NCBI GenBank assembly: GCA_027485695.1 | Contig: JAIXQO010000002.1 | Coordinates: forward strand, 666,006 to 730,005 | Reading direction: 5' to 3' | Source of the DNA: Pseudomonadota bacterium | GTDB lineage: Bacteria; Bdellovibrionota; UBA1018 | DNA: 64,000 nucleotides | Shown: positions 1 through 64,000 of the stretch, one piece after another | Numbering within the stretch: position 1 is the first letter of the stretch | How the letters are laid out: each line of letters begins with the position of its first letter | Notes under the pieces: generated by a model | Told to the model about the DNA's origin: nothing | What the model saw: only the letters and a program-made list of their open reading frames with translations | Databases searched by the model: none | Translations under genes and position numbers: made by a program

Positions 1-951
1 ATCCTGAATCCTGCCGTTCACTTTTGGAATCGTTGGATATCGGAACTTCAAGAGTTTGCCTGCGACGAGACACTGGTCGACCAAAACAAAGTCGAGTCTC
101 AGGCATATGCACGCTGCCTCGTCGAGGTAGCGCAAACCGCGATCGACCAGAAACATGTGCCTGCTTGCGCGACAGGTCTCATGTTTTTGGTTGAACGCAA
201 CTTACTCCACAGGAGGATAGAACGAATGTTTTCAAACTCTACAAATAAAATGGGACGGTCGATCAGTGTTGCAGTAGGCGCTTTTATTACCCTGATTCTC
301 GGCGCAACGGCATTTGCTTCAAGCGGACTTGTACAAGATCGCAGGGTGACGATAGATCAAGCTCACGCCATGGCCAAAAAGGCCGAGAGCGAGACCGGGT
401 TTCCCGTAGTTGTAAACGACCGCGTACTGAAACAACTCAACCGCTACATTGGCACCGTCGAGGGGCGCGATTTTATACGTGAGTCTATTGCCCGCATGGA
501 AAATCACCGCGCCATCGTTAACGACGCACTGAAGAAATACGATATGCCCGTAGAAATCATGGCGATTCCAATAATCGAGTCTGGTTATCAAAATCTCACT
601 GAACGCAGTGGCTCTTCCGTGAGATCCGCGGGAATCTGGCAGTTCATCCGGCAGACAGCTCGAAACTATGGACTGAAAGTGGATGATCAGCACGACGAGC
701 GCCTGAACGTGGCACTGAACACGGACGCGGCAATGAGATATCTGCAGTCGAACCATTTGCGATTCAGAGACTGGCAACTGGCCATTCTCGCCTACAATAT
801 GGGCGAAGCGGCGGTTCAAAAAGCGATGAACACGTTGAGAACACGCGACGCCTGGAAGTTGATTCGAAATGGCTACGAAGGCGACAAAGACTATTTGGCG
901 AAAGTCATGGCTGCGATCTTGATCATGAGAAATCCAGAGTCGATGAATTAG
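1..951 (+). CDS. M56 (BlaR1/MecR1-type) peptidase C-terminal part fused to a lytic transglycosylase (SLT/MltD-like) domain; 5' truncated by window edge
   Basis: Frame +1 is open from base 1 (ILNPAVHFWNRWISELQEFACDETLVDQN...YARCLVEVAQ), upstream of the listed GTG at 157. M56-like ELQEFACDE motif, then a TM helix (SVAVGAFITLILGATAFASS), then SLT motifs IPIIESGYQN, SAGIWQFIRQTARNYG, AILAYNMG. Confidence 0.75.
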   Translation: MLNPAVHFWNRWISELQEFACDETLVDQNKVESQAYARCLVEVAQTAIDQKHVPACATGLMFLVERNLLHRRIERMFSNSTNKMGRSISVAVGAFITLILGATAFASSGLVQDRRVTIDQAHAMAKKAESETGFPVVVNDRVLKQLNRYIGTVEGRDFIRESIARMENHRAIVNDALKKYDMPVEIMAIPIIESGYQNLTERSGSSVRSAGIWQFIRQTARNYGLKVDDQHDERLNVALNTDAAMRYLQSNHLRFRDWQLAILAYNMGEAAVQKAMNTLRTRDAWKLIRNGYEGDKDYLAKVMAAILIMRNPESMN

Positions 952-973
952 GCCCGAGTAAAACGGAGAAAAT

Positions 974-1006
974 AGGCGCCGTTGCGAAAGCAACGAGCGC
1001 CTTTAA
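974..1006. terminator. Rho-independent terminator-like hairpin between convergent genes
   Basis: AGGCGCCGTTGC-GAAA-GCAACGAGCGCCTTT. Confidence 0.7.
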
Positions 1007-1044
1007 ACGGTTAGACAGCTCAGGTCTAAAAATTTGAAAAGCCA

Positions 1045-1866
1045 CTATCTCACTCTCTCCGCACGTGGCGTGAAGACGATCGCCGTGACGAAAACATTCT
1101 TATATCTGCTGCCCGGTGGATATCTTCTTATAAAAGCTTCATAGGCTGCCGGGGAATCCAAACTCACTCTCAAGCAGTAAGTCCAGTTTCCAGTCAGGCT
1201 GATGCTTCCTGACCTGGGATCACATCCGGTTGCACCCACCATTTTTAAACCGGGGGTTGTATTGATCGTCTCTGAAAATTCCGGAACGAGCCTCTTGATG
1301 AGGCTCAACTCGGGAAATCTCGGAGGCTGAGTTCTCATCAAGCTGAAATCACAGCGATACGAGTGAATGAGTCTCGTCTCGTAGTTCTTGAAGGTCAAAA
1401 GACCATTTTTTGTGTCGATCTCGACATCGTGAATGACTTCCTTGCTGCTTACCTGACGTGTCACCGGGTTGTAACCGTAGATTTTGGCGACATGCCGGCC
1501 CTTGAAGCCATCTTTTTTCAGCACGTCCTCGTAGGCTGCAATTTCATTTTCGTATTCCTGGGTCAGATCGGTACCGCTTGCATCTACAGAAATAGGCCCC
1601 ACATTGGTCCAAAAACCGTCTTTTGAATCCGGTTGGTAGCTGAAACTTGGACCGTAAGACTGGACCGAACGACTGAAGTCAGCGTCGTAGTTGATTCCAC
1701 CGTTGTTGTTAAAACTAAAACGTATCTCGGCTCTTGCACCAATTCTATTCACACAAGGGAAGGTACTCGAGAGTCTTTGTACAGATGGATCCAGTTCGCT
1801 TGCGGCGTACACGCTCAATGATCCGCTCAGTGAAACGAATATCGCTAGTAGTTCAGTCATCCGCAT
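1045..1866 (-). CDS. Secreted hypothetical protein
   Basis: Start chosen at MRMTELLAIFVSLSGSLSVYAAS (signal peptide) preceded by a purine-rich RBS (AAGAGGG). Confidence 0.6.
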   Translation of the reverse strand: MRMTELLAIFVSLSGSLSVYAASELDPSVQRLSSTFPCVNRIGARAEIRFSFNNNGGINYDADFSRSVQSYGPSFSYQPDSKDGFWTNVGPISVDASGTDLTQEYENEIAAYEDVLKKDGFKGRHVAKIYGYNPVTRQVSSKEVIHDVEIDTKNGLLTFKNYETRLIHSYRCDFSLMRTQPPRFPELSLIKRLVPEFSETINTTPGLKMVGATGCDPRSGSISLTGNWTYCLRVSLDSPAAYEAFIRRYPPGSRYKNVFVTAIVFTPRAERVR

Positions 1867-2243
1867 ATAATCGCCCTCTTGTTTCCGCCTATGAATTTTG
1901 CATAGGCGATTCCGCACATCGTGGCATGCCGAGACGCGCGAGCGTAGTAAGAGTTTGTGACTTGTTGATCGACGAAATTCGGCAGTCCTGGTCAAGGAAT
2001 GGTGCTAGGGCTCGTGGCTTCTGGTGACGTGTCGTCGATGTCTGGATGTGAGGGTATATCCGGCCTAAAGAGGATTCGAACTCCTCGCGCTTTTCGCCTC
2101 CAGCGAAAAGCTCCGTCGCGGCTCCCTCTCTCAGTCGCGCTTCCTGCGCGACTGCCCGCGCGAAACACCATTGGTGTTCCCCGCGGTCGATCGGTCGAGG
2201 GTTCGAATCCTCTCGTTTGAAAACTGTCGGAGGCTTCGAAATG

Positions 2244-2282
2244 AAAAACGGCCAGTGTTGCTTTCGCAACCCGACCGTTTTT
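2244..2282. terminator. Terminator-like hairpin
   Basis: AAAAACGG...GTTGC-TTTC-GCAAC...CCGTTTTT. Confidence 0.6.
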
Positions 2283-2300
2283 ATGTATCTTGAAAATTTT

Positions 2301-2376
2301 TGGCGTCCCCACGGGGATTCGAACCCCGGTCGCCGCCGTGAAAGGGCAGTGTCCTAGGCCTCTAGACGATGGGGAC
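2301..2376 (-). tRNA. tRNA-Glu (anticodon UUC) with encoded CCA
   Basis: Reverse complement GTCCCCATCGTCTAGAGGCCTAGGACACTGCCCTTTCACGGCGGCGACCGGGGTTCGAATCCCCGTGGGGACGCCA; paired acceptor and T stems, CCCTTTCACGG anticodon arm. Confidence 0.95.
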
Positions 2377-2502
2377 GCAGACCGACATTTGTCAGAGAGA
2401 CAATCGATTAACCCAAACCGGGTCGATGCGCCAACGGAAAAAACGAGTCGCTTGATCTTTTTTACGGTCTCAGGTCAGCTCAAAGAACTGAGGACCTGAC
2501 TG

Positions 2503-2943
2503 ATGACCGATTCCAAGCGCCCCCCCTCCCCACGCGTAATTGAGAAAACCGAGGCTGAATGGAAATCCAGCCTTTCGCCGGAGGAGTACTACATCCTTCG
2601 CGAGAAGGGCACGGAGCGGGCGTTTACGGGCGAATACTGGGACCATTTCGAGCCAGGCCATTACGTTTGTCGGGGCTGCGGCACCCCCCTTTTTAAGAGT
2701 CTAGAAAAGTTCGAAAGCCACTGCGGTTGGCCGAGCTTTTTCTCCTCCGCTCATGGTGACTCCATTGAAGAGATAGAGGACCGAACCCATGGAATGGTAC
2801 GAACCGAGGTTGTCTGCAAAAAATGCGGTGGGCATCTGGGGCATGTGTTCAACGATGGTCCCGCGCCGACCGGAATCCGCTATTGCATCAACTCGCCTTC
2901 GATTCGTTTTGAGCCGTCAGAAAATCTGAAACCCAAATCCTAG
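2503..2943 (+). CDS. msrB: Peptide-methionine (R)-S-oxide reductase MsrB
   Basis: [52 protein letters not shown] motifs. Confidence 0.95.
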
Positions 2944-3051
2944 TTCGCCATTCCCGCTCGTGGAACCTTTCGTGATCTATCGTCAACACAATCGATGATC
3001 TCGAGCGCTTCCACGCTCTGCTTTTTTAAATCGCTCTTGTAGGTTGAGCGC

Positions 3052-3744
3052 ATGTCGAACTCAACTTTCTGGAAATCAGCCATAGTTCTCGCCCTCATTG
3101 CTCAGTCGGCATCGGCGCAAGACGTTTTCAATGTGATCGGACGCGGACTCCGAAACGAAGCAACCGGCGATGTGATTCGTCTCGTCTGCCTCGAATGGAA
3201 TGAGGACGCGTATACAAACCAGGCGATCCCTTGCAATACCCACCAGTTTGAAATCATGCACCGAGACGGTCATCGCGTCCCACTGAGTGCTCCTTTCAAA
3301 CATTACGGTGAACTTGATCGCCGCCCAACCGAACGCGCTTACATCCGCTACTTAAAACGTGCCTCCGGCATTCTGGTCGAGTCCGGCTCTGATCAGGATC
3401 CGCAAATCGACCGCGTTGGGAAAATGCGTCGTACGCTGAAAAGGGCCGTAAAGTCCGGTGTTGGTCGCTACGACGAACTGGAAATCTCAGCATCTACGTT
3501 TCGAAACCTCGTCTATACGTTGAGCCTCACGAACGGTGGTAGTGTTCGCTCAGATTTTGAAACCTGCCCCGACGAGAACTTCTATCCCGATCCAATTGAA
3601 ACCCATTCGGATTACCCATCTGTTCGCCCAGCACCCCGATTACGCCCAGCCTCACAACCCCCAGTAATCGGGCCTCTGGGACCACCCCGCGTTCGGGGCC
3701 GTATTCCACCTCCCGGGCCACAGCTCCCGCGCCCACGGTACTAA
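3052..3744 (+). CDS. Secreted hypothetical protein with Pro-rich C-terminus
   Basis: N-terminal signal peptide (SAIVLALIAQSASAQ); no recognised domain. Confidence 0.55.
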   Translation: MSNSTFWKSAIVLALIAQSASAQDVFNVIGRGLRNEATGDVIRLVCLEWNEDAYTNQAIPCNTHQFEIMHRDGHRVPLSAPFKHYGELDRRPTERAYIRYLKRASGILVESGSDQDPQIDRVGKMRRTLKRAVKSGVGRYDELEISASTFRNLVYTLSLTNGGSVRSDFETCPDENFYPDPIETHSDYPSVRPAPRLRPASQPPVIGPLGPPRVRGRIPPPGPQLPRPRY

Positions 3745-3809
3745 TACGGCGCTCTTAATGAACGCTTGACGTAAGAAGAGCTACCCAGGGAGACTCAAGC
3801 CCAATCCCT

Positions 3810-4271
3810 ATGGTAGCTCTTCTTCCTTTTTTCATCGGATTAGCCGCGGTCCTGCAAGGTTGGTTCAACCGTCGAATCATGTCCGAAGTATCGCTGGCTC
3901 TTGCTGTGTTCCTCAACGCCTGCGTGTTCCTGGTTGCTGCCGTTGCCTATTGGCTCTTGATCGCACCACGTACACTCGCTGAGAACGCAAATCCAAACGC
4001 TCTCAAACTCTCGAGTCTCGCTTCGGCCTTTCAGCCCTGGTACCTTGCGCCGGGTTTATTTGGGTTCGCGCTCGTGATCGGCATTCCCTACAGCCTCTCA
4101 AAAATCGGAGCTGGCCCAACCTTCATCATGCTCGTCGCGAGCCAAATCCTTTTCAGCACGATCCTAGACCTCTGGCTCACTCCCGAGAACGTCACCCCAC
4201 AAAAACTCATCGGAGCCGCACTCTGCATCGCAGGCGCGATTGTCACGACATGGAAACGAACGAGCAGCTAA
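3810..4271 (+). CDS. DMT-type small membrane transporter, DUF606/YdcZ-like
   Basis: About four to five TM segments; GLAAVLQGWFNRRIMSEVSLALAVFLNACVFLV pattern. Confidence 0.6.
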   Translation: MVALLPFFIGLAAVLQGWFNRRIMSEVSLALAVFLNACVFLVAAVAYWLLIAPRTLAENANPNALKLSSLASAFQPWYLAPGLFGFALVIGIPYSLSKIGAGPTFIMLVASQILFSTILDLWLTPENVTPQKLIGAALCIAGAIVTTWKRTSS

Positions 4272-5137
4272 AAGACCCATCGTTTTTGCAAGACTGCCCG
4301 GAGCTGCGCTCCCGCGTCGCTCGTTTTACTGCGCTTCTGACTATCGCCGAAACCGGGATTGGTAGCCTTCTCCATGCATTCCATGTTCCGCTGTCCGGCC
4401 ATGCGCTCTCGCTCAATCAAATTCTGATCCTCTCCTGGAGCACCGAATCTCTCTCATATCGTGACTCCATTCGAGTGACCGCGCAGATTTCGCTTCAGTC
4501 GAGTTTACTCAAGAGCCTCTCGCCCGCAGGCAAAAAACTCACGCCGATGGCAGCGATTCTCGTTCAAGGCCTGCTGTTTACGTTTGGACTCCTAGTGTTT
4601 GGGCCAACCCTAGCCGGCATGATCCTAGGCGCCGCCCTCTCCTCTATGTGGGCGTTCGTGCAACCACTGCTCATTGTCTACGTCGTATTCGGGGGATCGT
4701 TTTTCGAAGCACTCCTCAGAGAGAGTAATAAGATTGGCGCGATTTTTTCGTTACCGGAGGATTGGATCATCCAAGGATTCGCGACTGCAATCGCTCTCAA
4801 GGTCTTGCTCGCTATCACGATCGCGTTCCTTGCCGCTCGAGCAGGATCTGAGTCGCGCGAAGCTTATTTTGATCGCATGAAATCGTACGCGGCGAAATTC
4901 CCGAAACCTTTGAAATCCGGGACTGCCGGTTGGCGCGAACTTCGTTCGCCACTACTACTCATTTCGTTTGGACTCAGTCTCGCATTTTTCTTCATTCAAG
5001 ATGAGCGAACGGTCCAAGCGTTCTGGACCTTTGCGCTCCGGCCGCTTGCCGTATTCGTCGTCGTTTCAATCCTTGTCCGAATCCCGCCATTTACTGGATG
5101 GGTCACTCGAATCCCGGCGCTCAAGCACTTCAGCTAA
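4250..5137 (+). CDS. Multi-pass membrane protein of unknown function
   Basis: Several hydrophobic helices; start overlaps the 3' end of the DMT gene. Confidence 0.5.
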   Translation: METNEQLKDPSFLQDCPELRSRVARFTALLTIAETGIGSLLHAFHVPLSGHALSLNQILILSWSTESLSYRDSIRVTAQISLQSSLLKSLSPAGKKLTPMAAILVQGLLFTFGLLVFGPTLAGMILGAALSSMWAFVQPLLIVYVVFGGSFFEALLRESNKIGAIFSLPEDWIIQGFATAIALKVLLAITIAFLAARAGSESREAYFDRMKSYAAKFPKPLKSGTAGWRELRSPLLLISFGLSLAFFFIQDERTVQAFWTFALRPLAVFVVVSILVRIPPFTGWVTRIPALKHFS

Positions 5138-5881
5138 AATACTGATCGCGATCTCGGCCGGATCATTGCGTCCGACTCGAATGCCGATCGGACAACGAAA
5201 CCGAGAGATGGCCTCACTGGTTACACCACTGTCCGAGAGTTCCTTGCGGAGTTTTAACGCCTTGACGTCGCTCCCCATACATCCGATGTAACGAGGTTCA
5301 CCGAATTCAGAATAGATCGCGCGCAGAACCGGAAGGTCAGACGCGTGCCCACGGGTCAGGACCAGGAAATAATCATCGCGCGAGAAACGTTTGACGACGG
5401 CAGGCATGTCTTCATTGCAAACGATTTCGATTTTGGGATCACGAGGCATTTTCTCGAGCCACTCGGGACGTGGATCGATCACCGTGATTCGACAGGAAAG
5501 CGGCAAAGAAGCACGCACGACCGCTTGCGCGACGTGACCGGCACCGAACAGTCGAATGGTGAGATCTGAGCGGCCGTGTACCTCAAACAAAAACGACGCC
5601 TCGCCTCCGCAAGTCATGCCGATATCGCGAGTCAGATTCCAAGTCACCGATTCGATCAGACGAGTGGTATCGCGATTCTCAAGCAACAGTTGCGCGTGTT
5701 CAATCGCGCGAGCCTCGACCTTGCCGCCACCGACCGTGCCTGCGATCAGGCCCTCTCGTCCGATGAACGCGCGCGCACCGATGTTCTGAGGCGCGTGACC
5801 ACGAACCGCCGTTTGGGTCACGACAACGAATTCTACGCCCGATGATTTCAGCTCTTGAAACGTTTCAAACCACGAACTCAT
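5066..5881 (-). CDS. xdhC: XdhC-type molybdenum insertion/accessory protein
   Basis: VVTQTAVRGHAPQNIGARAFIG..GTVGGGKVEARAIEHA, LFGAGHVAQAVV, IGCMGSDVKALKL motifs. Confidence 0.85.
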   Translation of the reverse strand: MSSWFETFQELKSSGVEFVVVTQTAVRGHAPQNIGARAFIGREGLIAGTVGGGKVEARAIEHAQLLLENRDTTRLIESVTWNLTRDIGMTCGGEASFLFEVHGRSDLTIRLFGAGHVAQAVVRASLPLSCRITVIDPRPEWLEKMPRDPKIEIVCNEDMPAVVKRFSRDDYFLVLTRGHASDLPVLRAIYSEFGEPRYIGCMGSDVKALKLRKELSDSGVTSEAISRFRCPIGIRVGRNDPAEIAISILAEVLERRDSSDPSSKWRDSDKD

Positions 5882-8291
5882 TGAATGCGCTTCCTTCGAT
5901 CTGCTTGAATGCGTCCGGATCTACGGTTCGAAGAATCCGTTCCTGAGTTGCGGGGATCGAGATCCGCGGATAGTGATCGCGGTAGCGAGGGAGCTGCTTC
6001 AATGCATCTTGAATGGCCGTCCAGACGCTGAGCGCGAGGAGCAACGGCGGCTCGCCGACTGCCTTGGTACCGCGCACATTCGCGTAGTTCTCGTCATTGG
6101 GAACGAGATTCAGGTTAAAGGTTCGCGGTGTATCCTGAATGTTCGGGATCTTGTACGTGCTTGGCGAATGCGAGAGAAGCAAGCCGTCTTTGGAGTAGAA
6201 GAGTTTTTCCGTCGTCACCCATCCCATCCCTTGCACAAATGCTCCACTCACCTGCCCAAGATCCAGGCCCTCGTGGATCGGGCGCCCCAGATCCATCCAC
6301 ACATCCACGCGCTCGACCTTAGCCTCACCCGTCAACCGATCGATGCGAACCTCACTCACCGCCGCGCCTTGCGTGAAATACAGGAACGCACGACCTTGAC
6401 CGGTGAGCTTGTTGAACTCGATACCCGGAATGCGGTAGTGAGCGTAGTCACTGAGCGAAATTCGGCTCAAATAGGCCTGATTCACGAGTGACGCGAAATG
6501 AATTTGTTTCTGAGGATCGCGTTTGAGATAGACCATTCCCTTCTCAAATACGACGCCGAATGATTCCGGTTTCTCGTTCGGATCCGTGTAATTCGGAGCC
6601 GCAGAGATCAAGATCTCCGCTTCGGTACCCAAACCTGCCGTATTCGAGGGATACCGACTCTCTGGGAGTTCCAGGAGTTTGGACGCGAATTCCGACAAAC
6701 GGTATTTGAGTTTGCGTGCAGCCAAGAGCGCGGCGGCGCCGTTTAAGTCGGTGCCACTCGATGCTGCCGTCGGACTGGTATTCGCGTTTTTATCCGTTCG
6801 AGTCGGCATCATGCGGAACTGATCGCGAGGAAGTGAGAATTCCTCGGCGAGTAACTGCGCGATTCTCGCATTCACGCCTTGGCCCATTTCTGTTGCACCC
6901 GTCGACACCTGAAAAGTCCCGTCGCGATGACAGATCACGAACGCATTTCCTTGGTTCAAGAATCGCGTCGTGAACGAAATCCCGAATTTAACCAGCGTCA
7001 TGCTCAGTCCGCGGAGCGTGTTTTCACCGTTTTCGATCGCTCGCTGGTTAGAGGCTTGGATCTCTTGACGACGCCTCTCATAGTTCGAGGCCTCGGCCGC
7101 GCGCTCCAGGCAAATGGAGAGCTGGTTGTTTTCCACAACCTGACCGTAGTGCGTGACATTTCGCCCGCCTTGATCGGAGTAGAGATTCTTACGTCGGATA
7201 TCGAGGGCGTCGATGCCGAGTCGATGCGCAATCTCCTCGATGATCCGTTCGATCATCGCGACGCCTTTGGGGCCGCCGAACCCTCGGAATGCGGTGTGTG
7301 GATGGTAATTGGTTCGACAGACCTGTCCCTGCACTCGCATGTGCGGAATGAAGTAAGCGTTGTCGCTGTGGAGCATGGCTCGCTCCATAATCGATGTCGA
7401 AAGATCCGCGTAAGCTCCACCATCAGAATGGAGTTTTGCGTCTAGCCCAAGGATTCGTCCCTCACGGTCAAACGCCACCCGGTAATCGATCTCAAACGGA
7501 TTTCGTTTGCCCGTCATGATCATATCATCATCCTTAGTCAGGATGAGACGCGCGGGGCGATTCAGTTTATGGGCGGCAAGGGCGGCAAAAGTGGCGATCG
7601 GAGCGGCTTGAGACTCTTTGCCACCGAACCCCCCTCCCATTCGTTTTACGACGGTGGTGACGGCAGAGTCTGGCAGGCCGAGCGCGTGCGCGACGACGTG
7701 CTGAACTTCGGTGGGGTGCTGAGAGGAACTATGAATTTCGATCTGGCCGTCCTCGATCGGATAGGCAAGTGCAGCTTGGCTCTCGAGATAGAAATGGTCC
7801 GCTCCCTCGATCACGAGATGCCCCGCGATACATTCCGGAGCCTGCGCAAAAACATTCTCATCAAAATTGCGCTTGATCTCGCGGGCGCTACCAATGAATG
7901 ACCGGGCGGCGATGGCTTCTCGAACACTTCGAATCGCGGGCAGTGGTTCGATTTGAAGGATGATTTTCTTACGAAGCCGCTCTCCACTCCTTCGGTCGCG
8001 GGTCACCAGTAACGCGATCGGTTCCCCGGCGAATTCGACGGTTCCTTCGGCAAGCACCGGTTGATCCTGAAAAATGGTTCCCCAGCGATTCGAGTGCAAA
8101 TCAGCCGCCGTGTAGAACGCGATAAAATCGGGATCGGTCTTGACGGGGCTTACGTCGAGTTTTTTAATCCGTCCTTTGGCGATTCGGCTGAATACGACGG
8201 TAACGAATACCTCGTTCTGGGAGGCGGGACGGTCATCGACGAACTCGCTCTGTCCCGTGACGTGCAGGTGGGCTGAATCATGTGGTTTCAT
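5865..8291 (-). CDS. xdhB: Xanthine dehydrogenase molybdopterin-binding subunit
   Basis: RMGGGFGGKESQ, FRGFGGPKGVAMIERI, STGATEMGQGVNARIAQLLAEEF, VRGTKAVGEPPLLLALSVWTAI. Confidence 0.93.
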   Translation of the reverse strand: MKPHDSAHLHVTGQSEFVDDRPASQNEVFVTVVFSRIAKGRIKKLDVSPVKTDPDFIAFYTAADLHSNRWGTIFQDQPVLAEGTVEFAGEPIALLVTRDRRSGERLRKKIILQIEPLPAIRSVREAIAARSFIGSAREIKRNFDENVFAQAPECIAGHLVIEGADHFYLESQAALAYPIEDGQIEIHSSSQHPTEVQHVVAHALGLPDSAVTTVVKRMGGGFGGKESQAAPIATFAALAAHKLNRPARLILTKDDDMIMTGKRNPFEIDYRVAFDREGRILGLDAKLHSDGGAYADLSTSIMERAMLHSDNAYFIPHMRVQGQVCRTNYHPHTAFRGFGGPKGVAMIERIIEEIAHRLGIDALDIRRKNLYSDQGGRNVTHYGQVVENNQLSICLERAAEASNYERRRQEIQASNQRAIENGENTLRGLSMTLVKFGISFTTRFLNQGNAFVICHRDGTFQVSTGATEMGQGVNARIAQLLAEEFSLPRDQFRMMPTRTDKNANTSPTAASSGTDLNGAAALLAARKLKYRLSEFASKLLELPESRYPSNTAGLGTEAEILISAAPNYTDPNEKPESFGVVFEKGMVYLKRDPQKQIHFASLVNQAYLSRISLSDYAHYRIPGIEFNKLTGQGRAFLYFTQGAAVSEVRIDRLTGEAKVERVDVWMDLGRPIHEGLDLGQVSGAFVQGMGWVTTEKLFYSKDGLLLSHSPSTYKIPNIQDTPRTFNLNLVPNDENYANVRGTKAVGEPPLLLALSVWTAIQDALKQLPRYRDHYPRISIPATQERILRTVDPDAFKQIEGSAFNEFVV

Positions 8292-9754
8292 GAGCGCACC
8301 CCCCGAGCTTCGAATTCGATTTTCTTCAAGGTCTCGTTCAGCCAGTTGCCCACGATCACTCGACGAAACGCAGACGTTCCCCGAACGTCCGAAAGCGGGG
8401 TGATGGATTTCTGAAGGGCTTCGACGACCGAGGCACGCAAGTCAGCGCTGAGTTTCGCTCCTTGAAGCTTCTCCTCAACCGCAGCAATTCGAAGCACTGT
8501 CGCTCCGACTCCTCCGACAGCGAGGCGAGCTTTTGAGATTTTTCCGCCTGCTCCTCGCTCGATCCAGAGCGCACCATTGACCGCGGAGATGTCGAGGTCC
8601 TTGCGCTGAGAGGATTTTAGAAACTGAACCGTGGTTTTCTTGTCCGGAATTTGGAATTCAATACCCGAGATCCACTCCCCTCGTTTGAGGGCGAGTTTGC
8701 GATATCCGAGATAAAGCTTGGAGAGCTCAAGCTTACGTTTCTTCGCGCCACTTTGAATCACAACAATCGCATCACAAGCCATGAGTGCGGGAATGGAATC
8801 GCCGATCGGGGAACCATTGGCGATATTACCCACGACGCTCGCCGTATTTTTGATTTGTGGCGAAGCGAAGATGTCCAAGTAAGACGCAAACTCCGGAAAC
8901 CGTTTCTCAATCGCACGCCTGAGCTCCGCGAACGTGACACGAACGCCGATCGAGACTCGATTTGAACTCACGGTGATCACGTCCGCCTTCTCGACCAGAT
9001 GGAGACTGAGGACCTTAGTGTCATCCGTTTTGAATTTATTGACCTGGACCCCGAAATCCGTACCACCCGAGAGCGGCCGATAGCCTTTTTTGAGCCAAGT
9101 CGTAACCTCGGACGCTCGAGTCGGAGCGGCGAGCGAGAAATGTTCCGTCTCGATCACAAGCGGTGTCTTGCGCACCCCTTGGAGTTCTCGTTCGATTTGT
9201 TTGGAGCAATACCGTTTCTCGAGATCCTCGGCTTGGGACGGATTGATCGACGAGGCCCCTCGAATGATCGCATCGTAGCCCGTACACCGACAGAGATTGC
9301 CCGTGAGCGCGTTCTTGATCTCTTTTTCGCTGAGATTGGAATGGCCTGATTGTTTGCGTCGATCGACCAGTTCTGAGAGCGCCATAATAAAACCCGGCGT
9401 ACAGAACCCGCATTGACTGCCGTGCGCTTCATAAACGGCTTTTTGAACCGAACATTGCGAGTGTTGCTCCTGCGAGAGGCCCTCGACAGTGACGACCGAT
9501 AGACCGTCCAACTGCGGAACGCGCGCAATACAGGAATTGATCGATTGAAAAGCGGACGACTTCTTGCCGTCTCTGGATTTCTTGGTCACGAGCACGGTGC
9601 AGGCGCCACAATCCCCTTCGGCACAAACGATCTTAGTGCCCACGAGTCCCCGCCGCTCGCGCAAATAATCGGCCAGCATGAGCGAGTTATCGGCGCCTGT
9701 GACTGCGGTTTTCTCGCCATTCAGAAAAAACGTCGTCGTGTTTCTTGATTTCAT
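8288..9754 (-). CDS. xdhA: Xanthine dehydrogenase small subunit (2Fe-2S + FAD domains)
   Basis: CAEGDCGACTVLV, CGFCTPGFIMAL, NLCRCTGYDAI, then FAD-binding domain (LSGGTDFGVQVN, ASVVGNIANGSPIGDSIPALMACDA). Confidence 0.93.
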   Translation of the reverse strand: MKSRNTTTFFLNGEKTAVTGADNSLMLADYLRERRGLVGTKIVCAEGDCGACTVLVTKKSRDGKKSSAFQSINSCIARVPQLDGLSVVTVEGLSQEQHSQCSVQKAVYEAHGSQCGFCTPGFIMALSELVDRRKQSGHSNLSEKEIKNALTGNLCRCTGYDAIIRGASSINPSQAEDLEKRYCSKQIERELQGVRKTPLVIETEHFSLAAPTRASEVTTWLKKGYRPLSGGTDFGVQVNKFKTDDTKVLSLHLVEKADVITVSSNRVSIGVRVTFAELRRAIEKRFPEFASYLDIFASPQIKNTASVVGNIANGSPIGDSIPALMACDAIVVIQSGAKKRKLELSKLYLGYRKLALKRGEWISGIEFQIPDKKTTVQFLKSSQRKDLDISAVNGALWIERGAGGKISKARLAVGGVGATVLRIAAVEEKLQGAKLSADLRASVVEALQKSITPLSDVRGTSAFRRVIVGNWLNETLKKIEFEARGVRS

Positions 9755-11451
9755 CCTGCACGCACCGGAATGAGGGAGAATTTCGTCACATCGACCAGTC
9801 CACGGTCGGTGAGCTTGAGTTTCGGGATCACTGGCAAACTCAAGAACGCGAGCTGAAGAAAAGGTTCATTCAGCTCGCAGCCCGCCGCACGCGACGCCTG
9901 TCTGAGTTGCTTGAGATGTTTTTCGATCAAATGAGGTGATGCGGTCGTCATCAGCCCGCCAAACGGGAGTGCGAGTGACGCTTGAATCGCTCCGTCGCGA
10001 ACGACAGCGAATCCACCACCGGTGGATTTCAAGAATTCGAAACCTGCCTTGAGATCGCGTGCGTTGGAACTGGCACCGATCAAGTTGTGACTATCATGTC
10101 CGACCGACGAGACGATCGCGCCTTGGAATCTCTCACCAAAACCGCTCACATAACCATTAGCCGGCGCATAGCCATGACCGTGGCGCTCCACGACCGATAA
10201 ACGAGCCACTCCGCGCGCGTCTGAGTTCTTAACGAATGCATCCGTGAGGATTTTTCCAGGCTTAACGCCAATGACATGTACACGTCCCTCCGGTGCAGAG
10301 AAACTCGACTCATCGAGAGCACCTACGCGAATGGTGTTGGCAAATTTCTCAGATTCACTGGCGAGCGAATCCAACTGACTCACGTCTTCGCCCGACTTCC
10401 ATACGCGCTCGACCAAACATCGGCGAGCATTCTCTAAGAGCACGAGGTCCGCACGGTAGCCGGGCGCAATCGCACCGACGTTCGCAAGACCATAGTGTCT
10501 CGCAACACTCAGAGAAGCTGCGCGGTACGCAGCCTCGACAGAGACACCTAACTTGATCGATTTACGAATCAAGTAATCGAGGTGCCCCTCTTCGCTGATA
10601 TCGAGCGGATTACGATCATCCGTACAGAATCCGACGTAAGCGGAACTGGACGGAGTGATGAGCTCGGCCAATGCCTCGACGTCTTTGGCGACGCTGCCTT
10701 CGCGAATCCAAACGGATATACCCTTGGAGAGTTTCTCGCGCGCCTCTTTGAGGTTGCTCGATTCATGACAACTCGAGATTCCCGCCGACGCGTACGCCGA
10801 GAGTTCTTGTCCGGTGAGGAGAGGTGCATGGCCGTCGATCTTGCCGCCTGAAAACGCGACGAGTTTTTCCATGACACCTGGATCTTTGTGAATCACGCCC
10901 GGCATGTTCATCATCTCGGCCAAGCCTAGCGCCTTGGGATGCGAGGCAAACTTGACTAAGGCGGCGGAGTCCACGACGCCTGCGCCATTTGTCTCCAAAC
11001 CTGCATGAGTCGCAGGGACACAGGACGAGAGCATCACCCGAAGATCGAGTCTCAAACGCGACGCGCTTGCGAGGAACCGCTTCAGCCCGTCGACGCCGAT
11101 GACGTTTGTGATCTCATGGGGATCACAGATCGCCGTCGTCGTGCCTTTGCGAAGAACCAGGTTTTCGAATACCTCGGGAACAACGAGCGAGCTCTCGATG
11201 TGAACGTGGGCATCAATGAAACCGGGGACCAGCTTCTTGCCTTTGGCGTCGACGCGTTTTTTACCTTTGAGTCCGGACTCCAGTCCGACGATGGTCCCGT
11301 CGATGATGCCGATCGAACCTTTTTTCCAAGTGAGGGAAAATACATCGAGGTACGTCACTCGATCGATGACGAGATCGCAAGGAATGCGTCCCATAGCGGC
11401 ATCTATCCGGCGCTCAAGACTCGAACGGGTCGTTTTCGGGGAGTCGGTCAT
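9751..11451 (-). CDS. ade: Adenine deaminase
   Basis: KLVPGFIDAHVHIESSLVVPEVFENLVLRKGTTTAICDPHEITNVIG, FCTDDRNPLDISEEGHLDYLIRKSI, VGHDSHNLI. Confidence 0.93.
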   Translation of the reverse strand: MTDSPKTTRSSLERRIDAAMGRIPCDLVIDRVTYLDVFSLTWKKGSIGIIDGTIVGLESGLKGKKRVDAKGKKLVPGFIDAHVHIESSLVVPEVFENLVLRKGTTTAICDPHEITNVIGVDGLKRFLASASRLRLDLRVMLSSCVPATHAGLETNGAGVVDSAALVKFASHPKALGLAEMMNMPGVIHKDPGVMEKLVAFSGGKIDGHAPLLTGQELSAYASAGISSCHESSNLKEAREKLSKGISVWIREGSVAKDVEALAELITPSSSAYVGFCTDDRNPLDISEEGHLDYLIRKSIKLGVSVEAAYRAASLSVARHYGLANVGAIAPGYRADLVLLENARRCLVERVWKSGEDVSQLDSLASESEKFANTIRVGALDESSFSAPEGRVHVIGVKPGKILTDAFVKNSDARGVARLSVVERHGHGYAPANGYVSGFGERFQGAIVSSVGHDSHNLIGASSNARDLKAGFEFLKSTGGGFAVVRDGAIQASLALPFGGLMTTASPHLIEKHLKQLRQASRAAGCELNEPFLQLAFLSLPVIPKLKLTDRGLVDVTKFSLIPVRAG

Positions 11452-11482
11452 CTACAGAAAATGACCCGGCTAACCGCGCTAA

Positions 11483-12130
11483 TCAAGCTTCTAATGAACG
11501 AGTCAGGCGGCTTTTGCCTGGGAGTAGATAGCCTTTCATCAACATCACGAGTTCCCGCTTAAAAGCAGGGTCTGACAGGCGGTCTGGACGCTGCAGACTC
11601 GTTCCGATCACGACTCCACGAATGGCATGAAAAAGCAGGAACACTGTCCACTCGGGATCGTAGTGAATCTCGGGTGTCCGGCGGGACTCCAAAATCAACG
11701 TGATCCGATTGATCACTTGATCGTCCAATTTCCGGAACAACTCCATGTCGCCGAGATGCACAAAATAAGAGAAGAGCGCCCGCTCCATTTTCAAGTTCTT
11801 GATCTTGAGCTGTACGATGAATTCGGCGAACTTCTCGATGAGACGCTCGGGATCCGACTCTTGTTCGGCGGATTCGGCGAGGCTTCTTTCAATCGCGCTG
11901 AGCTCGCCTTCGATGAACCGTTTGACCAGTTCGCTTAAGATCGCTTCTTTGCCTGGGAAATATTGGTAAAGGGATCCGATACTGACCCCCGCTCGTTCCG
12001 CGATTCTGTTCGTGCTCAGACGATCCGGATCATTCGTTAAAATACGAGCAGCTGCCGCCAAAATAGTTTCGATCGTCGATTGAGATCGGTCCTGGGACGC
12101 GGATTTCCTGGGTTTTAGGAGTTTTTTCAT
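11483..12130 (-). CDS. TetR-family transcriptional regulator
   Basis: N-terminal HTH: TIETILAAAARILTNDPDRLSTNRIAERAGVSIGSLYQYFPGKEAI. Confidence 0.9.
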   Translation of the reverse strand: MKKLLKPRKSASQDRSQSTIETILAAAARILTNDPDRLSTNRIAERAGVSIGSLYQYFPGKEAILSELVKRFIEGELSAIERSLAESAEQESDPERLIEKFAEFIVQLKIKNLKMERALFSYFVHLGDMELFRKLDDQVINRITLILESRRTPEIHYDPEWTVFLLFHAIRGVVIGTSLQRPDRLSDPAFKRELVMLMKGYLLPGKSRLTRSLEA

Positions 12131-12162
12131 CGGCTCTCCTCCCTTACCTGAACGCGAGTAGT

Positions 12163-12186
12163 GAATGTGAGTGAATGCTCATATTC
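12163..12186. promoter_or_regulatory. Candidate TetR operator (dyad)
   Basis: GAATGTGAG-TGAATG-CTCATATTC, 8/9 complementary arms, in the 80 bp between divergent tetR and coq4-like genes. Confidence 0.45.
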
Positions 12187-12210
12187 TAGTTATATCAGGA
12201 GGGAATCAAA

Positions 12211-12927
12211 ATGATCCAACTGTTCTTTTTACGACTCAGAGCCCTGCGCGCTTTTCTGGGCCTCGTTCGCGACCCGACGCAAACGGACCTTGTTTTCAAG
12301 CTCGACGGCGCATTCCGAAAGACTTATTCGAACGAGCAAATTCGTGAACTCATCCCTGCACTCAGCCAACCGGATTTCCTCAAGCTCCATGCAGACCGCT
12401 CGAATCCACGTTTAGATCTTGAGCAACTCCGCAAAATGCCGGAGCGATCTTTTGGTCGCGCGGTGGCGAATTTTCTCGACCAGCGTGGCTTCAATGCCAA
12501 CGAGTTTCCGATGGTCGGCATGGAAGACCCTGTAGATTTTCTCATTTCAAGAATGCGGCAGAGCCACGATCTCTGGCACGTACTCGGAGAATACGAAACG
12601 AATGTCGAAGATGAGCTGGCACTTCAGGCATTCACGTTCGCTCAACTACGCGCTCCCCTCTCTCCACTCATCGTGGCGGCAGGACTCGTCCACATCATCG
12701 CAAATCGCCCGACTGATGCCATCGCCGCGTTCGAAGGGATCGTCGAAGGCTGGAACCGAGGTAACCAGTGTAAGTCACTCGTTGCTTTCAGATGGGAAAA
12801 TGAGTGGGAGACGGACCTAGAAACGATTCGTCAAAGGCTCGAACTCCCACCCCGTTCAATTCAAAGTACTTCGGCGAAAAAGTCTTTCATCGCGGTCCAA
12901 GAACGACGATCGGCCGAAGCGTTGTAG
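12211..12927 (+). CDS. Coq4-family protein
   Basis: RMRQSHDLWHVLGEYETNVEDELALQAFTFAQLRAPLSPLIVAAGL resembles the Coq4 core motif (HDxxH-type). Confidence 0.75.
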   Translation: MIQLFFLRLRALRAFLGLVRDPTQTDLVFKLDGAFRKTYSNEQIRELIPALSQPDFLKLHADRSNPRLDLEQLRKMPERSFGRAVANFLDQRGFNANEFPMVGMEDPVDFLISRMRQSHDLWHVLGEYETNVEDELALQAFTFAQLRAPLSPLIVAAGLVHIIANRPTDAIAAFEGIVEGWNRGNQCKSLVAFRWENEWETDLETIRQRLELPPRSIQSTSAKKSFIAVQERRSAEAL

Positions 12928-13631
12928 GCGGCTCCCTTGGAGTTATCCGTTCCCGCGTCGCTGTTCGTGAAACTATGAACTGCGCCACTGTATTTCACGA
13001 GCTGCCAGTCCACAGATCCGTCACGCATTTCTTTTTCGAATGCGGCGACTTCGGTCTCCGATACGTAAGGGTCATCCGCTCCATGAAGCGCAAGCACCTT
13101 GGTCTTGATGTTTTTGGCCTCGCCTGCATTCGGCGTACCGAGGCCGCCGTGAAAACTCACGACGCCGCGAACGTCCGAACCACTGCGCGCAAGCTCCAAC
13201 ACGCCAGTACCGCCGAAGCAGTAGCCAATGGCGACGATCCGTTTTGAATCGACGCCTTTTTGTTTTTTCAGCGTCTCGAGCGCAAGATTCATGCGCTTCT
13301 TAAACAGCGCGCGATCGTTTTTGTAGATCGATGCGGTCTTGCCGGATTCCTCAGGCGTCGCTGGGCGCACGCCTTTGCCGTAGATATCGGCAGCGAACGC
13401 GATGTAGCCAAGATCCGCGAGTTGATCGAGGCGCTTTTTGGTTTGTCCGGAAATTCCGTTCCACTCGGGAACGACGAGAACGGCTGCGCCTTTTTGTTTC
13501 TTGCCCTTCGGAAAAGAAACTAAGCCTTCGAGGACAGTGTCGCCATCTTTGTATTCCACCGGTTTCGGTGCGGCGATCGAAACAGAAGAAAAACAGAATA
13601 CGGCCAAGATCAAACTCCAGTTGGATTTCAT
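12861..13631 (-). CDS. Secreted dienelactone-hydrolase-family protein
   Basis: Signal peptide MKSNWSLILAVFCFSSVSIA; AIGYCFGGTGVLELA nucleophile elbow; LHGADDPYVS; GAVHSFTN. Confidence 0.85.
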   Translation of the reverse strand: MKSNWSLILAVFCFSSVSIAAPKPVEYKDGDTVLEGLVSFPKGKKQKGAAVLVVPEWNGISGQTKKRLDQLADLGYIAFAADIYGKGVRPATPEESGKTASIYKNDRALFKKRMNLALETLKKQKGVDSKRIVAIGYCFGGTGVLELARSGSDVRGVVSFHGGLGTPNAGEAKNIKTKVLALHGADDPYVSETEVAAFEKEMRDGSVDWQLVKYSGAVHSFTNSDAGTDNSKGAAYNASADRRSWTAMKDFFAEVL

Positions 13632-14030
13632 GATGAATGTCTCCTTGAGAGACGACGCTCTCGCATGAGGTTCGTCACAGCAACGAAATAAATGCTCGCA
13701 ACTCAAAGCGCCGTTTCAAACTCAAACTCAACTCTGGCTCTGGCTTTTGACTCTTGTCTCTTGTCTTTTACCCCCGACTCCTCGCTCCACTCACCCGCCT
13801 CGCCGCAGCCGTAGCCCCAATCCGGCCGCCAAAATTTCGCCGAACTCGGCGATGAATAAAAATAAATCTGACTGCCCCTCTTGCGAGTTCCTCAAATTCC
13901 GCTCACGCTTATAAATGAGGCAGGTGACTTCGAGGTCCGCAAGGACTCCCGCACGAAACAACTGGTCTCACTCAACTCATCAACCAACAACCTAAAGTCC
14001 GTTCCCCGCAGCCATCTGACATGGAGGTCA

Positions 14031-14405
14031 ATGACTATGGAAAAACGTCGCGGTTTATTGTTCGCACTCGCTCTGATCCAAGGAATGGGTCTCGCTCTGC
14101 TCGCTTGGGTCGTTTCTGTTGCCGAAGCTCGTGATAACGGAGGCATTCAGAACGTCTCGCAGTTCAAGCAAGATCTCGAAGTTCGCGAAATGGTCGGTCG
14201 ATTGAATTGCAAGGCTCCGGAATTCAATACCGGCGAAGCCTGCAAACTCAGCATCGTGACGGAGTCGGCACCGACCGGTATCGCACTTCCCGAGCACGCA
14301 GGGCTGATGCAAAGATTCCACAACGGTGAAACGCACGTTCGGATGATCGCGCGGTTTGCTGGACGCCAGATTTACTCGATTTCTAAAATTGAGTCTATCC
14401 AGTGA
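14031..14405 (+). CDS. Hypothetical exported protein
   Basis: RBS GGAGG upstream; N-terminal hydrophobic segment LLFALALIQGMGLALLAWVVSVAEA. Confidence 0.5.
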   Translation: MTMEKRRGLLFALALIQGMGLALLAWVVSVAEARDNGGIQNVSQFKQDLEVREMVGRLNCKAPEFNTGEACKLSIVTESAPTGIALPEHAGLMQRFHNGETHVRMIARFAGRQIYSISKIESIQ

Positions 14406-14559
14406 GATGCGAGGCATTAAAGCCTCCCCACCTGGATTGAGCTTTCGGATACGTGTAGGGCCCACTTTCTGGTCGAAGTGGGGTCTATACGGTCATCGTA
14501 ACCGCCGTCTGAGGGAACTCCGGATTACGTCCCCGGGGAACTCCAGACGGCGGACTCCA

Positions 14560-14672
14560 CTGAGTTCTTAAAAAGATTTTGCTCCCCAGACTCCTGTCTT
14601 TCTGAAAATTTTCCCTTCGGGAAAAGCGCTTCACGCTTTTTCAGAAGCGCAAAAGTCTTTTTAAGGACTCAG
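14560..14672 (-). repeat. Structured intergenic repeat, copy A
   Basis: Outer arms CTGAGT...ACTCAG; reverse complement core CTGAAAAAGCGTGAAGCG-CTTTTCCCGAAGGGAAAA-TTTTCAG followed by GACAGGAGTC. Confidence 0.8.
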
Positions 14673-14721
14673 CGCACACTAAGACAAAGCCAAAACCAAC
14701 AATATAACCGTCCCTTTAAGT

Positions 14722-14836
14722 CAGACTTTTTTTTCAAAAAGGCGAGCGATTCTGAAAAAGCGTGATGCGGTTTTGGCGTAGCCAAAATTTTCAGAAGGGC
14801 AGGAGCCCGTTCGATTCGCCTTTTTAAAAAAGTCTG
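14722..14836 (+). repeat. Structured intergenic repeat, copy B
   Basis: Outer arms CAGACT...AGTCTG; core CTGAAAAAGCGTGATGCG-GTTTTGGCGTAGCCAAAA-TTTTCAG followed by GGGCAGGAGCCC. Confidence 0.8.
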
Positions 14837-14852
14837 CTAATATCGCGGGTAT

Positions 14853-15074
14853 ATGTCATCCATCGACTTGCCTGTACTCGATCGCGAAAAGTACTTCCAA
14901 ATCCTGAAGAACGAGAGCCTTTCGGCTGCACTCACGACCCTTCACCGCGATTCTGAGCTTCTGGAGTTCGACACCTTCGAAGGACGAGACGGTTACAAAG
15001 CTGAGTTCTATCAGCGCCTCGAAGAATACCGCGAGTTCTCTCGCGAACTGTGGCGCACGTCCCTGGCCGGATAA
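14853..15074 (+). CDS. Small hypothetical protein (73 aa)
   Basis: Compact ORF starting 16 bp after repeat copy B; charged, helical composition. Confidence 0.4.
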   Translation: MSSIDLPVLDREKYFQILKNESLSAALTTLHRDSELLEFDTFEGRDGYKAEFYQRLEEYREFSRELWRTSLAG

Positions 15075-15110
15075 CGGATAGCCGCCCGCTCTCTTCGAAC
15101 GCCCCCATTC

Positions 15111-15620
15111 CTAGTCAGTAATATCCGTAGAAAGCGGCTCTAACACCGCGGCTTGCGGTTCGTCTTTCTCTGAAAACACATAGCTCTGCGTTCCCGCGAT
15201 GAAATCATGGAGTGCACGTCTCTCCGGATTAAACACCACCATGATATAACCCGCAAAAAACGGCAGAGTAGATGCGATATGTCCGATGTACCGGAGGAAA
15301 CTCTGCTTGAGCGTGAGTCGCTGCTTGGTCCGATAATCCACTACCACGACGTTCACCATGCGCTTACCCAGTGTCCAGCCCGTCCAGTAGTGCATACCCA
15401 CCGTGTACGGAAGCCCCACGAAAATCCCGGCCAAGATATTCACGAAGAGCTGCTGCTGCTGAGTGAACGCTTGCGCGTACGGAACGTCCTTAAAAAGCAT
15501 CAGATGCAAGAGCCTCAGCGCGATCTCGCAAAAAACGTAAGTGACCACCAGGCACACGATCTCATCAAAAACCGAGGCCAAAGCTCGACGCCAAAATCCC
15601 GCAGGGTGCTTGAGTAACAT
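15111..15620 (-). CDS. RDD-family membrane protein
   Basis: GFWRRALASVFDEIVCLV, YWTGWTLGKRMVNVVVVDYRTKQRLTLKQSFLRYIG. Confidence 0.85.
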   Translation of the reverse strand: MLLKHPAGFWRRALASVFDEIVCLVVTYVFCEIALRLLHLMLFKDVPYAQAFTQQQQLFVNILAGIFVGLPYTVGMHYWTGWTLGKRMVNVVVVDYRTKQRLTLKQSFLRYIGHIASTLPFFAGYIMVVFNPERRALHDFIAGTQSYVFSEKDEPQAAVLEPLSTDITD

Positions 15621-15649
15621 GAAGCCCAGTCTCGCATTTCAGGTCCCCA

Positions 15650-15683
15650 AAATCAAAGGCCCCTCACGATCCGTGAGAGGCCC
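15650..15683 (-). terminator. Terminator-like hairpin between cox operon and RDD gene
   Basis: Minus strand GGCCTCTCACG-GAT-CGTGAGGGGCCTTTGATTTT. Confidence 0.55.
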
Positions 15684-15704
15684 AGGTATCTGTATTCATC
15701 CAGA

Positions 15705-15815
15705 GTTTTTGAAAGAAAGTCGGAGCGCGTCTGAAAAAGCGTGAAGCGTTCGCGTCCTTAGACGCGATTTTCAGTAGGGCAGGAGCCCGGCAAGCGAGGA
15801 CTTTCTTTAAAAAAC
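15705..15815 (+). repeat. Structured intergenic repeat, copy C
   Basis: Outer arms GTTTTTGAAAGAAAGTC...GACTTTCTTTAAAAAAC; core CTGAAAAAGCGTGAAGCG-TTCGCGTCCTTAGACGCG-ATTTTCAG followed by GGGCAGGAGCCC. Confidence 0.8.
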
Positions 15816-15818
15816 GAC

Positions 15819-16709
15819 CTATGGCTTCTGCTTCGAGAACGTTGCCGCATCGAGACGATCACCGTAGTGCATGAGCGAATCGGATGCGCCTGGAACAACT
15901 TGCTTGCCCGAACCAGCTCCCGCTTCTTGAACGAGTTTTTTCATCGCCCATTCCACCGGAACACTTGGAGCAGCGTCACTGCCCGCACTATCCTTGGTTG
16001 GATCGACGCCGATTTTAGCTAAATCAGCCGTCTCGTCTTTCAAGATATTCGGACCAATCGATGCGACGTAATGAGAAAGCGCCCAACGATCGTCCATCGG
16101 AAGCGTGGCAAAAGATGCCATGGCTCCGCCAGCAATACCCTCTTTCAGAGTTTTGAAAATCTGAGAAGGTTTACGACCGTTTTTCCAGCCAGCGTCTTGC
16201 GTGAAGTTCCGAGGATGCGGATTGAGTGCTGCGGCCGCAGGGCCATTGCCCTCACCAGCGGCACCGTGACACGAAACGCACTGCTGCGAAAACACGTCCT
16301 TGCCATGCGCGACGAGTTCCGGAGTTGGCTCCCAAGGTTTCTTGAACTTGGAAGGTCCTGCGATCGCCTTAAAGATCGGCTTGTTATTCGTGTAAACGTT
16401 TCCACGGAACAGAAGGTCCGTCGAGGTCAACACAACGAAGATCGCGAGGAACACGAAGCCACTCGCGAAGATCACCGTGTTGGACGGATCATCTTTGCGA
16501 AGGTTCATGAACACGCCGACGACGATCGTCGCTTTCACGCAAGCGACGAGCATACCGACCACGTAATTCAGTGATCCGAGGTGCACGAACGAGAGCGCGA
16601 ACGTGATGACGGTGAGTACCAGGAGCGCCGCAAAAGCTTTGAAGGCGACGCCATCCGGCAGGATGTAGTGATGACCATGGGAAGAATCGTGATTGTGATC
16701 GTTTGCCAT
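15819..16709 (-). CDS. Cytochrome oxidase subunit IV-like membrane domain fused to a c-type cytochrome domain
   Basis: COX IV-like N-terminus (YVVGMLVACVKATIVVGVFMNLRKD), then HGKDVFSQQCVSCHGAAGEGNGPAAAALNPHPRNF with CXXCH. Confidence 0.8.
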   Translation of the reverse strand: MANDHNHDSSHGHHYILPDGVAFKAFAALLVLTVITFALSFVHLGSLNYVVGMLVACVKATIVVGVFMNLRKDDPSNTVIFASGFVFLAIFVVLTSTDLLFRGNVYTNNKPIFKAIAGPSKFKKPWEPTPELVAHGKDVFSQQCVSCHGAAGEGNGPAAAALNPHPRNFTQDAGWKNGRKPSQIFKTLKEGIAGGAMASFATLPMDDRWALSHYVASIGPNILKDETADLAKIGVDPTKDSAGSDAAPSVPVEWAMKKLVQEAGAGSGKQVVPGASDSLMHYGDRLDAATFSKQKP

Positions 16710-16733
16710 TTCGTTTTTAGCCTTTCTTCCTGG

Positions 16734-17390
16734 TTATCCGAGCAAGTAGAGGAGCGGGAACAAGAAGATCCACACCAAGTCAACGAAGTGCCAGTAGAAA
16801 CCGACGAGTTCAACCGGGGTGAAGAACTGTTTCGAGACTTCGCCACGCTTCACTCGGAGCATCACCCAAGTGATCAGGCCCATACCGAGGATGACGTGGA
16901 ACGCGTGAACGCCCGTCATCATGAAGTACAGCGAGAAGAAGAGCGGGACTTTGTCCATCGCCAGTTCTTTGTAGGTGTAGAGGCCGCCGGGAAGGATGCC
17001 TTCGTGAATCTTGTGCGAGTACTCGAAGTACTTGACGATCAAGAAGACGAATCCGAATCCGACCGTAGTCATGAGGTAGGCCAAACAACGGCTAACCTGA
17101 CCACGTTGAATCGAGCTCACACCGAGCACCATCGTCCAAGAACTCGTGATCAGAACGAAAGTGTTCAAGAGACCGAGCTTAGGATTCAGAAGCTTGTGCG
17201 CTTCATGGAACGCCTCTGGATACATCGCACGAAAGATGATGTAGCCCACGAAGAGCGCGCCGACCATGAGGACTTCCGTGACGAGGAAGACCCACATGCC
17301 CTGCTTGGCACCTTCGAATTCCTCGTGCGCGTTTTTCCAATGGTGACCGTGATGATAAGTGCCAGGAGTGACTTGTCCGTGATTACCCAT
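16734..17390 (-). CDS. Cytochrome c oxidase subunit III
   Basis: MWVFLVTEVLMVGALFVGYIIFR, HAFHVILGMGLI, GFYWHFVDLVWIFLFPLLYL. Confidence 0.92.
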   Translation of the reverse strand: MGNHGQVTPGTYHHGHHWKNAHEEFEGAKQGMWVFLVTEVLMVGALFVGYIIFRAMYPEAFHEAHKLLNPKLGLLNTFVLITSSWTMVLGVSSIQRGQVSRCLAYLMTTVGFGFVFLIVKYFEYSHKIHEGILPGGLYTYKELAMDKVPLFFSLYFMMTGVHAFHVILGMGLITWVMLRVKRGEVSKQFFTPVELVGFYWHFVDLVWIFLFPLLYLLG

Positions 17391-17407
17391 GGTACCGTTT
17401 CCTTTCG

Positions 17408-19018
17408 TTAGATTTTGATACCGCGATAGTCGTACGGCCAGGTGGTGACGACTGGATCGACCGGAAAGTTGTCATGAGGAGGAGGCGAAGGCGACTGCCA
17501 TTCGAGCGTGCCCGCACCCCAAGGATTGTCCCCTGCTTTCGGACCTTTTCTCGCATCGCGAATCATGTAGATCGCCGTCCAGGCGAAACCGACTGCGAGG
17601 AACCAAGAACCGATCGTCGAGAGCTGGTTCATGAGGGTGAACTCAGGCAAGTAGCTCCAATAGCGGCGAGGCATCCCCTGCGCGCCCGCGATGAACTGCG
17701 GGAAGAACGTCAGGTTGAATCCAAGCAGGATCAACCAGAAAGCAACTGATGCGGAGGATTCATTGTACATCTTGCCCGTCACCTTAGGGAACCAGTAGTG
17801 CATGCCACCGACGAAGCCCATGATCGTTCCGCCGACCATGACATAGTGGAAGTGAGCGATGACGAAGTAAGTGTCCGTCAGATGCACGTCAATCGGAAGC
17901 GTCGCCAAAAACACGCCGGTCAAACCACCGATCGTGAAGAGCTCGATAAAGCCCATCGCGTATTTCATCGGAGCATTGAACGTCAGCGAGCCTTTGTACA
18001 TCGTGCCAACCCAGCTGAACACCTTCACGCCCGTTGGAACGGCGACGAACATGGTGAGGAGCGAGAACACGAAGTTCGCGAGTTCCGACTGACCGGTCAC
18101 GAACATGTGGTGACCCCAAACGATGAACGCGACAAGCGCGATACCGAACGAAGCCAGCGCGATCGCTTTGTAACCGAAGATCGGCTTACGCGAGAAGACC
18201 GGGATGATTTCCGAGATCACGCCCATGGCCGGCAAAATCATGATGTAGACGGCCGGGTGGGAATAGAACCAGAAGAAGTGCTGGAAAAGGACCGCGTCGC
18301 CGCCGAGAGCCGGATCGAAGATACCGATCTTGAAAACACGCTCAAAAATCAAAAGTGCGAGCGTAATTGCAAGAACCGGCGTCGCCAAGATCTGGATGAC
18401 CGACGTGGCGTAGAGTGACCAGCAGAGCAGCGGCAAACGGGACCAGGATTGGCCTTGGGCGCGCAGCTTATGGATCGTGATGATGAAGTTCAGAGCCGTC
18501 AAAATGGATGCGAAACCGGCGATAAAAGCACCGAAAACAACCAGAATGACCGCACCCGACGTACGAATCGAGTAAGGAGTGTAAAACGTCCATCCCGTGT
18601 CTGCGCCACCCAAGAACAGAGCGAGCGTCGCGAAGATGCCGCCTGCCAGGTAGACGTAGTAAGAGAATAAGTTCAGTTTCGGGAAAGCGACGTCTTTGGC
18701 GCCGACCATCATCGGAAGCACGAAGTTACCGATCGATCCCGGAATGGCCGGGATGATGACCAGGAACACCATGATCGCGCCGTGATAAGTAAAGAAACGA
18801 TTGTAGGTCTGCGCAGTGATCAAGTTTCCGCCGCCTGGAGTGAAAAGCTCCAATCGGATCAGAAGCGCGAAGATACCGCCGACCAGGAAATAGGTCAGGA
18901 CGGTGGCGAGGTACATCAGACCAATGCGTTTATGGTCTACCGTCGTCAGCCAGGACCAAAGGCCCTTCTCGTGATTGAGGTAGTTGCTCCCATGACTCGT
19001 GCTATTTGCGTGTGCCAT
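17408..19018 (-). CDS. Cytochrome c oxidase subunit I
   Basis: [57 protein letters not shown]-type motif ([12 protein letters not shown]). Confidence 0.96.
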
Positions 19019-19032
19019 GATTCAAATGCTCC

Positions 19033-20007
19033 TTATTGCAGACTCTTGATGTACGCAATGATGGCGTTCATCTCAGTTTCGTTGACGATTCCTTGGAACG
19101 GCGGCATGACCGGGTTGTAACCCTTCACGATCTTCGCCGTCGGAGTCATGATCGACTCGCGGATGTAGTTTTCGTCCGCTTTGACTGTGCTACCGTCGGC
19201 CAACTCGACATCGTGGCCGAAAAGACCTTTGTAGGTTGGCCCAATGCCTCCGGCATCACCCGTAGCATTATGGCAAGCGTTACAGCCTTTGGCCGCGACG
19301 AGTTTCGCACCCTGCTCAGGCAACGAGAGTTGCGTGAGGCTTGCTTCTGGTTTTGCGCCGGTGACCTGGACGGGTTTGCCGCGCTTGAACGCTTCCCACT
19401 TATCCGCTTCCAGTACTTTGACCTTAGCGAGCATGAGGGAGTGCGAGGCTCCACAGTATTCCGTACAGAACACTTGGTGTTCTCCGGCCTGTTTCGCTTC
19501 GAACCAAATCGTCGTGAACATTCCAGGCACCACGTCGCTCTTGACCCGGAAATTCGGGATGAAGAAGCCGTGGATCACGTCTTCGGAACTCATAACGAAT
19601 TTGACTGGCACGTTCTGAGGAACGTAGACCTCGTTCGTCAGAACACGGCCGTCATCATATTGGAAGTTCCAGAGCCATTGCTTGCCGATCACGCGAATTT
19701 CCATCGCGTTAGTCGGCGCGTGAACCATCTTCTTGTAGACGCTCCAGCCCCAACCGAAAATCACGAGGAGCAAGATCGTCGGGACAATCGTCCAGAAGAG
19801 TTCAAGAGCGTGGTTGTCGACAATGTACTTAGGCTTGGCGCCCGAGGACTTTTTGTATTTTACGGCGAAATAAAGCATTCCGCCGACGACAAGGATGAAA
19901 AAGAAGACGCTTAGCCAAAGGAGAAATAGATAGAGGTGGTCCCAAATGACCGCGACATCCGTACCTTGGCTAGGCAAGCCGAGTGCATAAGCTTCACGAA
20001 ACAACAT
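19033..20007 (-). CDS. Cytochrome c oxidase subunit II with C-terminal cytochrome c domain (caa3 type)
   Basis: CuA motif VFCTEYCGASHSLM; C-terminal CNACHNATGDAGGIGPTYKGLFG. Confidence 0.95.
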   Translation of the reverse strand: MLFREAYALGLPSQGTDVAVIWDHLYLFLLWLSVFFFILVVGGMLYFAVKYKKSSGAKPKYIVDNHALELFWTIVPTILLLVIFGWGWSVYKKMVHAPTNAMEIRVIGKQWLWNFQYDDGRVLTNEVYVPQNVPVKFVMSSEDVIHGFFIPNFRVKSDVVPGMFTTIWFEAKQAGEHQVFCTEYCGASHSLMLAKVKVLEADKWEAFKRGKPVQVTGAKPEASLTQLSLPEQGAKLVAAKGCNACHNATGDAGGIGPTYKGLFGHDVELADGSTVKADENYIRESIMTPTAKIVKGYNPVMPPFQGIVNETEMNAIIAYIKSLQ

Positions 20008-20013
20008 GATGAA

Positions 20014-20844
20014 CTAACCCCCTCCTGTTGAGGAATGTTTCACCGAGGCTCTCTGGCGGAACCAGAAGAGTCCAAGATAGATCACTAAAAACAGAATCAT
20101 CCCGGCGGCCGCTAGGCGCACGACGCGAAAGATCGCCATCGAATACTGACGGAGTTGGGGATCATACTGATAACAAAAAAGAATGATTCGATCGAGAATC
20201 GTTCCGACTTTTCCGTCGGACGCTTCCAAAAGCGAAAGCTTGAGATCGGACGGCCGATACTGAATGCCGTAAAGAATGCGGGAGAGTTTGCCTTCGGGAG
20301 TAAGGACGAAAATGCCCGCGCCGTGCGCGAATTCGCGCTGGGCCTCATTCCATTTGAAACCAAAACCAACAGAATCGGCGAGTTTCTGGATGTTTTCCGT
20401 CGTGCCGGTCAAAAAGTGAAAATTAGGATTCGCGTCTTTCTTACCAAGAGCATCTAGGAAACTTTGTTTTTTGGAACTCGCGAGCACGTGGTCTTCTTTG
20501 GCGTCGATGCTGACGTTGACGACTTCAAACTGCTGACCAGGAACCCAGTTCATCCCCTTCACGCCCTCGAGCATTCCATTCAGAATGAAACCGCAGAGCG
20601 TGGGGCACTGATAGTAAGCGAGCGAGAGCAGTACCGGTTTTCCGGATTTAAAGAAGTTTGCAAAAGGCACCGTCGCTCCGGTCTCATCGCGAAACGTCAG
20701 TTCGGAGACCGGTACTTGCGCGCCCAGTTTTTCGGTGATGCCCACGCCTTCGAGTGCCGCAGGTTTTTGAGTCGCAGGAACGCCCTGCGGAGTCGTGGCT
20801 GCACGACTAGACGCGGGAGAAAAAGCGTTGATGAGGAGACTCAC
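20014..20844 (-). CDS. SCO1/SenC-family copper chaperone; start uncertain
   Basis: SLAYYQCPTLCGFILNGMLEG (CXXXC), SIDAKEDH, EFAHGAGIFVLTPEGKL. Confidence 0.85.
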   Translation of the reverse strand: MSLLINAFSPASSRAATTPQGVPATQKPAALEGVGITEKLGAQVPVSELTFRDETGATVPFANFFKSGKPVLLSLAYYQCPTLCGFILNGMLEGVKGMNWVPGQQFEVVNVSIDAKEDHVLASSKKQSFLDALGKKDANPNFHFLTGTTENIQKLADSVGFGFKWNEAQREFAHGAGIFVLTPEGKLSRILYGIQYRPSDLKLSLLEASDGKVGTILDRIILFCYQYDPQLRQYSMAIFRVVRLAAAGMILFLVIYLGLFWFRQRASVKHSSTGGG

Positions 20845-21160
20845 TCCGCAGAGAGCGAGCGCCAGGCTTCGACGAATGATGACCTCGGATTCATTTTTAT
20901 CCCCAACGGACGTAAAAAAGCGAAACGCCAGGAGGGGAACGCACTGATTTCTTTTGGTTCATTCTAGCATACGTGTCTCTGGAGAATCTAATTGAATTCT
21001 AGGGGTTAGAGAGTTTCCACCGCCCTTCACTCACTCATGACTCGGACTTCTCAAGTCCGAGATGAAATCTTCGGACACCTGAGCAGGCGATCTTGGAAAT
21101 CACCTTCTAAATGAGGAAACTCATCCCATTGAACTAACGCTATCCGCCACAAAAGCAGAG

Positions 21161-21190
21161 AGGGCCGATCCCGAAAACGGAATCGCCCCT
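21161..21190 (-). terminator. Hairpin 3' of Cys-rich lipoprotein gene
   Basis: AGGGCCGATCCCG-AAAA-CGGAATCGCCCCT, 11/13 complementary. Confidence 0.4.
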
Positions 21191-21218
21191 CCCATCGAGA
21201 CGCTTGAACTTATTTGAT

Positions 21219-21812
21219 CTAACGAACGCAGAATCCGTTCAGGTTACCCGAGCACGGACCACAGTTCGCTTGCGGAAGGCAGCCGTAGGAAGTCATGACA
21301 TATCCAATGCCGCAGCTCTGGCAGGAGTAACCGGCGTAGCCGCCCCAGTACCCTCCCCAACCGCCACCCCAGCTACCGCCAGGAATACCGGTATTTCCGC
21401 CGGAGTAGTGCGAAGGAACGCACTGACCGTGATAAAGCACTTGGCCGACCGGACAATAGTTATAGTTGCCGCCGCCCGTGCCACCACCAAAGGAAGGAAC
21501 GCAAGAACCGTTGTAATAAGCGGAACCTGCTGGGCAAGAGCCTTGAGCTAAACATCCGTACTGAGTTTGAATTTGACCGTTCGGACAGGTCCCCACTCCG
21601 CCACCACCGCTGATGCACTGACTACCGTTGTAGTAAGTGCCGGTGGGGCAAGCAGAACCGCTCACGCACTGATTATTGACAAACGAGGTGCCGACCGGAC
21701 AAGCGGCTTGTCCGTTGACCGTGGTGTTGTTGTCATCTTTTTTTCCGCAACCGCTGACGAGCACCAGCGCGGTGACGACTCCTACCCAACCCAAACGAAA
21801 AAAGTTGCTCAT
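21219..21812 (-). CDS. Cys/Gly-rich repeat lipoprotein
   Basis: Lipobox LVSGCG; repeated CPxGxxYxxxxC(V/I) units. Confidence 0.7.
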   Translation of the reverse strand: MSNFFRLGWVGVVTALVLVSGCGKKDDNNTTVNGQAACPVGTSFVNNQCVSGSACPTGTYYNGSQCISGGGGVGTCPNGQIQTQYGCLAQGSCPAGSAYYNGSCVPSFGGGTGGGNYNYCPVGQVLYHGQCVPSHYSGGNTGIPGGSWGGGWGGYWGGYAGYSCQSCGIGYVMTSYGCLPQANCGPCSGNLNGFCVR

Positions 21813-22015
21813 ATACCGGAGGCCCTTCCCTACAATTTTTTGAACGATCCACCAACCGAATCGCTCCAGTTATACAGGGATATATAACGCAATGAGTCAT
21901 ATCGTCAAACTCTTCATCAATGAATCCAGCCGTCTCAAGTCCACACCGAGGACCATTTACCTGCTGCCATGGATTCGTATTTTGAAGCGCTCTGCGTTCT
22001 GCTACGAATAAGTGC

Positions 22016-22975
22016 GTGAAATCCTCCGATATTTCTGCCGGCTCTCCGAATAGGTCCACTCCGCCGTGGTTTGCCGATTTCAAGCTCCTTCGCGAGCTCT
22101 CGAAATCTGGCATCGTGACTTTGGTCCTGATCTCCGTCTTGAGCGGTTTTTTCATCGGCCATTCGTTTGAACAAGACATCGACTGGACACGGTTCTTGCT
22201 CACCTTTTTCGGGATTCTTTTTCTCGCCTCAGGCTCAAGCGCCCTGAACCAGGTTCAAGAGGTCGAAATTGATCGTCGCATGCCGAGAACGGCAGGGCGC
22301 CCGATCCCCAGCGGCCGCATCTCGGTTGGTCAGGCGCTGTTTTTCTGCGGCGTGACGATCGGACTCGGACTCGCGCTACTCGCAATTCTGGATCTCTCGC
22401 TCCTCGTACTGGGCGCGATCGCCGTCGTTTCCTACAACGGACTCTACACGCTTTGGTGGAAACGCAATCATGCATTCGGCGCAATTCCGGGCGCTATCCC
22501 AGGTGCACTCCCGATACTCATGGGCTCGATCGGCGCTACCGGAAATTGGCGAGATCCTGGCGGCTGGTACCTCTTTTCGATTTTGTTCTTCTGGCAGATG
22601 CCGCACTTCTGGGCGCTCGCGATCAAATACCGCGGCGACTACGCGGAGGGAGGAATCCCCACTCTGCCAGTTCAAAAAGGTGTCGATGTCACGATTCGAC
22701 AGATCCAGATCTGGTGCCTTGCTTACGTCGCGATCTCGCTTGCGGCACCACTTTTCTTTCGCGTCGGTGCGCTCTACCTCTCGTGCACGATCGTGGTGGG
22801 CATCATGATCTTAAAAGAGCTCTATCGATTCTCCCAAGATCCGGAGAGCAAAGCTTGGCTCCGGTTTTTCCTCTGGATCAATCTCACGCTCGTCGTCTAC
22901 TTGGGCGCGCTCGCCCTCGATCAGTGGTCGATCCACTTGATCCCCGGTTTCAAGAATCTGATTAGGATTGAGTAA
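22016..22975 (+). CDS. cyoE: Protoheme IX farnesyltransferase
   Basis: SSALNQVQEVEIDRRMPRTAGRPIPSGRI, YTLWWKRNHAFGAIPGAIPGALPILMG, FFWQMPHFWALAIKYRGDYAEGGIPTLP. Confidence 0.95.
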   Translation: MKSSDISAGSPNRSTPPWFADFKLLRELSKSGIVTLVLISVLSGFFIGHSFEQDIDWTRFLLTFFGILFLASGSSALNQVQEVEIDRRMPRTAGRPIPSGRISVGQALFFCGVTIGLGLALLAILDLSLLVLGAIAVVSYNGLYTLWWKRNHAFGAIPGAIPGALPILMGSIGATGNWRDPGGWYLFSILFFWQMPHFWALAIKYRGDYAEGGIPTLPVQKGVDVTIRQIQIWCLAYVAISLAAPLFFRVGALYLSCTIVVGIMILKELYRFSQDPESKAWLRFFLWINLTLVVYLGALALDQWSIHLIPGFKNLIRIE

Positions 22976-22991
22976 CCGATACGCAAAATAA

Positions 22992-23019
22992 AAAGGGAGC
23001 ACGTCTCCGCACTCCCTTT
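22992..23019. terminator. Terminator-like hairpin
   Basis: AAAGGGAG...CTCCCTTT between convergent genes. Confidence 0.6.
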
Positions 23020-23045
23020 CGGTACTCAATGAACTCAGCAGTTAC

Positions 23046-23930
23046 TTAGAACTCTTTGTCGAGGTTCGGCAACGGATGCTGATCGTCGAAAACATTTCTC
23101 GTCTCCAATGCTCCCTTGGAGAGCACCGGAATCGTCGTCCATGCGCGACTCAATTCATCACGAGGACGCTTGAGAAATAGATCAATCACCTGAAAGAGCG
23201 TATTCGTGCAGTTGAGTTGAAGCGTGTGGTAGAGCGAGGTCATCTCAGGTTCATGCAGCTGCTTTACTGCTAGCGCAAAAAATGCGCTGGCGCGAGCGCC
23301 TTCGAATTTCAAACGAAACTGCTCGATCTTATGCTGCTCTTCGACGGCGCCCATGTATTCATCCGTTAGCGAAACCATACGCTTAGCCAGACCGTAATAT
23401 CCTTGAGTTCCCTTGATGAGATCATAGTCTGGGCCACCGACGAAACTCACCGCTTCGACAGACAAGACGATCGATGCTAACGCAACAGGCTCGGATGCTA
23501 CCGGACCCGACTGCGGAAACAACCACATCGCGTGACCATTTTTGAAATTGAAACGAAGCTGAGTGTGGGCGGCTAACCACTCCGGAGCGAAACGCTCCAT
23601 CTGAAAAATCACATCTTGAATGACGTCGGCGCCAGTCGTCGCACCTACCCAGAACTGGCCGGCGTGGCTGATGTTCGCGAAGAACATCGCTTGTTTGAGA
23701 CGGGAGTCCGAGAACCACCGAGCAGGGATGTAAGGAGCGGCTTGTTCACGAGTGATTCGACGAAAACTGCGTTTGTTTTCCATCTTGAGGCATTTCCCCA
23801 AATACGGACCTTGCGGCATCACGCCGGGCGATGCGAACGGATCATTCGCGGGACGACAAGCATTGCCTGTCTCGGCCCATGAAGAAAACGAAACCACGAG
23901 TGAAAGAACAAGGGAGATTCTTAAAAGCAT
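23046..23930 (-). CDS. Secreted protein, possibly DUF4105-like
   Basis: Signal peptide MLLRISLVLSLVVSFSSWAE; LYHTLQLNCTNTLFQVIDLFL resembles the DUF4105 NC(T)T motif. Confidence 0.5.
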   Translation of the reverse strand: MLLRISLVLSLVVSFSSWAETGNACRPANDPFASPGVMPQGPYLGKCLKMENKRSFRRITREQAAPYIPARWFSDSRLKQAMFFANISHAGQFWVGATTGADVIQDVIFQMERFAPEWLAAHTQLRFNFKNGHAMWLFPQSGPVASEPVALASIVLSVEAVSFVGGPDYDLIKGTQGYYGLAKRMVSLTDEYMGAVEEQHKIEQFRLKFEGARASAFFALAVKQLHEPEMTSLYHTLQLNCTNTLFQVIDLFLKRPRDELSRAWTTIPVLSKGALETRNVFDDQHPLPNLDKEF

Positions 23931-24048
23931 GAGGCGGACTATAGCTGAACTTTTTCGATCGCGCTCGACCGTTTTGAAATTCTCGAGCGGCAAAAGAAAC
24001 AAAATTGAACCGGGCGCCATCACTCCACTGTGCGGACTGACTACAAGT

Positions 24049-24675
24049 TCAACACTGAGACGCAATTTTCGTGATGAGATTCTTGTCGAGATCCATCTCG
24101 TAAGTGGTCGTCGAGATTTCATCGACGTACTCCACCTGAAGGGGCGAACGGATTTCTCCGCCAGGATAACTCACCACTCCTCTCACGCGAAAATAGGGTT
24201 TACGCAACTGCCCCAAGAATGCGGCCTCTTCTTTGGAGACCGAGTAGTCTGAGATGAACGAGTACTCGTTCGGGCATTTCTCCATCGATTTACGATCAGG
24301 AAAGTAGCACTCGCTTCCGAGGTTGACCTGCGCGCCGTTCGCATAAAAAAGCGTCGAGCCGATTTTCACGTTCTGCCCAGTCATGAAAAACGCGTTATCA
24401 CCGATCTTGACCGATCGACCGTTTGGATAGAGGGCTTGATCAGCAAGTTTCAACGCTTGACCGTTCGGGTGATAGAAAACACTGGACGACTGGATCAAAC
24501 GACCATTCGGATAGATCGCGTTTCCCGCAAGATCCTTGCGAGGTCGGCCGCCGCAATATTGGTCAGAATTTTCACTCGGTGAAAACAAGGTCGCGGTCGG
24601 AGAAGGGGCTGGGTAAATCAATACGTCAGCCCCGACTCCACCAACCAAGAAGAATCCAATGATATTCAGAAGCAC
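24049..24675 (-). CDS. Exported hypothetical protein with YPNG repeats
   Basis: Five to six tandem units of about 14-15 aa around (Y/F)xxNGxxVKIGxxxF. Confidence 0.6.
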   Translation of the reverse strand: MLLNIIGFFLVGGVGADVLIYPAPSPTATLFSPSENSDQYCGGRPRKDLAGNAIYPNGRLIQSSSVFYHPNGQALKLADQALYPNGRSVKIGDNAFFMTGQNVKIGSTLFYANGAQVNLGSECYFPDRKSMEKCPNEYSFISDYSVSKEEAAFLGQLRKPYFRVRGVVSYPGGEIRSPLQVEYVDEISTTTYEMDLDKNLITKIASQC

Positions 24676-24756
24676 CGTTCAATTCCTACTTTCGGATCCC
24701 AGAGGTGATCGATCACTGATGACCCATGGGATCAGTCGCGAATGAGTCTGTCGAAT

Positions 24757-24791
24757 AAAAAACCCCCGCATCCGAAACGGAGGCGAGGGTT
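24757..24791 (-). terminator. Terminator of the alternative complex III operon
   Basis: Minus strand AACCCTCGCCTCCG-TTTC-GGATGCGGGGGTTTTTT. Confidence 0.7.
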
Positions 24792-24816
24792 CGTGGAATC
24801 TGCGGTAAATAAGCTT

Positions 24817-26013
24817 CTATTGATGATGGTGAAACACCGATTCTTCGAGCTTCGGATCGCGAATCGCGACGACCGTGTTATTCGACAAGAAGCGATGTAC
24901 AAGGAATGCGAACACCCCACCGAATGCAAGGAGAGGTGCAACTTCGATCCAACCGATCACGGCGCCTTCTTTGTGGAATTCCGGCTGAATGAGCCAAATC
25001 AAATCAATCCACTGAGCGAAAAGCATCCAGCAGCCGACGACGAGAAGGCGCTTCTCGGAGCGCTTCGCGCCGCGGGTCAAGAGTCCGAAGAACGGCACCA
25101 AGAACTTGCCGATCAAGAGGAACGTCGTGACGTACATCCATTTACCTTCCATGCGATGCATGAAGTACATCGTCTCTTCCGGAAGGTTGGCGTACCAAAT
25201 CAGCATGAACTGACAGAACGCGATGTAAGCCCAGAACACCGTAAAAGCGAACATGAACTTGCCGAGGTCATGGAGGTGGTTGTCGTTGACGATCCCATCC
25301 AGGTAACCTGCGCGCTTAAGTAAAACCGTGATGACTGTCGTCAAGGCAAGCGATGCGTAGAAACTACCCGCAAAGCAATACACGCCGAACATCGTCGAAA
25401 ACCAATGTGGGTCGAGCGACATCAAGAGGTCAAACGAGACCATCGTGAACGTCAACGCGAAGAGGGCCAGGAATAAAGGAGCGCGGACCTTGTTTTTTGC
25501 CGTGTGCGAGTAGGCACCGTCTTTGTCTTGCGCGACTGAGCTTCCGACCATGGAGACTCCAAAGAAGATCCAGACGATGATTGCGATAATATTGCGGATC
25601 CAGAAGAACGTCAGGTTCAGGTAGCCTGCTTTGTGCTCCAGGATCAGATCGCCTTTGACTACTTCTGGATGAGTCCACTCATAGATCTGATGAGCTCCCA
25701 GACCGACGGCTATGAATCCAAGAAGGACTACCGGCAGATAAGCAGTAAAGGATTCCGAGATCCGGCGAATCGGGGCGCTCCACATCGCACCCGTTAAAAA
25801 CTGGATCGCGGCGATGAAGAGACCACCGATGGCGAGTCCCATGAAATAGAAGTGATTCAGAAGCAAGCTCGACCAGCCGCGCTTAGCGTCGACCGAGATA
25901 CCCGCGACCGTCGCAACCAATCCAATCACCGCAAGAACGATGAAGAGGGTTCGTAGGCCTGGATTCGGCTTGAGGCTTCCAGGGTTTTTAATCGTGTGAG
26001 CGTCGTGTCCCAT
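24817..26013 (-). CDS. actF: Alternative complex III subunit ActF (NrfD-like quinol:cytochrome c oxidoreductase subunit)
   Basis: About 10 TM; WSAPIRRISESFTAYLPVVL, FDLLMSLDPHWFSTMFGVYCFAGSFYASLAL, FCQFMLIWYANLPEET. Confidence 0.9.
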   Translation of the reverse strand: MGHDAHTIKNPGSLKPNPGLRTLFIVLAVIGLVATVAGISVDAKRGWSSLLLNHFYFMGLAIGGLFIAAIQFLTGAMWSAPIRRISESFTAYLPVVLLGFIAVGLGAHQIYEWTHPEVVKGDLILEHKAGYLNLTFFWIRNIIAIIVWIFFGVSMVGSSVAQDKDGAYSHTAKNKVRAPLFLALFALTFTMVSFDLLMSLDPHWFSTMFGVYCFAGSFYASLALTTVITVLLKRAGYLDGIVNDNHLHDLGKFMFAFTVFWAYIAFCQFMLIWYANLPEETMYFMHRMEGKWMYVTTFLLIGKFLVPFFGLLTRGAKRSEKRLLVVGCWMLFAQWIDLIWLIQPEFHKEGAVIGWIEVAPLLAFGGVFAFLVHRFLSNNTVVAIRDPKLEESVFHHHQ

Positions 26014-26041
26014 AATTTTCCTTTATTCGACTCTCGTACTC

Positions 26042-26590
26042 TTACTCGGCTTCGGACGCTTGAACGTCGGCTGCCGAAGGATGTTTCGAGCGCTGAAGCG
26101 CGCGGATGTAATGAATGATCGCCCAGCGATCTTCCGGTGTGATTTGAGCTGCGTAGCTCGGCATCAAATTCTGACCGTGCGTAATCACATGAAAGATGTT
26201 GCCGTCTTGGTAATTCCGGATTTTGTCGCTCTGAAGAGATGGCGGACGCGGAAACTTAGGAACGATCGTTCCATCGCCCTCGCCTGCCGGTCCGTGACAA
26301 ACCAAGCAGTAGGTCTGAAACCGATTCTGTCCGCGCGCCATGACCGTAGCCGTACGCTCGAGCGGATTTTTCAGAGTTTTGCCGGCGTCTTCCAAAGTGA
26401 GGCTCGGAGCCAGACCTCGGTAATTCGTCGGGATCGTGCCTTTGACGGGGGGTTGAACACCGGGTTCTTGAGCTTTCAGTGCAGGGCTATAAGCCATATC
26501 CGGCATATAAACGAAACGGGGGGTGCTGCGCTGGCCACAGGCTGAAAGCGCCGCCAATCCCAGGAGTGCGATCCAAGATCTCGTTTTCAT
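26042..26590 (-). CDS. actE: Alternative complex III subunit ActE (monohaem cytochrome c lipoprotein)
   Basis: Lipobox LSACG; CLVCHGPAGEGDG; LMPSYAAQITPEDRWAIIHYIRALQ. Confidence 0.85.
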   Translation of the reverse strand: MKTRSWIALLGLAALSACGQRSTPRFVYMPDMAYSPALKAQEPGVQPPVKGTIPTNYRGLAPSLTLEDAGKTLKNPLERTATVMARGQNRFQTYCLVCHGPAGEGDGTIVPKFPRPPSLQSDKIRNYQDGNIFHVITHGQNLMPSYAAQITPEDRWAIIHYIRALQRSKHPSAADVQASEAE

Positions 26591-27210
26591 TCGAACCAAC
26601 CTCGCTCTTCGACACTCTTCACTTCGACGGCGCCCAGCCCCTTAAGGAATTGAAGCGCCTCTTGTTCTTCAAACTTCTTGAATGCTGCGAGTTTTTTCTC
26701 GTAACGAGCGATCTCGGCAGCTTCCATATCTTCGAGTTCCTCGGCCGTCTTGAGCTTCGGAGCATCGATCATCACCGCAAAACGATCGCGGGTGACATTC
26801 GGATCGAAAGAACGTTTTTTGGTGTTCGGGAATCCGTTGATGAGAAACATAGCTCCCACCGTCGCGAGACCTGCGAACAAAACCGTCAATTCGAACATGA
26901 TCGGCACGAAAGCAGGCCAGGACCAAAGCGGTTTACCGCCAACATTGATCGGCCAACTAATAACACTCGTTCCGTATTGGAGCATGACTGCGGACATAAA
27001 ACCCGTCAGACCAGCGCCCAAGGTGACAAACGGTAGCGGCGAACGTTTCAGGCCTTGAACCTTCTCAAGTCCGTGAATCGGGTATGGAGTGTACGCATCG
27101 AAACTCTCGTAGTTCGCGGCGCGAACTTTTTTGACCGCTTCGATCAATGGAGCAGGACCGTCGAAAAATCCGACGACGCCTGCGAGAGGACGGGCCTGAG
27201 CCTTATCCAT
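26587..27210 (-). CDS. actD: Alternative complex III subunit ActD (DUF3341)
   Basis: GVVGFFDGPAPLIEAVKKVRAANYESFDAYTPYPIHGLEKVQGLKRSPLPFVTLGAGL; two TM. Start ATG overlaps the actB stop (ATGGATAA). Confidence 0.88.
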   Translation of the reverse strand: MDKAQARPLAGVVGFFDGPAPLIEAVKKVRAANYESFDAYTPYPIHGLEKVQGLKRSPLPFVTLGAGLTGFMSAVMLQYGTSVISWPINVGGKPLWSWPAFVPIMFELTVLFAGLATVGAMFLINGFPNTKKRSFDPNVTRDRFAVMIDAPKLKTAEELEDMEAAEIARYEKKLAAFKKFEEQEALQFLKGLGAVEVKSVEERGWFE

Positions 27211-30200
27211 GATGATTCTCCCCTTGTCCGGCACCTTCGCCGCCGTGGCCATGATTCGTTCCCACTTTGTTGCGAACCTTCGAGAGGTAGGAAACAGCAG
27301 GAACCGTATTCAAAACTTCGAGTACGCGGAAAGCGCGGTCGTCTTTGTTTCTCTCGACCACTACTGACTTCTCGTCATTGGTATTCCCAAAAACGATCGC
27401 GTCCGTTGGGCAAGTTTGCTGACAAGCCGTCTTCAGCTCGCCATCGCGAACCACGCGACCTTCGTCTTTGGCGCGATCCTTCACATCTCGGATACGCTGC
27501 ACGCAGAACGTACATTTTTCCATGATACCGCGCATACGAACCGTCACATCTGGGTTCCATGCGAGGTTCATCGAACCTTCATAGCTCTTCCAGTGATCGA
27601 AGAAGTTGAATCGACGAACCTTGTAAGGGCAGTTGTTCGCGCAATATCGGGTACCGACACAGCGGTTGTAGACCTGGGTGTTCAAACCCTCATCATTGTG
27701 AACCGTCGCGAGCACCGGACAAACCGTCTCGCAAGGAGCGTTGTCGCAGTGTTGGCAGAGCATCGGTTGGAAAATCACATCCGGATTTTCGGCATCTCCA
27801 GAATAGTAACGATCGATGCGAATCCAATGCATTTCGCGAGACTTACGAACGTTATCACGTCCGACGACCGGAATATTATTCTCGGCTTGGCAAGCCACGA
27901 CGCAGGCGCCGCATCCGAAACAAGTATTCAAGTCAATCGACATGCCCCACTTGTATTTCGGATACTTGTATTTCGGCCACATCGTCGGAACTTCGTCCAT
28001 ACGCAGGTGTGGATCGACGTGATTCGACGTTTTTGGATTCGATTTGAATTCCGCCAGCGTGATGTCGTTTACAATCGGGCGATTTTCGCTCGAGTTGTGC
28101 CACTGAGTGATGGCGATCTGATAACGCTTGCCGGTTGCTTTCACATGCTTAAGAGCAATGTTGGAAGCAATCCACTCGCCTTTTTCAGCGCGGAACAAGC
28201 CCGAGATGTCGCGACCGACGCCGGTGCCGACTTTGCCCGCTGCGCGACGGCCGTAGCCCACTGCGCCTGCGATGACGTCGAGCGGAAGTCCCGGTTGAAC
28301 GAGGACCGGAAGCTCGAACACTTCGCCCTTGTCGTCGGCGATTTCAACAACGTCGTTGCCTTTGACTTTGAGTTTCTCAGCCGTTTTCGGACTCATCGCT
28401 GCGTAGTTATCCCACGTGGCGGTCGTGATCGGGTCTGGGAATTCTTGCAGCCAAGGATTGTTTGCTTGAGCTCCGTTGCGCATGCCGACCTTCTGGTAAG
28501 AAACCCAGCGCAGACCTTCGTTTGCTTTGGATTTCTGATAGGTCGGAATACGGCTCATCGAAGTTCCGCGGAACGAACGAGCCGAGACACTTGGAGCATC
28601 GGATTTTACCATGCCGTCGCGAAGAGCGTTGTCCCAGCCAGCATCGAAACCGGCGAGGCCACGGATGTACTTTTCTTTCCAGTTGGCACGTAAGTAGTCG
28701 TACCAGCCGGTGTTGACGCGAGAAGCGAGTCCTTTGATATTCAAGGAGCCGGATTTCGCCCATGCCAAGAGCGAGTCTTGGAACGCGCGCGTCGAATTGA
28801 TCGGTGCAACGGTTGGCTGCTGAATCGAGGCAATTCCCTTGCGAGGCTGGGCATCGCCCCAGCTCTCCAAGAAATGATGACCAGGAGCCAAGTAATCGGA
28901 AACGAGTGCGGTCTCGTCTTCGCGGTCATTGATCGTGATGACGAGAGGAACTTTGCCGATCGCGGACAGGAAACCCGTCGCTTTTGGCCATTCATAGGCA
29001 GGGTTGACGCCGTAGAAAATCACTGCGTCGACTTGTCCGTTGTTCATGGCCTGCATGAACGATTCGATGGCCGCTGGAGACTGCCCCGTCGCAAAGGTCG
29101 CTTTGGAGTTACCATCGACCGTTTTGCCTTCGTTACCGAGGGTAGAGTTCAAGAAGTTAGCGATCACTTGAATCGCAACCGAGTCCGCGTGGCGAGTAGA
29201 AAGACCTCCAGCGAGTACGATCGACTCACCTGCCGCACCGGCCAAAGTCGCCGCGATCTCGCTGAGTTTTTCGATCGCGACACCCGTCTCTTCGGAGACG
29301 ACCGCAAGCGTGTAACCTTGGATTTCGCCTGGTACGGACACGCCTTTTTTGCGGGCCACTTCAGCTGCGATCGCAGCCAGAAGCTTGAGTTCGTCGCCTG
29401 GGCGAACTGGAATACGCTCGTCGGCGTTGGCGCCGGTCAAGCTCATCATATTTTCGAGGACAAAAAGCTTGGAGAGTTGAGCGTTTTTCGCGTCTTTGGA
29501 ATTCAGCTTACGGGTTTTCGCCCAGTCTGCCGCATAACCTTCGGAAGTCGAACCATCGCCCAAGAAATCGGCGCCAACAGAGAGCACGACTTTGGCGAGA
29601 TCAAAACGGTAGTGAGGCAGGACCGACGTGCCGTAGCTCTCAAGCTGACCGACTGCTACTTCGTTTGGAGCGGAAGCATCGAACTCAATGTGAGTGCCGG
29701 CGGCAAACGCACCCAGGAAATCCTGAACGAGTTGTTTCGTCGATTCGCTCACCATCGGGCGACTCACCAAACGAATACGGCCAGATCCGGCTGCGATCGC
29801 CTTGAGCTTGGAGCCGATTTCTTTGTCGAGATCTTCCCAAGAAATGGTCTTCGAGCCTTTGCCACGATTCATCACCTTGGCTTCTTTGGCGCGATCCGTA
29901 TCGTAAAGGTCGAGCAAACTGGCTTGCAGCCAACCGGAGAGCGCTCCGCGATTCACTGGATGGTCCGGGTGACCTTCGAGTTTCACTGGGCGACCTTCAC
30001 GAACTTTTGCCAGGATACCGTAACCGGTTTCTGGGCAGCTCGTTGCATAGTAGTTCGCAACACCGTGAGTAATTTCCTCCGGCTTCACGACGTAAGGGAT
30101 GATCTTGTGCACCGGACGGCGGGCACAAGAGAAGCTGGCCATCGCCATACTAGCACCCATGATCGTCAAGAAGTCGCGACGAGCGATCCCCTTGGTATCC

Positions 30201-30382
30201 AGGCGATCGATCAGACCAATCGTCTCAACCGGCTTATCGTAGAATTCCTGGGCGCGCTTTTCGAGCACCGCAGGGTCTGACCAATAAGAGGCTTCGAGTT
30301 CCTCTACGCCGAGCCAATGGCGCGGTGGAATAAATTCGTTAGAGCTGTTTTCAGAGTTTGCCTTCATGGGATGAGTTTCCAT
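27203..30382 (-). CDS. actB: Alternative complex III subunit ActB (molybdopterin oxidoreductase-like + Fe-S domain)
   Basis: IARRDFLTIMGASMAMASFSC, VKPEEITHGVANYYATSCPETGYGILAKVREGRPVKLEGHPDHPVNRG, C-terminal CFGCGACVVACQAENNIP, CQHCDNAPCETVCPV ferredoxin clusters. Confidence 0.93.
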   Translation of the reverse strand: METHPMKANSENSSNEFIPPRHWLGVEELEASYWSDPAVLEKRAQEFYDKPVETIGLIDRLDTKGIARRDFLTIMGASMAMASFSCARRPVHKIIPYVVKPEEITHGVANYYATSCPETGYGILAKVREGRPVKLEGHPDHPVNRGALSGWLQASLLDLYDTDRAKEAKVMNRGKGSKTISWEDLDKEIGSKLKAIAAGSGRIRLVSRPMVSESTKQLVQDFLGAFAAGTHIEFDASAPNEVAVGQLESYGTSVLPHYRFDLAKVVLSVGADFLGDGSTSEGYAADWAKTRKLNSKDAKNAQLSKLFVLENMMSLTGANADERIPVRPGDELKLLAAIAAEVARKKGVSVPGEIQGYTLAVVSEETGVAIEKLSEIAATLAGAAGESIVLAGGLSTRHADSVAIQVIANFLNSTLGNEGKTVDGNSKATFATGQSPAAIESFMQAMNNGQVDAVIFYGVNPAYEWPKATGFLSAIGKVPLVITINDREDETALVSDYLAPGHHFLESWGDAQPRKGIASIQQPTVAPINSTRAFQDSLLAWAKSGSLNIKGLASRVNTGWYDYLRANWKEKYIRGLAGFDAGWDNALRDGMVKSDAPSVSARSFRGTSMSRIPTYQKSKANEGLRWVSYQKVGMRNGAQANNPWLQEFPDPITTATWDNYAAMSPKTAEKLKVKGNDVVEIADDKGEVFELPVLVQPGLPLDVIAGAVGYGRRAAGKVGTGVGRDISGLFRAEKGEWIASNIALKHVKATGKRYQIAITQWHNSSENRPIVNDITLAEFKSNPKTSNHVDPHLRMDEVPTMWPKYKYPKYKWGMSIDLNTCFGCGACVVACQAENNIPVVGRDNVRKSREMHWIRIDRYYSGDAENPDVIFQPMLCQHCDNAPCETVCPVLATVHNDEGLNTQVYNRCVGTRYCANNCPYKVRRFNFFDHWKSYEGSMNLAWNPDVTVRMRGIMEKCTFCVQRIRDVKDRAKDEGRVVRDGELKTACQQTCPTDAIVFGNTNDEKSVVVERNKDDRAFRVLEVLNTVPAVSYLSKVRNKVGTNHGHGGEGAGQGENHHG

Positions 30383-30426
30383 TTCGGTTCTTAATCAAAA
30401 TCTTTGTTCAAGCACTCGAGCCACTA

Positions 30427-31005
30427 CTAATAGTGACAAGTCGAGCAGTTCACCGGCGCTAGGGAGTGCGCCATTGGATCGAAGTCCGGACGTTTCTTCA
30501 GACCATCCGCGACGTCTTTCGGCATCGTGTTGCCTTTGTGGCATTCCATACACCAACCCATGGTCAGAGGACTGACCTGATAGACCTTATCCATCGTCTC
30601 GATCGGGCCGTGGCAGGTCTGACAATTCAAACCAGCGGCCACGTGACGCTTGTGAGGAAAATAAGCGTGATCGGGAAGTTCGTGAATTCGAACCCACTCA
30701 ATTGGCTTGCCCGCATCATATGCGGCTTTCAGCTTTTGAATGTGTGGGCTGTCGGTTTTCACGACGGTGTGACAATTCATGCACGTTCCCAATGGAGGGA
30801 CCGATGCATGTTTTGAACGCTCAACGTCCGAGTGACAGTATTGGCAGGAGATCTTGTTTTCACCGGCGTGTAAGCGGTGAGAGAACGGGATCGGCTGCTC
30901 TGGAGCATAACCTTGGTTGGAAGCACTCGGAAAAACGTAGGCCAAAATAGAGCCCACGACCAGCAAGCCGAGTACACCCAGCGAGACCAAAAGACCTTTC
31001 GACAT
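30427..31005 (-). CDS. actA: Alternative complex III subunit ActA (multihaem cytochrome c)
   Basis: N-terminal TM and five CXXCH motifs (CQYCH, CMNCH, CQTCH, CMECH, CSTCH). Confidence 0.9.
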   Translation of the reverse strand: MSKGLLVSLGVLGLLVVGSILAYVFPSASNQGYAPEQPIPFSHRLHAGENKISCQYCHSDVERSKHASVPPLGTCMNCHTVVKTDSPHIQKLKAAYDAGKPIEWVRIHELPDHAYFPHKRHVAAGLNCQTCHGPIETMDKVYQVSPLTMGWCMECHKGNTMPKDVADGLKKRPDFDPMAHSLAPVNCSTCHY

Positions 31006-31439
31006 ACGAAGCGCACCTATCGAAAATTGGATGGAGATATTGACTAGTATCTGACAAAGTTTGCGCACTTTTGGCAAGGAGAAACTCTGGAAAACTCTGG
31101 ATTCGATTCAAGATTTTTGAATCGTACAACTCCGACCTGGCGGGTCTGATTAACAAGTTTTGTCGAAATACCCATCTCCATCACCTCGACCACTCTGTGG
31201 CCTCTGACGCTTTGAGCCCCTTCGAATCTCGAGTTTCTGTGCTCATCTTTCGGATTCGAATGCCGCTCACCGATCTCTTCGAATCCTTTTCATTCGCTCG
31301 ATAAATTCGCTTGGTTACGACACTTTTGCACGCATTGCGTAATTTTTCCCGCCCTCGTCCTAACACTTTCTTGACGAACGCTCCCTTGTTGGAACCCCTT
31401 GTTTTGGTAGTGTCGCCGAAAGATCAACAGGGGGGAATT

Positions 31440-32897
31440 ATGATCGGGATGAAACTGTTTCGTTCGAAGGGTTCGAATCCATCACTCCACAACCGTGGGC
31501 GTTTTCTCATCTGCTTCGCTTTAGCTCTCAGTTCGGGATTCACGACTCTATCTACTAGCGCACTTGCAGAAGGCAAACCGTTCTCAGGCGGCGTTCGCGG
31601 CGGAGCCATCGCAGTCGGCCCGGATCGAAACCTGGATCTGTTCATGGATGCCCTCAATCGCGCGCAAGATCGGATCTGGATCAACATCTATCAGATCGAT
31701 CAAGAGCCCGTCATTCGACTCCTCGAACGCAAACTTCAATCCAACCTCGAAGTGAAAATCCTGCTCGAAACCGAACCGTGCTGTACGGCGAACCTTGCAA
31801 ACGCGGGTTTCCGAGCTGCACTTCGCTTGAGCCAAGCCCTTCAACGCTCCAGAAATCCTCGCAGCCGCATCTTTTTCATGCGGAACTTGAACAAAGAATC
31901 TCCCATCCTCCCAAAACCCGCCAACACCCGCCGCTATCCGTTCAATCACGCAAAATACGCGTTGATCGACACTCAAACGGTTTGGATGGCATCGGAAAAT
32001 CTCACGACCTCGGGACACGCTATTCCAGGTCAAACCGGAAACCGCGGCTGGGATGTGGTCCTTGACGACCCGAACCTTTCGCGCCAACTCGGATCAGTTT
32101 TCATCGGCGATTCAAATACCCGTCAAGACATCATCACGATGGGCCCGTCGGATCCGATACCAGCTTTTATCGTAAATGCCCGCCCAGGAAGAGAAGAAGA
32201 CGAAGAACAAGTCACCTCACGCGGCGGACTTCGTTCTTTTCCGATCATCTCGGTGAATATTACCGACGCAGAACTCATTGCGGCCCCCAATGCAGTTGAC
32301 CCGGTCGTCAACTGGATGCGCCGAAGCTCCCGCACACTGGATCTCCAATTCATGTCGCTTCCGACCAAATGGACGGCGCCCGACAAAACACCGATTCTCA
32401 GCCGCATGGTCGCTACTCTCCTGGAACGTGCCGCCGCTGGAACTCGCATCCGCGTCCTCTTGAACGATGACCGCGTCTGGGACAGCAATACGAATCTCCT
32501 CGTAGCCAAGAAAAACGAGCTGACGGTTGCCTACCTCAATCGGCAGGCCGCCTGCCGCCGCCTGAATCTCGAAGCCCGCGTCATCGACGCGCAATCGACC
32601 GGCATCACCTACATCCATAACAAAGGAATGATCGGCGATAACGCGCGAGTCCTCGTGAGCTCGATCAACGGTACTCAGAATTCTATCGAGGCGAACCGAG
32701 AGACCGCGCTAGCCCTCGATACTCGCGAAGGCGCGGCCCTCTTGAGCGATGTTTTCAATTGGGATTGGTCACGCTCTCCGGCAGCTGAACGCGACATCCG
32801 CACCCAGGCGGCTCGCGACGCGAATCAGAATTGTGAGGCAGTCCGTACGCCGTTCGCCTGGGCGGTCGATGCCGGACCTCAACTCTTCCTCCAGTAA
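31440..32897 (+). CDS. Secreted phospholipase D-like (HKD) protein
   Basis: RBS AGGGGGG; signal peptide; two HKD-like motifs NHAKYALIDTQTVWMASENLT and IHNKGMIGDNARVLVSSINGTQNS. Confidence 0.85.
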   Translation: MIGMKLFRSKGSNPSLHNRGRFLICFALALSSGFTTLSTSALAEGKPFSGGVRGGAIAVGPDRNLDLFMDALNRAQDRIWINIYQIDQEPVIRLLERKLQSNLEVKILLETEPCCTANLANAGFRAALRLSQALQRSRNPRSRIFFMRNLNKESPILPKPANTRRYPFNHAKYALIDTQTVWMASENLTTSGHAIPGQTGNRGWDVVLDDPNLSRQLGSVFIGDSNTRQDIITMGPSDPIPAFIVNARPGREEDEEQVTSRGGLRSFPIISVNITDAELIAAPNAVDPVVNWMRRSSRTLDLQFMSLPTKWTAPDKTPILSRMVATLLERAAAGTRIRVLLNDDRVWDSNTNLLVAKKNELTVAYLNRQAACRRLNLEARVIDAQSTGITYIHNKGMIGDNARVLVSSINGTQNSIEANRETALALDTREGAALLSDVFNWDWSRSPAAERDIRTQAARDANQNCEAVRTPFAWAVDAGPQLFLQ

Positions 32898-32920
32898 TTC
32901 GAGAAACAACGAACCAAAAT

Positions 32921-32956
32921 AAAAGGGCCGATTCTCTTCCGAGAGTCGGCCCTTTT
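32921..32956. terminator. Bidirectional terminator-like hairpin
   Basis: AAAAGGGCCGATTCTC-TTCC-GAGAGTCGGCCCTTTT. Confidence 0.8.
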
Positions 32957-32976
32957 ACCTTCAAAAAAACTAAAAA

Positions 32977-33588
32977 TTAGCGTTTGACGACCGCTTCTAG
33001 CGCCTTGCGATCCGCGATCACTTGGGAAATCAGGCCGAGCTCGATCGCCTCATTTGGGTTCACCCAACGATCGCGCTCCATGAGCTCCACGAATTTCTCG
33101 ACGGTGCCGCCGGTACGTTCGGCGTAGAGTTGGTGCATTTTCTTTTTCAGCTCGATGATGTCCTTGGCATGAATTTCGAGATCGGACGCCTGTCCACGAA
33201 GCACGCCACCGATGAGCGGTTGGTGGATCAAAAGTTTTGCGTTCGGAAGACAAACTCGGTCCGCCTTTTCGGCACAGAGAGCGATCACAGAGCCCATGCT
33301 GGCAGCCATACCCGCGACCACGGTAATCACGCGCGGAGAAATGAACCGAGCCGTATCGTAGATGGAGAAACCGGAGTAGACCTCGCCACCTGGGCAATCG
33401 ATCCACATCACGATCGGAGCGGACGGGTTCACGCGCTCAAGCGCGAGCAACTGGCGGTTCACCTTGACCGCAAGTTCCGAGTTGACCTCGCCGCTCACGA
33501 AGATCGTGCGGGATTCAAAGATGTGTTGGTCGATCGGAGTAAACGTTGGCGTGGTGGTCTTGGATTCGTTTTGTTTTTCGTCGCTCAT
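32977..33588 (-). CDS. clpP: ATP-dependent Clp protease proteolytic subunit
   Basis: VMWIDCPGGEVYSGFSIYDTARF, GMAASMGSVIALC, LLIHQPLIGGVLRGQASDLEIHAK. Confidence 0.92.
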   Translation of the reverse strand: MSDEKQNESKTTTPTFTPIDQHIFESRTIFVSGEVNSELAVKVNRQLLALERVNPSAPIVMWIDCPGGEVYSGFSIYDTARFISPRVITVVAGMAASMGSVIALCAEKADRVCLPNAKLLIHQPLIGGVLRGQASDLEIHAKDIIELKKKMHQLYAERTGGTVEKFVELMERDRWVNPNEAIELGLISQVIADRKALEAVVKR

Positions 33589-33664
33589 ATACCTTTAGCG
33601 TACGAGGATTGGACGGCGGGCTCAAGGAAAACCGGCCACTCTAGCCACAGACAGCTCGACGCCG

Positions 33665-34300
33665 TTAATTTGAGTCTTGGTTGGCGAGCACGTGTTTCAG
33701 AATCTTGCCCTCATTGATAGTCCACTCATCCAATCCCAAGGCGACGGAGGAAACGTTACCCGTTGCACCCGCTATAAATGAATTCTGTGCTATCGCCGTC
33801 GTTGGCAGCCAAGCGACGCTCACACGGGATCCTGGATTGGCGGCGGCAGTTGCTGGATAAAACGTATCGTGAGTACCTGGAGTAGTCGCCGTTCCCCACG
33901 CCGCCTCCGTGTTTCCACAGGTCGGCGGAGAATCGTCGCTATAATCGAAACCGTTGCAAACCAGGTTCGCGTTCGGACCACAAGTCGTATTCGTCGTTAC
34001 AGACGTGGCAAAACCGACCGCGTAGTACCTGCGCTGAATCGCGCCAGAGAAATTCTTCTCGGGCTCGTAACCTGCTTGCCTCAGACAAGCCGTAAAGGTG
34101 TTGTAATTTGCGGCAAACCCCTTCTGAGCCGTATAGATCGCCGAAAGCGCAATATTTGCTTCTCGTTGCCGAGCGCGAACTTGGTATTTCTGAAAATTAG
34201 GTATCGCGATCGAAGCGAGGAGGCCGACGATCGCAACAACAATCATCAACTCGACTAAAGTAAAGCCGTGACGATCAGATTTAACTAGCTGGGAGCGCAC
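33665..34300 (-). CDS. Type IV pilin/prepilin
   Basis: GFTLVELMIVVAIVGLLASIAIPNFQKYQVRARQREA. Confidence 0.9.
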   Translation of the reverse strand: MRSQLVKSDRHGFTLVELMIVVAIVGLLASIAIPNFQKYQVRARQREANIALSAIYTAQKGFAANYNTFTACLRQAGYEPEKNFSGAIQRRYYAVGFATSVTTNTTCGPNANLVCNGFDYSDDSPPTCGNTEAAWGTATTPGTHDTFYPATAAANPGSRVSVAWLPTTAIAQNSFIAGATGNVSSVALGLDEWTINEGKILKHVLANQDSN

Positions 34301-34370
34301 CCATTTAGTCTATCCAAAACGCCCCGATGTTACCCGATGAAGGATATGAATTTAAACTCACAAAAACGCG

Positions 34371-35069
34371 TCAAGGCTTCACCGCCACCAGCTTGGCCTT
34401 GGCCTCAATCCCGTTATTCGTCTCGTCGTAGAACAGGATCTGAAAATCTCTGAACGCCTCTTTCAGCTCACCGGGCTTCAAGAGGAATTCGGGCACGAGC
34501 CCCTGCCCCCCCGGGTTTTTTAGCTGCTCCGTTGTGGCGTTTTCGAACACGACGACCCCGCCCGTCTTGAGGCCTTTCTTGATCTGAGGAATCAAGGACC
34601 GCTGGAGGTAGTCGATATTGACGATGACATCGAACGCCCCAGAGCGAATCGCGTATTTATTGAGGTCAATTCCGGTCGTTTCTATATGCACCCGGTTCTC
34701 ACGCGCCCATTTCTGGGCCCGAAGGATCGCCACTTCGGAAAAGTCGACGCCCTCGACGAGAAACCCTTTTTTGGCGAGGAATACGGCGTTCCGGCCCTCA
34801 CCCATAGCGATATCCAGGGCTCGGCCCACCGGAATGATATCAATGAACTGGACTAAGATCGGCGCCGGGTCGTGCCCGGTCATCGCCGGAGATTGATTAT
34901 AGAGCTCATCCCAGCGATTCCGGTCGCTCTCCTCGTCTTCGCCCGTCAGGGCCTGAAAGACGCTCAGGTTCTTTTTAGAGCTGACCCGATTTCCCTGAGG
35001 CTCAAAACACCCCCGGCATCCCGATACCGTGACGCAGAAGAGAAGAAAAATTGACCCCATTACTCGCAT
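34371..35069 (-). CDS. Class I SAM-dependent methyltransferase with N-terminal lipoprotein signal; start could also be at 35087
   Basis: MRVMGSIFLLFCVTVSGCRGC lipobox; ALDIAMGEGRNAVFLAKKGFLVEGVDFSEVAI; FDVIVNIDYLQR. Confidence 0.75.
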   Translation of the reverse strand: MRVMGSIFLLFCVTVSGCRGCFEPQGNRVSSKKNLSVFQALTGEDEESDRNRWDELYNQSPAMTGHDPAPILVQFIDIIPVGRALDIAMGEGRNAVFLAKKGFLVEGVDFSEVAILRAQKWARENRVHIETTGIDLNKYAIRSGAFDVIVNIDYLQRSLIPQIKKGLKTGGVVVFENATTEQLKNPGGQGLVPEFLLKPGELKEAFRDFQILFYDETNNGIEAKAKLVAVKP

Positions 35070-35085
35070 TCGATATATCCGTGTC

Positions 35086-35343
35086 ATGTTTGGAATCTCT
35101 GGCGAGCATCTCGTAATCCTACTCATCATTTTTCTCGTGGTCGGACCTAAGAAACTCCCTCAACTGGGTAACACTTTAGGTAAAGCGATCAAGAACTTTA
35201 AAGACGCCGTGGCAGGGGTCGAGGACGCGAAGTACCGCAAAATCGACGACCATTCGGATGCAGCCGAGATCGTGAAAAACGATCCAACAAGGACGGCTCA
35301 GCCGACCGTAGCCAAAGCCGACACCGACAAAAAAGACTCCTAA
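35086..35343 (+). CDS. tatA: Sec-independent translocase TatA/E
   Basis: MFGISGEHLVILLIIFLVVGPKKLPQLGNTLGKAIKNFKDAV. Confidence 0.93.
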   Translation: MFGISGEHLVILLIIFLVVGPKKLPQLGNTLGKAIKNFKDAVAGVEDAKYRKIDDHSDAAEIVKNDPTRTAQPTVAKADTDKKDS

Positions 35344-35374
35344 TCTCAGAGCCGTTTGCGCCGAGGTCCTTCCC

Positions 35375-35920
35375 ATGTCCATGCTCCCTACTGATGAACG
35401 GAATTTCACCAAGTACCTCACTCGCGAAGAGATCGATGTTTCGGTCCGCGAGATCGCCTCGCGCCTGAATAAGGATTACGCCGGCAAAAAACTTCTCCTC
35501 ATTTGCGTACTCAAAGGCGCCTACGTGTTCTGCGCGGATCTGGTGCGCAACCTTCATGTGGAGACTGAAGTTGAATTCGTTCGTCTCTCGAGCTACGGCA
35601 AAGCCCGCAGCTCCAGCGGAACCGTTACGATCCTACAAGATATCGCGACCGATATCCGTGACCGTCACGTACTCATTGTCGAAGAAATCATCGACAGTGG
35701 ACGTACACTCAAATTTCTCTACGAGCGTCTGAAAACGTCGAATCCTGCATCGGTCGAAATCGTCACGCTGCTCGATAAAAAAATGAAACGCGTCGTGGAA
35801 GTGCCCGTAAAATATGTCGGCCGCGAGATCGACGACCAATTCCTGATCGGTTACGGCCTCGACCTCGAAGAGAAATGCCGGAACCTTCCGGATATTTACT
35901 ACCTCACATACCCGAACTAG
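35375..35920 (+). CDS. hpt: Hypoxanthine phosphoribosyltransferase
   Basis: LICVLKGAYVFCADLVRNL, VEFVRLSSYG, HVLIVEEIIDSGRTL, IDDQFLIGYGLDLEEKCRNLPDIYYL. Confidence 0.95.
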   Translation: MSMLPTDERNFTKYLTREEIDVSVREIASRLNKDYAGKKLLLICVLKGAYVFCADLVRNLHVETEVEFVRLSSYGKARSSSGTVTILQDIATDIRDRHVLIVEEIIDSGRTLKFLYERLKTSNPASVEIVTLLDKKMKRVVEVPVKYVGREIDDQFLIGYGLDLEEKCRNLPDIYYLTYPN

Positions 35921-36132
35921 ATCGCGAAATCTCCGCGGCCAAGCTCTTGTGCTGTTCGACCGCTATGCGGCCTCATGCGCTCCGTGCTGCCTCTAGCATC
36001 ACTCGCGCACGCGTCTCATCCAAATGCTTCGCATTTCGCTGCGCTCGCGTTGCAAATTTCTTCATTTCTTTTAGAAATGAAGAAAACGCTTCACGCTTTT
36101 GCTAATTGGCGTTTAACCGCAGATCAATTCGG
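35912..36132 (-). repeat. Structured intergenic repeat, divergent longer copy D
   Basis: Minus-strand core GCAAAAGCGTGAAGCG-TTTTCTTCATTTC-TAAAA-GAAATGAAGAAA-TTTGC (36052-36102); outer arms CCGAATTGATC...GATCTAGTTCGG. Confidence 0.6.
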
Positions 36133-36148
36133 CGAAAACGACGCGGAC

Positions 36149-37270
36149 TCAGCTTCTACGTTCGCGCTCTCGATTGATTTCATCATCCAGTACAGCTTCG
36201 GCGCGGACGGGATCGCAGCGCCAGTCGGGACTGAAGATTGACTCCAGCGCGTCGAGTGACGGGTCCTTTTTGTAGAAATCTCGATAGGTTTTACGTAACT
36301 CAACAGGCAACACCTCGCTCGGATGATTTTTCTTCCATCCCACCTGGGCGATGTGCAAACCGATTTGATATTCGATTGCGATCCAGTCCACGAACTCACG
36401 GTACTCGGGGGCCGCGTTCTGAGATTGCATGATTTTTCGCCCGAGTGATTCCATTTGATCCGCGAATGCATCGTCTGCCGCTTCGACTTCTCCGCGAATG
36501 ACCGTCAGCAGGCGATTGTAGTTTGCGATGGGTAGCGCAGACAGGATGGAGATCCCTGCAAAATAGTGAGCCGGACTCTGAAGGCCCCATTCAAAGAGTG
36601 GCCTCGTGATGGAGCGCAAGTGCATTTCAAAATCAGGCGCGAGAGCGGCCAGCTGAAGGTCTTTTTGAATCTGGATCCGAGTTTCATTTCGCTGCTTGCG
36701 AACCACCGCTCGATACGCGGGATAGGCACCATTATCAGGGTGTTCCCGCATTAATTTTGAAAGCAACTCAAAACCAAGCGACAGATCCTGGTGGTCCGAT
36801 TCCTCAAGCGGAAATAGCCCACTCACACTCAGAGCGTAGATAAACTGAGCCATCTCAGAGTCAAGAGCGAGCATTTCTACCGATTTCGCATTCTTGAAAA
36901 GCGCGCGAACAGTTCGAAATACTGAATTCTGATCGCTCGGCAGCACTTCCGAAAGCTCGCGCATCGTCACCTCATTGGCCCGCCACTCTTCTAAAAATCG
37001 GCAAAGGTCTCCGCGTCGAAGCAATCGGTCGAGCTCCTGAACGGCAGGTTTCGAACGGCCATTTTCGTTTTCTACTAGCTGCAATGCCACATCCGAACGC
37101 GATGAGGTTGCACGAGAAGCACTACGATTTCCTGTCGGAGCACTCGCCGCCATTTTCGTTCGCGTTTGCAATACCGGACGACCCGTTTCTAGAAGCCATG
37201 TGAATGCAACTACGAGCAGCATCAGGGCGGACAGGAGTTCAACCGGTTTTGGTTTCCTCCTGTTCAGCAT
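36149..37270 (-). CDS. Membrane-anchored hypothetical protein
   Basis: Single N-terminal TM (LLSALMLLVVAFTWLLE); start overlaps the GNAT gene stop. Confidence 0.6.
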   Translation of the reverse strand: MLNRRKPKPVELLSALMLLVVAFTWLLETGRPVLQTRTKMAASAPTGNRSASRATSSRSDVALQLVENENGRSKPAVQELDRLLRRGDLCRFLEEWRANEVTMRELSEVLPSDQNSVFRTVRALFKNAKSVEMLALDSEMAQFIYALSVSGLFPLEESDHQDLSLGFELLSKLMREHPDNGAYPAYRAVVRKQRNETRIQIQKDLQLAALAPDFEMHLRSITRPLFEWGLQSPAHYFAGISILSALPIANYNRLLTVIRGEVEAADDAFADQMESLGRKIMQSQNAAPEYREFVDWIAIEYQIGLHIAQVGWKKNHPSEVLPVELRKTYRDFYKKDPSLDALESIFSPDWRCDPVRAEAVLDDEINRERERRS

Positions 37271-38154
37271 GAATCACAGCCCCAGAACCAAAGTTCATCA
37301 GGTCGTGACGGAGGCTCTCCGCGCCAGTAACAGAGCGGATCCTCGAACTCGGGTTTGAGCTGCTTGAGCCACGGATATTCCGCAAAAAGAGGCGATCCAT
37401 AGAGAAGCGTGGTTTCCGGGAGCTCACGAGCGATCTCAACAAAAAGCGTTCGAAGCGCTGCCTCCGACCCATGCCAGTCGTGAAGAATACCACCGAGATC
37501 AATTCCTTTGCCGATACCGGCTACGGCAATGAGTTGCTCTCCGGGTGACCGCAAACTCCACCAATCCACGTTTTTCAGGTTTCTGAGCATTCCGCTCTCG
37601 GCTTCACTCATCTGCAAACCTCGCGTGCGTTTCGCAAGGAATGCCGTGAAATCTGGGCTCCATCCCCTGCGGACCCGTTGTTGGCCCGACGGCGGATTGC
37701 CAGAGATTTTCGTGATGGTCGTACGCCACTGGCTCCCAAACGCCTTGAACCCCATCGAACGGTACAAGCGATCATCCCCCGTCCAGAGCAGCCAGGAACG
37801 CGCGCCCTGAGCCTCCGTTTTGCGTAGCAGATGATCGAGCCCTGAACGAGCCAGGCCACGCCCTTGAACGGATGATCGGGTCACCACCGCACCCACTAAC
37901 GTGAGCGGGTCGGGTTCAGTCAGGCTCGTGCGACGAACCGAACCGAGTTGAGAGAGAATTTGCGAACCTTTGGGACCATCCATGACCTCAATGAGGCGGC
38001 CGTCGATCGGGCGACGAATGTCCCAAATCGGAAAATCATCGAAAAACGATTGCCCTTCGCTCAGGCCAAAGCCTTCGGAGCAAAGTTGGTCCAGAGAGTG
38101 AGAATCTCGGGGAGTAGCGCTTCGCCAACCCCCGTTTGCGCGACCGGGTTCCAT
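37264..38154 (-). CDS. GNAT-family acetyltransferase
   Basis: LVGAVVTRSSVQGRGLARSGLDHLLRKTEAQGARSWLLWTGDDRLYRSMGF. Confidence 0.75.
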   Translation of the reverse strand: MEPGRANGGWRSATPRDSHSLDQLCSEGFGLSEGQSFFDDFPIWDIRRPIDGRLIEVMDGPKGSQILSQLGSVRRTSLTEPDPLTLVGAVVTRSSVQGRGLARSGLDHLLRKTEAQGARSWLLWTGDDRLYRSMGFKAFGSQWRTTITKISGNPPSGQQRVRRGWSPDFTAFLAKRTRGLQMSEAESGMLRNLKNVDWWSLRSPGEQLIAVAGIGKGIDLGGILHDWHGSEAALRTLFVEIARELPETTLLYGSPLFAEYPWLKQLKPEFEDPLCYWRGEPPSRPDELWFWGCDSC

Positions 38155-38189
38155 AATTCGAGTGTAATCGAAAACGGAACGATTGGGGA

Positions 38190-38885
38190 CTAGAGGGATA
38201 CTTGAAAGCGGTAGCCTTCTTTGAACACCGTATTGATGTGGCGTCCGCCGCCACTCAGCTTCTCGCGGAGTGAACAAACGTGACGATCGAGTGTCCGCTC
38301 GAGGACGTGAACCTGGTCGCCAAGTACGTCCTTCAGAATCTGCGCACGAGACAGGGTCTCTCCTTCGCGCTGAATCAGATACATCAGGATTTTGAGCTCA
38401 ACCCGGGTCAGCCCGAGGTCGATGCGCGCGTTCCCTTGGGTGTAATAAGCTCGCTGCAAGTGCCAGTCGATTTCAAAAGGACCTTTGCGAAAAACTTGGG
38501 ACGATTCCGTTGGACGTGCAGCGGCTTTTTTCAAACGCGCCGACACTCGGACTTTGAACTCCCTCAGGTCAAACGGCTTCTCAATGTAGTCGTCCGCGCC
38601 CAGCTCGTAGCCCCGGATCTTGTCATCAGGCAGACTACGTCCGGTCATGAAGATCACCGGAGTCGTCTGGGCATTCGGAAAATGCTTCAACTGTTCACAA
38701 AACTGAAACCCGTCGCCATCCGGAAGACCGACGTCAACCAAGATCAAATCAAAACGATTGGTCAGAACCGCATCGCGGGCACTCTGCAGGCTGGTCGCGA
38801 TGGTAATCAGAAAATCCGCTCCGAGCGAGCGGGAGACCATCTGTTGATACTCTTGCGTGTCCTCGACCAATAAAACTCTCATCAT
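38190..38885 (-). CDS. OmpR-type response regulator
   Basis: REC domain (VLLVEDTQEYQQMV, DLILVDVGLPDGDGF, PVIFMTG, DDYIEKPFD) plus winged-helix DNA-binding domain. Confidence 0.93.
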   Translation of the reverse strand: MMRVLLVEDTQEYQQMVSRSLGADFLITIATSLQSARDAVLTNRFDLILVDVGLPDGDGFQFCEQLKHFPNAQTTPVIFMTGRSLPDDKIRGYELGADDYIEKPFDLREFKVRVSARLKKAAARPTESSQVFRKGPFEIDWHLQRAYYTQGNARIDLGLTRVELKILMYLIQREGETLSRAQILKDVLGDQVHVLERTLDRHVCSLREKLSGGGRHINTVFKEGYRFQVSL

Positions 38886-41623
38886 TGGAGTTGCCCTCTT
38901 ATTTCCGCTTCCCGCGGTAGAACCATCGATCTCTCTTCAATTAAACCGCTCTGTTCCTTGAATCTCAACCAGCGACTTAAAATACGTTCAATTGCATGAA
39001 TCTCAACCGGCTTGGAAATGTAATCGTTCATGCCACTTTCCAGGCATTTTGCTCGATCTTCAGCCAAGGCGTTGGCGGTCATTGCCACAATGGGGATTTT
39101 GGCGACGGCCGGATCCCGCGACTTGCGAATTCTTCGGGCCGCTTCGAGGCCGTCCATTTCCGGCATCTGGCAGTCCATCAATACTAAATCATAAGGAAAC
39201 GATTCGACGGCGGCAATCGCTTCTATTCCGTTGGCCGCAACTTCGACGCGATATCCCAGTGACTCGAGTTGCTTACGCGCGACTTTCTGATTCACCAGAT
39301 TGTCTTCGACCACGAGTATGCGATTCTCCCCCGGAATCGGGATATAGGAAGACTTGGGTTCTTTTGCTTCGTCCCAGGCGTCCGGAGCCGTCGGAAGCGT
39401 CAAAGAAAACCAGAAACAAGCTCCTCGCTCTCGATCGGTATCCACTCCTATATTGCCGCCCATTTTTTGAATGAGTTTCTTGGAAATCGATAGCCCAAGG
39501 CCCGTACCGCCAAACCTACGCGAAATCGATGCATCTCCCTGAGAAAATGGAACGAAGAGGCGCGACGCGACTTCTTCGTCGATACCGATCCCTGTATCGA
39601 ATACGGAGACTCGAATATGAGATTGACCTACTCGAGCAGAAGGTTCGATTTTCAGGTCGATATGAACTTCTCCGTCGAGCGTGAACTTGATCGCGTTCGA
39701 AAGGAGATTGCCGAGAACCTGGCGGATTCGCCCTCCATCTCCCACGTGGCGCTGTGGACCATAAGACGAATAAGTCTGCCGTATAGAGATTTTTTTGCCG
39801 ATCGCTAGCGCCTGATAGGCTCGAACGCTGTCACGAACAAGCGTCTCGAAATCAAATGCCATCGACTCCACTTCCAACCGATTCGCGTCGAGTTTTGAAA
39901 AATCCAATATATCTCCGATGAGCCCCAGAAGCTGCTCCCCGGACTGCCTCAGGGTCGCCACCTGCTCACGCTGTTCTGAATTCAGCGGCGTATCCAGCAA
40001 CAGTCCAGTCATCCCAATGACGCCGTTCAAAGGGGTTCTAATCTCGTGACTGACATTCGCGATGAATTCCGATTTTAGCCGATCCGCTTCTTGGGCTGCT
40101 TGCTCTCGCGCCATCAGGCGTGCCCGTTCAGATTCGAAATTTTTGCGTTCGGTGACGTTTACAGAAACACCGACAACTCCGCTGACTTGACCGTTTCGAT
40201 CATAGGACGGGCTCAGGGAAACCTCATACCAATGCGCGTCTTTCTTTTCCTCGACTCGACAAGACTCACCGGCTAGCGCGCGCTGAAAACCTGCGAGGAG
40301 AGCTGGGCGCTCGCGATGGAGTTCATGAAAATAGAGCCCTTTTCGATCAAAAGGCGAAACACTCTCTGGCAAGCGTCCTTCGTAGTAGGTGTAGCATCCG
40401 GATCGATCGGTCGCCCAAAGCAACACCTGCGCATGCTGAAGCACGAACTGGGTGCGACGGTCGGATTCCAGCGCTGCTTCCGCCAAGCGTTTTTGTTCAT
40501 TCACATCCGTCGCAGTACCAAACCATTTCAAAATATCACCCTGTTCGTTACGCACCGGAAGTGCACGTCCGAGAAACCAGCGATACTCGCCGGTCCGGAA
40601 GCTTTGCATGCGGTACTCAAGCTCATACGGCATCCCGAGTTTGACCGCTCGTAACCATGAGGAGATCACCATTGAGGCGTCTTCTGGGTGAAAACATTCG
40701 CTCCAGCGAGCATTCAATTCGGGATCAAGAGGGTCAAAATCAATCAGTTCTTTCCAGCGGTGGTTGTAATAGTCCACATTACCATCACGATCGGCCGTCC
40801 AAACCAGCTGCGGGAGCGAATTGACGATCGTACGAATCTCCAAATCACGCTCTTCTAGGCGCTTGGAGAGATCCACTTCGTGTTGCTCCAGTTCGATTCG
40901 ATTCAGTTTCTCCGACGTAATATCCTGAAAAACACCGGCGAACGATCGAAGTCTATTTTTCTCCGAGAACGGCTCGACCTCGGTTCGAATCCAAATCACG
41001 GATCCGTCTTTCTTAACGAAACGATGCTCGGACAGAAACGCCGTATTCGCCTCGACCGCCTGGCGCCACCGATTTACGACATCGACTCGATCGCGCTCAT
41101 CGATGAACTGACTCCACTGCATGCCCGCAATTTCGGAAAACTCATAGCCTGTCAACTCTCGGCATCTTCCACTGAAATAAACGCATTCGCCGGCAGCGTT
41201 CATTTCGAAAATCCCTACGGGTGCCAGATTCAAGAGACGATTCTGACGATCGAGGAATCGGAACAATTGATCTCGAAGTCGAACGATGAAAAGAACGCTG
41301 AGAGGTAGCGAAAAAAACCAAAGGACGAGTCGATAGGCTACACTCATGTCTAACGGCGCCGAAGAGGTCACCGAAAGATGCAGAAGGTAGGTCCAACTGA
41401 GCGCAGCAGAAACGAAACCCGCGCGCTTGCCCGACTTCATCGCAACAAAGAGTGTGATCGGAACTAGGATCGCCGCCGGACCGGCGGAGAGATAGAGCCA
41501 GCCGCGCGACCATTCGATGACCGCCATGACTGCGATGACAGGAAAAACATTGCGGGCGCATTGAAGCGCATTTCGATAAATGGATGGGCTCACGATCGCT
41601 TCGCCTCTTGATAGTTTCTCCAA
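38882..41623 (-). CDS. Hybrid sensor histidine kinase (TM sensor, 3 PAS, HisKA, HATPase, REC)
   Basis: FIANVSHEIRTPLNGVIGMTGLLL; GDGGRIRQVLGNLLSNAIKFT; FGGTGLGLSISKKLI; C-terminal REC LVLMDCQMPEMDGLEAARRIR. Confidence 0.95.
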   Translation of the reverse strand: MEKLSRGEAIVSPSIYRNALQCARNVFPVIAVMAVIEWSRGWLYLSAGPAAILVPITLFVAMKSGKRAGFVSAALSWTYLLHLSVTSSAPLDMSVAYRLVLWFFSLPLSVLFIVRLRDQLFRFLDRQNRLLNLAPVGIFEMNAAGECVYFSGRCRELTGYEFSEIAGMQWSQFIDERDRVDVVNRWRQAVEANTAFLSEHRFVKKDGSVIWIRTEVEPFSEKNRLRSFAGVFQDITSEKLNRIELEQHEVDLSKRLEERDLEIRTIVNSLPQLVWTADRDGNVDYYNHRWKELIDFDPLDPELNARWSECFHPEDASMVISSWLRAVKLGMPYELEYRMQSFRTGEYRWFLGRALPVRNEQGDILKWFGTATDVNEQKRLAEAALESDRRTQFVLQHAQVLLWATDRSGCYTYYEGRLPESVSPFDRKGLYFHELHRERPALLAGFQRALAGESCRVEEKKDAHWYEVSLSPSYDRNGQVSGVVGVSVNVTERKNFESERARLMAREQAAQEADRLKSEFIANVSHEIRTPLNGVIGMTGLLLDTPLNSEQREQVATLRQSGEQLLGLIGDILDFSKLDANRLEVESMAFDFETLVRDSVRAYQALAIGKKISIRQTYSSYGPQRHVGDGGRIRQVLGNLLSNAIKFTLDGEVHIDLKIEPSARVGQSHIRVSVFDTGIGIDEEVASRLFVPFSQGDASISRRFGGTGLGLSISKKLIQKMGGNIGVDTDRERGACFWFSLTLPTAPDAWDEAKEPKSSYIPIPGENRILVVEDNLVNQKVARKQLESLGYRVEVAANGIEAIAAVESFPYDLVLMDCQMPEMDGLEAARRIRKSRDPAVAKIPIVAMTANALAEDRAKCLESGMNDYISKPVEIHAIERILSRWLRFKEQSGLIEERSMVLPREAEIRGQLQ

Positions 41624-41952
41624 AAGGATGAAAGCCGTCCGAACTCTTCTTGTATCGCGTAGCAGCGCTCCGACCTAGGCCCGGATTCAAGCTCGGCAAA
41701 AAGTCGCGCGATTTGGACGGCACCGATTGCGGCACTGGCGGATTTTAGGGCATGGGCAGATTTTTTAACGTCGTCTGATTTTCCGGATTGGACCCATTCC
41801 GCATATAAAACGACTTCACGCTCGGCGCGCGACCGAAATAGCTCAAAACATTCTTCCAGGAACTCTAGGTCATCGGGCTCGCCCATCATGACCGTGGCGG
41901 AGTTCAAATCGAGGAACTCTTCTAAGTTCTGTCTCTTGAGGGTGGCGTCCAT
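41590..41952 (-). CDS. Histidine phosphotransfer (Hpt) domain protein
   Basis: KKSAHALKSASAAIGAVQIARLFAELE. Confidence 0.88.
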   Translation of the reverse strand: MDATLKRQNLEEFLDLNSATVMMGEPDDLEFLEECFELFRSRAEREVVLYAEWVQSGKSDDVKKSAHALKSASAAIGAVQIARLFAELESGPRSERCYAIQEEFGRLSSFWRNYQEAKRS

Positions 41953-42128
41953 AATACCCAAGGCCAATCCGGTGGCCCTCTTTCCTCTCTCATTTTACAC
42001 CCTTTCTCGGGGGCAAACTCAATGGGCGAGAGTTGCTCTGCCGATTCGTTAGAGATTTAACGCGAATTTCTCACGAAATCCCCCCATTTGACTATAAGGG
42101 AACTCTCGACTCGCGCCGATCTGCAGCT

Positions 42129-44297
42129 ATGACCAAACGGGAACGATCACTTAAAGCCAAACTCTTGACACTCACCCTCTCGATCAACCTCGCGCTCGGC
42201 GCGGTGTCTTTCATCCTGGAGCACCGCAGCTCGATGAAAATCAAAGATCAACTACTCCATGGTTTCCATCAATACGGAGAGATCTTGCACGATGGGATCG
42301 CAGCGCAATTTTTTGAACGTTACGGTGACATCCAAGCGTTCTCCAAGAGCGACACCCTCCTCAAGGGAAACAAAGAGGAGATGGCAGGTTATCTCAACGA
42401 CATGGTCGCCCTCTACGGGATCTATGACCTCGTACTGGTCGTCAACAAAAACGGCAAGCTCGTTGCGGTCAACGACAAGGCCGCAGACGGCACCGCACTC
42501 CCGACGGAAAAACTCTTCTCGACAGATTTCAGCAATGAAAGCTGGTTCAAGAAGACGCTCGCCGGAGAAACCTCTGATGAAAAGTCTCGCGGATTCTCCG
42601 GAACGCTCGTAGAGGATTTCATATTTGATACTCATGCGACCGAGGTCTACGGAAACACCCGCTATACCAGTACATTCGCCGCCCAAATGAAAAACAAAAA
42701 AGGCGAAGTGATCGGCGTGATCTGCAACCGCGCTAACGTTAAATGGATCAGTTTTGACTTTCAGTTGATGGCCAAAAACTTCTCGGAAATGGGCTACAAG
42801 GATTTCAAGTTGGGCCTCCTCGACTCCAAAGGTGCTCTCCAATTCGAAATCGGCTACCAGAAGGAAGGCGAAAGTACACAACTCAAGCTCGATCCGAACC
42901 GATTGAAGAAATTGAATTTCACGACTCTGGGATTCGCACCAGCCAAGAAGTTATTTGAAGAAAAACAAGAAGAAGCGTTTGGAATCGACGCTGACCCAGA
43001 AAACAAGAGTCGAGAACTCTACTACTCCGCCCACCACATCGATGGCGACAAGTGGGTTCCCTCGGTCGGCTGGAGTGTCATGATCAACGCCGAAAAAGCG
43101 GATGCTGAAAACGTACTCCTCAAAGTCTCCAACGAGGCTCAAAAAATATACATCACCTTATTCTTGATCGTTTCTTCGATCGCGCTCGTCTTCAGTATCT
43201 GGTTCTCCAATAGCCTCGCAAGAAAACTCGAAGGCGTGCTAGATGGATTGACCAACAGCTCGAAAACAATCCTCGGAGCTGCTCAGTCAGGTAGCCGATT
43301 GAGCACCGAGCTTGCCGAAGGAGCGACCGAACAGGCCGCCGCAATTCAGGAGACCGCCGCCGCGGTCGACGAAGTCGCAGCAATGGTTAAGAAAAATGCG
43401 GACAATGCCGCACAATCACGCAAAACATCAGCTGAGGGCAGCGCCCTCGCCGAGAACGGTAAACAATCAATGAGTCGATTGGTGAGCGCGATCGGCGACA
43501 TCCGCCAGTCGAACGAAGACATCATGAAACAGGTCGAGGATGGAAACCAAAAAATCTCCGAGATCGTTCACCTGATCACTGAGATCGAATCCAAGACCAA
43601 GGTCATTAACGATATCGTGTTCCAAACCAAACTCCTCTCGTTCAACGCTTCTGTCGAAGCGGCGCGCGCCGGAGAACACGGCAAAGGTTTCGCAGTCGTC
43701 GCCGAAGAAGTGGGCAATCTCGCTCAAATGTCCGGTAACGCCGCCAAAGAAATCTCCGAAATGCTCACTCAGAGCGTCACTCAGGTTGAAACCATCGTCA
43801 ACTCGACGAGAACTCAAGTCTCGACCTTGATTGAACGGGGCAAATCCAAGGTCCTCGTCGGCACTGAACTCGCCGAAGAGTCGGAGAAAGCACTCGATCA
43901 GCTGCTCGAAGCCGTCACCCGGATCGACTCCAGTGTGAGTGAAATCGCCGAGGCCTCACGCGAGCAGTCCCAGGGTACGAGTGAGATCCAAAAAGCGATC
44001 AACCAACTGGATCAGGTCACGCAACAGAACAGTACCTCTGCGCGAGAATCGGCATCTACGGCCGACGATCTTAACCAACAAGTCACGACGATGCATGAGA
44101 TTGTCGAGGAGCTCCGTATCGTTCTCAAGGGCGGGACCGCAGGCACTCAAAAAATGAGTTCTGAGGTAACTACCACCGAGAAATCTCAGCCGAGGAAACC
44201 ACTGAAAATCGTCAAAAAAGACGCTTCTTCCCAGGTTGAGAAACCGACTCTCGAAGTTCCAAGCGAAAACGATCCTCGCTTTCAAGACGTCGGCTAA
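42129..44297 (+). CDS. Methyl-accepting chemotaxis protein with periplasmic sensor domain
   Basis: Two TM flanking about 290 aa extracytoplasmic region; [38 protein letters not shown]. Confidence 0.95.
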
Positions 44298-44308
44298 ATA
44301 AAATAAAA

Positions 44309-44342
44309 AAAGGGGATGACGGCGATCCGTCATCCCCTTTTT
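44309..44342. terminator. Bidirectional terminator-like hairpin
   Basis: AAAGGGGATGACGG-CGAT-CCGTCATCCCCTTTTT. Confidence 0.85.
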
Positions 44343-44357
44343 CTATTTTAACTCAGA

Positions 44358-45722
44358 CTAAAATCGATAAACGAGAGAAGCGTTCGCTCCGTGCATGATG
44401 AGCGAAGGCTCACTAGTCGGATCCCGATCCCACTGGTAGGTGTAATCCGTTCGCAGCTTGACTCGTTCGGAGAGCTTGAACGAAGGCCCGATCGCAATCG
44501 TGTACTGGCGATCCGAGGTTGGAGCCGTCGAAGCGTCCGAGTATTCACGCTTGGCGCGGCTACGAATGATCTCACCACGAAAACCAGCACTCACCTGATC
44601 CGATATGCTGTAGATTGCTTGAGCCAAATAACCGCCCGTATAAGTACTGCCCGGAATCCGGGTCAAGGCCGCTTCGAAATCGATCGAGAATGCACCGAGC
44701 GACGTACCGATCGTTCCGCTGTAGTAGAATTCAGATCTCTGATTTGGATCCGAGAATTGATAGAGGAATCCTAAGCTACCGCGGACCGTACCGTTATAGA
44801 CGGCTTGAAGTCCGGATTGCGGGTTTTTGCCCTCACCCACTCCCGTATCTGCAGGGTTTCCGAAAAGCGCGTTCACGGTCATCAGCGAGTTGAAGTCATA
44901 AGCGGCTTGAATCCCCGTATGAACGAAAGGATCACAATACGTATAGACGTGTCCTTGTCGGGAGAAAAAATTGTCCACGGTGTCGTTGGCTTCGATGCCG
45001 TACGACGTATCAAACTGACCGACCTTGACTCGAAGATTCGTTTGCGGCTGATACTGCACGTAAGCTTGCGCGCGAGTTTTTGCGACGGCGAAATCCGTGG
45101 TCAAACCATTTCCGGTCGTCGAATCGGCGCTTTTCATTGAGAACGGTACGTCGAGCTTCGCTTGAAAAGGTCCCGAAACACTCGTCAAATAGAGTGCAGC
45201 GTCTTGCAACACGAAACCTAGGTTGTATTGACGAGCACTTCTCCAACGATGTTGAGCATCGACGAAACCGCTGACTGAGACAGCCTCGAGCTTCTCTTCA
45301 CGCGCTGGCGCGGGTGCGGGCTCTGCAGCGACTGGTGCGGGCGCTGGTGCCTGTGATTTTACCTCGGATACAGGAGCTGCTGCGGCTGCCTTTTTCTTTT
45401 TGGCTGCGCGATTCACAATGACGCCGGTTTCGGCGCGCCATTCACTCTCCCACGCACCTTGAGTTTTGCTGAGCAGTACCGTGTAAGTAAAATTTGGAGT
45501 TTTGAATTCGGCTTTTGCTTTGTCGGTCGAACAATTCACGACTGCCGCGTCTTCGACGAGGAAACTGCCGTCTTCGCACTCATGGAGATCGATTTTGACC
45601 GAGAGATTCTTACAGTTGTCGCCTCGAATGCGATCTACTTTCGCGCATTCGGGAGCTGCTTGAGCGCCCGTAGCCGTGATCCCACCCAAAACGAATGCAC
45701 CTATCCAACGTGATGTTTTCAT
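44358..45722 (-). CDS. Outer-membrane beta-barrel (porin-like) protein
   Basis: Signal peptide, Ala/Pro-rich linker, VSGFVDAQHRW and alternating beta-strand pattern ending in aromatic VYRF. Confidence 0.75.
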   Translation of the reverse strand: MKTSRWIGAFVLGGITATGAQAAPECAKVDRIRGDNCKNLSVKIDLHECEDGSFLVEDAAVVNCSTDKAKAEFKTPNFTYTVLLSKTQGAWESEWRAETGVIVNRAAKKKKAAAAAPVSEVKSQAPAPAPVAAEPAPAPAREEKLEAVSVSGFVDAQHRWRSARQYNLGFVLQDAALYLTSVSGPFQAKLDVPFSMKSADSTTGNGLTTDFAVAKTRAQAYVQYQPQTNLRVKVGQFDTSYGIEANDTVDNFFSRQGHVYTYCDPFVHTGIQAAYDFNSLMTVNALFGNPADTGVGEGKNPQSGLQAVYNGTVRGSLGFLYQFSDPNQRSEFYYSGTIGTSLGAFSIDFEAALTRIPGSTYTGGYLAQAIYSISDQVSAGFRGEIIRSRAKREYSDASTAPTSDRQYTIAIGPSFKLSERVKLRTDYTYQWDRDPTSEPSLIMHGANASLVYRF

Positions 45723-45877
45723 CCTTGAAACCCTTTTATCCCCGATCCCCGTCATGAGGACCCGTAGTTCTAGCGATAAGGAGATTTTATGGTAGATCAG
45801 CGAATTGAAACAACTTTTACAAACCGGTCAGGCGACTTAGGAAGAAAGCTTCAAGACTTGAATTAATTAAGTTTAAA

Positions 45878-45892
45878 TAATAATGATTCTCA
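45878..45892. promoter_or_regulatory. Candidate Fur-like box upstream of porin gene
   Basis: TAATAAT-G-ATTCTCA: 12/14 to the 7-1-7 TGATAAT-N-ATTATCA consensus, 156 bp upstream of the porin start. Confidence 0.4.
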
Positions 45893-45934
45893 ACCCCAAC
45901 CCCTCACCCATTTGGGTCATGACTAGGATCAGGA

Positions 45935-46942
45935 TTAGAAGCGATCTGGTACGGTCGGCTTTTCCATGAGCGCTTTGAGCATCTCAGGAATCGCGACACC
46001 TTCGAACAAGATGGTATAGAGAGCGTCGGCAATCGGCATGGAGATACCTCGCTCGCGGGCGAACTCAGCGACAATCTGAGTCGTGCGCACACCTTCGGCC
46101 GTCATTCCCAGCTCCGTCAATGCTTCCTCAAGTTTCTTGCCCTGAGCAAGGGCGAAACCCACGCGATAATTTCGTGACAGAGGACTCGAACAGGTGGCCA
46201 TTAGATCACCGACTCCAGCAAGTCCCAAAAACGTGCCCGCATCCGCGCCCATCACGACGCCGAACCTCACCATCTCGGCCAACCCCCGAGTGATCAAAAG
46301 AGATCTCGAGTTTTGACCAAAATGAAGCGCATCCAGCATCCCACTTGCGATCGCGTAGATATTCTTGAGCGTGCCTGCCCATTCAACGCCGGCTACGTCC
46401 GTTCCCGGATAAACTCTAAAAAAAGGACTCTTGAGTACTTCTGCGCCGACGTTGACCACTTCTTGAAACTGCGAGGCGATCACGGTTGCGGCCGGTTCGC
46501 CTCGCGCAATTTCTTGCGCCAGGTTCGGCCCGCTGATCACGCCCACTCGACGAAGCGGCAGCTCTTCGACCAGAATTTGAGAGACCCGCTTCATCGAGCC
46601 TTCTTCGATGCCTTTGGTAGCGTGAAGGACGAGCTCAGAGCCCTTGAAAAATTTCGCGAAATCACGCGCTCGATCGCGGCAAGCTTTTGCAGGCAGCGCC
46701 CAGATCACGACGCTTGGCGCTCCATCGAGTACTCGCTCGATGTCACTCATGATCCGAATAGTTTCGGGAAATCGAAAATCCTTGAGGTACTTAGGAGCCG
46801 ATCTTTCCGCGTTCATTTCGCGCGCGGACTCTTCGTCTCGCACCCAAACGCGCACTTCCTGCACGTTTTTCCCCATCAATGATGCCAAGACGGAGCCCCA
46901 GCTACCGCCCCCGACGACTGCGACCACGCTTCGAGAAATCAT
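45935..46942 (-). CDS. gpsA: NAD(P)-dependent glycerol-3-phosphate dehydrogenase
   Basis: VAVVGGGSWGSVLASLM, GPNLAQEIARGEPAAT, EWAGTLKNIYAIASGMLDAL, GLAGVGDLMATCSSPLSRNYRVG. Confidence 0.95.
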   Translation of the reverse strand: MISRSVVAVVGGGSWGSVLASLMGKNVQEVRVWVRDEESAREMNAERSAPKYLKDFRFPETIRIMSDIERVLDGAPSVVIWALPAKACRDRARDFAKFFKGSELVLHATKGIEEGSMKRVSQILVEELPLRRVGVISGPNLAQEIARGEPAATVIASQFQEVVNVGAEVLKSPFFRVYPGTDVAGVEWAGTLKNIYAIASGMLDALHFGQNSRSLLITRGLAEMVRFGVVMGADAGTFLGLAGVGDLMATCSSPLSRNYRVGFALAQGKKLEEALTELGMTAEGVRTTQIVAEFARERGISMPIADALYTILFEGVAIPEMLKALMEKPTVPDRF

Positions 46943-48651
46943 ACCAGAAATCCCTTTTCATCCTGACGTCCCGGCAACCGTTGTCTTGGGTCCGCCAGGC
47001 GACTTAAACCATAACCCGCCAGCCGGTTTCGATAGTAATAAAGCAAGTTCATGTCCTCGGTCGTCATCCAGTTCTGGGACGTTCGCTTCAGAGCAGCGTT
47101 TCCGTGGAACGTACCGAGGTGTCGTAAACCGTCTTCGATGGCCTCTGCAAGCGTTCGATCACGCAATTCCGGCGAGAGATGAATTCGCCCTTCGCGCTCG
47201 AGGACTCGGAGTCGCTCGCGGACCTGATCACACTTCTCGAGAAATTTCTCCCACGTCAGCACCCGCTGAGCTGTGGAGAGACGAATGAATCGATAGAGAT
47301 CATGATCCGGGTAGGCATCGCGCAGCCCTTCGAAAAATGAAAACGCAACCCAATGCGAAGTGAGCGCGGTATTCTCCGCATGAAATCGCTCCACGAGCGT
47401 GTCGCCCAAATGCTCGGTATAAACACGGTCGCGTTGTTCATCGGAGGTCAGGTTCCCACCCGCCGAACTGAGCCACTTGACAGGATCAATCTTGAGTCCG
47501 TTTGCGCCGATGGATTCGCCATTCTCGTCTACGAAGTTTCCGAAGATATCGAGCGGCTTGCCCACGCGAATGGTCATCCCACTTTCAGCCTTGAAGAGCT
47601 GCCAGAAGAAATTCAGAACTTTTGAGAACTGCGAGGATTCGTCATCCGTGATGATAAATCGGTGCTTACCGGCTTCGGCCAGGTAATCCTCGATCAGCGA
47701 GCCGGCTTCGAGTACAAAGTGATAACTCATGACGAGCGGGACGACGTAAACGCGGGATTTCTTTTTACCTTCGAGCAAATTCTCGAGTTCCGCTTCAAGG
47801 CCCGTTCCCAATAGACCAAGTTTTAACTTACTCTCGATCGCCCCTGAACGCGAACGCCCGCCTCCCGGAAAAAAGATCGAGTGAACGCCTTCTTTTAGGA
47901 TGCGGGTGCTGTAGTTTTTGAGCAGCGTCTTGTAGAGCCGGCTACTTTTTTGCCGATCGACCGTATAAGCACCGAGGTTACCCATGAAAAAATTGAGCAC
48001 CGGATTCGAGAATAGATTCAATCCTGCGCCGTATGCGAACGGCGGGAGTCCCAGAAGGAAAATCACGTAGCCGATCAAGATGCTATCGATGTTACTCTGG
48101 TGCGTCGGTACGAGGAGAATCGTGCCTTTTTTGGAGAGCTTGCGAAGGTGCTCGATCTCACCCGTCAGATTCATGCGGTGTTGAACGTCTTCGGTCCATT
48201 TCCAGGGCAAAAGCGTGTTCACGCTCGCCGCATTAAGTAGAAAATTGAATCCGACCGGAACCGCCTTGGTCGCGAATTGATAAACGTCCTGACTAAAATG
48301 TCCGCCAATTTCCTCGACGTAGTGCCCGAGCACTTGTTTGAGCAATTCCTCGCGATTGGACTCCGAGGGCGCTTGCAAGAGCTGATGTTGGACTTGATTC
48401 CAAATCTGTCGATCTTTTTGCAGGCGACTCTTAGTAAAAAGACTGCGTTTCTCTCGCTTGAGCCGTTGCCGCTCCAAATAGAGTGCCGCCGTCAGTTCAT
48501 TCTCGATCGACGCGAGCGGAAAAGAGCTCGAAGTCTTCTGGATCACGTCACCTAAGATGCGCGCACGAATCGAATTAAAAACGATGAGCGGACTCTGCAT
48601 CGACACTTCTTCGAGTCGCAAATTGGAATCGCCGAATTCACCAGAACTCAT
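46939..48651 (-). CDS. Glycerol-3-phosphate acyltransferase (PlsB-like)
   Basis: HX4D motif VPTHQSNIDSILIGYVIF; FFPGGGRSRSGAIESKLKLGLLG. Confidence 0.85.
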   Translation of the reverse strand: MSSGEFGDSNLRLEEVSMQSPLIVFNSIRARILGDVIQKTSSSFPLASIENELTAALYLERQRLKREKRSLFTKSRLQKDRQIWNQVQHQLLQAPSESNREELLKQVLGHYVEEIGGHFSQDVYQFATKAVPVGFNFLLNAASVNTLLPWKWTEDVQHRMNLTGEIEHLRKLSKKGTILLVPTHQSNIDSILIGYVIFLLGLPPFAYGAGLNLFSNPVLNFFMGNLGAYTVDRQKSSRLYKTLLKNYSTRILKEGVHSIFFPGGGRSRSGAIESKLKLGLLGTGLEAELENLLEGKKKSRVYVVPLVMSYHFVLEAGSLIEDYLAEAGKHRFIITDDESSQFSKVLNFFWQLFKAESGMTIRVGKPLDIFGNFVDENGESIGANGLKIDPVKWLSSAGGNLTSDEQRDRVYTEHLGDTLVERFHAENTALTSHWVAFSFFEGLRDAYPDHDLYRFIRLSTAQRVLTWEKFLEKCDQVRERLRVLEREGRIHLSPELRDRTLAEAIEDGLRHLGTFHGNAALKRTSQNWMTTEDMNLLYYYRNRLAGYGLSRLADPRQRLPGRQDEKGFLV

Positions 48652-49307
48652 GATTTCCTCTCCGTCGGCAGGAAGATGCCTAAGTTGCCTTTTTTGACTG
48701 CGATGCGGACTTGCTCTTCGCTCACCCGATTACTGAGACCGCCGGAACCGGCTTTTATCACGCCTTTTTCCGGAGGATAACGAAGTCCCGTCACGTCGTC
48801 GAAGCTCACTTGCTGCGTGCCTAACGGAAAAAGCGAAATGAGCGTGCGGACCGCGAATCTGCCTTCGAATACTTTACCGGGCCCCAGGTAAACGACTTGC
48901 GTCTCAGGTCCTTGGCTTTCAATTGACCGAAAAAATTCCGCGTACTTAGCGCATTCCAAGTGATTCGAAAGCTCGTGGTCAGACCGCCCACCTTGAAATC
49001 CGATGAGTACCACGACGTCCATCTCCACGGACCGCACGAAATCGAGCGCGACGCAAAGATCGCTTTGGTCTTTCTCGCGGCGAAGCCGAAGGAGTTTCGA
49101 CTCCGGGTAGTCCGGCATTTCGCCGTAACTATCCCAATCACCGATTCCGAAATCAAATGGCACGTTGGCTGCCTCGCAGTACTTCAGGCCGCCGTCGACC
49201 GCGATCACGCAAGTGAACGAACGTCTCTTCAGTACGCTCTTCAGCTCCGCGCTGCTCGTGAGAGGTCCAACCAAAAGCGCGGTTTTCGAGGCCGCCTTTT
49301 TCGTCAT
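48648..49307 (-). CDS. Thiamine diphosphokinase-like protein
   Basis: VIAVDGGLKYC, GDWDSYGEM, EKDQSDLCVALDF, IGFQGGRSDHELSNH. Confidence 0.8.
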   Translation of the reverse strand: MTKKAASKTALLVGPLTSSAELKSVLKRRSFTCVIAVDGGLKYCEAANVPFDFGIGDWDSYGEMPDYPESKLLRLRREKDQSDLCVALDFVRSVEMDVVVLIGFQGGRSDHELSNHLECAKYAEFFRSIESQGPETQVVYLGPGKVFEGRFAVRTLISLFPLGTQQVSFDDVTGLRYPPEKGVIKAGSGGLSNRVSEEQVRIAVKKGNLGIFLPTERKS

Positions 49308-52108
49308 TTGAGGGCCTGAAGCCTTTCGACTGCTTTTTTGAGGCTTTCGATCTTCTCAAGCGCTACACGTTCAGCGGCGCGCTCTTTTTCGATGAGTTCG
49401 GGCGGTGCTTTTTCAACGAACGAGGGTTTGGCAAGCTTGCCGCGCGAATGATTGAGATCGCTTTCGGCCTTAGCCATTTCTTTTTCAAGGCGTTTACGTT
49501 CTTCCTCGACGTCGACGAGTCCTTTGAGATCGATCCAGAGATCCACGGAGAACTCAGAGAGCGCGATGAGCGCGTCCGTATCTCCCGGAGCTGCGAGAGC
49601 TCCGAGCACTTCGATCGAAGTAAGCCTCGTCATCGACTTAAGGTCGGAATCGTTCGAGCGAACCACTTCGACGAACTCTTCGGAACCCGACTTGGCTTTC
49701 ACGCGCACGGCGAATTCTTTTTTAGGGCTCAGTTGATTCTCGCCGCGGAAGTTCCGAATCGCTTCGATGAAACGTTTCTGAATCCGTACTTGAGCTGCGG
49801 ATTTTTCCGAAAGCGAGAAATCCTCACCTTTCGGGAATTCTTGCAGCATGAGTGTGAGCACCGGAGGCGCGCCGTTCTTCTCGCGAAGTGGGAACTGGTG
49901 GGCCGAGATGCCTGGAAGCGACTGCCACAACTCTTCGGTCACGAACGGCATGATCGGATGAAGCGCCTTCAGGAAAGTCTCCAGCGAATAACGAAGCGTG
50001 TAGAGCGTCTCGAGTCTGAGCTCGCCGCCTTTGCGCAAATTCTGTTTCGAGAACTCGATGTACCAATCGCAGAACTCTAGCCAACCGAACTGATAAAGGC
50101 GGTTCGCCGCCTCATTCAGCTCGAAAGCTTCGAGCGCGCGATCGACCTCGCGTGCAGTCGCGTTGACTTCGCCTAAGATCCATCGGTTGATCGGATGTAA
50201 CTTTTTCTCGCGAGATTTCAGCCACTCGGTGACGCCTTCTTTTGGCATCGTGACGGCAGAACCTTCTTCGTTCCACTGGAGGTGGAAATACTTGGTCGCG
50301 TTCCAGATCTTGTTCGCAAACGCGCGATCACTCTCGACTCGGTCGACGGAGAGCTTGATATCCCGTCCCTGGCCCGCCATCGAGGCGAGCGTGAAACGCA
50401 ACGGATCGGCACCGTGCTGATCGATCACAGTGAGCGGATCGATGACATTGCCCTTAGACTTGGACATTTTCTCGCCTTTTTCATCGCGCACCATCGCATG
50501 GAGGTAAACGCGCTCGAATGGCACTTTGCCCATGAAATGAATGCCCATCATGATCATGCGGGCGACCCAGAAGAAAATAATGTCGAAACCGGTTTCCAGG
50601 ATCGAGGTCGGATAGAAGGTTTTGAGCGCCTGGGTTTGTTCCGGCCAGCCCATCGTCGAGAATGGCCAGAGCGCGGACGAGAACCAGGTATCGAGCACGT
50701 CTTCGTCCCGATTCGAAGCGTCTAAGCTGGTACCGCACGACGGACATTTCGACGGATCGTGGAGCGCCACTTCGATGTGCTCGCATTTCGGGCAGTGCCA
50801 GGCCGGGATTTGATGCCCCCACCAAAGCTGACGAGAAATGCACCAATCACGGATGTTGTTCATCCACTCGAAATACGTTTTCTCCCAAGCTTTGGGACGA
50901 AACTCGATTTTGCCGGTTTTTACGGCGTCGATCGCAGGATCCGCAAGCGGTTGGATTTTCACGAACCACTGCTTAGAGAGCAGCGGTTCCGCGACCGTTT
51001 CGCAACGTTGGCAGAGGCCGACTTTGTTGGCGTGGTCCTCGACTTTTACTAAGACGCCTGCGGCCTCGAGATCGGCCACGACTTTATCGCGTGCTTCCGC
51101 GAATTTGAGGTCCGCGTATGCTCCGCCTTCGCTCGTGATCTTGCCGTCTTTGCCCATGACGGAGATGAATGGGAGCTTGTGTTTGACGCCGAGGTCGTAG
51201 TCGTTGAAATCATGTGCCGGGGTAATCTTGAGAGCTCCGGTTCCAAACTCGCGGTCAACGTAGGCATCCACGATCACCGGGATCTTGCGCCCCATGAGCG
51301 GTAGGCGGGCTTCCTTGCCATGAAAAGCGGTGTAGCGCTCGTCTTCGGGATGAACTGCGATCGCCGTATCTCCGAGCATCGTTTCCGGACGAGTCGTAGC
51401 GATGACGACCGAGCCGATGACCTGTTCGCCATCAACGATCTCATAGCGGATGTTCCAGAGCTTGCCTTTGCGATCCGTCGGGATGACCTCAAGATCGGAG
51501 AGCGCCGTCTGACAGCGCGGACACCAGTTGATGATGCGTTCACCGCGGTAGATGAGGCCCTCTTTGTAAAGGCGAACGAATACTTCGCGAACCGCCTTGG
51601 AAAGGCCCTCGTCCATCGTAAAACGTTCACGCTTCCAGTCGAGAGAAGAACCAAGTCGCTTGAGTTGGTTGGAGATTTGACCGGCGTGATCCTCTTTCCA
51701 TTTCCAAGTGCGCTCAAGAAATTTCTCGCGCCCCAGATCATGGCGAGTGAGCGGACGACCCGTTGGGCCCTTGCCCTCTTTGGCGATCGCTTTTTCAACC
51801 TGCGTTTGTGTCGCGATCCCGGCGTGGTCTGTACCCGGAAGCCAGAGCGTGTTCGCGCCTTTCATCCGTTGCCAGCGAACCAAAATGTCCTGAATCGTGT
51901 TGGTGAGCGCATGCCCCATATGAAGCACGCCCGTCACGTTCGGTGGCGGAATCACCATGCTGAACGATTTCTGTCCAGGCAGGCTCTCGTCATATGAATC
52001 GAAACATCCGTTTTCGTTCCAAAACGCGTAGAGTTTTCCTTCGAACGTTTGAGGTTCGAAACTCTTCTCCAGGTTCGGGGTCGGCAACTGACGTGTTTCC
52101 TTAGGCAT
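49304..52108 (-). CDS. valS: Valyl-tRNA synthetase
   Basis: PPPNVTGVLHMGHALTNTIQDILVRW; KMSKSKGNVIDPL; C-terminal coiled-coil tail. Confidence 0.97.
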   Translation of the reverse strand: MPKETRQLPTPNLEKSFEPQTFEGKLYAFWNENGCFDSYDESLPGQKSFSMVIPPPNVTGVLHMGHALTNTIQDILVRWQRMKGANTLWLPGTDHAGIATQTQVEKAIAKEGKGPTGRPLTRHDLGREKFLERTWKWKEDHAGQISNQLKRLGSSLDWKRERFTMDEGLSKAVREVFVRLYKEGLIYRGERIINWCPRCQTALSDLEVIPTDRKGKLWNIRYEIVDGEQVIGSVVIATTRPETMLGDTAIAVHPEDERYTAFHGKEARLPLMGRKIPVIVDAYVDREFGTGALKITPAHDFNDYDLGVKHKLPFISVMGKDGKITSEGGAYADLKFAEARDKVVADLEAAGVLVKVEDHANKVGLCQRCETVAEPLLSKQWFVKIQPLADPAIDAVKTGKIEFRPKAWEKTYFEWMNNIRDWCISRQLWWGHQIPAWHCPKCEHIEVALHDPSKCPSCGTSLDASNRDEDVLDTWFSSALWPFSTMGWPEQTQALKTFYPTSILETGFDIIFFWVARMIMMGIHFMGKVPFERVYLHAMVRDEKGEKMSKSKGNVIDPLTVIDQHGADPLRFTLASMAGQGRDIKLSVDRVESDRAFANKIWNATKYFHLQWNEEGSAVTMPKEGVTEWLKSREKKLHPINRWILGEVNATAREVDRALEAFELNEAANRLYQFGWLEFCDWYIEFSKQNLRKGGELRLETLYTLRYSLETFLKALHPIMPFVTEELWQSLPGISAHQFPLREKNGAPPVLTLMLQEFPKGEDFSLSEKSAAQVRIQKRFIEAIRNFRGENQLSPKKEFAVRVKAKSGSEEFVEVVRSNDSDLKSMTRLTSIEVLGALAAPGDTDALIALSEFSVDLWIDLKGLVDVEEERKRLEKEMAKAESDLNHSRGKLAKPSFVEKAPPELIEKERAAERVALEKIESLKKAVERLQALK

Positions 52109-52224
52109 CGCTCTTCACTCTTCTTCGTCTTTTTGGTTTTTAATGTTGCTCCATCTAAAAAATATTTTTCGAGCGTTAGGGGAAACGAGCAATACGAGTT
52201 TCCCCGTCAGCCGAAGAATATTTT

Positions 52225-52716
52225 TTAGTGGTGGTGATGTCCGTCCGGGCCGTGTGCGTGGCCGTGAGCTTTTTCTTCGGCAGTCGCGTCGCGGACTCCA
52301 ATGATTTCCACAGAAAAATGAAGCGGAACGCCCGCAAGTGGGTGGTTCCCGTCCACTTGGATGGTGTCTTCTTTGACTGCTTCCACGCGGAAAATCAGAA
52401 CTTGGCCGCTTGGATGCTCAGCTTGAAATTGCATACCGACTTCGACGGGGCCGGTGCTATTGAACTGCTCTTTTTTTACTTCGAAGCGGAGCTCCGGGCT
52501 CAATTCGCCGTAACCATCTTCTGGCTGAACGACGACGTCTTTTTTAGCGCCTGGAGTCAGACCCTTGAGTGCGTTCTCAAGACCAGGAACGATCTGGCTG
52601 CCACCATGGAGATAAACTAACGGCTCATTTTCCGGAGATTCATCCAGGAGTTGGCCATCTGGGTTTTTCAGTTTGTAAGCGAGCGTTACGACTGAACCGT
52701 CTTGAATCATGATCAT
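52225..52716 (-). CDS. slyD: SlyD-type FKBP peptidyl-prolyl isomerase with His-rich tail
   Basis: GSVVTLAYKLKNPDGQLLDES, IVPGLENALKGLTPG, GNHPLAGVPLHFSVEI; C-term HGHAHGPDGHHHH. Confidence 0.9.
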   Translation of the reverse strand: MIMIQDGSVVTLAYKLKNPDGQLLDESPENEPLVYLHGGSQIVPGLENALKGLTPGAKKDVVVQPEDGYGELSPELRFEVKKEQFNSTGPVEVGMQFQAEHPSGQVLIFRVEAVKEDTIQVDGNHPLAGVPLHFSVEIIGVRDATAEEKAHGHAHGPDGHHHH

Positions 52717-52736
52717 GGGAATCTCCCTCTTTCTCT

Positions 52737-53738
52737 TTAAGCGCGTTTTTTGAAGACCAGCGCGCGCCAATCATTGAGGCGGCGGATCGTTTGAACCGGT
52801 TGTCCCAAGAGCGGCTCATACCGCCCCAGGATGTGGGATACGTCTTCCTCGACGAGGCCCGAAAGGAGTAATGTGCCGCCGGGTTTCAGCCGAGACACGA
52901 GCGCTGGTGCGAATTCCATCAGCACTGGACGTAAAATGTTGGCGATCACGAGATCATAAGGAGGATCGGATTCCGGGGTGAGCTCCTCTTGAAATTTCGG
53001 AAGGGTTGCTCCCGTCAATCCGTTCAATCGTGCGTTTTCAACTGCGTTCTCATTCGCAAGCGGGTCAATCTCGACGCCGATCGTATGAGCGCCTAGGATG
53101 GCCGCGCCAATCGCGAGAACCCCCGAGCCACTACCAAAATCGAGGACGCGAAAATTCGAACCTTGAACGAGATGAGAGGAGATCTCTTCAAGACAGAGGC
53201 GCGTCGTTTCATGATTGCCGGTTCCGAAGCCAGCACCTGGATTCAGGACGAGCTCTCGCTTGGTCCCCAAGTCACCGACGAACCGGTTCCACGGCGGACG
53301 AATCACCCAATGAGGCTCGATATCGATCCCCATAAAAGAAGCTTTCCACTGAGCATCCCAATCTTCCGGAATTTCTTTGAGAGGGTCAGAGGCCATACCC
53401 AATCCAGATTTCTTGAGAAGTTCGATCCCGCGACGGGCTGTCGACTCATCTGAAAAATACAGAACCCAGTCGGCGTTGGATTCTTTGATCCAATCGCGTT
53501 CGCGGGGCGCCAGCGCTGCATCCAGAGTAAACGATTCCGTCTCAAGACCACGCTCGAACGCTTCTTCGCTCAGCATCGTTCCTTCGTGGATACCGAGAAG
53601 ACCGAATCCCTCTACATCCGTCAGCTCCGCCCAAAGCATATCCGACAAACGCTCGCGTTCCGCGGGAGGCAAAATCCCCCCGCGATCGCGATGAAAAGAA
53701 AAACGAACTGTATAATAAAAATCGTCTTGATTGCTCAT
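52737..53738 (-). CDS. prmA: Ribosomal protein L11 methyltransferase
   Basis: NPGAGFGTGNHETTRLCLEEI, RVLDFGSGSGVLAIGAAILGAHTIGVEIDPLANENA, VIANILRPVLMEFAP. Confidence 0.93.
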   Translation of the reverse strand: MSNQDDFYYTVRFSFHRDRGGILPPAERERLSDMLWAELTDVEGFGLLGIHEGTMLSEEAFERGLETESFTLDAALAPRERDWIKESNADWVLYFSDESTARRGIELLKKSGLGMASDPLKEIPEDWDAQWKASFMGIDIEPHWVIRPPWNRFVGDLGTKRELVLNPGAGFGTGNHETTRLCLEEISSHLVQGSNFRVLDFGSGSGVLAIGAAILGAHTIGVEIDPLANENAVENARLNGLTGATLPKFQEELTPESDPPYDLVIANILRPVLMEFAPALVSRLKPGGTLLLSGLVEEDVSHILGRYEPLLGQPVQTIRRLNDWRALVFKKRA

Positions 53739-53762
53739 GACTTCACGATCGATTTAAGACGC

Positions 53763-56700
53763 TTAAGTAGCGTCCGAGCCGCTTCCGGAATCAGACGACG
53801 CTGCTGGGACTGAGGGAGCTGAGGTAGACTCGGAGACTCCTCCACTACCGGCGCCTTCGACGTTAACTCTGGGTTGGATGCCTCCACTGCCGCCACCGAC
53901 GACTGGTCCCCCACGGTCATTGCGCCCACGGAATCCCGATTGAAATCGATTCTTGCCGTGGCCACCCTTTTTCTGCTGGTTGCCAGCATTCTGGCCTCCC
54001 GCGTTTCTGCCGCCACGACTCCAGCGGTTTTGGCCACTACCACTCCCACCACCGCCGGCATTGCTTCCTCCGCCATTGGGATTTCGGCTTTTAAAGCCGC
54101 CGCCTCGATTGCTTCCACCCGCGTTACCGCCCTGGCGATAAAATGGATTTTCATTACTATTCTGCCCCATTCGAGCGATAGCGGCGTCTTGCATCGACTG
54201 CGCACGATGAAATGCCTGACGATCTTCTTCGGTCATGAAATCGTCTTCGTCCTGTTGAGGTGCCGAAACGCCGACCTGATTTTCCAAGTCGGGACTCTGA
54301 GAGGACACGGGACCGAAGGAGACCCGGTTGCCGATGGCATCTTCGTCATCGGGCAAATTTACTGCCGGTTGGGCAATGATGACCTGGGGTTGGTGACTTC
54401 CGGGTTCGATCACGACCGAACGATTTCGATCGTTGCGATTCCGATCATTGCGGTCATTCCGATTACGGTCATTCCGGTTTCGATTACGGTCTCCACGATC
54501 ATTGCGGTTCTCGTTGCGATCGCGACCTTCGCGGTTTTCGTTCTGATCGCGACCTTCGCGATTTTCATTCTGATCGCGGCCCTCACGGTTAGTGTCCCGG
54601 TTGTTATCGCGGCCCTCGCGATTCTCATCGCGATTGCGGTTCCTATTCCGATTGCGATTGCGGTCGCGTTTGCGGCCGCGATCGCCGGATTCACGATCCG
54701 TGCTCTCGCGAGCGCGGTCGAGGATCTGGTCGTCGGAACGGGTTTGAATGGATTTTTTCTCGTTCACGACTTCGAACTGCTCTGGGTGGTAGCTGGTCAC
54801 CGCTTGCAGATAGACTGTTTTGCGATAACGGCGTTCGAGCTGGTCGAGGCTTTCGCGCTCGTCGATCGCCAATTGGTCGATCACGTCCGGATGAGCTTGA
54901 ACCAGGATCTTGGTGATCTCGCGATCGATGCCCACACGTTCGATATCGCGGAGGATTTCATAAGCGACCGTCTGCTTACTCTTGATGAAACCATTACCTT
55001 CGCAGTGACTACAAGATTCACAAAGCGCGCGAACCATTGTGTCTCGAGTCCGCTTGCGGGTCATCTCGATGAGACCTAGCTCCGAGATTTTTAGGATCTG
55101 CGGACGTGCACGGTCTTTGCGAAGCTCATCTTCCAGCGCGCGGTACACGCGGAATTTGTTCTCCTCTTTTTCCATGTCGATGAGATCGATGATGATGATG
55201 CCACCGCAATTCCGCAGGCGCATTTGATAGGCGACTTCTTTGACAGCCTCTAAGTTGGTCTTGAGGATCGTGTCTTCCAAGCTTTTCTTGCCGACATAAC
55301 GACCGGTGTTGACGTCGATTGCAACCAGAGCTTCTGCCTGATCGACGACGATGTAACCGCCGCTTTTGAGCCAAACTTTGCGCTCAAGTCCACGTGCGAG
55401 TTCGTTTGAAATCGAATACGCATCGAAGATCGGAATGTCGCCCTGATAAAGTTCGATGTTTTCTTTCAGGCTCGGCATGAAGTGCGAAATGAACCGCACC
55501 ATATCGTTGTAGTGATAGCGGGAGTCGACAACGATCTTATCGATGTCCTCATTCACCCAGTCGCGAATCGCACGCAGGATCGGATTCAGATCTTCGTAAA
55601 CGAGCGCAGGAGCGCTTACGTTATTCGCCTTGCTACGGATGTCTTCCCAAAGCTGCGAAAGGTAATCGATGTCTTGCTTGATGCGTTTTTCACTCTGCTG
55701 CTTACCGCTGGCGGTAGCGGTGCGGACGATGAAACCAAGACCTTTAGGACGATAACTGTCCACGCACTCTCGGAGACGACGGCGTTCTTCATCGCGATCG
55801 ATTCGGCGAGATACCCCCACATGATCGATCGTCGGCATGCAAACCAGGTGACGACCTGGGAGAGAAATGTGACAAGTCAGGCGAGCGCCTTTAGTGGCGA
55901 TCGGGTCTTTGGCGATCTGGACGATGACTTCTTGTCCTTCTTTCAGAAGGTCTTGAATATTGACCTGCGGGCGTCCGGCGCGCGGCGAATTTTTCGACTT
56001 AATCCGGCGGTCACGACCACGTTGTTCGCGGAACTCGGGACGCTTGCCTTTTTCCACGGGCGTGATGATACGAGCTTGACCGCCCGTGCTCGGTTCGCCA
56101 TCTGCGGTGAATTGCGCGCGATCGCTGGCAACGTCACCGTTTTCGGAGACAATTGCGGAATAGTTTTCTGGGTAGCTCGGATCTTGACCGCCTTCGGTCT
56201 TAACGATGACCTCAGATTTTTGTTCACCATCGCGTCCACCCCGACGGTAGCGACCACGACCACCGCGACGTCCTCGGCGGAAACGACGGCGAGCGCCCTG
56301 GTCACCCTGCTCTTCGCCAGAATCGCTGTTAGCGTTGCCAGCCTCAGCGCCTTCTTCGATCGAATCGAGGCTTTCGACAGTGACCAAGATTTCGGCGCCA
56401 TCGTCACTCTCGCTGGACACGAATACTTCATCGCCGCTGCCATCAGCTTCACCCAAGTAGCTCGGGTCGCTTGCTTCTGGAGAGGCTAAATTCGCCGGCA
56501 ACTCATCTTCATCCGCGTCGTCGTCGGAGGACTCGGGTTCAGAGATCGTCTGACCACCTCCACGGGACTCATCGCGCAAGCTCATCGCCATCGGCGCAGA
56601 ATCTTCTTCTTCCTCTTCTTCTTCGTCGTCGGCGTTCTCTTCGTCTTCTTCGAAGTCACCTTCGTCGCCCTGAGCCTCTTCATCCATGTGTGAACGAGCC

Positions 56701-57128
56701 TCAAGATCGTCCGACTCCAATGCCTCGGGAGACGAAACTTCCATCGAGTCGGATTCAGAGGACGATTGCTCTTGGTCGGCGGCTAAATTTTGATCTTCCT
56801 CGGAGGAACGTTCGCCCTCTTCGGAACCGAGGTTTGCACTGGTTCCTGAAGCTTCCGCGACCGGAGCATCATCTCCCTCTTCGTCGGCCCAGATATCGGA
56901 ATGGACATAGACGTCATCCACGTAGAGGAATGCGGCTTTTTCGAGACCGATATCCACGAACGCGGCCTGCATTCCTGGGAGGACGCGGGTCACGCGGCCT
57001 TTATAGATATTTCCAACGATTCCCTTACCAGATGCTCGCTCAACGAGCAGTTCCTGAATTTCTCCGCCTTCCATAAGAGCGATACGAGTTTCAGGTAATG
57101 ATGCATTTACAATGAGTTCTGTCGACAT
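53763..57128 (-). CDS. RNase E/G family endoribonuclease with large low-complexity insertion and disordered C-terminus
   Basis: S1 part GKGIVGNIYKGRVTRVLPGMQAAFVDIGLEKAAFLYVDD; catalytic AEALVAIDVNTGRYVG, NCGGIIIIDLIDMEKEENK; Zn-link CESCSHCEGNG. Confidence 0.95.
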   Translation of the reverse strand: MSTELIVNASLPETRIALMEGGEIQELLVERASGKGIVGNIYKGRVTRVLPGMQAAFVDIGLEKAAFLYVDDVYVHSDIWADEEGDDAPVAEASGTSANLGSEEGERSSEEDQNLAADQEQSSSESDSMEVSSPEALESDDLEARSHMDEEAQGDEGDFEEDEENADDEEEEEEEDSAPMAMSLRDESRGGGQTISEPESSDDDADEDELPANLASPEASDPSYLGEADGSGDEVFVSSESDDGAEILVTVESLDSIEEGAEAGNANSDSGEEQGDQGARRRFRRGRRGGRGRYRRGGRDGEQKSEVIVKTEGGQDPSYPENYSAIVSENGDVASDRAQFTADGEPSTGGQARIITPVEKGKRPEFREQRGRDRRIKSKNSPRAGRPQVNIQDLLKEGQEVIVQIAKDPIATKGARLTCHISLPGRHLVCMPTIDHVGVSRRIDRDEERRRLRECVDSYRPKGLGFIVRTATASGKQQSEKRIKQDIDYLSQLWEDIRSKANNVSAPALVYEDLNPILRAIRDWVNEDIDKIVVDSRYHYNDMVRFISHFMPSLKENIELYQGDIPIFDAYSISNELARGLERKVWLKSGGYIVVDQAEALVAIDVNTGRYVGKKSLEDTILKTNLEAVKEVAYQMRLRNCGGIIIIDLIDMEKEENKFRVYRALEDELRKDRARPQILKISELGLIEMTRKRTRDTMVRALCESCSHCEGNGFIKSKQTVAYEILRDIERVGIDREITKILVQAHPDVIDQLAIDERESLDQLERRYRKTVYLQAVTSYHPEQFEVVNEKKSIQTRSDDQILDRARESTDRESGDRGRKRDRNRNRNRNRNRDENREGRDNNRDTNREGRDQNENREGRDQNENREGRDRNENRNDRGDRNRNRNDRNRNDRNDRNRNDRNRSVVIEPGSHQPQVIIAQPAVNLPDDEDAIGNRVSFGPVSSQSPDLENQVGVSAPQQDEDDFMTEEDRQAFHRAQSMQDAAIARMGQNSNENPFYRQGGNAGGSNRGGGFKSRNPNGGGSNAGGGGSGSGQNRWSRGGRNAGGQNAGNQQKKGGHGKNRFQSGFRGRNDRGGPVVGGGSGGIQPRVNVEGAGSGGVSESTSAPSVPAASSDSGSGSDAT

Positions 57129-57252
57129 GACATCCTCCGCGTGGATAATACGCGCACGTTGCAGAGGATAGCGGTTGTGAGAGTCAACCCGTAGAACGAC
57201 TCAAGAGAACAAAAAGCTAGCCCAAACGCTCCCGCAAATCATGCAGTAGCGC

Positions 57253-57272
57253 CAGGTCGGAATTCCGACCTG
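57253..57272. promoter_or_regulatory. Perfect 20-bp palindrome in the rne/deoC intergenic region
   Basis: CAGGTCGGAATTCCGACCTG. Confidence 0.5.
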
Positions 57273-57857
57273 TTCGTCCTGTATTGAATGCTGTCGTTGG
57301 GATGCCTGTTTTCAAGTTCATGTCTACCGGGGGCCTGATTTGATCTTCTGCTCTTATCTTCATTCTGAATTTCGACTTGGCCGCTTACTTATCAGCGGAT
57401 TACAGAAGGATCGATCGGCGTTTTTGACTCAACAATCGCGCTATTCCTGGGTTTGATTCCGGGAGACTCCACATTTCGTCTCGCTTCGGCTTTCCACCGC
57501 TTCACTTTCGCGCGCTGGTTTAACTTTGAGTTCCTAAAAAATTAACTAAAATCCTTTTCCTTTTAAGTTCAGCAGAGCTCGCTCAAAACTTGGGCGATGT
57601 ATCCTACCCTAGCGACTCCACTCGAATTTTCGTTGCTCTAGGGAATGTTCCATCCGCATTTGAAGTTCCCTGTAATGAAAACTACAGAACAGAACGACAG
57701 CCAAAATGGGCCCTTAAGCACCTGAGACGATCCTAGCACAATTTCTTTACAATCCTACAGAGGCAATTCTGGCCGACTTTGAATTTTTATAGACTCCAGA
57801 ATCGAGATTCGTCATGTTTCAAAGACTCACCTCAGCGAACACCCCGAGACTAACCCC

Positions 57858-58592
57858 ATGAAATCTCTCAAGGAACGCCTAAAAACAGCTTGGCTCGAAG
57901 TGGAAAATCAACTCCCTCCGACTCCATATATAGACGCTGGAATGTCTGTCTCCCTTGCGGACCGAATCGATCACACCTCTTTAAAAGGGGGCGTGGCCCG
58001 AACAGACATCCAGACACTCGCAGAAGACGGGAAAAAATGGGGCGTCGCATCTATTTGCGTCCATCCAGGGTTCCTCCCCGTCATTCGACCGATCATCGAA
58101 GGCTCAAAGACTCTCGCCTGCACGGTACTGAATTTCCCATTCGGCTTTCAAGACCCCGACGCTGTTCTGTATGAACTTAACCAGGCGAAACGCCTGGGTG
58201 CGCAAGAACTCGACATCGTTCTCCGCTACGGGGATTTGCGTGCCGGACTTTATGACGAGGTGTATAGCGAACTTTGCCGCTGGGTACAGGCTGCGGCAGG
58301 AACGCCCGTCAAAATCATTCTTGAAACCAGCGCCCTCACCAGAGAGGAAATCGCCTATGGTAGCCTACTCTCCCAGTGGTCAGGCGCGACTTTCGTGAAA
58401 ACGTCGACCGGTTTTGGGTCGCGTGGCGCTTCCGTCGAAGATATTCAGGTCATGCGCCAAGCAACGAGAGGGCTGGTGAAAACCAAGGCCTCCGGCGGCA
58501 TCCAAACCCGTGACCAAGCATTAGCCCTGATCGCGGCGGGCGCAGATCGGATCGGCGCCTCGGCGACGAAAACGATTTTGAGCCTTGACTGA
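57858..58592 (+). CDS. deoC: Deoxyribose-phosphate aldolase
   Basis: DRIDHTSLKGGVARTDIQTLAEDG, ILETSALTREEI, FVKTSTGFGSRGASVEDIQVMR, VKTKASGGIQTRDQALALIAAGADRIGAS. Confidence 0.93.
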   Translation: MKSLKERLKTAWLEVENQLPPTPYIDAGMSVSLADRIDHTSLKGGVARTDIQTLAEDGKKWGVASICVHPGFLPVIRPIIEGSKTLACTVLNFPFGFQDPDAVLYELNQAKRLGAQELDIVLRYGDLRAGLYDEVYSELCRWVQAAAGTPVKIILETSALTREEIAYGSLLSQWSGATFVKTSTGFGSRGASVEDIQVMRQATRGLVKTKASGGIQTRDQALALIAAGADRIGASATKTILSLD

Positions 58593-58739
58593 ACCAACCA
58601 GACTGACCCGTTCACAATTTTTTTAGTTCAAAAACACCCGCAACGGATCAGCCCAAGGCTTTAGGCCTTAAATTGACACGATGCATATATCTGACTATTT
58701 AAAGTGGGTTCCCCAAACTTTTTATTCGAGGATTTCCAC

Positions 58740-59180
58740 ATGAAAATGACTCTCATTGCGACTGCCCTACTTCTATCGATCATGAACGTCGGCACCAGCT
58801 ATGCCTCCGAACCCAATCAGAAAAACTGCAAAGTCTCGTACGATGGCATCGACTCAGATAGCGAAAACAAATCCGAAGAACTCCTGGATTCGATCGTCAT
58901 CACCGAACTCATGACTCGCGGTTATGTGGTGTCCGATGCTGACGACGCAAATTTCACCCTCGTCGTAGAATACGTGACGAACAATAATGAGAAAAAATAT
59001 AGCCGAGCTTCCTGCGAAGTCATCGTCAAATTGACCAAGACCGAATCAAATGACGATGAAACTACGATCGCCTTGATCGGAAAATCGAACAAAGCTTTCA
59101 AACTTTCTGCGGATAAAGAAGCGAACTGCCAAAGAAAACTGAAGCGGGCGGTACACAGCCTTCCTGCCTGCCTCAACTAA
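58740..59180 (+). CDS. Secreted hypothetical protein
   Basis: Signal peptide MKMTLIATALLLSIMNVGTSYAS. Confidence 0.6.
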   Translation: MKMTLIATALLLSIMNVGTSYASEPNQKNCKVSYDGIDSDSENKSEELLDSIVITELMTRGYVVSDADDANFTLVVEYVTNNNEKKYSRASCEVIVKLTKTESNDDETTIALIGKSNKAFKLSADKEANCQRKLKRAVHSLPACLN

Positions 59181-59190
59181 ATCAAATTTG

Positions 59191-59231
59191 GCGCCCGTTT
59201 GCTGACGACTAGATCTGCAGCAAACGGGCGC
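59191..59231. terminator. Strong hairpin, possible terminator (no U-tract)
   Basis: GCGCCCGTTTGCTG...CAGCAAACGGGCGC, 14 bp perfect arms. Confidence 0.5.
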
Positions 59232-59348
59232 TCCCCTCTCGCCTGCCCTCTCCCCCCTGAAAATGACGGTCTCGCTTCCCTCTCCGCGCTAATCACTGGC
59301 GAACTCATCCGTTAGTCACTAAACTCTGCGCAACGGAGCCGAATTTGT

Positions 59349-60581
59349 ATGAGTTTCCCAATTTTCAAACGTTGCATTTGGATCGTGATGGACGGAGTCG
59401 GTGCCGGAGCAGCGCCGGACGCGCCTCGCTTTCACGATGTTGGGGCGGACACGCTCGGTAACTGTTCGCGCGCATTTCAGCAGAAAACGGGGCGGACACT
59501 CCTGCTTCCGCATCTTCAGAAACTAGGGATCGGCAACCTCACTCCGATGGCCGGTATCGCTCCTCTGATCAACGGACAAGGCTCGGGCATCTACGGCCGC
59601 GCGGCGGAACTCTCCGAAGGCAAAGACACGACATCCGGACACTGGGAAATGGCCGGAGTTCCGGTGAAATGCGCGTTCGCCACCTATCCTAATGGATTCC
59701 CAAAAGAGATCGTCGAGCGTTGGTGTGCGGAAAATAAACTACCAGGAGTTCTCCATAATCACGTCGCGAGCGGCACCGAGATCATCGATCAATTCGGCGT
59801 TGAGCACCTGGAGTCAGGCAAACCGATCCTCTACACGAGCGCTGACAGTGTCTGGCAAATCGCAGCACACGAGGAAACCTTCGGACTTAAGCGCCTGTAT
59901 GAAATCTCACTTTCGGCGCGCAAACTTTGCGACGAACTCGGCATTTCGCGCGTGATCGCACGACCGTTCGTGGGCGATCCGAGACAAGGCAAACCATTCA
60001 GCCGAACTTACAATCGCAAGGACTACGCGCAACTCCCACCGGAAATGACCCTACTCGATCACTTGGTCGAAGAAGGCGTAAACACGATTGGCGTCGGAAA
60101 AATCTCAAGTATCTTCGCCCACCAAGGAATTCTCCGGAACGAGGACACCAAAGGCAACGAGGACGGATTCAAAGTCCTCCTCGATGAAACCCGCAAAGAA
60201 AAATCAGGCCTCATTTATTGCAATCTCATCGATTTCGACATGCTCTTCGGTCATCGTCGTGATCCCGTAGGATTCGGAAACGCGTTGGAAACATTTGACC
60301 AATTCATCCCGAGCCTCCTCGACGAGATGACCGATGATGACCTGATGATGATCACTGCAGATCACGGGAACGATCCCACCTACCGCGGTACCGATCACAC
60401 GCGCGAGTTCGCGCCGATGCTCATTCATTCCCCTCGATTCCGAAACCAAGGTTCCCGATCTGTCGGTGATCGCACGACGTTCGGCGACATGGGCGTCACC
60501 CTGACTCACGCGCTGCTTGGACATGAGCCAAAATATAAAAACATCGTCGGCCGCAGTTTTCTTCAGGACTTGAATCCATGA
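59349..60581 (+). CDS. deoB: Phosphopentomutase
   Basis: VMDGVGAGAAPDAPRFHDVGADTLGN, EGKDTTSGHWEMAGV, MITADHGNDPTYRGTDHTREFAPML. Confidence 0.95.
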   Translation: MSFPIFKRCIWIVMDGVGAGAAPDAPRFHDVGADTLGNCSRAFQQKTGRTLLLPHLQKLGIGNLTPMAGIAPLINGQGSGIYGRAAELSEGKDTTSGHWEMAGVPVKCAFATYPNGFPKEIVERWCAENKLPGVLHNHVASGTEIIDQFGVEHLESGKPILYTSADSVWQIAAHEETFGLKRLYEISLSARKLCDELGISRVIARPFVGDPRQGKPFSRTYNRKDYAQLPPEMTLLDHLVEEGVNTIGVGKISSIFAHQGILRNEDTKGNEDGFKVLLDETRKEKSGLIYCNLIDFDMLFGHRRDPVGFGNALETFDQFIPSLLDEMTDDDLMMITADHGNDPTYRGTDHTREFAPMLIHSPRFRNQGSRSVGDRTTFGDMGVTLTHALLGHEPKYKNIVGRSFLQDLNP

Positions 60582-61897
60582 AATCAAATTTTATTCCCGC
60601 ATCTGTGATCCGAAAAAAACGCGACGGCGAAACCCTGACCGATACAGAAATCACCCAGTTCATTGGTGGTATCGTTGACGGAACTATCCCCGAGTATCAA
60701 GCATCTGCTTTTTTGATGGCGACGTTTTTCAAAGGTATGACACCGGGAGAAACCGCATCACTCACGCACGCCATGCTTCATTCAGGAGAGGTATACGAAT
60801 TCACGAAGACCGGTAAACCGGTCGTCGACAAGCACTCCACCGGCGGTATCGGCGACAAAGTCTCGCTGATTCTTGCCCCACTCTGTGCGAGTCTCGACCT
60901 CGCCGTCCCGATGATGGCCGGACGAGGACTCGGACACACCGGGGGCACGATTGATAAGTTAGAAGCCATTCCTGGCTACCGCACGAAACTCTCTCGCGCT
61001 GAGTTCGAGAAATGCATCGAGACGATTGGCTGCGCGATTATCGGCCAGAGCGAATCGATCGCCCCTGCCGACCGCAAACTCTACGCGCTTCGCGACGTGA
61101 CGGCGACGGTGGAATGCGTTCCACTCATCTGTGGGTCTATCCTTTCTAAAAAACTTGCCGAAGGAACTCAGTCGCTACTCCTCGACGTCAAAGTCGGCAG
61201 CGGTGCGTTCATGCAGTCCAAGGACAAAGCCCGTACGCTCGCCAAAGCACTCATTCAAGTCGCTAAAAAGATGCACCTGAATTGCCGTGCTTTTATTACG
61301 AACATGGACCAACCCCTGGGAAACGCGGTCGGCAATACGGTCGAAGTGATCGAATCGATCGAGTTACTGAAAACCGGAAAAGGCCCTTCGGACCTCAAGG
61401 AAGTGACCATCGCCCTCTGCGCCCAAATGCTGGAGATGACCGGCAAGGTGAAAACGGCCGCTCAAGGGCGCAAACTTGCGCTCGAAAAACTCGCGAGCGG
61501 AGCCGCGTACAAGAAGTTCCTCGAGATGGTCGAGTTCCAAGGCGGCGATATTCGCGCCATCGAAGATCCATCAAGACTTCCACTCAGTAGCCTTAAATGT
61601 GAGGTCCCCGCGACTGTGAGCGGTTACCTCACCCAATTCAAATCTCGTGAGATCGGTCTACTACTCATTGAACTCGGCGGTGGACGCAAACGTGCCGAAG
61701 ACTCGATCGACCCAAGCGTCGGTTTCATGTTTCACAAGAAACTAGGCTCTCGTATTTCCAAAGGCGAGAGCCTAGCGACGATCTATTACCCGAAACATCT
61801 GAACGCCGAAGAACTTCAGGGCAAGCTTCGCGACCTGATTAAAATTCAAGCCAGTCGCAAAGCCGCCCCAAAACTTCTCGGCGAAATTATCGATTAA
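60578..61897 (+). CDS. deoA: Thymidine/pyrimidine-nucleoside phosphorylase
   Basis: VVDKHSTGGIGDKVSLILAPL, MMAGRGLGHTGGTIDKLEAIPGYRT, LLLDVKVGSGAFMQ, NMDQPLGNAVGNTVEVIES. Confidence 0.95.
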   Translation: MKSNFIPASVIRKKRDGETLTDTEITQFIGGIVDGTIPEYQASAFLMATFFKGMTPGETASLTHAMLHSGEVYEFTKTGKPVVDKHSTGGIGDKVSLILAPLCASLDLAVPMMAGRGLGHTGGTIDKLEAIPGYRTKLSRAEFEKCIETIGCAIIGQSESIAPADRKLYALRDVTATVECVPLICGSILSKKLAEGTQSLLLDVKVGSGAFMQSKDKARTLAKALIQVAKKMHLNCRAFITNMDQPLGNAVGNTVEVIESIELLKTGKGPSDLKEVTIALCAQMLEMTGKVKTAAQGRKLALEKLASGAAYKKFLEMVEFQGGDIRAIEDPSRLPLSSLKCEVPATVSGYLTQFKSREIGLLLIELGGGRKRAEDSIDPSVGFMFHKKLGSRISKGESLATIYYPKHLNAEELQGKLRDLIKIQASRKAAPKLLGEIID

Positions 61898-61901
61898 CTC
61901 T

Positions 61902-62417
61902 CTAGATTCTGCAGAGCATTTCGAAATCAGTATCCAGAATATAGAACTTGTTCACACCGCGTTTTTCTGAAAAAGGCGTCAGGACAAACGAGTTCGACAT
62001 TTCCGTTTTCAAAGGCAATTTGAAATCGGACCAATAGCTTGAAGCACTCACCAAATTCGTGATGTCGTAAACTTCAAACTGTCCGGTATCGCCGATTGAT
62101 TTCAGATCCTTGAGGTATTTCGCTCCGATCCAAGTCTCCCCTGGTTGCTTGGGCCCATAATTCAGTTCAATGCGGATTTTTTCCCCGGTTTTTTCTTCAG
62201 TCAACTCTGGGTAGATGTATTGGATTTTTTGAACCTCAAAATTTTCGACTTCGACATTCGACGAATAGAATTTTTTGAATTTTTGTTTTCCGTTAAACGG
62301 ATTGTAATAGCGTACGTTGAGCTCTACAGAACAGCTCCCTGCCCAGCTCGAGTCTACGAGTCCAAAAGCAGCCGCCGTTAATACAATTCCCCAGCATAAA
62401 ATCGAACTTGTTTTCAT
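61902..62417 (-). CDS. Secreted hypothetical protein
   Basis: Signal peptide SILCWGIVLTAAAFGLVDSSWA. Confidence 0.6.
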   Translation of the reverse strand: MKTSSILCWGIVLTAAAFGLVDSSWAGSCSVELNVRYYNPFNGKQKFKKFYSSNVEVENFEVQKIQYIYPELTEEKTGEKIRIELNYGPKQPGETWIGAKYLKDLKSIGDTGQFEVYDITNLVSASSYWSDFKLPLKTEMSNSFVLTPFSEKRGVNKFYILDTDFEMLCRI

Positions 62418-62553
62418 CTTTAGATCCTCTCGTTAAATGGTTCGGATAAGCACCTGCTACCTACAGAGCGCAAGATCATCCGACCATCAAAAACAGAGGA
62501 TAGTCACAACTACTGTGTTCAACTTGAACACAGGATTCAGTCACCGCGAATAA

Positions 62554-63741
62554 CTAACGAGCCTCGTCTGGTAACCGAGAGAAAAACACGTATTCGGTTC
62601 TCCAACGAATGAACTGAACCGGGGAATATCGCTGCCAGTGGTAATAATAGTGGCGACAGATCAGCGTTTGTTCGTCGAGTAATTTACAAAATAGCTGCGG
62701 CGGAACAGCATCAGAAACGAGTGGCTCATTCAGGATATTCCGATATTTGGAGGCTGCGCGCTTGAGCGCTCGTTGAAACGACCGTGGGAGGTCTCTCTCG
62801 CCTTCTGATACCAATGCGCCGTCCTGAAAATCAATATCCCAAATACGCTCAAGGTCCTCGACTCTCGAGGAATTGGGTGAATATCTTCGAGAGCGTTCGT
62901 CCAATAAATAATTTCCTCGCGAGGACGATGAAATCTCAATCGAGTACAATTCTTTGGGGTCCCGTTCACTTTTCCAGAAGGTCATCCATGCTTCAGCGGT
63001 TTTGTATGACGGGCTGGATATCGTACCATCAAAACTCGTCAGATACTTATTGGCGCGAATATACGTACGAGCCACCCATTCTCCCGAAAAAGACTCTGGT
63101 CGGTCGCCCGGTAATAGCCTGAGTAAATTTGCCAGGAGCCTGAAGTAAGTCTGAACTTCTCCTCTGCTACTAAAGCTCGAGAGATACTTCGATTGATCGA
63201 TCTGACTCGAAAAAAAGTGATTATTGATTTCAATCCCGGCCAGTGCCGAAAACTCATGCGTCGCCAAGCGGCGTTGATCGAGCGAACTCAACCGTTTCCA
63301 ACGCCCCACTTCATCTCGAACGTCGACGAGTATCGTGTTCTGTTCTGGATAGTTTTTCAGAGCATAGGGATGAGCACAATCACCGTCTTCCTCAAGTGGA
63401 CAGAGGTTAAACTCTACGGGAATGATTTCTACTTTCTCTGCCTGCTCAAGTATCCGGGCGACCAACGCATCATCAAAGACTTTTCCACTCCCTGAGGATT
63501 TCGTGAAATCGGTCAAAGAGGTGATTCGTAAATACTGTAACCCAATCAAACCTTGTAGGAAAACTTGGTTCGGGATTTCCCCTCCTCCGTTTCCAGCTCC
63601 GCCCGATCCCCGGGCTGCACGACGAATCTTAAAAAACTCGCGGGCGTTTTTTGGCTTCGTGTCCATCTGTGCATGCGTGGTGCCCATTGCAAGCAAGAGT
63701 CCCACAGCGGATAGAAAAACGAACTTGTTCGCTAGCCTCAT
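62554..63741 (-). CDS. Secreted hypothetical protein with HE..GIE motif
   Basis: Signal peptide FVFLSAVGLLLAMGTTHAQ; RRLATHEFSALAGIEINNHFFSSQI. Confidence 0.6.
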   Translation of the reverse strand: MRLANKFVFLSAVGLLLAMGTTHAQMDTKPKNAREFFKIRRAARGSGGAGNGGGEIPNQVFLQGLIGLQYLRITSLTDFTKSSGSGKVFDDALVARILEQAEKVEIIPVEFNLCPLEEDGDCAHPYALKNYPEQNTILVDVRDEVGRWKRLSSLDQRRLATHEFSALAGIEINNHFFSSQIDQSKYLSSFSSRGEVQTYFRLLANLLRLLPGDRPESFSGEWVARTYIRANKYLTSFDGTISSPSYKTAEAWMTFWKSERDPKELYSIEISSSSRGNYLLDERSRRYSPNSSRVEDLERIWDIDFQDGALVSEGERDLPRSFQRALKRAASKYRNILNEPLVSDAVPPQLFCKLLDEQTLICRHYYYHWQRYSPVQFIRWRTEYVFFSRLPDEAR

Positions 63742-64000
63742 TGGGTCCTCGAAAATTGATCCATAATAATCATGTAAATGGAGCCTGAATCTACATTATG
63801 GCTCCATTGCACACAGCCTTCCGAACTTTTGACTATCCGAACATAGCCCGCAGATTTCATAGAGGAAGCTTCGTACATTGAGACGCCGTGTGATTTAACC
63901 AAGTGCTTACTCTCTCTGGGTGGACTGTTTACGGCATCCCGAGGATCCAGAACCCTGTCTTGGTAGCGAAGCACCCAAGATGAAACCATTCCGACTTTTC
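63738..64000 (-). CDS. Partial CDS entering from the right edge, unknown function
   Basis: Frame open to window end; its TGA overlaps the ATG of the downstream gene (ATGA). Confidence 0.4.
   Translation of the reverse strand, partial: KVGMVSSWVLRYQDRVLDPRDAVNSPPRESKHLVKSHGVSMYEASSMKSAGYVRIVKSSEGCVQWSHNVDSGSIYMIIMDQFSRTQ

Follow-up and report, generated by a model that had tools for sequence, protein, structure and literature searches.

Palindromic elements in a 64-kb window

The window, by which we mean the whole 64-kb stretch of DNA that was analysed, holds three full copies (A, B and C) and one truncated copy of a structured intergenic element, and we find that the full copies share one architecture, with the stems and at the positions that a preliminary description had given them (Table 1). 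Copies A and B form an inverted pair with about 50 nt between their P1 ends. A gap of about 3 nt separates copy C from the stop codon of a minus-strand gene (15819-16709, COX4_pro/cytochrome c); past copy C, before an RDD gene, lies an ordinary terminator. Each of the three full copies folds better than 200 of 200 dinucleotide shuffles (z from -3.3 to -7.1). The truncated copy is probably the fourth copy, D, of the preliminary description; P4 and P1 were looked for there and neither was found. Two other structures in the window, at 44299-44350 and 32920-32957, are ordinary long two-way terminators that separate convergent genes.

Table 1. Positions of the elements and their parts in the window
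Feature	Position	Strand	Remark
Copy A, whole, P1 end to P1 end	14560..14672	-	own-genome covariance-model match G000:C2:680552-680672, 110.7 bits
Copy A, P1 5' arm (minus-strand sense)	14652..14672	-	pairs with 14560-14580; inverted repeat I3, 21 nt, 90% complementary
Copy A, P2 5' arm CTGAAAA and invariant AGCGTGAAGCG	14627..14644	-	
Copy A, P3 TTTTCCC-GAA-GGGAAAA	14609..14625	-	
Copy A, P4 AGAC-AGGA-GTCT	14588..14599	-	
Copy A, P1 3' arm (minus-strand sense)	14560..14580	-	inverted repeat I3
Copy B, whole	14723..14835	+	covariance-model match, 101 bits
Copy B, P1 5' arm, inner part	14730..14745	+	pairs with 14816-14831; inverted repeat I10
Copy B, P2 5' arm CTGAAAA and AGCGTGATGCG	14752..14769	+	
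Copy B, P3 TTTTGGC-GTA-GCCAAAA	14771..14787	+	
Copy B, P4 GGGC-AGGA-GCCC	14797..14808	+	
Copy C, whole	15705..15815	+	covariance-model match, 97.3 bits
Copy C, P1 5' arm	15705..15721	+	pairs with 15799-15815; inverted repeat I8, 94% complementary
Copy C, P2 5' arm CTGAAAA and AGCGTGAAGCG	15731..15748	+	
Copy C, P3 TCGCGTC-CTTA-GACGCGA	15750..15767	+	
Copy C, P4 GGGC-AGGA-GCCC	15777..15788	+	
Truncated fourth copy: P2 GCAAA/TTTGC, motif AGCGTGAAGCG, long P3	36052..36102	-	R2 match 24.4 bits, E 0.00076; R1 match 29.1 bits

A conserved core inside variable arms

The outermost part of the element is P1, a long stem that bears at its tip a core of four helices: P2, the mini-hairpin GC-GTGAN-GC, P3 and P4. 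P1 usually measures 20-60 bp and its sequence is unique to each copy in the window's own genome; at one locus (L215 in G317) it reaches 104 bp without a mismatch and occupies most of the intergenic space. The P1 arms are not conserved, many copies carry T tracts inside P1, many have arms of A-tract/T-tract type, and CTAG- or TTAG-like letters recur at the P1 end, overlapping stop codons. In many copies of the window's own genome (G000), a single bulged base, often C, is seen about 5 bp outside the core in the 5' arm of P1.

P2 is followed by an 11-nt bulge, AGCGTGANGCG or AGCGGAWGCG, in which the mini-hairpin can form, a reading supported by a sister core that other species carry behind prpD and that has a longer hairpin (GGGCC-TGGAT-GGCCC) at the same place. 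The tip of P3 is C-GNA-G in 33 of 45 triloops and the loop of P4 is of NGGA type; stem sequences are free and junction letters conserved. The single-stranded motif that had been called invariant is conserved, except that the W of AAAGCGTGAWGCG can be any base across the family and that some members have the alternative form AAGCGGAWGCG; the AGGA loop of P4 is also conserved, but TGGA, GGGA, ACGA and others occur in its place. AAGCGG is the hexamer of primosome assembly sites; neither a primosome-site reading of it nor a comparison of the GGA loop of P4 with CsrA sites was confirmed.

Pairs in P2 to P4 comprise 1083 Watson-Crick, 2 G-T and 7 A-C combinations, and P2 and P3 of a 42-copy set contain 2 wobbles in about 546 cells, compared with 8 G-U in 131 pairs of six tRNAs of the window's own genome, a small control. 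A C-GNA-G tip is unusually stable in DNA minihairpins, and GNA triloops occur in RNA too. The lack of wobble and the GNA triloops point indirectly to DNA; G-U pairs would likewise be lost if selection acted on the fold of both strands, as it does in a two-way terminator.

An uncatalogued family of Bdellovibrionota

Copy counts rest on searches. The 18-mer core, with up to 2 mismatches, occurs at 22 places in the window's own genome, compared with 1 for the reversed control pattern, and the whole architecture is present at 19 of the 22. The preliminary description had proposed a covariance-model search of this and related genomes together with a covariation test, and both bear it out. A model built on 19 copies gives 37 matches at E≤1 in the own genome, which holds about 30 copies in all, every one intergenic. 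Across the phylum, 30 of 370 Bdellovibrionota genomes contain the family according to covariance models. The covariation score is 0.50 for 19 own-genome copies against 0.18 ± 0.02 for shuffled controls, and 0.70 for 42 copies of 24 genomes against 0.19 ± 0.01 shuffled and at most 0.12 slid, far enough above the controls to uphold the claim that stem sequences vary while pairing persists.

Occurrence is patchy across at least 8 families, and in the phylum scan most relatives lack the element. With the 42-copy model, matches appear in 10 of 24 genomes belonging to the Bdellovibrio-like genus g89, and 101 genomes around an Accumulibacter have none. The matches of a genome-wide pattern scan were MAGs of Bdellovibrionales, Bdellovibrionia and Pseudobdellovibrionaceae, one MAG labelled Lysobacteraceae and one Accumulibacter match, the last of which we reject as chance. 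The MAG titled Lysobacteraceae bacterium WA131c (JAGTJX, G037/G064; loci L074, L078 and L087) appears to correspond to a genome assigned to the same order as the window, and its title looks wrong. Carriage by viruses was likewise rejected, as none of four pattern matches in IMG/VR contigs is confirmed by the covariance model. Rfam returned no family at the gathering score (tRNA only, otherwise weak chance matches), in keeping with the earlier view that the family has no name, and no description of it was found in the literature searched. These searches establish that the family is real and uncatalogued, and that it consists of palindromic elements dispersed in genomes of Bdellovibrionota.

Position behind stop codons, with the core on the antisense strand

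None of 30 copies in the own-genome analysis overlaps a called gene, the position counts resting on our own gene calls. In most copies, the gene that adjoins the 3' side of the model has its stop codon within a few nucleotides of P1. The conserved letters are confined to one strand, which is antisense to the preceding gene (19 antisense versus 5 sense in tandem gene pairs); GC skew reveals no replication-strand bias, with copies about equal on either strand. Mismatches in P1 lean to types tolerated on the conserved strand: under a strict filter we count 37 G-T versus 26 A-C (p=0.21) and 21 A-G versus 6 C-T (p=0.006), the latter being the sole significant contrast.

Homologous neighbour genes were considered as the target and rejected, since neighbours are rarely shared (a gene resembling topoisomerase VI subunit A in G010 and G037; AAA regulators) and no general rule emerges. 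The idea that P1 is a mere pre-existing terminator was also rejected, because long short-loop hairpins are too rare (14 in about 850 kb). Long spaced palindromes are rare as well outside the element and related families, with 1 in 400 kb of G198.

Concerted evolution of the two arms

At orthologous loci the arms of P1 change together. At locus 1, the paired part of P1 distinguishes G198 from G204 by five substitutions and one indel of 2 nt, all mirrored; at locus 2 (G219 versus G212) nearly all P1 events, two indels included, are mirrored and the core differs at one position; and at locus 3 a 1-nt indel is mirrored in both arms between the near-identical genomes G198 and G201. A mirrored 1-nt indel also separates G211 from G218 behind prpD. 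Flanking 60-nt blocks have diverged about as far as the P1 arms. Neither the concerted nature of the stem changes nor the antisense placement of the conserved strand relative to the preceding gene had been noticed in the preliminary description.

Template switching has been described as a process that makes and mends perfect stems in one step (PMC8794818), and the multi-nucleotide changes found here, mirrored in both arms at near the flank rate and with few mismatched intermediates, fit such copying. Copying across the palindrome explains the arms; independent compensation would lag behind neutral change and could hardly be expected to produce an identical indel twice. The hairpins of PMC8794818 resemble ours in their multi-base compensatory changes and in perfect stems made or mended at once; they differ in being short stems of RNA genes, whereas our element is repeated, has stems of up to 104 bp and shows 1-2 nt indels mirrored between orthologues. 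The junction letters are clearly conserved, so a complete absence of selection goes beyond the data. Arm perfection in MAGs could partly reflect assembly; single-contig genomes show the same features.

Presence, absence and candidate enzymes

At orthologous sites the element is present in some species and absent from others, as is expected of mobile DNA. At the locus of a protease gene and its partner encoding a small exported protein, it is found in 4 of 12 Bdellovibrio-like species that have this gene pair, the four carriers being closely related. Behind prpD, most of 24 species have a long palindrome, either of the element family (G219, G212) or with the sister core; an ordinary terminator-like hairpin stands there in G217, G209 and G199. 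Copies inside G010, G037, G061 and G024 have P1 and the outer ends in common, so the whole hairpin is the repeated unit there; in the own genome no two copies have stems in common, and the copies therefore look old, without any trace of recent spread. The compared loci yielded neither a target-site duplication nor an exact empty site, because the nearest element-free species are too diverged.

We found no transposase, integrase or excised form tied to the element. RAYT-like genes are present in many Bdellovibrionota. The RAYT (Y1) profile PF01797 has no match in G000, which has the most copies, or in G058, and one match below the cut-off in G039; a RAYT protein query has no match in any of the three, and 20 RAYT loci examined contain no element. 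The reverse transcriptase profile PF00078 has no match in G000 or six other carriers. Since carriers exist without either enzyme, a RAYT/Y1 transposase and a reverse transcriptase were both rejected as requirements. A stretch upstream of RAYT-like genes of Bdellovibrionota, CCCATTGCCCCA (L130, L139, L140), is common to these genes and unlinked to the element.

Interpretation

We lean, with somewhat better than even confidence, towards small dispersed palindromic DNA elements of Bdellovibrionota that are probably mobile and whose arms are kept identical by template switching. The elements are probably mobile or formerly mobile DNA, and they are possibly retained as gene-end hairpins. In the mechanism we envisage, the conserved letters would be read by a protein or strand-processing enzyme on a folded single strand, probably of DNA, and the stems would need pairing only. 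Replication that switches template across the palindrome would restore arm identity, copying a change in one arm to the other in one step, and the element would spread, or would once have spread, by insertion near gene ends through a putative enzyme. The copies are also likely to act, as a side effect, as two-way terminators of transcription or as hairpins at mRNA 3' ends, which may explain their persistence. A bolder version, which we put forward tentatively and consider rather improbable, is a new class of mobile palindrome in which a folded single DNA strand moves, the four-helix core is recognised, the arms are rewritten from the other arm or the flank, and the enzyme is neither a RAYT nor a reverse transcriptase.

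The preliminary description had offered a structured RNA and a 3'-end or termination element among its readings, and the two meet in a cis-acting 3' UTR element, a two-way terminator or RNase-stopping hairpin whose core would be a protein or ligand site. Such a function is possible from the fixed orientation directly behind stop codons, and A-tract/T-tract arms in many copies, strong covariation and the terminator-like hairpins at the prpD spot of element-free species, among them G217, G209 and G199, all suit it. The bidirectional intrinsic terminators of the own genome, such as the one at 44299-44350, are also long A/T-flanked hairpins directly behind stop codons, but their loops measure 3-8 nt and lack the conserved core. 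Several observations speak against the RNA reading: G-U pairs are almost lacking, 1-2 nt indels are mirrored in both arms, the conserved letters and loops lie antisense to the preceding gene, and occurrence is patchy with none in most relatives; a termination role is further at odds with the separate ordinary terminators that adjoin copy C and locus 1. On balance we regard the 3' UTR element as unlikely, though a serious candidate. That the copies are independent genes for trans-acting small RNAs is very doubtful: the conserved loops and compact fold would fit, but the arms are too variable and their complementarity too perfect, no promoter-like sites beyond chance adjoin the window copies, and, if G198 is B. 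bacteriovorus HD100, the attack-phase small RNAs listed in PMC3627812 include none of its elements, which lie near 423.5, 2406 and 3086 kb.

The third reading on offer, a mobile REP-like element, comes nearest of the three by lifestyle. Like REPs, BIMEs and REPINs, the elements are short dispersed extragenic palindromes near gene ends, sometimes in inverted pairs (A/B; G000:C6:798974/799142), and many Bdellovibrionota have RAYT-like genes. REPs, however, are built on a conserved 20-40 bp palindrome, one end of which bears a tag such as GTAG (PMC3733652), and they have a cognate RAYT; our elements are unlike them in size, with long arms unique to each copy and conservation in a four-helix core, and the RAYT partner is absent from the window's genome and unneeded in two other carriers. 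Movement by a RAYT, already disfavoured by the negative searches and the empty RAYT loci, is highly improbable. A folded recombination site of integron attC type, with the bottom strand read behind each gene, is about as far-fetched as the small RNA genes: conserved structure rather than sequence, one folded antisense strand behind stop codons and the recurring single-base bulge in the P1 arm recall attC, yet there is no integron or cassette array, the neighbours are ordinary chromosomal genes, the flanks lack conserved attC-like end boxes and the core is different.

To prove an RNA functional, one ordinarily relies on covariation of its stems. In the present family covariation is strong in a repeat whose arms evolve as a unit at about the flank rate, indels included, so that copying at the DNA level can yield covariation without selection on RNA pairing, and the family is a natural set for measuring the covariation that such copying produces. 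Predatory bacteria also gain an uncatalogued repeat family, whose conserved core is predicted to have a protein partner.

Composite copies and related palindromes

Two own-genome copies, L010 (G000:C4:13967-14146) and L013 (G000:C1:205847-206013), are composite, with extra hairpins within P2 (TTTTGGGCC..GGCCCAAAA, GGCAGGAAAGCC-type); their inner hairpins are nearly alike, as if an element were nested in an element. Four loci of G024/G059 (L053, L059, L062 and L123) all carry on their left side a tRNA 3'-end-like stretch (TTCGAATCCCTC ... CCGCCATTT) and an inserted small hairpin, and L062 adjoins a tRNA-Ser gene, as if the repeat had acquired a tRNA end. At L061, L064, L066, L068 and L070 of G037, a second motif in inverted orientation (AAGCGGATGCG, with an AGGA hairpin) lies outside P1, so that P1 at these loci may double as P3 of an outer element carried by the opposite strand.

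The prpD-prpB intergenic region (L263-L286) contains one or two long palindromes in most Bdellovibrio-like species, the second having a third type of core (GTTCGCCGAGTTCCGCAGCAGC..GGGATGGCGTCCGCGAGGACTGTC) in G198, G201, G204, G205 and G214. Another spaced palindrome, at L188:10317-10423, has 30-bp arms and a different core with CCATCCAGG, a motif also found in the sister core behind prpD.
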